Below, piece by piece: positions 1 through 35,562 of a stretch of 35,562 bases of DNA (the stretch's first letter is position 1; every line of letters starts with the position of its first letter). A program made the position numbers and the translations under genes. The stretch covers positions 1 to 35,562 of the forward strand of contig CAKZOR010000026.1 in assembly GCA_937136755.1 (NCBI GenBank), given 5' to 3'. This DNA is from an uncultured Flavobacteriaceae bacterium. Lineage in GTDB: Bacteria > Bacteroidota > Bacteroidia > Flavobacteriales > Flavobacteriaceae. The notes below the pieces were generated by a model. That model saw only the letters and a list, made by a program, of their open reading frames with translations. It did not search any database and was not told the DNA's origin.

Positions 1-22
1 AGCACAACATAACATTATAAAA

Positions 23-778
23 TTACTTTAAAAACAACACTATTGCTCCTAAGGAGGTAAGTACAAGTATCATCTTTCTAAAAAACGTATCTGAAATTTT
101 GTGCACAAAAAACACTCCTGTAAGCAAACCTAATACAGTACCTGGAAGCAGGATTAAAAATATTTTTAAACTCTCCGGGGTGACCGTCTTCCATACAAAA
201 ACATGAAAAGGGAGCTTGAATAAATTTATCAGGAAAAACAACCAGGCCGCAGTGCCAATAAAATGATTTTTAGGAAGGCGCATGGCTAGAAAATAAATAT
301 TGGAAAAAGCACCCGCTAGGTTGCCAATCATTGTGGTAATTCCCGCCATAACGCCCATAAAACTTCCAAAGCTCCAATGGGTAGGAATGGTTTTTACTTT
401 CTTTTTTTCCCACCATATAAGCATACTCAAGGTGAGTAATATAGTCACAGCCATGCCTATTTGAAAGGTTTTTTCAGGAAGGTCTTTGCCAATGATTACA
501 CCAATGAGCACCCCGAGCATCATCCAGGGGAGGAATGCTTTTAAATAGTTCCATTGGGTATGTCTGTGGTAATAGGTTATGGCAAAAATATCTCCAACAA
601 TGAGCAGCGGCATAAGCATTCCAGTAGAAGACTTGCCGCCAAAAGCCAAAGCCATTAGGGTCACTATTAATACAGCTATTCCCTTAACCCCTGCTTTGGA
701 TATCCCTAAAATAAAAGCTGCTAAAAAGGCAAAAACAAATGATTCTAGCGAAAGCAATCCATTTAAATATGCATCCAT
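23..778 (-). CDS. TSUP/TauE-SafE family sulfite exporter-like membrane protein
   Basis: Polytopic hydrophobic protein starting MDAYLNGLLSLESFVFAFLAAFILGISKAGVKG with the TSUP-type N-terminus. The provided ORF starts at 892, but the internal Met at 778 is more plausible because the extension is unlike TSUP proteins and overlaps the divergent gene's upstream region. Confidence 0.85.
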   Translation of the reverse strand: MDAYLNGLLSLESFVFAFLAAFILGISKAGVKGIAVLIVTLMALAFGGKSSTGMLMPLLIVGDIFAITYYHRHTQWNYLKAFLPWMMLGVLIGVIIGKDLPEKTFQIGMAVTILLTLSMLIWWEKKKVKTIPTHWSFGSFMGVMAGITTMIGNLAGAFSNIYFLAMRLPKNHFIGTAAWLFFLINLFKLPFHVFVWKTVTPESLKIFLILLPGTVLGLLTGVFFVHKISDTFFRKMILVLTSLGAIVLFLK

Positions 779-895
779 AAAACGAAGGTACAATTTGTTT
801 TTAAGTCGCTTAAAGCTCAAAATGTGTGCGGTATAACAAAAAATAATACCTTTATGTCTTACCATTACCAACCAAACCGTAAAACCAAACAAAAA

Positions 896-2704
896 ATGAA
901 TTTGTCTGTCTTAGATTACAGCATTATTGCTGGCTTTTTTTCAATCGTATTAATTATAGGAATTGTAGTATCTAAAAAATCTGGTCAAAGCAGCGCCGAG
1001 TATTTCCTTTCAGGAAGAAGTATGCCATGGTGGCTTTTAGGATTTTCTATGGTAGCGACCACATTTTCTACAGACACCCCTAATCTTGTCACAGATATTG
1101 TAAGAACCAACGGGGTTTCAGGAAACTGGGTGTGGTGGGCTTTTTTGCTTACGGGATTATTAACTGTTTTTGTTTATGCAAAACTATGGCGTCGTTCAAA
1201 TGTGGCCACAGACATGGAATTTTATGAGCTCAGATATGGCGGTAAACCGGCACACTTTCTAAGGTGGTTTAGGGCTTTTTATTTGGGGGTCTTGTTTAAT
1301 GTCATGGCCATGTCTGCAGTGACTTTAGCTGCGATTAAAATAGGCCAAGTCATGTTGGGTTTAGACCCTGTTTTTATAGTATTAGTGGCAGGAAGTATTA
1401 CGGTATTATTTAGTGCTGTTGGAGGTTTTAGAGGCGTGATTTACACAGATTTTGTCTTGTTTTTTGTCGCTATAGCAGGCGCTGTAGGTGCAGCTTATTA
1501 TTTGGTCAATATCCCAGAGGTAGGCGGTTTAGAAGCACTTTTAGCCCATGAAAATGTTTCTGATAAATTATCTATTCTGCCTGATTTCTCAGATACAGAA
1601 GCCTTAATAGGGATTCTAATTATCCCATTAGCTGTGCAATGGTGGTCTGCTTGGTATCCGGGTGCAGAACCTGGTGGAGGCGGATATATTGCGCAGAGAA
1701 TGCTAGCGGCCAAAAACGAAAACCACGCCATAGGAGCTACGTTTTTCTTCAATATCATGCATTATGCACTGCGTCCTTGGCCATGGATTTTAGTGGCCTT
1801 AGCTTCTATGGTGGTTTACCCAGATTTGTTGTCTATTCAAACAGCCTTCCCCAACGTAGCAGCAGACAAATTAGGAAATGACTTGGCGTACTCTGCCATG
1901 CTTACCAAATTACCCAGCGGCTTACTCGGTCTGGTTATGGCTTCTTTAGGAGCTGCTTATATGTCTACTATCTCCACCCATTTAAATTGGGGGTCTTCTT
2001 ATATTGTAAACGATGTATATAAATTAGAGATTCAGCCCAATGCAACTGAAAAACAACTGGTTATGGTGGGTAGAGTAGCCACTGTTTTATTGATGGTGGC
2101 AAGTGGTTTTTTAGCACTCACCCTCACAAATGCCCTTCAATTGTTTGACATTATCTTAATGTTTGGTGCCGGAACAGGGCTTATTTTTATTCTTAGATGG
2201 TTTTGGTGGCGTATTAATGCTTGGAGTGAAATCTCTGCTATGATTGTTTCTGGGGTACTCTCTATACTGTTTAATTTTGGCTCCATAGGAACCACTTTTT
2301 TTGGTGGAGATGGATTAGAAGGTATTTTCCCCTCATGGGCCAAGTTTCCCGTAGTGGTACTTCTAACTTCTATTGTTTGGATTGCGGTTACTTTCCTGAC
2401 ATCACCCGAGAAGGAAGAAACCCTAGACAGATTTTACAAGCAAACCCAACCTGGAGGTCCTGGATGGAAAACACAACAAGAAAAAGCCATTTCCGAAGGC
2501 CAATTAAAACCTCAGGAATGGTCGGTTCCCTCTGGTATTTTAGCGATGATTTTGGGTGCAATACTTGTGTATGGCTGTATGTTTGCAACAGGTAATTGGA
2601 TCTATGGTAATTACACTTTGGCTGCTGGCTTAACGCTGGCAGTGATTGTAGCAGGAGTTTTATTACTCAAAGTTTGGAAAACCTTAAAAAAATCTATTTT
2701 ATGA
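896..2704 (+). CDS. Sodium:solute symporter (SSS/SLC5 family)
   Basis: Many TM segments; SSS-like YFLSGRSMPWWLLGFSMVATTFSTDTP and AWYPGAEPGGGGYIAQRMLAAK. Start re-assigned to ATG 896 (in frame with the 824 ORF). Confidence 0.88.
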   Translation: MNLSVLDYSIIAGFFSIVLIIGIVVSKKSGQSSAEYFLSGRSMPWWLLGFSMVATTFSTDTPNLVTDIVRTNGVSGNWVWWAFLLTGLLTVFVYAKLWRRSNVATDMEFYELRYGGKPAHFLRWFRAFYLGVLFNVMAMSAVTLAAIKIGQVMLGLDPVFIVLVAGSITVLFSAVGGFRGVIYTDFVLFFVAIAGAVGAAYYLVNIPEVGGLEALLAHENVSDKLSILPDFSDTEALIGILIIPLAVQWWSAWYPGAEPGGGGYIAQRMLAAKNENHAIGATFFFNIMHYALRPWPWILVALASMVVYPDLLSIQTAFPNVAADKLGNDLAYSAMLTKLPSGLLGLVMASLGAAYMSTISTHLNWGSSYIVNDVYKLEIQPNATEKQLVMVGRVATVLLMVASGFLALTLTNALQLFDIILMFGAGTGLIFILRWFWWRINAWSEISAMIVSGVLSILFNFGSIGTTFFGGDGLEGIFPSWAKFPVVVLLTSIVWIAVTFLTSPEKEETLDRFYKQTQPGGPGWKTQQEKAISEGQLKPQEWSVPSGILAMILGAILVYGCMFATGNWIYGNYTLAAGLTLAVIVAGVLLLKVWKTLKKSIL

Positions 2705-3792
2705 TTTTTAACAAAAGGGTACCTTCAGTAGATATTTTTAGGGGAGCCACCATATTACTCATGATTTTGGTCAATACTCCTGGCACTTGGTCTGCTGTTT
2801 ACGCTCCTTTTTTACACGCCTCTTGGCATGGATACACCCTGACAGATTTGGTTTTTCCTTTCTTTCTTTTTATTGTTGGCGTGTCTATCTCGCTCTCTTA
2901 TAAAGACAAGAAATTAAAGCCTCAGGTTTTTTTTAAATTGACCAAAAGGAGTTTAAAACTTATTGCATTGGGTCTTTTTCTAGGCGCATTCACTATTAGT
3001 TTTCCTTTTATAAAAGATTTTGATAGTATTCGTTTCCCCGGAGTCTTACAACGTATTGGACTGGTTTTTTTCTTTGCGAGTGTCCTATATCTCTGGGGGA
3101 GCAAAAGAAGCACTGTCTTGATTATTGGGATTATTTTATTGGTCTATTGGCTATGGATGGGTTATTTGCCTTTAGATGGGGTGGCCCCTACCTATGAAAG
3201 AGGGGCTAACAATTGGGCCAATTTCATAGACCTGAAATTATTGGGCCCTCATATGTGGCAACCAGACTATGACCCAGAGGGCATACTCAGCACTTTGCCT
3301 GCAATTGCAACGGCACTGTTGGGAACATTAGCGGGAGATATATTGCGGTCTAACACCTATCAAAAAGCCTCCCTTTTGTTCTTATCTGGGCTTGTTTTGC
3401 TCGGTTTAGGGCATTTGTTAGATTTGAGCTTTCCCATTAATAAAGCCCTTTGGAGCAGTTCGTTTGTGTTGGTTACCGCTGGCTGGGCCAATTTAGTATT
3501 AGGGACTTTATTTTACCTGAGAGAAGTGAAAAAATTTAGTTTCGGCGGAGTGTTTTCCAAAGTAGGTGCCAATGCGATTGCTATTTATGTTACCTCTAGT
3601 TTTATCACTAAATTGTTTTATTTAATTCCATTCAATGGAAGTAGTATTCACGGGGCTTTATTTGAAACAATTTACTTGCACCAGGGTGTAGATCCTGCCT
3701 TGTCTTCCTTGCTTTACGCCATAACGGTCTGCGCTTTTTATGTGCTCATGGCGTCCTTTATGTATCAAAAGAAAATTTTCATTAAAGTTTAA
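2701..3792 (+). CDS. HGSNAT/NagX-like transmembrane acyltransferase (DUF5009/DUF1624-type)
   Basis: Motif SVDIFRGATILLMILVNTPGTWSAVYAPFLHASWHGYTLTDLVFPFFLFIVG is typical of the heparan-alpha-glucosaminide N-acetyltransferase/NagX family. ATG overlaps the upstream stop (ATGA). Confidence 0.82.
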   Translation: MIFNKRVPSVDIFRGATILLMILVNTPGTWSAVYAPFLHASWHGYTLTDLVFPFFLFIVGVSISLSYKDKKLKPQVFFKLTKRSLKLIALGLFLGAFTISFPFIKDFDSIRFPGVLQRIGLVFFFASVLYLWGSKRSTVLIIGIILLVYWLWMGYLPLDGVAPTYERGANNWANFIDLKLLGPHMWQPDYDPEGILSTLPAIATALLGTLAGDILRSNTYQKASLLFLSGLVLLGLGHLLDLSFPINKALWSSSFVLVTAGWANLVLGTLFYLREVKKFSFGGVFSKVGANAIAIYVTSSFITKLFYLIPFNGSSIHGALFETIYLHQGVDPALSSLLYAITVCAFYVLMASFMYQKKIFIKV

Positions 3793-3793
3793 T

Positions 3794-3825
3794 TTTGTGA
3801 TTTTGTAAGAAATGCCTTATTTTCG
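3794..3825 (+). promoter_or_regulatory. Putative Bacteroidota -33/-7 promoter (TTTG-N20-TATTTTCG)
   Basis: TTTG at 3794-3797 and TATTTTCG at 3818-3825, 17 nt upstream of the DUF2007 ORF. Confidence 0.4.
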
Positions 3826-3842
3826 ATTAAAATACTATTCAA

Positions 3843-4079
3843 ATGAGCAGTTCATATAAGGAAATATTTACAGGAAACGCCATGGCCGTATTATTACTCA
3901 AAGGGGTTTTTGGAGATCACGGGATTCCTTTTGTGGAGAAAAACGAACAGGTTTCTGGTGTTTTAGCAGGTTTTGCTGGTGGAACAAGCTCTACTATAAA
4001 AATTGCTGTTCCACAAGAATTTGAAGAGGCTGCATTGAGACTTATTGCAGACTTTAGGGCCCAATTAGAAAGTGCTTAA
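3843..4079 (+). CDS. DUF2007-like small protein
   Basis: 78-aa ORF resembling DUF2007 (YKEIFTGNAMAVLLLKGVFGDHGIPFVEKNE...IKIAVPQEFEEAALRLI). Confidence 0.7.
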   Translation: MSSSYKEIFTGNAMAVLLLKGVFGDHGIPFVEKNEQVSGVLAGFAGGTSSTIKIAVPQEFEEAALRLIADFRAQLESA

Positions 4080-4126
4080 ACAATGATGGATTGTTAAAGC
4101 ACCCTCAAAAGTGTTTGTTAACGATT

Positions 4127-4717
4127 CTATTTGCCTACTTCTAACAAGCGCTTCACATATTTCCCAATGACGTCAAACTCCAAGTTTACAACGGTACCTA
4201 TTTCGTATTGTTGAAAACAAGTATGCGCATAGGTGTAGGGTATAATGGCCACAGAAAAGCTGTTTTTTTCAGAATTTACAACAGTCAGACTGGTACCATC
4301 TATGGTAATAGATCCTTTTTCTATAGTCACATTGCTTTTGTCTGGATCGTAGGTAAAGGTGAAAACCCAGCTCCCGTCTTCTTCTTTAAGTCCAGAACAA
4401 ACCCCTGTCTGATCTACGTGACCTTGGACTATATGCCCGTCTAATCTACTGCCTAATATCATGGCCCGCTCTAAATTAATGAGTTGGCCCACTTTAAAGT
4501 GATTTAAGGATGTTTTTTCTAATGTTTCCGCAATAGCAGTAACCGTGTATTGTTGGGATGTTTTTTCTACTACGGTTAAACATACCCCATTGTGCGCAAC
4601 ACTCTGATCTATTTTTAATTCATTTGCCAAAGGCGTTTCTATGCGGAGGTGTAAATTACTCCCTTCTGCATCTATTCCTACTACTTTTCCTAAAGTTTCA
4701 ATAATTCCAGTAAACAT
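4127..4717 (-). CDS. ribE: Riboflavin synthase (alpha subunit type)
   Basis: MFTGIIETLGKV N-terminus, two lumazine-binding repeats (NGVCLTVV..., GHIVQGHVDQTG, DGTSLTVV). Confidence 0.95.
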   Translation of the reverse strand: MFTGIIETLGKVVGIDAEGSNLHLRIETPLANELKIDQSVAHNGVCLTVVEKTSQQYTVTAIAETLEKTSLNHFKVGQLINLERAMILGSRLDGHIVQGHVDQTGVCSGLKEEDGSWVFTFTYDPDKSNVTIEKGSITIDGTSLTVVNSEKNSFSVAIIPYTYAHTCFQQYEIGTVVNLEFDVIGKYVKRLLEVGK

Positions 4718-4775
4718 GGTTCGTTTTTATTGTCTAATTTTACCCAGTAAATTTACTTATAAAGCCACATATAGC

Positions 4776-5867
4776 ATGCAGGATAATGCAAAAATAAAAG
4801 TTGGAATTTCAATAGGGGATTTAAATGGAATAGGCTGTGAAGTGATTATAAAAACCTTCGAAGATCCAAGGACATTAGAATTGTGCACCCCTGTAGTATT
4901 TGCGTCGAGTAAAACCTTAGCCCAACACCAACAACAACTAGGCACACAGCTTGTGTATCAGGGTGTGGCTAGTGCCTCAGAGGCTATAGAAGGTAAATTT
5001 AATGTGGTCAATATTTGGAAAGAGGTTCCTGAAATACACTTTGGCAAAGAGACCAAGTTAGGGGGCGAATACGCTTTAAAATCCTTAGAAGCAGCGACAA
5101 AAGCACTCAAGGAAGGCAGCATTGACGTATTGGTTACCGCACCCATAAACAAGAGTAATATTCAAACTGAGACTTTCAGTTTTCCAGGACATACGGATTA
5201 TTTGGCTCAGGAACTCGGCGGGGAAAGCCTCATGTTTATGGTGTCAGATTCTCTTAGGATTGGATTATTAACAGACCATGTAGCTGTGAGTGAAGTGTCT
5301 AATCACATTACCCCTGAAAGTATTAAATCTAAAATAAAAACCATATTAAAGTCCTTAGAGCAAGATTTTGGTATTAGAAAACCCAAAGTAGCCTTGTTGG
5401 GTATAAACCCACACAACGGAGACCAAGGTGTCATTGGGAAAGAAGACCAAGACGTACTTATTCCGACCATAGCTGAAATTGCCCATGTAGGATCTTTGGT
5501 TTTTGGCCCCTACGCGGCCGATAGCTTTTTTGGTGCTAAAAATTACACCCAATTTGACGCCGTACTTGCCGCCTATCACGACCAAGGGCTTATTCCCTTC
5601 AAGACCCTTTCTTTTGGCAGTGGGGTGAACTTCACTGCAGGCTTATCAAAGGTGAGAACTTCACCAGACCATGGAACTGCTTATGATATAGCGGGGAAAG
5701 GTCTGGCAGATCACAGTTCATTTTCAGCCGCGGTGTATGCGGCCATAAAGATTTTTAAGCATAGGGTCATGTATAAAACCCTTACGGAAAATCCTTTGAA
5801 AAAAGCTAAAATTATAGAGAAGAGGCCTCCTAAGAAAAGCCACTATAAACCTCCAGCGCAAAAATAA
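4776..5867 (+). CDS. pdxA: 4-hydroxythreonine-4-phosphate dehydrogenase
   Basis: VGISIGDLNGIGCEVIIK, TAPINKSNIQ, PGHTDYLAQ, AAYHDQGLIPFKTLSF, RTSPDHGTAYDIAGKG. Start at internal ATG 4776. Confidence 0.95.
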   Translation: MQDNAKIKVGISIGDLNGIGCEVIIKTFEDPRTLELCTPVVFASSKTLAQHQQQLGTQLVYQGVASASEAIEGKFNVVNIWKEVPEIHFGKETKLGGEYALKSLEAATKALKEGSIDVLVTAPINKSNIQTETFSFPGHTDYLAQELGGESLMFMVSDSLRIGLLTDHVAVSEVSNHITPESIKSKIKTILKSLEQDFGIRKPKVALLGINPHNGDQGVIGKEDQDVLIPTIAEIAHVGSLVFGPYAADSFFGAKNYTQFDAVLAAYHDQGLIPFKTLSFGSGVNFTAGLSKVRTSPDHGTAYDIAGKGLADHSSFSAAVYAAIKIFKHRVMYKTLTENPLKKAKIIEKRPPKKSHYKPPAQK

Positions 5868-5886
5868 TTTTTAATTTCCTTAATGC

Positions 5887-5916
5887 TTGGTTGTTAGTAT
5901 AATAATAGTATCTTTG
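5887..5916 (+). promoter_or_regulatory. Flavobacterial -33/-7 promoter (TTG-N19-TATCTTTG)
   Basis: TTG 5887-5889 and TATCTTTG 5909-5916 match the TTG/TAnnTTTG Bacteroidota housekeeping consensus; 47 nt upstream of the DUF177 ORF. Confidence 0.7.
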
Positions 5917-5963
5917 CACCCGCCTTTTGGCTTACTAGAGAGGTGCGTTTAATCTAATTTATA

Positions 5964-6503
5964 ATGAAAAATAGGGAGTACCATATTCCATTTTCAGGAC
6001 TTAAAGAAGGAAAGCACCAGTTCGAATTTGCCATAGACAACACGTTCTTTAACGCATATGATTTTAATGATTTTAATGCTGCTGAACTCAATGTTCATGT
6101 GACATTAAAGAAGTTAAGTACCATGATGGAATTGGCTTTTGAAGCCACTGGAAGTGTCCGTGTAAACTGTGATACAACCAATGAGCCTTTCGATCTTCCG
6201 CTGCAATCTTCACTAGATTTAGTCGTGAAGTTTGGGGAGGCTTTTGACAATGAAAACGAAGCGCTTTTAGTGCTTCCTCATGGAGAACACCAAGTAGATG
6301 TATCACAATATATTTACGAAATGATTGTTTTGGCATTACCCGCTAAAAAAGTACATCCAGGTGTGTTAGACGGAACACTAAAATCTGAAGCACTTGAAAC
6401 CCTTCAAAAATTAGGGGTTAAAGAGCTAAAGGAACAAAAAGAAGCAATAGAAGAGACGGACCCAAGATGGGACGCTCTAAAAAAGTTATTAACGGATAAA
6501 TAG
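5964..6503 (+). CDS. yceD: DUF177/YceD family protein (23S rRNA accumulation protein-like)
   Basis: Position immediately upstream of rpmF; sequence [18 protein letters not shown] and [13 protein letters not shown] typical of YceD/DUF177. Confidence 0.85.
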
Positions 6504-6511
6504 GAATTGTT

Positions 6512-6709
6512 ATGGCACATCCAAAGAGAAAAATCTCCAAAACAAGGAGAGACAAAAGAAGAACACATTACAAAGCAGTAGCCCCTACTATTGCTAAAGA
6601 TCCAACAACAGGTGAAATGCACCTGTATCATAGAGCACACTGGCACGAAGGTAAATTATATTACAGAGGTCAAGTGCTTATAGACAACACTGAGGTAGCT
6701 ACTGCCTAA
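6512..6709 (+). CDS. rpmF: 50S ribosomal protein L32
   Basis: [28 protein letters not shown]. Confidence 0.97.
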
Positions 6710-6731
6710 GTAAACGTTTTTAGGTTCATTT

Positions 6732-6763
6732 AACTCCCACTTTTTTAAGTGGGAGTTTTTTTA
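6732..6763 (+). terminator. Rho-independent terminator after rpmF
   Basis: AACTCCCACTT-TTTT-AAGTGGGAGTT (perfect 11-bp stem) followed by TTTTTT. Confidence 0.92.
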
Positions 6764-6946
6764 TGACATAAACTTTTGGTTTTATAACCAAAGCTTGTTT
6801 TTTAAAGTGCATTTGAGATGATAAAAAAAACCACTTAAAATCCTTTAAAGATTGTAAAAAACATTAAAAAGTGGTGTAAAATGATTAATTTTCACGAATT
6901 TTGAATCATTTTTCAGCACATTTTGCTTAAAAACAAACCAATTCGA

Positions 6947-7942
6947 ATGACAAAATTACATGCAGCCATTTCAGCTGTGGGATCTTACGTCCCAGAATTT
7001 GTGTTAACAAACGCGCTTTTAGAGACCATGGTGGAGACCAACGACGAGTGGATTACCTCTAGAACAGGCATTAAGGAGCGTAGAATTTTAAAAGACAAAG
7101 ACAAAGGGACTTCTTACTTAGCTATTCAGGCAGCTAAAGACCTTATTGAAAAGAAACAATTAGACCCTCATTCCATAGATTTAGTGCTTGTAGCTACAGC
7201 TACTCCAGACCTTTTAGTAGCTTCTACTGCCGCCTATGTGGCTTCAGAAATAGGCGCGATTAATGCTTTTTCTTATGATTTACAGGCCGCTTGTTCAAGT
7301 TTTTTGTATGGAATGTCTACTGCCGCAGCGTATATTGAGGCAGGGAGGTATAAGAAAGTACTTTTGATTGGCGCAGATAAAATGTCTTCTATTATTGACT
7401 ATTCGGACAGGGCTACTTGTATTATTTTTGGAGATGGTGCAGGAGCGGCTCTTTTTGAGCCCAACAATGAAGGCTATGGTTTACAAGATGAATACCTAAG
7501 GTCTGACGGAATAGGAAGAAATTTTCTTAAAATGGAAGCAGGAGGCTCGTTGTTACCCGCCTCAATAGAAACGGTTCAAAACAAGCAACACCACGTTTAC
7601 CAAGACGGTAAAACAGTATTTAAATTTGCCGTGTCTAATATGGCAGACGCTGCCGCTAAAATAATGGAGCGCAACGCACTCACAAAAGATCAAGTAGATT
7701 GGTTGGTGCCTCATCAGGCCAACAATAGAATTATTGACGCTACAGCCAAAAGAATGGAAGTAGATACTTCCAAGGTAATGAACAATATTGCTAAATACGG
7801 GAATACTACTTCTGCTACTTTACCCCTATTATTGGCAGATTACGAAAATCAATTAAAAAAAGGAGATAAACTGGTCTTTGCCGCTTTCGGTGGAGGCTTT
7901 ACGTGGGGTTCTATATATTTGACATGGGCCTACGATAACTAA
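6947..7942 (+). CDS. fabH: Beta-ketoacyl-ACP synthase III
   Basis: NDEWITSRTGIKERRI, catalytic DLQAACSSFLYG, LVPHQANNRIIDA, AKYGNTTSATLPL. Confidence 0.95.
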   Translation: MTKLHAAISAVGSYVPEFVLTNALLETMVETNDEWITSRTGIKERRILKDKDKGTSYLAIQAAKDLIEKKQLDPHSIDLVLVATATPDLLVASTAAYVASEIGAINAFSYDLQAACSSFLYGMSTAAAYIEAGRYKKVLLIGADKMSSIIDYSDRATCIIFGDGAGAALFEPNNEGYGLQDEYLRSDGIGRNFLKMEAGGSLLPASIETVQNKQHHVYQDGKTVFKFAVSNMADAAAKIMERNALTKDQVDWLVPHQANNRIIDATAKRMEVDTSKVMNNIAKYGNTTSATLPLLLADYENQLKKGDKLVFAAFGGGFTWGSIYLTWAYDN

Positions 7943-7970
7943 TACTTTAACGCAACTAAACCTTATTAAA

Positions 7971-8441
7971 ATGGATATTAAAGAAATTCAGAACCTCATT
8001 AAATTTGTGGCTAAATCAGGAGCCAGTGAAGTTAAATTAGAGACAGAAGACGTAAAGATAACTATCAGAACGGGGCCTCTAGGTACGGCTGTTTCTGAGC
8101 CTGTTTATATGCAACAAATGCCTATGGCAGCAGCTCCTGCGCCAGCAGCAGTTGAGGCATCGGCGCCAGCCACAAAAGCTGCCCCAGCGAATGAAGACCA
8201 TTTGATCACTATAAAATCGCCCATTATTGGAACTTTTTACAGAAAGCCTTCACCAGACAAACCCAATTTTGTTGAGGTGGGAAGTGAGATAGGAAAAGGA
8301 GAGGTGCTTTGTGTGATTGAAGCCATGAAACTATTTAACGATATTGAGTCAGAAGTGTCGGGTAAGATTGTCAAGATTCTAGTAGACGACTCTTCCCCAG
8401 TAGAATTTGATCAACCACTTTTCGTAGTAGACCCTTCTTAA
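7971..8441 (+). CDS. accB: Acetyl-CoA carboxylase biotin carboxyl carrier protein
   Basis: Biotinylation motif VIEAMKLFNDI, Ala/Pro-rich linker, adjacent to accC. Confidence 0.97.
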   Translation: MDIKEIQNLIKFVAKSGASEVKLETEDVKITIRTGPLGTAVSEPVYMQQMPMAAAPAPAAVEASAPATKAAPANEDHLITIKSPIIGTFYRKPSPDKPNFVEVGSEIGKGEVLCVIEAMKLFNDIESEVSGKIVKILVDDSSPVEFDQPLFVVDPS

Positions 8442-8488
8442 TTTGCCTTTGAGGCTAACATATTTCATGTATTATAAATAGCACTACT

Positions 8489-9835
8489 ATGTTTAAGAAG
8501 ATATTAATTGCAAATAGGGGAGAGATAGCCTTAAGGATTATCAGGACCTGTAAAGAAATGGGAATTAAGACTGTTGCGGTGTATTCTAAGGCAGACGAAG
8601 AAAGTCTTCATGTGAGATTCGCAGACGAGGCGGTTTGTATAGGACCTGCAGCAAGTAGTGAGTCTTATTTGAAAATCCCAAATATTATTGCTGCTGCTGA
8701 AATTACCAATGCAGACGCCATTCACCCTGGCTATGGGTTTTTGTCTGAAAACGCTAAGTTTTCTAGAATTTGTGCAGAGCATGGTATTAAGTTTATTGGT
8801 GCTTCAGGAGACCAAATAGACAAAATGGGTGACAAGGCCACTGCTAAAGAAACCATGAAAAAAGCAGGAGTACCCTGTGTTCCTGGTTCTGAAGGTATTT
8901 TAAAGGACGTTAAGGACGCCATTGCTACGGCAAAAAAAGTGGGTTATCCTGTAATGATCAAAGCCACTGCTGGTGGTGGAGGTAAGGGAATGCGCGCCGT
9001 TTGGAAAGAAGAGGACATGACCAAATTATTCGAAAGTGCTGTACAAGAAGCTACAGCGGCTTTTGGAAATGGAGGCATGTATATGGAAAAACTGATAGAA
9101 GAGCCCAGACACATTGAAATTCAGGTAGTTGGAGATCAGTTTGGAAAAGCATGTCACTTGTCAGAAAGAGATTGTTCGGTGCAACGCAGACACCAAAAAC
9201 TAACAGAAGAAACCCCTTCTCCATTTATGACGGATAAATTGAGAGAAGAAATGGGTACCGCAGCTATTAAAGCAGCGGAATATATTAAATACGAAGGCGC
9301 TGGAACTATTGAGTTTCTAGTAGACAAGCACAGGAAGTTTTACTTCATGGAAATGAATACTAGAATCCAAGTAGAACACCCCATCACTGAGCAGGTGGTA
9401 GATTACGATTTGATTAGAGAGCAAATTTTAGTAGCAGCAGGAGTACCTATTTCAGGAAAGAACTACCTCCCTAAGCTTCATGCTATTGAATGCAGGATTA
9501 ATGCAGAAGACCCTTATAACGGCTTTAGACCGAGTCCAGGGAAAATTACCACCCTACACACACCAGGGGGGCACGGGATTAGACTAGACACCCATGTGTA
9601 TAGCGGCTATGTGATTCCTCCAAACTATGACTCTATGATTGCCAAGTTAATTACAACGGCACAAACTAGGGAAGAGGCTATTAACAAAATGAAAAGGGCT
9701 TTAGACGAATTCGTGATTGAAGGCGTTAAGACCACCATTCCTTTCCACAGACAACTCATGGATCATCCGGATTATTTAGCGGGTAATTACACCACTAAAT
9801 TCATGGAAGATTTTGAAATGGATCCGATTGATTAA
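8489..9835 (+). CDS. accC: Acetyl-CoA carboxylase biotin carboxylase subunit
   Basis: [36 protein letters not shown]..., [28 protein letters not shown]. Confidence 0.98.
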
Positions 9836-9885
9836 ACAATCAAAGAACCTGGGGTAATGAATACCCAATAGATTCTTAAGTATAC

Positions 9886-9926
9886 ATCACCCCCGAGAAG
9901 CCTTTGCTTTTTAGGGGTGATTTTTT
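9886..9926 (+). terminator. Rho-independent terminator after accC
   Basis: ATCACCCC...AGAAGC CTTT GCTTTT...GGGGTGAT followed by TTTTT. Confidence 0.85.
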
Positions 9927-9973
9927 GATTTAAATGCGTCCAAAAAGTATTAGAAAATGTAGTATTTTTAAGC

Positions 9974-11092
9974 ATGGACGCACTGAGTTACTGGGAGCAC
10001 AAACACTGGTTGTCAAATATAGATTATGCCGTAATTGGAAGCGGTATAGTCGGATTAAGCTGTGCCCTTTCTTTAAGGGAAAAACACCCTAAATCTACTA
10101 TCGTAGTCTTTGAAAAAGGTATTTTGCCGCACGGAGCAAGTACTAAAAATGCAGGATTTACTTGCTTTGGTAGTATTTCTGAAATTTTGTCGGACATAGA
10201 CCGTCAGGGCGAGCAAAATGTTTTAAATATTGTTCAAAGAAGGTATGAGGGGGTTCAATTACTCAGAAGTAGACTGGGGGACGCTCCAATAGGCTATGAG
10301 AACCTGGGTGGTCACGAGGTTTTTTTAGCGACCCATACAGCCCTTTACGAGACATGTTTAGATCAATTAACCGCAGTGAATTCTTTGTTACAGCCGGTTT
10401 TTAAGTCGGATTCGTTTTACACTGCGTCCAATAGGTTTAATTTTAAGGGGGTAAATGAAAATTATATTAGCAGCCCTCATGAGGGACAGATAGATACCGG
10501 CCTCATGATGAAGCAGCTTATCCGTAAAGTGCAAGCCCAAGACATTCATATTTTTTATGGGACTGAGCTCACTGATTTTTCTAGTTCTAATGGATCGGTT
10601 CACCTGAAAACTAAATTTTTTGAGTGTAAAGCAGGGGCTTTATTTATAGCTACCAACGGTTTTTCTAAATCGCTTCAAATAGAAGATGTTAGCCCTGCCA
10701 GGGCTCAGGTTCTCATTACAAAACCTATAGAAAACCTTCACATAAAAGGGGCTTTTCATTTGGACATGGGCTACTATTATTTTAGAAATATAGACCAAAG
10801 AATACTGCTAGGAGGAGGGCGAAACTTGGCCTTTAAAGAGGAAGAAACTACTGATTTTTCTCAAACATCGCTTATTCAAGACGCACTTGATCGCTTACTG
10901 AAAGAAACCATACTTCCAGGGGTTTCTTTTGAAATTGATCGTAGGTGGTCTGGAATTATGGGCGTTGGAGCTGGTAAAGAACCTCTTTTAAAATGTGTTC
11001 AGCCCAATGTGTATTGTGGGGTTCGTTTGGGAGGAATGGGCGTGGCTTTAGGCTCAAAAGTAGGCAGTGAATTGGCGGAGCTACACCGCTAG
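9974..11092 (+). CDS. FAD-dependent oxidoreductase (DAO family)
   Basis: Rossmann motif VIGSGIVGLSCALSL, ASTKNAGFTCFGS, C-terminal GLGGMGVALGSK-like segment (CGVRLGGMGVALGSKVG). Confidence 0.85.
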   Translation: MDALSYWEHKHWLSNIDYAVIGSGIVGLSCALSLREKHPKSTIVVFEKGILPHGASTKNAGFTCFGSISEILSDIDRQGEQNVLNIVQRRYEGVQLLRSRLGDAPIGYENLGGHEVFLATHTALYETCLDQLTAVNSLLQPVFKSDSFYTASNRFNFKGVNENYISSPHEGQIDTGLMMKQLIRKVQAQDIHIFYGTELTDFSSSNGSVHLKTKFFECKAGALFIATNGFSKSLQIEDVSPARAQVLITKPIENLHIKGAFHLDMGYYYFRNIDQRILLGGGRNLAFKEEETTDFSQTSLIQDALDRLLKETILPGVSFEIDRRWSGIMGVGAGKEPLLKCVQPNVYCGVRLGGMGVALGSKVGSELAELHR

Positions 11093-12079
11093 AGATTTTA
11101 AACGCTGTTCACAGCGTTCTAAGGATACTTGAATACACTTGTTCTCATTTTCTAAAAGGGCCGTTTTTGAATGCATATAAAGGCGTTGCCCCTCGGATGA
11201 TTTAAAGACTATTAAATAACCATTTCCAATAAAAAGACTCTTTTCAACACTGACTTTTATGCCAGTTTGTGTGTTAAATGACCATTCATGTGGCCAAACA
11301 ACAATTTCTTGTCCTTCTTTTATTTTAAGGGATGGATACAGCGACAAAGCAGTGGCTTTATCTAAAATATTTAAAACGCCAAAAAGCTGGGCTACTTTAG
11401 TGTTAGGCGGGTTTTGATATAAGGATTCGGGTGTTCCAGAAGCGATAATTTTTCCTCCATCCATACAGACCACTTCGTGGGCGTGACCCATATAATCCTC
11501 GGGATGGTGAGAGGCTAATATACAGGCAATTTTGTGCTGCTCTAAGTAGTCGAATAGTTTGGTTCTTAATAGAAGTTTTAAAGGGGGGTCTATATGACTA
11601 AAGGGCTCGTCTAAGAGTATTAATTCTGGTGCTTTTGCCAATACCTTTGCCAAAGCCACGCGCTGTTGTTGTCCGCCTGATAAATTTTTAACTTGGGTGT
11701 TGGCAAAAGCCTTCATATCTATGAGCTCTAAAAGCTCAGCGGTGCGTTTTTCTAAATGCTCTGGCTCAAAAACAGATAAATGTTGGCTAATATTTTCAGC
11801 GACAGAAGTAAATGGCATGAGATCAAAATCCTGGGCCAGATACCTCAAAAAAGGGGCGCCTGGGAGCAGGTTGTATTCAGGCCCTAATAAAGCTTCTTTT
11901 TTCCAATGTATTTGACCTTTTTCAGGAGCCAAACTCCCGTAAATTAGTTTTAATAAGGTGCTTTTTCCGCTCCCGCTAGCGCCTGTTAAAGCCATAAGCT
12001 TTCCAGGGGCTAGTCGCAAGTGTATGTTCTGAAGAAGGGGTTCTTTGTATTTAAAATGGATGTTTTCCAGTACAAGCAT
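11081..12079 (-). CDS. ABC transporter ATP-binding protein with C-terminal accessory domain
   Basis: Walker A GASGSGKSTLLK, signature LSGGQQQRVALAKVL, Walker B LILLDEPFSHID. Confidence 0.9.
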   Translation of the reverse strand: MLVLENIHFKYKEPLLQNIHLRLAPGKLMALTGASGSGKSTLLKLIYGSLAPEKGQIHWKKEALLGPEYNLLPGAPFLRYLAQDFDLMPFTSVAENISQHLSVFEPEHLEKRTAELLELIDMKAFANTQVKNLSGGQQQRVALAKVLAKAPELILLDEPFSHIDPPLKLLLRTKLFDYLEQHKIACILASHHPEDYMGHAHEVVCMDGGKIIASGTPESLYQNPPNTKVAQLFGVLNILDKATALSLYPSLKIKEGQEIVVWPHEWSFNTQTGIKVSVEKSLFIGNGYLIVFKSSEGQRLYMHSKTALLENENKCIQVSLERCEQRLKSLAV

Positions 12080-12088
12080 ACCGCAAAG

Positions 12089-13078
12089 TTACACCAAACC
12101 GTTTGCAATTAAGTATTCTCCAATTTGAACCGCATTGGTGGCAGCACCTTTTCTGAGGTTGTCTGCTACAATCCACATATTTAAGGTGTTTTCTGCACTT
12201 TCATCTCTTCTAATTCGCCCTACAAAAACGTCGTCTTTGTCATGTGCATAGGCTGGCATTGGATAGGTATTTGTGTCGGTATTGTCTTGAACCACTACCC
12301 CTGTTGTTTCATGGAGGATTGTTCTTACTTCAGAGAGCTCAAATTCTTTTTCAAAGCTCACATTGACAGATTCAGAATGCCCTCCAGCAGTAGGTATTCT
12401 CACTGCGGTGGCTGTAATATTAAAAGAGTGGTCCCCCAATATTTTTTTAGGCTCATTGGCCAATTTCATCTCTTCTTTGGTGTAGCCGTTTTCCAAAAAA
12501 ACATCGCAATGGGGAATAGCATTTCTGTGTATAGGGTAGTGATACGCCATTTCTCCTTGAATGCCCTTTGTCTCATTTTCCATTTGTTCCACCGCCTTTA
12601 CCCCAGTTCCTGATACCGATTGATAGGTAGACACCACCACGCGTTTCATTTTGTAAGCTTGGTGTAAAGGAGCTAAAACCAAGACCATTTGAATGGTAGA
12701 ACAATTGGGGTTGGCTATAATTTTATCTTCTTTTGTAAGGGTATTGGCATTAATTTCAGGGACGATTAATTTGTGATCTGGGTGCATTCTCCAGGCAGAA
12801 GAATTATCAATTACTGTAGTCCCAGCAGCGACAAATTTTGGTGCCCACTCCAAAGAAGTGTCTCCTCCTGCAGAAAAAATAGCGATATGAGGTTTTGCGT
12901 CTACCGCAGTTTGTAAACCAATTACTGTATGGGTTTTGCCACCGTATTCCATGGTTTTACCCACCGATCGTTCAGAGGCTACCAGAAGCAATTCACTAAT
13001 TGGAAAATTGCGTTCTGCCAATACTTTTAACATGACTTCACCTACCATTCCGGTAGCGCCTACAACAGCTACTTTCAT
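12089..13078 (-). CDS. asd: Aspartate-semialdehyde dehydrogenase
   Basis: MKVAVVGATGMVGEVMLKVL, NPNCSTIQMV active-site Cys motif. Confidence 0.97.
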   Translation of the reverse strand: MKVAVVGATGMVGEVMLKVLAERNFPISELLLVASERSVGKTMEYGGKTHTVIGLQTAVDAKPHIAIFSAGGDTSLEWAPKFVAAGTTVIDNSSAWRMHPDHKLIVPEINANTLTKEDKIIANPNCSTIQMVLVLAPLHQAYKMKRVVVSTYQSVSGTGVKAVEQMENETKGIQGEMAYHYPIHRNAIPHCDVFLENGYTKEEMKLANEPKKILGDHSFNITATAVRIPTAGGHSESVNVSFEKEFELSEVRTILHETTGVVVQDNTDTNTYPMPAYAHDKDDVFVGRIRRDESAENTLNMWIVADNLRKGAATNAVQIGEYLIANGLV

Positions 13079-13182
13079 TTTTTAAAATTTTAATGTGCCA
13101 AAAGTAATCATTCTGATGGTTTCCGCTCTATTACTTCTCAATTTGTTATAAAAATTTAACAAAAAGTTATTTTTACAACAAT

Positions 13183-13593
13183 TTATGGTTTATTCTTTAG
13201 CAGATCTCTTATTTCTAGCAGAATTTCCTCTGAAGTAGGTCCCTTTTTAGGACTTGCTTTTGGTGGCACAGGTTTAATTTTTTGATAGGCCTTTACTACC
13301 ACAAACATTACCATACCCACAATGAATAAGTTAATGATACTATTGACCCATGCGCCATAACGAATAGCATTTTCAGGGATATAGCCTTTTTCTCCAGGGA
13401 GCCCACTTGCCTCACTAAGCACTATTTTTAAATTTGCAAAATCTATTCCCCCTGTAAATGCCCCAACAATTGGCATCATAATATCACTGACAAATCCACT
13501 CACTACCAAGGCCGTTGCACCAGCCATTATAACCGCTACGGCAAATTCTATGACATTTCCTGTCATGATAAATTTTTTAAATTCTTTAATCAT
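13183..13593 (-). CDS. mscL: Large-conductance mechanosensitive channel
   Basis: KEFKKFIMTGNVIEFAVAVIMAGATALVVSGFVSDIMMPIVG, two TM segments, C-terminal SEEILLEIRDLLK helix. Confidence 0.96.
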   Translation of the reverse strand: MIKEFKKFIMTGNVIEFAVAVIMAGATALVVSGFVSDIMMPIVGAFTGGIDFANLKIVLSEASGLPGEKGYIPENAIRYGAWVNSIINLFIVGMVMFVVVKAYQKIKPVPPKASPKKGPTSEEILLEIRDLLKNKP

Positions 13594-13671
13594 GGGTGTC
13601 TTTTTAAGGGTTGAATCTAAAAGTAAGATTTCTTGAAATAAGAGGCATAGTCATTCTGTAAAAAGCTTGTT

Positions 13672-14763
13672 TTAACTGACAATCACCCTTTTTACTCTTG
13701 CACCAATCCCTGTTAATAGTTCGTATGAAATGGTTTTAGCTCCGTGAGCAAAAGTTTCTGCAGAAGCGCCTTTTCCAAAGATCACTGCGCTGTCTCCTTC
13801 CTTAGCTTCATGGTTTCCTAAGTCTATCATTAGCATATCCATGCACACATTTCCTATTATTGGACAGGGTTTTTCGTTTACAAAAACCACCCCTTTGCCT
13901 TGGCCATAAACCCTTGAAATACCGTCTGCATGGCCAATGGTTAAGGTGGCTATGCGCATTTTTTTAGCCGCTACAAAACCTTTGTTGTACCCTACCCAAG
14001 AACCTTTTTCAATGGAGTGAATTTGAGAAATTTTAGTGGTTAAGGTGGCTACAGGCTTTAAAAGTGAATCTATTTTTGAATGATTTCCATAGCCATATAG
14101 GGCTATGCCACTTCTGACCATATTAAATGCTGCTTCCGGAAAATTTAAAATCCCTGAACTATTGAGCAAATGTTTTAGTGGTACTTTGCCAATTTTCTCT
14201 TCAATACTAGCAACTGCTTCTTTGAATTTCTCAATCTGCGAGTCAGTATAAGCCTTTTCAGAAAGATCGTCAGTGGCTGCTAAGTGAGACATGATACCTT
14301 TGACCTTTACTCTTGGACTATTCAACAGGTTTTGGCTAATAGCCTCAAGCCCATGAACAGGAAACCCTAAGCGGTTTAAACCAGTGTTTATATTAAGATG
14401 AATAGGATACTGATACTCCTTTTCAGTGGCCTCCATAAACATTTGCAGGGTCCTATTTGAATAGAGGCTTGGCTCTAAGCAATGTTCAATAATATGCTTG
14501 AATTCTTCTGGTTGTGGGTGTAAAACTAAGATAGGTGTCTTAATCCCTTGTTTTCTAAGAAAGACACCTTCATGGGTATAGGCAACACCAAGATAATCTA
14601 CCCCCAAAGCGTCTAATTTTTTAGCTATGGAAATAGCCTCAGAGCCATACCCATTGGCTTTTACTACCCCTAATAGCATTGTTTCTGAGGATATTTTAGA
14701 CCTCAAATAGTGATAGTTGTGGGCCAGAGCGGCAAGGTCAATTTCTAAAATAGAGGGTCCCAT
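13672..14763 (-). CDS. alr: Alanine racemase
   Basis: LEIDLAALAHNYHYLRSKI, PLP lysine motif VVKANGYGSEA. Confidence 0.96.
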   Translation of the reverse strand: MGPSILEIDLAALAHNYHYLRSKISSETMLLGVVKANGYGSEAISIAKKLDALGVDYLGVAYTHEGVFLRKQGIKTPILVLHPQPEEFKHIIEHCLEPSLYSNRTLQMFMEATEKEYQYPIHLNINTGLNRLGFPVHGLEAISQNLLNSPRVKVKGIMSHLAATDDLSEKAYTDSQIEKFKEAVASIEEKIGKVPLKHLLNSSGILNFPEAAFNMVRSGIALYGYGNHSKIDSLLKPVATLTTKISQIHSIEKGSWVGYNKGFVAAKKMRIATLTIGHADGISRVYGQGKGVVFVNEKPCPIIGNVCMDMLMIDLGNHEAKEGDSAVIFGKGASAETFAHGAKTISYELLTGIGARVKRVIVS

Positions 14764-14772
14764 TAAAAAGGG

Positions 14773-15408
14773 TTAATCATTGGATTGTTTTATTTCTAGA
14801 GGCTCTTTTACCTCTAAGCCTTTCACCTTTTCTTTGAGCATGGCTTTAAAATATGCGGCCCTGCTTAAAGGCTCGTATTCTGCTGTTTCTCCAAGGAGCA
14901 CTAAGTTTTCGTCGGCAGATTTTCTAAAGCTGTAGTTCGCTAGGTTTCCAGTTCTAGTGCACACAGCGTGAACCTTTGTTACATATTCTGCTGTAGCCAT
15001 GAGGGCTGGCATTGGACCAAAAGGATTCCCTTTGAAATCCATATCTAAACCAGCAACAATAACACGTTTTCCCTTATTGGCAAGGTCATTGCAAACATGT
15101 ATAATTTCTTCATCAAAAAACTGCGCTTCGTCAATTCCTACTACGTCGCATTGATCTGCTAAAATTCTAATATTTGCCGCGGCGGGAACTGGGGTAGATC
15201 TGATCTGATTTTCATCATGAGACACCACCATTTCATCGTGGTAGCGGGTGTCTACTTGAGGCTTAAAAATTTCAATTCTTTGCTTAGCAAACTGCGCTCT
15301 TTTTAAACGCCTAATAAGCTCTTCTGTTTTTCCAGAAAACATTGAGCCACAAATCACTTCTATCCATCCAAAAGGCTCTTCATGATTTACGGTATTTTCT
15401 AGAAACAT
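14773..15408 (-). CDS. tdk: Thymidine kinase
   Basis: [58 protein letters not shown]. Confidence 0.97.
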
Positions 15409-15518
15409 ATTATTTTATTTAGTAGACCCATCAAGGCTTTTGCCTTGGGCCATAAAAATATAAAATTAGGAGCAAAGCAAATGGATTTTTATCTAAAAAA
15501 CCCGATATTAGCTATCCT

Positions 15519-16181
15519 ATGAAAGAAAAGCTTCATCAAGAACTTCAGCGCCTCGCAAAACATATCTTAGACGCCAATCACAGCAGTGAATTGGCACCCC
15601 TGTATGAGGCTGCAAAGGAGCTTTATGAGAAATTAGCTGTTTTAAAATTTATTGATAAAAACTTAGATGATCCTCATTTAGATACGGAACAAAATGAGGT
15701 GGCAGACAAATTTCAGCAAATGGCTCAAGAGGTGTTAGCTTCTAGTGAATCAATCCCAGAGTCTAACCCACATGACTCAGATATTATAACCCCTGGAATG
15801 GATACCATTATAGACATGGTGTCTCACATGCCTAAAAAAGAGCCAGAATCTGTTGCTGATCAGGAAGATGCCGCAGCACACTTTACTGCACACAGTCTGT
15901 CTCAAGAGGCCAATACTTCTGAAACAGCCGCTACTTTAAACGGTCGCTATGGGCAACAAATCTCCTTTGGGTTGAACGATCAGATTGCTTTTGTGAAGGA
16001 GCTTTTTAATGGGGAAGAGGAAAGCTTTAAAAGAGTGGTTTCTCAGCTAAATACCATAGATTCTGAAGAACGCGCTAGGTCTTTTGTAGACCACTTAGTA
16101 AAGCCAGAATACAATGACTGGAGAGGGAAAGAGGCCTATGAAAAACGTTTTATGAACCTGATTTGTCAGAAGTACCAATAA
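15519..16181 (+). CDS. Uncharacterised protein (helical N-terminus, acidic linker, conserved-looking C-terminal domain)
   Basis: Complete ORF filling the tdk-rsmI gap; C-terminal GLNDQIAFVKELFNGEEESFKRVVSQLNTIDSEERARSFVDHLVKPEYNDW resembles an unnamed domain I associate with Bacteroidota. Confidence 0.85.
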   Translation: MKEKLHQELQRLAKHILDANHSSELAPLYEAAKELYEKLAVLKFIDKNLDDPHLDTEQNEVADKFQQMAQEVLASSESIPESNPHDSDIITPGMDTIIDMVSHMPKKEPESVADQEDAAAHFTAHSLSQEANTSETAATLNGRYGQQISFGLNDQIAFVKELFNGEEESFKRVVSQLNTIDSEERARSFVDHLVKPEYNDWRGKEAYEKRFMNLICQKYQ

Positions 16182-16201
16182 CCTAAGCTACCTAAAAACT
16201 T

Positions 16202-16894
16202 ATGTCTAAATTATACTTAGTACCTACACCCATTGGTAATTTAGAAGACATGACCCTAAGAGCGATTAGAGTTCTAAAAGAGGTTTCTGTGGTTTTAGCA
16301 GAAGACACCAGGACAAGTGGAAAGCTGCTCAAACATTTTGACATTGAAACCCCCATGTTTTCTCACCACATGCATAATGAGCATAAAACGGTAGCGAGTT
16401 TGGTGCGTAGAATAAAAACGGGAGAAGCCATGGCTTTGATCTCAGATGCAGGCACACCCGCTATTTCAGATCCTGGTTTTTTATTGTCTAGGGCCTGTAT
16501 TGAAGCGGGGGTTCCCATTGATTGTTTGCCCGGAGCTACAGCCTTTGTTCCCGCGCTTGTCAATAGTGGTTTGCCCAACGATAAATTTATCTTTGAGGGG
16601 TTCTTACCCGTTAAAAAGGGAAGACAAACCCGTTTAACGCTACTTGCGGCCGAGCCAAGAACGATGATTTTCTATGAATCGCCCCACAAATTGCTTAAAA
16701 CACTTCAGGATTTTTGCACTTATTTCGGATCCGAAAGATCTTTGAGTGTGTCTAGAGAAATTACCAAACTTTTTGAAGAGACCATTCGAGGCACGGCACA
16801 AGAAGTATTAGACCACTATACCGCTCAGCCCGCAAAAGGAGAAATTGTGATCGTAGTAGGCGGAAAGCCAAATCTAAAAGCGTCTAAAAAGTGA
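16202..16894 (+). CDS. rsmI: 16S rRNA (cytidine(1402)-2'-O)-methyltransferase
   Basis: KLYLVPTPIGNLEDMTLRAIRVLKEV, LAEDTRTSGKLL, LISDAGTPAISDPG. Confidence 0.96.
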   Translation: MSKLYLVPTPIGNLEDMTLRAIRVLKEVSVVLAEDTRTSGKLLKHFDIETPMFSHHMHNEHKTVASLVRRIKTGEAMALISDAGTPAISDPGFLLSRACIEAGVPIDCLPGATAFVPALVNSGLPNDKFIFEGFLPVKKGRQTRLTLLAAEPRTMIFYESPHKLLKTLQDFCTYFGSERSLSVSREITKLFEETIRGTAQEVLDHYTAQPAKGEIVIVVGGKPNLKASKK

Positions 16895-18021
16895 GTGCGG
16901 CATGGGTTATTGCTCTGTTTACTATTGTCGTAGTTTATTTTCTAGACAAGTCAAAAAACAAAGTACTTATTGCCGTATTTGACTGGATTCCAGCAGTACT
17001 TTTAGCCTATGTAATACCGGCTTTAATCTCGTATTTTTTCTCTGTAGATTACAGCGTAGACTCCATACATAGCTTTAGTAAAACATGGGTTATTCCCATG
17101 GCTATTGTTGCAGTAATGAGCAGCCTTTCTTTTTCTCAATTAAAAACTATTGGTTTTAAACCGGTGGTGTTATTTGTGATTGGTTCTGCCATTATTGCCC
17201 TGTTTCCAGTGGTTTTTGCTTGGGCTTTTTTGGATTCCGATCTGGTACAAAACCAATGGATTCAAGCCGGTTATTGGAAAGGCATTCCACCCATTGTAGG
17301 CAGCTGGATAGGAGGGAGCACCAGCCAATTGGTCTTAAAAGAATTGGCAAAAACCTCGGAGAGTCTTTTTTTACAGGTATTAGTTGTAGACACAGTTTTG
17401 GTTAATATTTGGACCATATGTATGTTTCAAATCATTAAAAAGAGTCAAAAATTAAATGCTTTTTTCAACATTTCAGATAAAACCATTCCTTTACCCATCA
17501 CTGAGGACAAGCAAAAAACCCTCCCCTGGTACGGGGTTCTCACCCTTCTCATTTCAGGGGTTTTTCTGATAGAAATTCTTTTGAATGCTTTCGTAATCAA
17601 AGTGATTGCCTTATCCATATTAGGCTTGTTGGTCAGTAATTTCATACCGCGATGGAATTACCGATTTGCCCTTAAATTAGGCGGTGTTTTAATCATAGTA
17701 GTCATGGCTATATTAGGACTTAAATTGCAGTTTACCGCTTTGTCAATGCCCATAGAGTTTATAGGGTTTTTAGTTTTTTGGATTTTTGTTCATTTTATAG
17801 GAATGGTATTGGCTGCAAAGTTTCTAAATGTACATTTGGCTTGGGTACCTATTGCAAGTATGGCCAATGTTGGCGGAATTGCTACAGCACCAGCTGTGAC
17901 CGCTGCTTATGAAAAAAAATGGATGCCCCACGCCATTGTTTTAGCTATTTTAAGCATGGCAACTGGAACTTTTTGGGGAATGATCACCATATATCTTTTT
18001 GAAAGCCTTTTTAAGGTTTAA
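16891..18021 (+). CDS. DUF819 family membrane protein
   Basis: Polytopic, GYWKGIPPIVGSWIGGSTSQLVLKELAK; GTG start overlaps the rsmI stop (GTGA). Confidence 0.82.
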   Translation: MSAAWVIALFTIVVVYFLDKSKNKVLIAVFDWIPAVLLAYVIPALISYFFSVDYSVDSIHSFSKTWVIPMAIVAVMSSLSFSQLKTIGFKPVVLFVIGSAIIALFPVVFAWAFLDSDLVQNQWIQAGYWKGIPPIVGSWIGGSTSQLVLKELAKTSESLFLQVLVVDTVLVNIWTICMFQIIKKSQKLNAFFNISDKTIPLPITEDKQKTLPWYGVLTLLISGVFLIEILLNAFVIKVIALSILGLLVSNFIPRWNYRFALKLGGVLIIVVMAILGLKLQFTALSMPIEFIGFLVFWIFVHFIGMVLAAKFLNVHLAWVPIASMANVGGIATAPAVTAAYEKKWMPHAIVLAILSMATGTFWGMITIYLFESLFKV

Positions 18022-18069
18022 AAGCGCTGGGTTTTTTGTACTTTTAAGTTCTTATAAAAATTGTAGAGA

Positions 18070-18492
18070 ATGAAAAATCTTGTGACCACAAAGTGGCTTG
18101 GAGGAATGGCTTTTGAAAGCGACAACCCTTCCGGACATACCTTAAAAATAGATGTAGATGCTGAAAATGGCGGAGAGAACTCTGGACATAGACCTAAAGC
18201 TCTCATGCTCACTTCACTGGCTGGTTGTTCTGGATTGGACGTGGCGTCATTAATGAAAAAAATGAAATTAGAGGTACGTGCTTTTGAGATTCAAACAGAA
18301 GCCAATCTAACAGATGAGCACCCCAAATTCTATGACGCCGTAACTATTTCGTATCATTTTTTTGGCCCAAATTTAATAGAAGACAAACTTCAAAAAACAG
18401 TAGACCTTTCCGTAGAGCGATACTGTGGTGTTATGGAAATGTTTAGACAGTTTGCCAAATTAGAGATAAAGACTGTTTTTCATCACGAGTAA
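18070..18492 (+). CDS. OsmC family protein
   Basis: GHRPKALMLTSLAGCSGLDVASLMKKM, ...SVERYCGVMEMF; two OsmC cysteines. Confidence 0.92.
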   Translation: MKNLVTTKWLGGMAFESDNPSGHTLKIDVDAENGGENSGHRPKALMLTSLAGCSGLDVASLMKKMKLEVRAFEIQTEANLTDEHPKFYDAVTISYHFFGPNLIEDKLQKTVDLSVERYCGVMEMFRQFAKLEIKTVFHHE

Positions 18493-18500
18493 AATATTAA

Positions 18501-18516
18501 TATACCAATTGGTATA
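18501..18516. promoter_or_regulatory. Perfect 16-bp palindrome TATACCAATTGGTATA, putative operator
   Basis: Direct reading of the 49-nt gap between osmC and the recJ ORF. Confidence 0.5.
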
Positions 18517-18565
18517 AAACAAGCTCATTGGGTTTCCTAGTGTGCGAATCCTATGGTATTGTAGT

Positions 18566-20266
18566 ATGAATTGGATTGAAAAGCCCCTTCCATCAAAAGA
18601 AATAGTAACCGCTTTAAGTAACTCTCTAGGTGTTTCTGAGGTACTTGCCCGCCTGTTGGCACAAAGAGGTGTTTCAGATTTTGAAGCGGCAAAAGTTTTT
18701 TTTAGACCTGAAATGTCTCAGCTACATTCCCCCCTTCTCATGAAGGATATGGAGCTAGCTGTATCACGAATCATACTTGCTATGGAACGTGAAGAAGCTA
18801 TTTTAGTCTATGGAGATTACGACGTAGATGGTACTACAGCGGTGGCATTAGTAGCCGATTTTTTACAACAGTACTACCATAAAGTAGCCACTTATATACC
18901 AGACCGCTACCAAGAGGGGTATGGGGTTTCTTATCAAGGTATAGATTTCGCAAGTGAAAACGACATAGGGCTCATTATAGCATTAGACTGTGGGGTAAAG
19001 GCTATAGACAAAGTAGCTTCCGCCAAAGAAAAAGGGATTGATTTTATCATTTGTGACCACCATACGCCTGGCGCTACTTTACCAGATGCTGTAGCCGTAT
19101 TAGATCCCAAAAGATCGGACTGTAATTATCCTTATAAAGAGCTTTGTGGTTGTGGCATAGGATTTAAACTTATACAGGCTATTTCCATGGCTTTGGACAC
19201 CCCAGAAGAGGTAGTTTATCCTTATTTAGACCTAGTAGCAACTGCCATTGGAGCAGATATTGTGCCTTTAGACGGAGAAAACCGAACCTTAGCCTATTTA
19301 GGATTGGCGCAAATTAACAGCCACCCAAGACCAGGATTTAAAGCCTTTTTAGAGGCTTTTAAAAAACCTGTAGTGACTCTTACTGACCTTAATTTTACAG
19401 TTTCTCCAAGAATAAATGCTGCCGGTAGGATGGTTCACGGCGCTCATGCAGTAGCCTTATTACAAACAAAAGACATGGCTCAAGCCAAGCAAATGGCCGC
19501 TGCTATTGAAGACAATAACACAGAGAGAAGAAGTTTAGACCAACATATTACAGAAAAAGCTTTGAAACAAATTGCCGGAGATTTGGAAACAACCAACGCT
19601 AGCACGGTGGTTTACCAGCCAGACTGGCACAAAGGTGTGATAGGAATTGTAGCCTCTAGGCTTATTGAAACGCATTACAGGCCTACCTTAGTTTTTACTC
19701 AGAGCGGTAATGTTTTAGCGGGTTCCGCCAGATCTATAAAAGGGTACAACGTGTATAAAGCCATTGAAGCCTGCAGCGAACACCTCATTCAGTTTGGGGG
19801 GCATATGTATGCAGCTGGTCTAACATTGGCCCCTGAAAAATACCAGGATTTTAAAAATGCCTTTGAAAGCCATGTGTCCCGTACTTTAGACCCTGATTTA
19901 AAAATTCCTCAAATCAGTATAGACAGCCCGCTGTCCTTATCAGATATTAGCCCTAAGTTTATTAGAATCTTAAAGCAAATGGCTCCTTTTGGTCCCCAAA
20001 ATCCCATTCCTGTTTTTAAAGCGGAGGGGGTATATGACACCGGTTATGTGAAAAAAATAGGGGCAGATCAAAACCATCTCAAGGGTAATTTATCTCAGGA
20101 TGGTTTGCAGAAGATTCCTTTTGTGGCCTTTAAAAAGGCCGATGCCTTTTCGCTTCTCACCCACCAAAAAAAGGTAGATATTGTCTTTAATATTTCTGAA
20201 AATTACTGGCAAGGACAAACCACCATTCAATTACAATTATTGGACATTAAGCCGCATCAGGGCTAG
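18566..20266 (+). CDS. recJ: Single-stranded-DNA-specific exonuclease RecJ
   Basis: ILVYGDYDVDGTTAVALV, DHHTPGATLPDA, GCGIGFKLIQA, SPRINAAGRMVHGA, WHKGVIGIVASRL. Alternative GTG start at 18542. Confidence 0.96.
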   Translation: MNWIEKPLPSKEIVTALSNSLGVSEVLARLLAQRGVSDFEAAKVFFRPEMSQLHSPLLMKDMELAVSRIILAMEREEAILVYGDYDVDGTTAVALVADFLQQYYHKVATYIPDRYQEGYGVSYQGIDFASENDIGLIIALDCGVKAIDKVASAKEKGIDFIICDHHTPGATLPDAVAVLDPKRSDCNYPYKELCGCGIGFKLIQAISMALDTPEEVVYPYLDLVATAIGADIVPLDGENRTLAYLGLAQINSHPRPGFKAFLEAFKKPVVTLTDLNFTVSPRINAAGRMVHGAHAVALLQTKDMAQAKQMAAAIEDNNTERRSLDQHITEKALKQIAGDLETTNASTVVYQPDWHKGVIGIVASRLIETHYRPTLVFTQSGNVLAGSARSIKGYNVYKAIEACSEHLIQFGGHMYAAGLTLAPEKYQDFKNAFESHVSRTLDPDLKIPQISIDSPLSLSDISPKFIRILKQMAPFGPQNPIPVFKAEGVYDTGYVKKIGADQNHLKGNLSQDGLQKIPFVAFKKADAFSLLTHQKKVDIVFNISENYWQGQTTIQLQLLDIKPHQG

Positions 20267-20273
20267 GGCATCT

Positions 20274-21041
20274 TTATTTTGCCGTTTGTAGTGTTAAAGA
20301 GGTTCCGTCATAAACTCCATAGGTGTAGTGAGAGATCCAATCCCCAGTGTTTAGGTAGGTGGTATTTTCTGCTACAGCGATCTCTAAGGGTAAATGTCTG
20401 TGCCCAAACACAAAATAGTCGTAGTGTTTTTGGGTGAGTTTTCTCTTGGCGTACTGTACCAACCATTCACCTTCTTCTCCCAGAAAAACCACATCTTCTT
20501 CACCAGAGATGAGTTTGTTTTTAACCGAGAGGTAATGGCCTAAAGAAACGCCAATATCTGGATGAAGCCATTTGAAAAACCATTTAGCTAATGGGTTGGT
20601 AAATACTTTTTTCATTCTTTTAAATCCCTTGTCTCCAGGACCCAAACCATCTCCATGACCAATTAAAAAAGTCTTATGATCAATCCTAAATTCTTGGGGT
20701 TTGTGGAATACTTGAATGCCTAATTCATCTTCAAAATACCCATGCATCCATAAATCATGGTTTCCCACAAAGTAATAAATAGGGATTCCAGCGTCTGAAA
20801 GTTCCGCTAATTTACCAAGTGTTCGGGTAAATCCCTTCGGGACTACTGTTTTGTATTCAAACCAAAAATCAAAAAGGTCCCCTAAAAGAAAAACGGCAGC
20901 AGCAGAGTCTTTAATAGTATCTAACCAAGAAACAAATTTCTTTTCCCTTGGCAAACTTTCCGCTGCACTAGGTGCTCCGAGGTGATTGTCACTGGCAAAA
21001 TAGATTTTTTTACCGTCTGTAAGGGATATTTCTTGTGTCAT
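20274..21041 (-). CDS. lpxH: UDP-2,3-diacylglucosamine diphosphatase (calcineurin-like phosphoesterase)
   Basis: IYFASDNHLGAP, FLLGDLFDFWFE, FVGNHDLWM, IGHGDGLGP, FGHRHLP. Start trimmed to 21041, which removes an overlap with queD. Confidence 0.9.
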   Translation of the reverse strand: MTQEISLTDGKKIYFASDNHLGAPSAAESLPREKKFVSWLDTIKDSAAAVFLLGDLFDFWFEYKTVVPKGFTRTLGKLAELSDAGIPIYYFVGNHDLWMHGYFEDELGIQVFHKPQEFRIDHKTFLIGHGDGLGPGDKGFKRMKKVFTNPLAKWFFKWLHPDIGVSLGHYLSVKNKLISGEEDVVFLGEEGEWLVQYAKRKLTQKHYDYFVFGHRHLPLEIAVAENTTYLNTGDWISHYTYGVYDGTSLTLQTAK

Positions 21042-21063
21042 AAAGCCTAAAGATAGTAAACAG

Positions 21064-21513
21064 CTAGTTATCTGAGGCAAACCATTCTGCAAAGGAACTG
21101 TCTGTCTCTTGAAGCTTCAAGGAGAATAAAGTAATATTTTTTGGCAATCTGGCTTTAATTTTATCTGCAAAATCCAGCACCATATTTTCTGAGGTTGGCT
21201 GGTAGTCTGCCAAAATAACAGCGTGCCCTCTGTTTGTCAATTCTTTGGCTAACTCAATATGAGGTGTATTTTTATTAAATACTGTGGCGTGGTCAAATAC
21301 ATCTACCACTTCTTCTTTGACAATTTTTTTCAGATCAGAAAAGTCAATTACCATTCCGAGTTTTACAGCGCCTTTTTCTTCTATAGGACTTCCAATGACG
21401 GTCACAGACAGTTTGTAGCTGTGGCCGTGAACATTTCTGCATTTTCCGTCATAGCCAAATAAAGCATGGCCGGTTTCAAAACTAAACTGTTTGGTAATTC
21501 TAATTTTGCTCAT
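21064..21513 (-). CDS. queD: 6-carboxytetrahydropterin synthase
   Basis: FSFETGHALFGYDGKCRNVHGHSYKLSVTV (Cys plus HxH), DFSDLKKIV, DHATVFN, PTSENMV. Confidence 0.93.
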   Translation of the reverse strand: MSKIRITKQFSFETGHALFGYDGKCRNVHGHSYKLSVTVIGSPIEEKGAVKLGMVIDFSDLKKIVKEEVVDVFDHATVFNKNTPHIELAKELTNRGHAVILADYQPTSENMVLDFADKIKARLPKNITLFSLKLQETDSSFAEWFASDN

Positions 21514-21530
21514 GAGAAAAGTTTAAGTTA

Positions 21531-21538
21531 CAAAGGTA
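21531..21538 (-). promoter_or_regulatory. Putative -7 box TACCTTTG for queD
   Basis: Exact TAnnTTTG on the minus strand, 18 nt upstream of the queD ATG; no well-spaced -33 TTG seen. Confidence 0.4.
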
Positions 21539-21599
21539 TTCTTTTTGCAAAACCAACGCTTAATTGAATTACATTTATCCGTTCTTTTAAATATTGTGA

Positions 21600-22244
21600 G
21601 TGGCTGCATTGTACCGCGAAATGGATTTCGAATTAGACCCATTGTTCGAAACCATTATTTCAGATTTAATGACCCAAGACTATAGTATAGTGGATCATTT
21701 TATAGACCCTAAAACGGTTGCTTTATTGAGGCATTCTCTCTTGGTACACTTTGAGGAGGATCGCTTTAAAAAGGCCGCTATTGGAAGTAAAACCAATGAA
21801 GTCATAGCGACAGCTATACGAGGGGATTATATTTTATGGATAGATGAAAAGATCCAGACCCAAGTAGAAACCTTATTCTTTAAAAGATTAAATGATTTGG
21901 TAGCCTATTTGAATAGGACCTGTTTTTTAGGAATACTTCAGACAGAATTCCATTATGCCTTGTACCCTCCAGGCACTGGATATAAAAGACATTTAGATAC
22001 TTTTCAAAACGACCACAAAAGAAAGCTTTCTATTGCGTTTTATTTAAACCCTGAGGACTGGGCAGAGACGGACGGAGGTGCACTGGCCCTTTATCTAGAG
22101 GGTGCTCAAAGAGTGGAGAAGACCGTAATAGTGCCCCCTTTAGCAGGTAGGATGGTTATTTTTGAAAGTCAAAAAATCCCTCATGAAGTATTAAAAGCAC
22201 ACAGAGATAGGCTCAGTATTACCGGCTGGCTTAAAACGAGTTAA
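21600..22244 (+). CDS. 2OG-Fe(II) oxygenase (prolyl 4-hydroxylase/SM-20-like)
   Basis: HxD in GYKRHLDTF, distal H in PHEVLKAH and Arg in RDRLSITGW; double-stranded beta-helix layout. Start GTG 21600 or ATG 21621. Confidence 0.87.
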   Translation: MAALYREMDFELDPLFETIISDLMTQDYSIVDHFIDPKTVALLRHSLLVHFEEDRFKKAAIGSKTNEVIATAIRGDYILWIDEKIQTQVETLFFKRLNDLVAYLNRTCFLGILQTEFHYALYPPGTGYKRHLDTFQNDHKRKLSIAFYLNPEDWAETDGGALALYLEGAQRVEKTVIVPPLAGRMVIFESQKIPHEVLKAHRDRLSITGWLKTS

Positions 22245-22343
22245 TTATTTTCGTTTGAACTTTTTGTTGTTCCTGAATTTATTAAAAAAGTATATTACCC
22301 CTACGACTAAAGCGAGTGCCGCGAATAGAAAGTTTTGATTCAT
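22245..22343 (-). CDS. Putative 32-aa single-TM basic-tailed microprotein
   Basis: Reverse strand reads ATGAATCAAAAC...AAACGAAAATAA = MNQNFLFAALALVVGVIYFFNKFRNNKKFKRK. Fits exactly between the 2OG oxygenase stop and the enoyl-CoA hydratase stop. Not in the supplied ORF track (below the size cutoff). Confidence 0.6.
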   Translation of the reverse strand: MNQNFLFAALALVVGVIYFFNKFRNNKKFKRK

Positions 22344-22347
22344 GAGC

Positions 22348-23100
22348 TTATTTTATAAATGATTTAAATGCCGTCTGAGCTTGTTCTGTTAAAGCCAGGG
22401 CTGCAGTTTTTGCTGCATTGGCATCTAATAGGTCACCCCAATGATCGGTGCCTTGCCAAGCTGTTTTTTTTATTTGACACAGGGCTTTTTCACTGTATTG
22501 TGCCAGGGCTAAAACCCATGTATTTGTCTCTGTAGTTAAGCCTTCTTGAGTTTTAGTAAGTTGGTTAAATAACCCGCTTTCTACTCCCCATTGTGCCCGC
22601 TTCCATTGGGTTGGTTCAAGGCTTAAATGAGTGAAATTACTCACCCCAATTTTTCGAATGACCGCTGGTGCAATCACCAAAGGTCCAATCCCTATAAATA
22701 ATTCCGAAAGTCTTATTTCGCTATTGGGACCAGCAATCACGTAGTCACTTGCAGCAATAATTCCAACACCGCCTCCCACGGCTTTTCCTTGAACTTTGGT
22801 TACAATTATTTTAGGAGACGCTTTCATTTCTAGTATTAAACGACCAAATCCCTTGAAAAATTCCGTAGCAGTTTTCAGGTCTTTTAAATCAGATAAATGG
22901 GTTATAGATGCGCCTGCACAGAAAGCTTTTTCTCCTCCAGACTGCAGTAATATGATTTTAACCGCGGAATGTCCAGCAAGATTTTTTATGCTATCTGCCA
23001 TTTCTGCTAACATTTCCGGATCGCAGGAATTACTCGCTGGATGCTGAAAAGTTATGGTGGCAATGGAATTATCTATTTGAGTGTGAACAGTCCCTTTCAT
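22348..23100 (-). CDS. Enoyl-CoA hydratase/isomerase family protein
   Basis: KAFCAGASITHLSDL, GKAVGGGVGIIAASDYVIAG, crotonase fold. Confidence 0.92.
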   Translation of the reverse strand: MKGTVHTQIDNSIATITFQHPASNSCDPEMLAEMADSIKNLAGHSAVKIILLQSGGEKAFCAGASITHLSDLKDLKTATEFFKGFGRLILEMKASPKIIVTKVQGKAVGGGVGIIAASDYVIAGPNSEIRLSELFIGIGPLVIAPAVIRKIGVSNFTHLSLEPTQWKRAQWGVESGLFNQLTKTQEGLTTETNTWVLALAQYSEKALCQIKKTAWQGTDHWGDLLDANAAKTAALALTEQAQTAFKSFIK

Positions 23101-23107
23101 AATTAAT

Positions 23108-24454
23108 TTAAATGTAAGCGTTTTGTTTTAGGGGTAAAAATTTTCTTCTGAATTTCCAGATTAAGGCCACCCCCCTAGCCAGCATCCAACAACCAAATGC
23201 CACCCATATCCCGGTGAGTCTGCCGTTTAAAAAATCGTTTAGTAAAACAAGGGGGACAAATATTCCAAAGGAAGTAAAAAGCAATACATTTCTCAAAAAC
23301 TTCATTTCTCCCAAGCCCTTAAACATTCCGTCTAATACAAAGGCAACGCCATTGGTAGGTAAACAGATTAGTAAGATAAAGAACACCTCATTAAACGCTG
23401 TTAAAGTATCTTTATTTTCGGAAAATAGACCCCCTATATTATCGTAAAATAGGGTTCCAAACACAGTTAGTATACCACCCATAACAAAACCAAAAAAGGC
23501 AACTTTTTTAGCTAATTCCCATAGGTCAGGATAGTTTTTGGCTCCTAAAAGCTTCCCACCAATACTATTTCCAGCAGTGCCATACCCCTCAATAAAAAAA
23601 GCGGAGAACAACCACAAATTGAGCAATATGGTGTGGGCGCCAATAAATGTGGTGCCCATAGCCGTAGCCTCCCTAACGGACAGAATTAAAGTGGTATTTA
23701 ATGCCAGAGAGCGCACAAAGAGATTGGCACTCATACCGATGATGTTTTTTAATTCTGGATGAATAGGGCCTTTAACGATCAGAGGGAAATCTGTTTTTTT
23801 AAAGAGGAGTGTTAAAGCAAAAGTGGCCATTACTATTTGAGAAATTAGACTGGCCCAGGCAGCGCCTTCGAGTTGCATTGGAGCCACAAAACCCTCTATG
23901 CCATAAACCAACATAAAATCTAATCCTACATTTAGAAAAGCCCCTGTTAAAGCAACCGCCATAGGCCATAAGGTGTTCTGCAGACCTCTAAATACACCAA
24001 ACACTCCAAAGGTAAAAAGGGTGAGTGGGAAGCCCCATATTCGAATGCTAAAGTATTGCTCACACATCTCAAGCAAAGGGCCAGAGGCATTCATTAGCGT
24101 AAATATCTCTGTTTTAAAAATCATACTAATACTGAGCACTACTATACTGATGGAAACATTCACATACATGGCCTGCATGGGCAAGGCCTTAATCCCATCT
24201 AAATTGTCTTTTCCTAGGTATTGAGAGACCAATGCGGAAATAGCACTTTGGGTTTGCCCCAACACCCAAACCAGCATAGAGAGAAAGGAACCTACTATTC
24301 CAGCAGCCGCTAATGCTTGAGCACCTTGAACAGGTATATTTCCCACAATAGCGGTATCTGTTAAAGATAAAAAGGGCTCTGCTACACCTGCAATAGTTGC
24401 AGGAATGGCCAAGCGATGAATTCTTTTGAGGGGATTTTCTGTATTTTGTCTCAC
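23108..24454 (-). CDS. MATE family efflux transporter (DinF-like)
   Basis: IHRLAIPATIAGVAEPFLSLTDTAIVGNI..., about 12 TM segments. Confidence 0.9.
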   Translation of the reverse strand: MRQNTENPLKRIHRLAIPATIAGVAEPFLSLTDTAIVGNIPVQGAQALAAAGIVGSFLSMLVWVLGQTQSAISALVSQYLGKDNLDGIKALPMQAMYVNVSISIVVLSISMIFKTEIFTLMNASGPLLEMCEQYFSIRIWGFPLTLFTFGVFGVFRGLQNTLWPMAVALTGAFLNVGLDFMLVYGIEGFVAPMQLEGAAWASLISQIVMATFALTLLFKKTDFPLIVKGPIHPELKNIIGMSANLFVRSLALNTTLILSVREATAMGTTFIGAHTILLNLWLFSAFFIEGYGTAGNSIGGKLLGAKNYPDLWELAKKVAFFGFVMGGILTVFGTLFYDNIGGLFSENKDTLTAFNEVFFILLICLPTNGVAFVLDGMFKGLGEMKFLRNVLLFTSFGIFVPLVLLNDFLNGRLTGIWVAFGCWMLARGVALIWKFRRKFLPLKQNAYI

Positions 24455-24462
24455 TTTGTATG

Positions 24463-24966
24463 TTATGAAATGGGCAGTTCAAAACAATGAAAAGGGGCTT
24501 TGCTCTTAATAGGGAAATAAATATCTCCTAGCCTTGAATAGCCTCTCTTAGTGTAGAAAGCCACATTTTTCTCATTTAAGCTAAAAGTATCTAGGCGCAC
24601 TGATTGAAAGCCTTCTTTTCTCGCTTTATTTTCTGCAAAATCCATGAGTGCTTTAGCGTATCCTTTGCCTTGGGCAATTGGGTGCACACAAAGCCTATGT
24701 ATGTACATGTTTTTCCCTGTAGGGCACTTCCATTCAATAGCTTCGTAAAAAGGGTCTTTAAAATCACTTATTACAACAGCTCCCAGCACCTTTTCCTCTT
24801 GTTCAAAAGCATATAATTCTTCGCGATCTAGGTCTTTCTGAAATACTTCTACACTAGGATATTGTTCGTTCCATTGAAATATACCATTTGCGATCATATG
24901 TCTTGCACACGATTGGGTGATTTCTAAAATGAATGGCAGGTCTTTTGCTTTTGCGGGTCTAATCAT
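24463..24966 (-). CDS. GNAT family N-acetyltransferase
   Basis: MIRPAKAKDLPFILEI, YIHRLCVHPIAQGKGYAKALMDFAE acetyl-CoA binding motif. Confidence 0.93.
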   Translation of the reverse strand: MIRPAKAKDLPFILEITQSCARHMIANGIFQWNEQYPSVEVFQKDLDREELYAFEQEEKVLGAVVISDFKDPFYEAIEWKCPTGKNMYIHRLCVHPIAQGKGYAKALMDFAENKARKEGFQSVRLDTFSLNEKNVAFYTKRGYSRLGDIYFPIKSKAPFHCFELPIS

Positions 24967-25075
24967 ATATACTTTTCTGTCAGCTCATATTAGTACTGGC
25001 GTATTATTAATCACAAATTTATAGTATATTCATGGTAGTTTAATACCTAATTCTAAATATACCTAACATCTCGTT

Positions 25076-25873
25076 ATGAATCACATTCTCGTTCCCATAG
25101 GAAGTAGTCCAGACATTCACGAAACCCTCCAATATGCGGTAGATTTTGCAGCTCCTTTACAATCCAAAATATTTGTAATGGAGGTATTTAATGCCCCTTC
25201 TGCTCCAGGAACACTAGTGAATGTTTCTGAAAAAGTAGCTCAGCAAAACAAAGCACATTTACTGGAAGTTATAGGTAAAGTAGACCCAAAAGGCTTAGAG
25301 ATTAAAGCAGTCACTTACAACGGAAGTGTGGTAGAGGGCGTTAAAGCAATTGACAAAGATCTGGGGATAGATCTAATTATTATGGCCCCTAGACACAATG
25401 ACATACAAGATATTTACTATTTAGGCCCTACCTCTGGAAGTATTATTAAACGAACCAATATTCCTACCCTGATTGTCCCTAAAAAGGCAGTATTTAAACC
25501 GTTTAAAAATATACTAACAGCTTTTAAATCAGGTATTCTTAAGAGAAATAGAATTTTAACGCCTCTTTTGGAGATTCAAAAAAACCACCAATCTACCGTA
25601 TCTCTGCTATTGGTTAAAACCCCTGGATATACAGACGCAGATTTAAAAATAAGTACCGCTCTAATGGACATGAGTGGTCAGGTGAACATCACTCAAAACG
25701 CCACAACCTATTTGGGCGTTTTAGAGCATTTTAGAGACCAAAAACCGGACCTTTTGTGTGTTTTTAGAAGAAAAAGAGGCTTTTTTAACAATTTATTGGA
25801 AAAAAGCACCATTCTAAAATCTGAATTTCACGTCTCTATTCCTGTATTGGTTTTAAGTGTGAAAAAGGATTGA
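25076..25873 (+). CDS. Universal stress protein (UspA family, likely tandem domain)
   Basis: MNHILVPIGSSPDIHETLQYAVDFAAPLQSKIFVMEVF, LIIMAPRH...GSIIKRTNIPTLIVPK; second half also Usp-like. Confidence 0.85.
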   Translation: MNHILVPIGSSPDIHETLQYAVDFAAPLQSKIFVMEVFNAPSAPGTLVNVSEKVAQQNKAHLLEVIGKVDPKGLEIKAVTYNGSVVEGVKAIDKDLGIDLIIMAPRHNDIQDIYYLGPTSGSIIKRTNIPTLIVPKKAVFKPFKNILTAFKSGILKRNRILTPLLEIQKNHQSTVSLLLVKTPGYTDADLKISTALMDMSGQVNITQNATTYLGVLEHFRDQKPDLLCVFRRKRGFFNNLLEKSTILKSEFHVSIPVLVLSVKKD

Positions 25874-25895
25874 TTCTTTTGATTAAATTAAAGGT

Positions 25896-25925
25896 TTGAG
25901 ATTATAAAAAAAAGTAGTTTCTTTG
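25896..25925 (+). promoter_or_regulatory. Putative promoter of the tRNA-Ala gene (TTTG ... TTTCTTTG)
   Basis: TTTG in AGGTTTGAG followed about 20 nt later by TTTCTTTG (one mismatch to TAnnTTTG), about 10 nt upstream of the mature tRNA 5' end. Coordinates approximate. Confidence 0.4.
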
Positions 25926-25934
25926 CCTTGCCTT

Positions 25935-26008
25935 GGGGGATTAGCTCAGTTGGCTAGAGCGCTTGCCTGGCAGGCAAGAGGCCAGCGGTTCGAATCCGCT
26001 ATTCTCCA
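25935..26008 (+). tRNA. tRNA-Ala (anticodon GGC)
   Basis: GGGGGAT TA GCTC...GAGC, anticodon arm CTTGC-CTGGCAG-GCAAG, T arm AGCGG-TTCGAAT-CCGCT, acceptor ATTCTCC-A; G3:U70 pair (alanine identity). CCA not encoded. Confidence 0.96.
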
Positions 26009-26041
26009 CTAAAAAAGCATCGGCTTTGGCCAAAAAAAAGA

Positions 26042-26073
26042 AAACCTTCACAGCAATGTGAGGGTTTTTTTAA
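26042..26073 (+). terminator. Rho-independent terminator downstream of tRNA-Ala
   Basis: AAACCTTCACA-GCAA-TGTGAGGGTTT then T-run. Confidence 0.85.
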
Positions 26074-26076
26074 ACC

Positions 26077-28809
26077 CTAAACTTCCTTCTCCACAAAAGG
26101 CTTCTCTATATTAAAGAGCTCTTGAACTACGCCAATAAGCACTTCTTTAAATTCGCTGAAAGCACCTTCTTCTACAGTGCTTTTGTCTGAGGGTTTAAGA
26201 CTATCTTCAAAAAACATATAGCCCTCTTGAGTGTTTTTAAAACTATAGATTCCTGTTTTTACGGGTTCATTTCCGTGACTATTCCCATACAATGCCGCAT
26301 AGGAAAGCAGCTGAAAAATTTTGTCTTTTTCCGGGCTGTCCTTTAAATCTTCCCAGTCCTTGAGCTTTAATTCAGTGGGTTTCACCGCACCCGTTTTAAA
26401 ATCAATAATATGCGTTACCCCATTTCTTTTGTCTACACGGTCTAAACTCCCTTTGAATAAAACACTTTGGGAAACTCCTGGAATTTGAAGGGTCATTTGG
26501 TATTCTTTCTCGAGACTTTCAATATAAATTTCTTCTTTTTGAGCACATATTTGGTCGTACTCCAGGAAATCTTTTAGATATTCAAGCAACACAGAAAAAG
26601 CGATGAGGTTTTTCCCTTTAAGTGATTGGGTAGGGCTGTGGTGTTTTTCAAAAAAGTGGGCCAGAATATTGGGTAGCTGGGTCTTAATTTCCTTAAAGTG
26701 GTTTTCAGTCAAGATTTGACCAATACATGGGGTGTAAAGTGCTTCTAAGCTATCGTGAACAATTGTTCCAAAGGTATTATAAGCGATGAGTTCTTCTAGA
26801 ACTTCCGGATCTTTGAGTTTTAAAATATAACGCTTATAAAAATCTATAGGGTTCCTTATATAAGTATTTAATGCCGAGGGAGAAAAACCACTTGTTGCTT
26901 TTTCCAGTAATTTTTCAATAACACTTGGATCTTTTTTAATCTCCATTAACGTAGGTGTAACAGCATCTAAAACTGGCATGGCCAATTGGTGCACCACCTG
27001 AACTTTGTCTATTCCTTGTGTTTTTAATTGATGTATGAACCTACTGGGTTCTCCTCCTTCCAATACATCTGTTGCCGTGTTGTAAAGTAAGTATACGTTT
27101 TTTGCCCTTTGCAATAATCTGTAAAAATGATAGGCATACACTGCATCTTTTTCTTTAAAACTAGGTAGTCCAAAGATCTTTTTTAAGGAAAGCGGTATGT
27201 ATGAATTACTAGATTTTCCTCCAGGAAGAATACCCTCGTTTACATGAGAGATAACAACCGTTTCAAAATCCAGGTTTCTACTCTCCAACATACCCATAAG
27301 TTGGAGGCCCTCTAAGGCGTCTCCACTAAAAGAAAGTCTTTTTTTAGAAAGGGTTTCTAGATAAATTTTCTTTAAACCTGATAAGTTGTCAATGAAAGGG
27401 AAAGTAGTTAACTGTTGCTTAAGTCCTTCAAAAATCTCTTTGAAATATAAGACTTCAGAACTTATTTGAGGTAGTTTGTTTTTTTCTGAGAAATTGAATA
27501 GCACATTAAGTAGCGCTTTAAATCTAGCGACAAAAGCTACAGGGTCATGGGCTTTTTCTTTAAAAAGCAGGCTTATTTCTACCTCACTTTTTTCAAAGTA
27601 GGCCTTGATATAATCCGTATTTAAGCTTGAAATATTTTGTTTCTGGCAGTGGTGAACAAATGCTGTAACAGCATTGTATTGGTTCGCTTCTACTAAAGAC
27701 TTTATATAGGGATGGGTCAAAACATCCTGAACCTGTTTAATATGCCAACTGCTGGAATGATTGTTGGTGTGTAAGTCAAAAAAGTGCACTACCAATGCGG
27801 CCATTGAAACTCCAGACAACGGCGCCCCCATAGTAATATTGGCTTTTAGCCCACTAGGGATAGCGTGTATGGCAGGGTTTAATAGCTCCTCATCTCCTAA
27901 AACAATAGCCGTTTTTAAGACTTGTTCTTGGGGTAAATCATGTAAAATTTCTCCAATCAATTGTGCTTGGGACACACTTTTTGGGACACCATATATAGTA
28001 ATTTTCTTCTCTGTTGACAGGTATTCGTGAGAGATCCCTTTGGGGGTATTTTCTTTAAAATAAGGCCATTTATCCAAGTGTTTCCTCATAAAATAACCCG
28101 CTTCATGTAGGGGGTTCTCTAAAAAGTACTGGTCTAAGTCCCAATAAATTGCCCCTCTTTTTTCGGATAAGATATATTGTATAATGTCAGACTCAGAGGT
28201 GTTTAAAGCATTAAAACCAATGAAATAAAACTTTGTGTCTGGCGCATCTTTTAAAAATTGCGCAATATTTTCTTTTGCTTTTTTATACAATAAGCCTTGG
28301 TGCCCAATATCTTGCGCCAACATTTTTTTAGTAAAACGCTCGTAGAGTTCTGGAAGAATTTCCCAAAACCTCAAATACGCTTGAACCATCTCTGTCTTGT
28401 CTTCTTCAAGGGCCCAATGAGACACCTCTTGTAGACTTTGGATGTGTGTGTATAGTTTATTAGCGGCTACTCCGTAACGGTCTATTTCATTAAAATCTTG
28501 AAGTATGGTAGTACCCCAACCTATAAAACTTGAAAAAGATTCCTTTTCTTTTATATCGGTCTCTAAATAACTTTCATAGAGTAGGCAAAGGGCGGTTTCA
28601 GTACTTGCCGGTTCAATAAACGCAAGCTTACCAATAAAGGCCTCTATGCTCAGAAATTCGGGGGCAAAAATAGTTTTTGAATTATTTTTTTTGAGGTAGT
28701 TTGCCGCAAATACCCCTGCTCTTTTACTAGGAAACACCCATGTAGTATTGGAAAAATCAGGGTTTTCTTGAATTATTTTATCTGTGATTTGTGCTAGAAA
28801 AGGGATCAT
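26077..28809 (-). CDS. AddB-like PD-(D/E)XK nuclease / inactivated-helicase subunit
   Basis: N-terminal WVFPSKRAGVFAANYL without Walker A, SALNTYIRNPIDFYKRYILKLKD, nuclease HIIDFKTGAV...QLLSYAALYG. Confidence 0.85.
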   Translation of the reverse strand: MIPFLAQITDKIIQENPDFSNTTWVFPSKRAGVFAANYLKKNNSKTIFAPEFLSIEAFIGKLAFIEPASTETALCLLYESYLETDIKEKESFSSFIGWGTTILQDFNEIDRYGVAANKLYTHIQSLQEVSHWALEEDKTEMVQAYLRFWEILPELYERFTKKMLAQDIGHQGLLYKKAKENIAQFLKDAPDTKFYFIGFNALNTSESDIIQYILSEKRGAIYWDLDQYFLENPLHEAGYFMRKHLDKWPYFKENTPKGISHEYLSTEKKITIYGVPKSVSQAQLIGEILHDLPQEQVLKTAIVLGDEELLNPAIHAIPSGLKANITMGAPLSGVSMAALVVHFFDLHTNNHSSSWHIKQVQDVLTHPYIKSLVEANQYNAVTAFVHHCQKQNISSLNTDYIKAYFEKSEVEISLLFKEKAHDPVAFVARFKALLNVLFNFSEKNKLPQISSEVLYFKEIFEGLKQQLTTFPFIDNLSGLKKIYLETLSKKRLSFSGDALEGLQLMGMLESRNLDFETVVISHVNEGILPGGKSSNSYIPLSLKKIFGLPSFKEKDAVYAYHFYRLLQRAKNVYLLYNTATDVLEGGEPSRFIHQLKTQGIDKVQVVHQLAMPVLDAVTPTLMEIKKDPSVIEKLLEKATSGFSPSALNTYIRNPIDFYKRYILKLKDPEVLEELIAYNTFGTIVHDSLEALYTPCIGQILTENHFKEIKTQLPNILAHFFEKHHSPTQSLKGKNLIAFSVLLEYLKDFLEYDQICAQKEEIYIESLEKEYQMTLQIPGVSQSVLFKGSLDRVDKRNGVTHIIDFKTGAVKPTELKLKDWEDLKDSPEKDKIFQLLSYAALYGNSHGNEPVKTGIYSFKNTQEGYMFFEDSLKPSDKSTVEEGAFSEFKEVLIGVVQELFNIEKPFVEKEV

Positions 28810-28844
28810 TGAACCGAGGGCTTAGCTTACTTAAAAATATAAAA

Positions 28845-28864
28845 AGCGCCGTTAAAACGGCGCT
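28845..28864 (-). terminator. Rho-independent terminator after the OmpA-family gene
   Basis: AGCGCCG-TTAAAA-CGGCGCT followed, on the minus strand, by TTTTTATATTTTT. Confidence 0.85.
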
Positions 28865-28890
28865 CTTTCAAAACTTTATTTATCAATGGA

Positions 28891-30141
28891 TTAGTCTACC
28901 ACAACTTCTACCCTTCTGTTGAGCTTCCTTCCAGCCCTATTAGCGTTAGTGGCTATTGGTTTTGTTTCTCCGTAGCCCAACACTTGAAAACGATTAGCAG
29001 CAATGCCTTTGTTGACCATATAATCTACAATTGACTGAGCCCTTTCCTCTGAAAGCTTTTGATTAAAAGCTTTAGTTCCTCTGCTGTCTGCATGGCCGGA
29101 AACGGTAAATGTTGCTTCAGGATATTCTTGGACTATTTCTAAAATATGATTTAGAGCAGGATAAGATTCTTCTAAAATCTCTGCTTTTTCCAAGACAAAC
29201 AAAATGGTCTTTGAATAGTCGTCTAATTGTTTCTGCACCGCTGGGCACCCATTGTTTTCAGGAACCCCTGCTACTTCTGGACATTGGTCCTGGGTGTCTT
29301 TTATACCGTCTCCATCGGTGTCAGGACAACCATTAAAAGCCAATATTCCCGGGGTATTTGGACACTGGTCTTCGGGATCTATCACCCCGTCTCCGTCACT
29401 ATCTGCACAGCCATTAAACTCTGGCAATCCCGGCGTATTTGGACATTGGTCTTTGGAATCGACAATTCCGTCTCCATCGCTGTCTGGGCAGCCGTTAAAC
29501 TGAGCCAAACCTGCAACATCAGGACATTCGTCTTGTTTGTCATAAACACCGTCCTTATCTCTATCAGAACCACCTCCTTTTATAGAAATACCAAAACTGT
29601 GTTGAATATGGGCCACTCCTGAAATATTTTTTGTGTGTTTGTACACACTCTCATAGCTCAATCCAATAAAGTCATTGAACCAGTAATTTAATCCAAGTCC
29701 AACATTAGCCGTTGCAGAAGAATTTTCTTCCATCCAATAATGACCAAGACCTGCAGATACAAAAGGGTCTATTTTAGTGTTTTCTAGAAAAGCATATTGC
29801 ACGTTGGCATCTAAGGCATAATACATTTTGTTGGCTGGGGTATTTCCTAAGGTGGTTATTTTATTTAAAGAGCCCCTAAGTCCAACGGAAAATCCCTTGT
29901 CCAAGTACATGGATCCAGATACAAAGTTAGCTGCAGATATAAAATTCCAATGGTCTTTCACATTGAAAAATTCCTCGAACAGTTTTCCTGTTTCAAATGG
30001 ATTTACCGCATTGGTTGGAAATGCATCTATAGCATTGGTCCCCACAGTAATTTTAAAAGGATTGTTTTGGTCTTGGGCTTGAAGACTAAAAGAAAATAGT
30101 CCCAAACAGCCCATTACGAGATAGATGAAATTTTTGCGCAT
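28891..30141 (-). CDS. OmpA family outer-membrane beta-barrel protein with TSP type-3 repeats
   Basis: Signal peptide FSFSLQAQ; four D.DGDG..D..DQCP repeats; C-terminal OmpA domain VSGHADSRGTKAFNQKLSEERAQSIVDYMV...NRRVEVVV. Start trimmed to 30141. Confidence 0.93.
   Translation of the reverse strand: MRKNFIYLVMGCLGLFSFSLQAQDQNNPFKITVGTNAIDAFPTNAVNPFETGKLFEEFFNVKDHWNFISAANFVSGSMYLDKGFSVGLRGSLNKITTLGNTPANKMYYALDANVQYAFLENTKIDPFVSAGLGHYWMEENSSATANVGLGLNYWFNDFIGLSYESVYKHTKNISGVAHIQHSFGISIKGGGSDRDKDGVYDKQDECPDVAGLAQFNGCPDSDGDGIVDSKDQCPNTPGLPEFNGCADSDGDGVIDPEDQCPNTPGILAFNGCPDTDGDGIKDTQDQCPEVAGVPENNGCPAVQKQLDDYSKTILFVLEKAEILEESYPALNHILEIVQEYPEATFTVSGHADSRGTKAFNQKLSEERAQSIVDYMVNKGIAANRFQVLGYGETKPIATNANRAGRKLNRRVEVVVD
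29242..29565 (-). repeat. In-frame thrombospondin type-3 (Ca-binding) repeats, four units with about 78-bp period
   Basis: DKDGVYDKQDECPDVAGLAQFNGCP / DSDGDGIVDSKDQCPNTPGLPEFNGCA / DSDGDGVIDPEDQCPNTPGILAFNGCP / DTDGDGIKDTQDQCPEVAGVPENNGCP. Confidence 0.92.
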
Positions 30142-30227
30142 AAGGTTATTTTTTAGATTCATATGCTAAGATATAAAACACAGTTCATTAGGCACAATAG
30201 TTGCAGTTTAACGGCAATTTAGAACCT

Positions 30228-31421
30228 TTAAACGACCCCTAGTTGTTTGCCTACCTTCTCAAATGCCCTAAGAGCCTGGTTTAGTTCTGATTGACTGAGT
30301 GCTGCAGAGAGTTGCACCCTAATTCTTGCTTTTCCTTTGGGAACCACAGGATAAAAGAATCCAATCACATAAACCCCTTCTTTTAAAAGTTCTGAGGCCA
30401 TTTTCTGAGCCAATGGAGCGTCGTAAAGCATAATAGGAACAATAGCGGAGTCTCCATCTACTATGTCAAAACCAAGGGCTTTAATTCCTTTTTTAAAATA
30501 ACGGGTATTGGCCTCTAGTTGGTCTCTGAAAGAAGTGTCTTTTTCAATAATCTCAAACACTTTAATAGACGCCCCCACAATAGCTGGAGCCAAAGAGTTT
30601 GAAAACAAATATGGTCTTGATCTTTGGCGGAGCATTTCTATAATTTCTTTTTTACCAGTGGTGTATCCGCCCATGGCGCCACCAAGGGCCTTTCCAAGGG
30701 TTCCTGTAATAATATCTACTCTTCCCATCACGCCTTTTGCTTCGAGAGACCCCCTTCCGCTAGCCCCTAAAAATCCAGCAGCATGACATTCATCTACCAT
30801 CACTAGTGCATTGTACTGGTCTGCTAAATCACAAATTTGGTCCAATGGCGCAACCAAGCCGTCCATGGAAAACACCCCGTCTGTGACGATAATTTTAAAC
30901 CTAGCACCATCTTCTTGGGCTTGCTTTAATTGAGCTTCTAAGTCTACCATATCACTGTTGGCATAGCGATATCTTTTGGCCTTACATAGCCTTACTCCGT
31001 CAATGATTGAGGCGTGGTTTAAGGCATCTGAAATAATCGCATCTTCAGGGCCAAATAACGGCTCAAATAGGCCCCCGTTTGCATCAAAAGCCGCAGCGTA
31101 TAAAATGGTGTCTTCCGTTTGGTAAAAGGAAGCTATCTTTTGTTCTAATGTTTTGTGAATATCTTGGGTGCCGCAGATAAATCTTACAGAAGACATTCCA
31201 AATCCATGGGTATCTAAGGTGTCTTTGGCGGCTTTAATTACCTCAGGGTGTGCAGAAAGCCCTAAGTAGTTGTTAGAACAAAGATTAATGACCTGCGCCC
31301 CATTGGTGAGCGCAACATCTGCCCCTTGGGGCCCATTTATGACACGTTCACTTTTAAATAAACCGTCTTTTTTTATTTGTTCTAGCTCTTCTGCCAGGAA
31401 TGATCCAATCTCTTTATACAT
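30228..31421 (-). CDS. kbl: Glycine C-acetyltransferase (2-amino-3-ketobutyrate CoA ligase)
   Basis: NNYLGLSAHPEVIKAA, DALNHASIIDGVRLCKA, DECHAAGFLG, GTLGKALGGAMGG (PLP lysine). Start at 31421. Confidence 0.92.
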   Translation of the reverse strand: MYKEIGSFLAEELEQIKKDGLFKSERVINGPQGADVALTNGAQVINLCSNNYLGLSAHPEVIKAAKDTLDTHGFGMSSVRFICGTQDIHKTLEQKIASFYQTEDTILYAAAFDANGGLFEPLFGPEDAIISDALNHASIIDGVRLCKAKRYRYANSDMVDLEAQLKQAQEDGARFKIIVTDGVFSMDGLVAPLDQICDLADQYNALVMVDECHAAGFLGASGRGSLEAKGVMGRVDIITGTLGKALGGAMGGYTTGKKEIIEMLRQRSRPYLFSNSLAPAIVGASIKVFEIIEKDTSFRDQLEANTRYFKKGIKALGFDIVDGDSAIVPIMLYDAPLAQKMASELLKEGVYVIGFFYPVVPKGKARIRVQLSAALSQSELNQALRAFEKVGKQLGVV

Positions 31422-31437
31422 GACTACTTTTTTAATT

Positions 31438-34400
31438 TTATACAAATATAGGCCGCACATTTGCACCGTCTACGTAGACTAATATTTTATTTTCTACCTG
31501 GTATCCCATCTCTTCTAAAAGCGCGCCGTAGCTTTTTATTTGAACCTGGTCTTCTTCTTTCTCAGCACCTGTTTTATAGTCAATAACGGTCACCTTATTG
31601 TCATTAAAGACCAATCGATCTGGTCTTACCACGGAACCATTTTGGGTAAAAATATCTTTTTCATTATAAGCCCTAATTCCTTTTTGGTAATATTTCTCCA
31701 ATCGCTCATGAGATATTATTCCCAGGGCTTGGATTTTAAGCATTTCAAGGTCTGAGGTGGGGTAAGCCTTTATGGTTTTTTCAAGCGATTTCTCTAAAGG
31801 GTGAATATCCAGTTGCTCTAATAGATAATGCAGTTGCTGGCCTAATTTTTTGGCTTTTAATAGGTTTTCTGAGACCAAAGTATCCTGGTGCAGGAGTAAG
31901 GCATAGCGTTGCTGGGTGTTTTCATTGGATTGAAAGACTATGTCCTTAGGCTCGTGTTCATGGCCGGCGTTTGTTTCTTCTAGCATTTTAAAGTCGCCAA
32001 AAGTGTAGCGCTGCTTTTGTGCAGACCATTCCCCCTCACTCATGAGATAATCTATGAGCAGTCCAGCATATTGTTTTGTATTCACTTTTCCATCTTTATT
32101 TATAGCCATATTACCCATCACAAAAAGTGCCTGAGAAGCCCTTGTTAGGGCTACGTACAATATATTAAGTGCGTCTAGCACCAAGCGTTCATCTTCTTCT
32201 TGAATAAATTGTTTTGCCACTGCATTGTATTGTGCCACTTGGTCATTTTTAGCTAGAAGCAGGTATTCAAATCCATTAAATTCTTCCTTTGGAACAGGCA
32301 GCCAAAAAGTAGGATTGCGCGACTCTTTTAAAGGTGTTTCTGCAAATGGAAAAATGACCACTGGGAATTCGAGTCCTTTGGCCTTATGAACGGTGAGAAT
32401 TTGAATGGCATTTAAGCCATCTGGGGCTGAAATACTCCAATGCGATTTTTTCTGTTCCCAATATTGAAGGAAAACGTTTGGACCCTCTCCTTCTTTTAGG
32501 CCTATTTCAGACACAATGTCTAAAAAGAATTGCAGATAAGCGTCTTTTCCATTGGTCAATGAAAAAGCGCCCATGGCCATAAGGCAGAAATCATACAAAG
32601 ACTCCGTAGTTAAAGTTTTGGGATTAAATCCAAATTCCGATTTAAAAAAGGCTAAAGCATCTTCTAAAGAAGTCTTTATGTACTGATGTACAGAAATTTT
32701 ATTTTGCGTCTGAGCCAGATATGCCAGTAATGGATAGGCTTGAAAAGGAGTGGTTTCTTCATAAACAAAGCGAATTAACTGAACTAGAAAACGCACTTTA
32801 GGGTGGTTGTCTAAAAGTAAGGATTCAGAAGAAATCACAGGGATTTGTTTTTCTATCAAGTACTGAGCCAGGAGTACCCCGTGTTTTTTTTTGCGGGTTA
32901 AAAGACAAATATCCCCATAAGAAAACCCTTTTTCTACCGAATCATTGATGGCTTCTAACACTTTTTCGCAATAAAGCGCTTCTTTGTCAGGGTTATCTTC
33001 AATAAATTCTAAAGATACAAAACCACCACTTTCTTTACGGGGCTTTTGGTGGCTGCTATCTCGGTATAAGGCCGCAAAATTTTCTCTTTCTAAATAGCTT
33101 GCGGTGTAGTTAAAGAAACGGTTGTTGAATGCCACTATTTCAAAGTGACTCCTAAAATTATTCGGGAGATGAATCACCTTTGGGCTGGCAGCAGGGAAGG
33201 CTTTGTTTTCATAGAGATCAATAAATTGTTCTGCGTTACCGCCACGCCATCTATAAATAGATTGCTTGGCGTCTCCAACCAAAAGCAGGGAGCCTCTTTG
33301 CCCTCTTTCATCTTCAGATACCACGGCATTTTCCAGTAGTGGTTTTAGGTTGTCCCATTGTAGTGTGGAGGTGTCTTGAAATTCATCTATAAAAAAATGA
33401 CTGTATTGTTCTCCCATTCTCTCGTATATAAAAGGGACAGATTGGTTTTTTATAGCGCCTTGTATTTTTTTATTGAATTCAGATATGGGTAGTATTTCTT
33501 GGGCTTCACAATAGCTTTTTACTTGGTATTGCAAGGCATTGATAAGTCTTAGGGACAGTAAGTGCTTGTGGGCATTTAGATAAAAATATTGAAGGGTCAT
33601 GGCAGATAAAATAACCTTCATAAAACCATGTAATTGAGGCTGAATACTCAGAATGGTCTCTTGGGCTTCTACAGGAGTTTTGCCGGTGAATAATTTGGTG
33701 TCTTCAAATTCTTGAATCCATTTGACAGTAGTGTCTGGAAGCCCACCACCAATAATTTTATCTATAAATTTCGGCAGGGACTGTCTGCTGAAATCCGTGG
33801 CGATTAAACCACTTTCAGACAGCAGGGTCTTCATGCTTTTAGCCGCATCTCTGTATAGGGTTTCACTTTGAGAGGCCTTGGATTTGAGTGTTTTTTTTAG
33901 GTTTTCAAAATCCGATAATTTCTTTGTTGACAGGTGCTCTAAGGCTTGAATATGCTGGTCTGAAAAAAGTAGTTTCCCTATATTTTTGAGATCAAAACTC
34001 AAGTCCCAACTCTTGTCTTCTGCAATTTTTTCTAGGGCAAATGCTACTAATATATCCGTCAATGCCTTGTCGTTTCCCGCCCGATCAATCAGGGCATTTA
34101 CGCCCTCTGAAAGTACCAGATCCGTATCTAATTGCACCTCAAAATTTTGTGGAAGTTTAAGGTCTTTGGCAAAAGTTCTAATGAGTCGATGGTTAAATTT
34201 ATCTATAGTAGACACCTCAAAAAAAGCGTAATTGTGCAGCAGTCGCATTAGGACTTTTTTGGATTTTTTCTGAAGCGCTTCTCCTGAATATTCAAGCTCT
34301 TTAGCCACCTCTGAAAAAAGAGCACTGCTTTTTTTGGGGCAGGGTAGGGAAGAAAAATCTGCTAAAGCCGTTAGAATTCTTTCTTTCATTTCGTTTACCG

Positions 34401-34545
34401 CTTTATTGGTAAACGTCAGGGCAAGAATGTGGCCAAAATTAGTTGGATTCTCAGGGGCCAAAACAAGCTTTAAATACACTTTAGTAAGGGTGTATGTCTT
34501 TCCAGACCCTGCAGATGCGTTATAAATCAGAAAGTTGTCTTTCAC
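31438..34545 (-). CDS. AddA-like UvrD-family helicase with C-terminal PD-(D/E)XK nuclease
   Basis: Walker A YNASAGSGKTYTLTKVYL, ALTFTNKAVNEMKERI, FIDEFQDTSTLQW, GDAKQSIYRWRGGN, ILTVHKAKGLEFPVVIFP, nuclease RPDRLVFNDNKVTVIDYKTG. Confidence 0.92.
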   Translation of the reverse strand: MKDNFLIYNASAGSGKTYTLTKVYLKLVLAPENPTNFGHILALTFTNKAVNEMKERILTALADFSSLPCPKKSSALFSEVAKELEYSGEALQKKSKKVLMRLLHNYAFFEVSTIDKFNHRLIRTFAKDLKLPQNFEVQLDTDLVLSEGVNALIDRAGNDKALTDILVAFALEKIAEDKSWDLSFDLKNIGKLLFSDQHIQALEHLSTKKLSDFENLKKTLKSKASQSETLYRDAAKSMKTLLSESGLIATDFSRQSLPKFIDKIIGGGLPDTTVKWIQEFEDTKLFTGKTPVEAQETILSIQPQLHGFMKVILSAMTLQYFYLNAHKHLLSLRLINALQYQVKSYCEAQEILPISEFNKKIQGAIKNQSVPFIYERMGEQYSHFFIDEFQDTSTLQWDNLKPLLENAVVSEDERGQRGSLLLVGDAKQSIYRWRGGNAEQFIDLYENKAFPAASPKVIHLPNNFRSHFEIVAFNNRFFNYTASYLERENFAALYRDSSHQKPRKESGGFVSLEFIEDNPDKEALYCEKVLEAINDSVEKGFSYGDICLLTRKKKHGVLLAQYLIEKQIPVISSESLLLDNHPKVRFLVQLIRFVYEETTPFQAYPLLAYLAQTQNKISVHQYIKTSLEDALAFFKSEFGFNPKTLTTESLYDFCLMAMGAFSLTNGKDAYLQFFLDIVSEIGLKEGEGPNVFLQYWEQKKSHWSISAPDGLNAIQILTVHKAKGLEFPVVIFPFAETPLKESRNPTFWLPVPKEEFNGFEYLLLAKNDQVAQYNAVAKQFIQEEDERLVLDALNILYVALTRASQALFVMGNMAINKDGKVNTKQYAGLLIDYLMSEGEWSAQKQRYTFGDFKMLEETNAGHEHEPKDIVFQSNENTQQRYALLLHQDTLVSENLLKAKKLGQQLHYLLEQLDIHPLEKSLEKTIKAYPTSDLEMLKIQALGIISHERLEKYYQKGIRAYNEKDIFTQNGSVVRPDRLVFNDNKVTVIDYKTGAEKEEDQVQIKSYGALLEEMGYQVENKILVYVDGANVRPIFV

Positions 34546-34619
34546 CCTCTTTTTTTATGCAAAATACACATATTTGCGCCTTCTTTTTCATTTTTATGGC
34601 CTTTTCCAAAGACTTATTG

Positions 34620-34627
34620 TAAATTTG
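34620..34627 (+). promoter_or_regulatory. Putative -7 box TAAATTTG for sod
   Basis: Exact TAnnTTTG, 28 nt upstream of the sod ATG; -33 element weak. Confidence 0.45.
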
Positions 34628-34655
34628 ATACGCAATAAACCCTAAAAAAAATATT

Positions 34656-35264
34656 ATGGCTTTTGAATTACCTCAATTAGATTATGCTCACGACGCATTA
34701 GAACCACATGTAGATGCTCGTACTATGGAAATTCACCATGGTAAGCACCACCAAGGATACACAAATAACTTAAACGCTGCTATTGCCGGTACAGCTATGG
34801 ATAGTGCTTCTATTGAAGCAATACTTGCAGATTTAGACCTCAATAACGGGGCGCTAAGAAATAATGGGGGTGGTTTTTACAACCACAACCTTTTTTGGAA
34901 GTCTATGTCACCTAATGGAGGAGGTACTCCAAGTGGAGATTTAGCTGCTGCAATTGACGCTTCTTTTGGCTCTTTTGACGCATTTAAAGAAACGTTCTCT
35001 AAAGCTGCAGCGACCAGATTTGGTTCTGGTTGGGCTTGGCTTTGTGTTCACAAAGGCGGAAAATTAGAAGTGTGCTCTACCCCAAACCAAGACAACCCAC
35101 TTATGCCAGGCATTGGATGTGGTGGTTTCCCTATCTTAGGTTTAGACGTTTGGGAGCATGCCTATTACCTCAATTATCAAAACAGAAGACCTGATTATAT
35201 TAACGCCTTCTTTAACGTTGTTAACTGGAACGAAGTTGAAAAGCGTTATGCTGAGAATAAATAA
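34656..35264 (+). CDS. sod: Superoxide dismutase (Fe/Mn family)
   Basis: [66 protein letters not shown]. Confidence 0.96.
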
Positions 35265-35289
35265 GAAGTAATTTTCTTAGAAATATATG

Positions 35290-35320
35290 AAAGACGAGCA
35301 GCAATGTTCGTCTTTTTTTA
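35290..35320 (+). terminator. Rho-independent terminator after sod
   Basis: AAGACGAGCA-GCAA-TGTTCGTCTT followed by TTTTT. Confidence 0.88.
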
Positions 35321-35433
35321 TGTGAAAAATCAAGATGTGTGTTGATGTTGCTTTTGTAGGGTTTGAAACGTTCCTTTTTCAAAGTGGATTCCACAACACG
35401 TGCCGATGACAGGGAGTAAAAGAGAAAAGTTCC

Positions 35434-35460
35434 GTCAAACTGAACTTGAGTCAGTTTCGC
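35434..35460. repeat. REP-like palindromic element (GTCAAACTGAACTTGAGTCAGTTTCGC)
   Basis: AAACTGA/TCAGTTT 7-bp inverted repeat. Resembles the CTGAACTTGTTTCAG dispersed palindrome I remember from many Flavobacteriia genomes; recalled, not verified. Confidence 0.5.
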
Positions 35461-35562
35461 ATAAGAATAAGAAATAATATAAGCCAAAATAACTTCCGAG
35501 TAAGCATCTAACAGCGAAGCTGGTCTAATTGCAAAGCAGATCTAATAGTCTAGAAATTCTAG

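Follow-up and report, generated by a model that had tools for sequence, protein, structure and literature searches.

A conserved family of predicted one-helix membrane microproteins encoded downstream of a MATE exporter gene in Flavobacteriaceae

The window examined here, a stretch of 35,562 nt from an uncultured Flavobacteriaceae bacterium, contains a gap of 103 nt between an enoyl-CoA hydratase/isomerase family gene (ECH) and a convergent 2OG-Fe(II) oxygenase gene (2OG), and the locus raises the question whether a gene is hidden in this gap and, if so, with which protein its product works. An earlier note on this DNA had claimed a 32-aa ORF on the minus strand of the gap, missing from the ORF list. 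The ORF is present and its peptide, MNQNFLFAALALVVGVIYFFNKFRNNKKFKRK, starting with ATG, is exactly as claimed; it is indeed unlisted, and its shortness is presumably the cause. A longer start is impossible because the in-frame sequence TAA AAT AAG CTC precedes the ATG. The spacing of 4 nt from the ECH stop was confirmed as well (the ECH ORF ends at 22348 and GCTC precedes the ATG), and plus-strand positions 22242–22247 read TAATTA, so that the stop codons of the microprotein and of the convergent 2OG gene touch, as had been noted. The tight packing had been read as typical of a real small membrane protein, but stop-to-stop abutment is confined to loci that have the optional opposing 2OG gene and is thus uninformative on function. 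Judging from the 4-nt gap and an order that is kept in relatives, co-transcription of the microprotein with the upstream same-strand genes is plausible. The features of the locus are collected in Table 1.

Table 1. Features of the microprotein locus (coordinates of the window)
Feature	Coordinates	Strand	Evidence and remarks
Microprotein gene (family A)	22245..22343	-	32 aa; ORF, homologs, synonymous-biased substitution, AF2 helix
ECH (enoyl-CoA hydratase/isomerase family)	22348..23100	-	Pfam ECH_1 E=9e-30; 4 nt upstream, optional
MATE family efflux transporter	23108..24454	-	TIGR00797 matE 233 bits, cut-off 147
GNAT acetyltransferase	24463..24966	-	Acetyltransf_1 E=7e-19; would head a putative GNAT-MATE-ECH-microprotein unit
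Possible Bacteroidota-type -7 element TAAATTTG (TAnnTTTG)	25014..25021	-	5' of GNAT start; weak, pattern match, -7 element only
2OG-Fe(II) oxygenase	21600..22244	+	2OG-FeII_Oxy_3 E=2e-21; convergent, optional insertion between microprotein and QueD
QueD / 6-pyruvoyl tetrahydropterin synthase family gene	21064..21513	-	PTPS E=5e-29; next on microprotein strand
LpxH-like UDP-2,3-diacylglucosamine diphosphatase	20274..21092	-	NF003743 E=2e-24, below curated cut-off; ends neighbourhood

Shuffling of the gap provides a first measure of chance. Among 5000 composition shuffles of the 103 nt, 1.3% gave an ATG ORF of at least 30 aa, and none of the 5000 gave one with a TM-grade hydrophobic core. Conservation argues much more strongly against a chance ORF than this shuffling does. 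A peptide search in 60 related genomes found same-genus copies with identities of 100, 97, 97, 88–90, 67 and 66%, each directly after ECH, while the identity of ECH in same-genus genomes (91, 88, 82 and 56%) is lower than that of the microprotein (100, 97, 97 and 88–90%). Among named genomes, those of Flavobacteria bacterium MS024-3C (L197), LSUCC0859 (L198) and a MAG labelled Sediminicola (L196) come nearest. The three closest copies differ by 4, 10 and 12 nt, nearly all at third positions, with 0, 1 and 1 residues changed. Synonymous/nonsynonymous codons for these copies are 4/0, 8/1 and 11/1, Nei-Gojobori dS is 0.24, 0.71 and 1.04 as compared with dN of 0, 0.013 and 0.013, and P from Monte Carlo redistribution of these substitutions was 0.012, 0.0004 and 0 in 20000, respectively. 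Across Flavobacteriaceae, pS of 0.50 and pN of 0.064 were obtained by pooling 16 pairs.

Comparison of the two strands leads in the same direction: the mean identity was 0.65 in the sense frame versus 0.48 in the antisense frame, and 0.73 versus 0.53 in a second comparison. The antisense ORF (22255–22338, plus strand) was considered as a gene and rejected, as it is broken in LSUCC0859 and most relatives and only 25 of the 104 members of the family have it free of stops; its apparent conservation among the nearest genomes is a mirror effect of third codon positions lying opposite each other. All 104 members have an open sense frame as a consequence of how they were found, and this was excluded as evidence. 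The ORF is short and without match to curated families, as would be expected of a chance ORF in the gap that is no gene. Nevertheless, the pattern of codon substitution in effect rules that reading out, and family-wide homologs and synteny also speak against it; we regard it as exceedingly improbable. On the pattern of sequence change, the ORF is almost certainly a protein-coding gene, and the homologs, the synonymous-biased substitution, the constant charge asymmetry and the synteny together bear out the earlier view of it as a real small membrane protein.

The AF2 model of the window microprotein predicts one helix spanning residues 3–29 with a mean pLDDT of 82, and the basic tail comprises residues 22–32. 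In the family to which it belongs, family A hereafter, 104/104 members are more positively charged on the C-terminal side than on the N-terminal one. Both results agree with the hydrophobic helix and basic tail that had been read from the letters. From this charge asymmetry, the N-out/C-in topology is expected for family A by the positive-inside rule. ECH-type lineages have the consensus xxxFLNGDxxFPxLALxVVVIYFxNRxRxxRKxKR, and that of other lineages is close to MDIMSFLSGNGLFLLLALVLIIVYxVNRRKRR. The window protein has the traits by which membrane microproteins are recognized, namely a length of at most ~50 aa, a single (here predicted) TM helix and a positive-inside bias, and it shows the coding selection expected of the bitopic bacterial ones.

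Family A is without a match in Pfam, NCBIfam and the PDB. Weak Pfam matches to Gram_pos_anchor, BatA and FixQ (the last with E=0.008 in 1 of 22 members) were below cut-offs, look like hydrophobic-helix noise and were rejected, and the best match in a PDB profile search was PsaM with E of only 0.12. The locus and the family were absent from the open-access literature searched. The genes of family A apparently make up a hitherto undescribed family, of the known kind of one-helix membrane microproteins.

At E ≤ 0.05, a ten-sequence profile of family A gave matches, some of them weak, in 176 of the 301 Flavobacteriaceae genomes and only three matches, all weak, outside Flavobacteriaceae in an order-level sample. 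Named examples are Zobellia, Maribacter, Arenibacter, Cellulophaga, Aquimarina, Polaribacter and Pricia. The gene is single-copy in most genomes; tandem copies occur in G022, G207, G262 and G224. In Pricia antarctica (L254) and at L100 (genome G324), two copies lie ~3.7 kb apart with an insertion splitting the locus, one copy after ECH and the other before QueD. At L176, in the same-genus genome G004, the microprotein is lacking, and 34 nt separate the end of the ECH match from QueD.

The surroundings of the gene were read at 102 family A loci. The neighbours played no part in selecting the matches, and therefore synteny independently supports even the weak profile matches. In 96/102 loci, a same-strand MATE or ECH gene precedes the microprotein; MATE, found upstream in 87, is the most constant upstream neighbour, and ECH is near in 44 and absent nearby in 58. 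QueD follows within 1.5 kb downstream in 83 of the loci and within 30 nt in 32, and in most of them QueD and LpxH come next. The convergent 2OG gene was observed within 100 nt in 29/102. The full conserved order is GNAT-MATE-(ECH)-microprotein-(2OG, opposite)-QueD-LpxH, the window carries it complete, and GNAT precedes MATE in many relatives. Generic promoter and terminator scans found fewer sites than in shuffles.

The expectation that the ORF would be conserved downstream of crotonase-family genes held only in part. The ORF is conserved with synonymous bias; the link to the crotonase is incidental, and ECH was rejected as the partner given its absence near 58 of the loci. Among these first 102 loci, tails of at least 13 residues were observed in 44/44 with ECH and tails of at most 10 residues in 53/58 without it. 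A long basic tail tracking ECH was likewise rejected, as Aquimarina combines ECH with a short tail (L229, L232, L240), and the relation looks like a clade effect.

Two further observations were made in the neighbourhood. The LpxH-like ORF, as listed, starts with TTG inside QueD, giving an overlap of 29 nt (window 21064–21092), and translation probably begins at an ATG further downstream. At L072, L085, L098, L105 and L108, a conserved multi-TM protein of ~160 aa (EIKWG...EK..GWHD), possibly DUF4199-like, is encoded between ECH and the microprotein.

The slot can also hold a further, uncharacterized one-helix protein of ~57 aa, family B, with the motif IEEKIKNAPDSxYEIGVFIGSxLPF. It is encoded between MATE and the microprotein in many of the loci that lack ECH, while Flavobacterium species have family B alone, between ECH and QueD (for example MTIISLMQKVDIAEKIKDAPDSGYQIGVVIGSFIPFLVLGGIALWMYTRAKKRAKNGN). 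Family B was located at L120, 278–108 nt before the family A stop, and at L221, L263 and L265 upstream of QueD. The two families share the neighbourhood slot, the single helix and the basic tail. Family B differs in an extra N-terminal segment with IEEKIKNAP, which is absent from the window protein, and it often coexists upstream of family A, which makes it a different gene. Profile-profile comparison of A with B gave a probability of 93.9% with E=1.6e-7, as compared with 14% for reversed B and at most 26% for TM-shuffled B. The two families are probably old duplicates; homology is likely though the alignment is short. An overlapping pair of one-helix small proteins, MSLFQEHLPKDRPATREEEWGFTLWEF... 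followed by MSEDTWEIFSFLSGMGFWLILAVILIVVVIYSRYKK, was found in this slot, upstream of 2OG/QueD, at L168, L169 and L173 and is possibly a divergent B and A.

What could such a protein do? One-helix microproteins of such features often bind a larger membrane protein. We tentatively propose, as a reading that falls somewhat short of probable, that the microprotein is an accessory helix for a polytopic inner-membrane protein, the first candidate partner being the MATE exporter encoded upstream. In the window, the gene would be transcribed as the last of the same-strand run GNAT-MATE-ECH-microprotein, and the product, once translated, would insert as a bitopic inner-membrane helix with the Lys/Arg-rich tail in the cytoplasm and a short N-terminus, neutral or acidic, on the outer side. 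The helix would pack against the polytopic protein and tune its stability or activity, while the basic tail would fix the orientation and contact the cytoplasmic face or acidic lipids. Family B would, in genomes that have it, accompany family A or take its place.

By analogy, family A may work like the accessory microproteins AcrZ and CydX (PMC7267776, PMC4325964). AcrZ, which acts with AcrB (PMC7267776), is likewise a one-helix inner-membrane microprotein, and the possible partner of family A is also an exporter; unlike AcrZ, family A is encoded beside the exporter, which is a MATE protein and not an RND pump. As to homology, no AcrZ family was among the Pfam/NCBIfam matches and no AcrZ chain was found in the PDB profile search, and family A is tied to a transporter by gene linkage to MATE. 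The CydX-type oxidase microproteins resemble family A as small bitopic proteins that are conserved in place across a large clade and for whose recognition synteny counts as much as sequence (PMC4325964). However, the neighbours of family A are MATE, ECH, QueD and LpxH with no oxidase genes nearby, and neither the oxidase-gene neighbours nor the profile match that mark CydX/CcoQ-type proteins were found, Pfam and NCBIfam giving no sequence match apart from the weak FixQ match mentioned above.

At the genome level, an ortholog-grade MATE was detected in 22 of 24 family A genomes chosen for atypical neighbourhoods (missing from 2) and in 17 of 30 genomes without family A (missing from 13). None of the six genomes of group g148 has it, and the g148 loci fit the pattern of named Flavobacterium. 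This co-occurrence is mildly supportive of the MATE-accessory model; the correlation is confounded by phylogeny, and in a tree-based test on independent pairs only 2 pairs were usable. Conversely, MATE-(ECH)-QueD synteny is kept without family A in the same-genus genome G004, in G013, G076 and others. Different near-complete genomes retain family A without a MATE ortholog (G169, G260), without a QueD match (G211, G200, G121, G264) or without ECH nearby. No neighbour is obligatory for family A.

These genomes are what one would expect if the partner is encoded elsewhere, for instance in a respiratory, Sec or envelope complex, or if the protein acts on the bulk membrane and the neighbourhood is merely its home. 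Some known one-helix microproteins do serve complexes encoded elsewhere, and the AcrZ gene is not beside acrB. We consider this quite possible if somewhat doubtful, as the family-wide retention of MATE or ECH upstream on the same strand exceeds the linkage that an unrelated partner would call for. A role with QueD and/or LpxH, either as a basic-tail membrane anchor recruiting the enzymes or through translational coupling to QueD, would account for the 32 loci in which QueD starts within 30 nt and for those where the microprotein still adjoins QueD although MATE and ECH now lie elsewhere (L090, L098, L099, L100, L144). It is distinctly unlikely in view of the four near-complete genomes that keep family A without a QueD match, and of the opposing 2OG gene that separates the microprotein from QueD in the window and at other loci; the linkage to LpxH is uninformative because LpxH is expected in all these bacteria. 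The size, the single helix, the basic tail and the tandem copies mentioned above would also suit a small toxic hydrophobic peptide similar to the type I toxins TisB and TimP. Against this, the gene is mostly single-copy, has a fixed position in a housekeeping-like neighbourhood across the family and lies downstream in a same-strand gene run rather than in its own transcription unit, so that a toxin is very improbable here.

The accessory-helix proposal can be extended to both families, with A and B as duplicated one-helix proteins that jointly form a dedicated MATE regulatory module and with B alone repurposed in Flavobacterium, where the MATE of this locus was undetected. We hold this extension to be unlikely; if true, the module would provide, to our knowledge, the first small-protein subunits of the MATE family.

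For Flavobacteriaceae, a major bacterial family in the sea and in soils, the analysis brings an apparently uncharacterized conserved protein family together with a companion that is likely its paralog, and the position of the family A gene makes its function testable. Moreover, it indicates that genes of 25–40 codons, which lie below the usual annotation cut-offs, are recoverable from raw sequence by means of synteny and codon substitution patterns.
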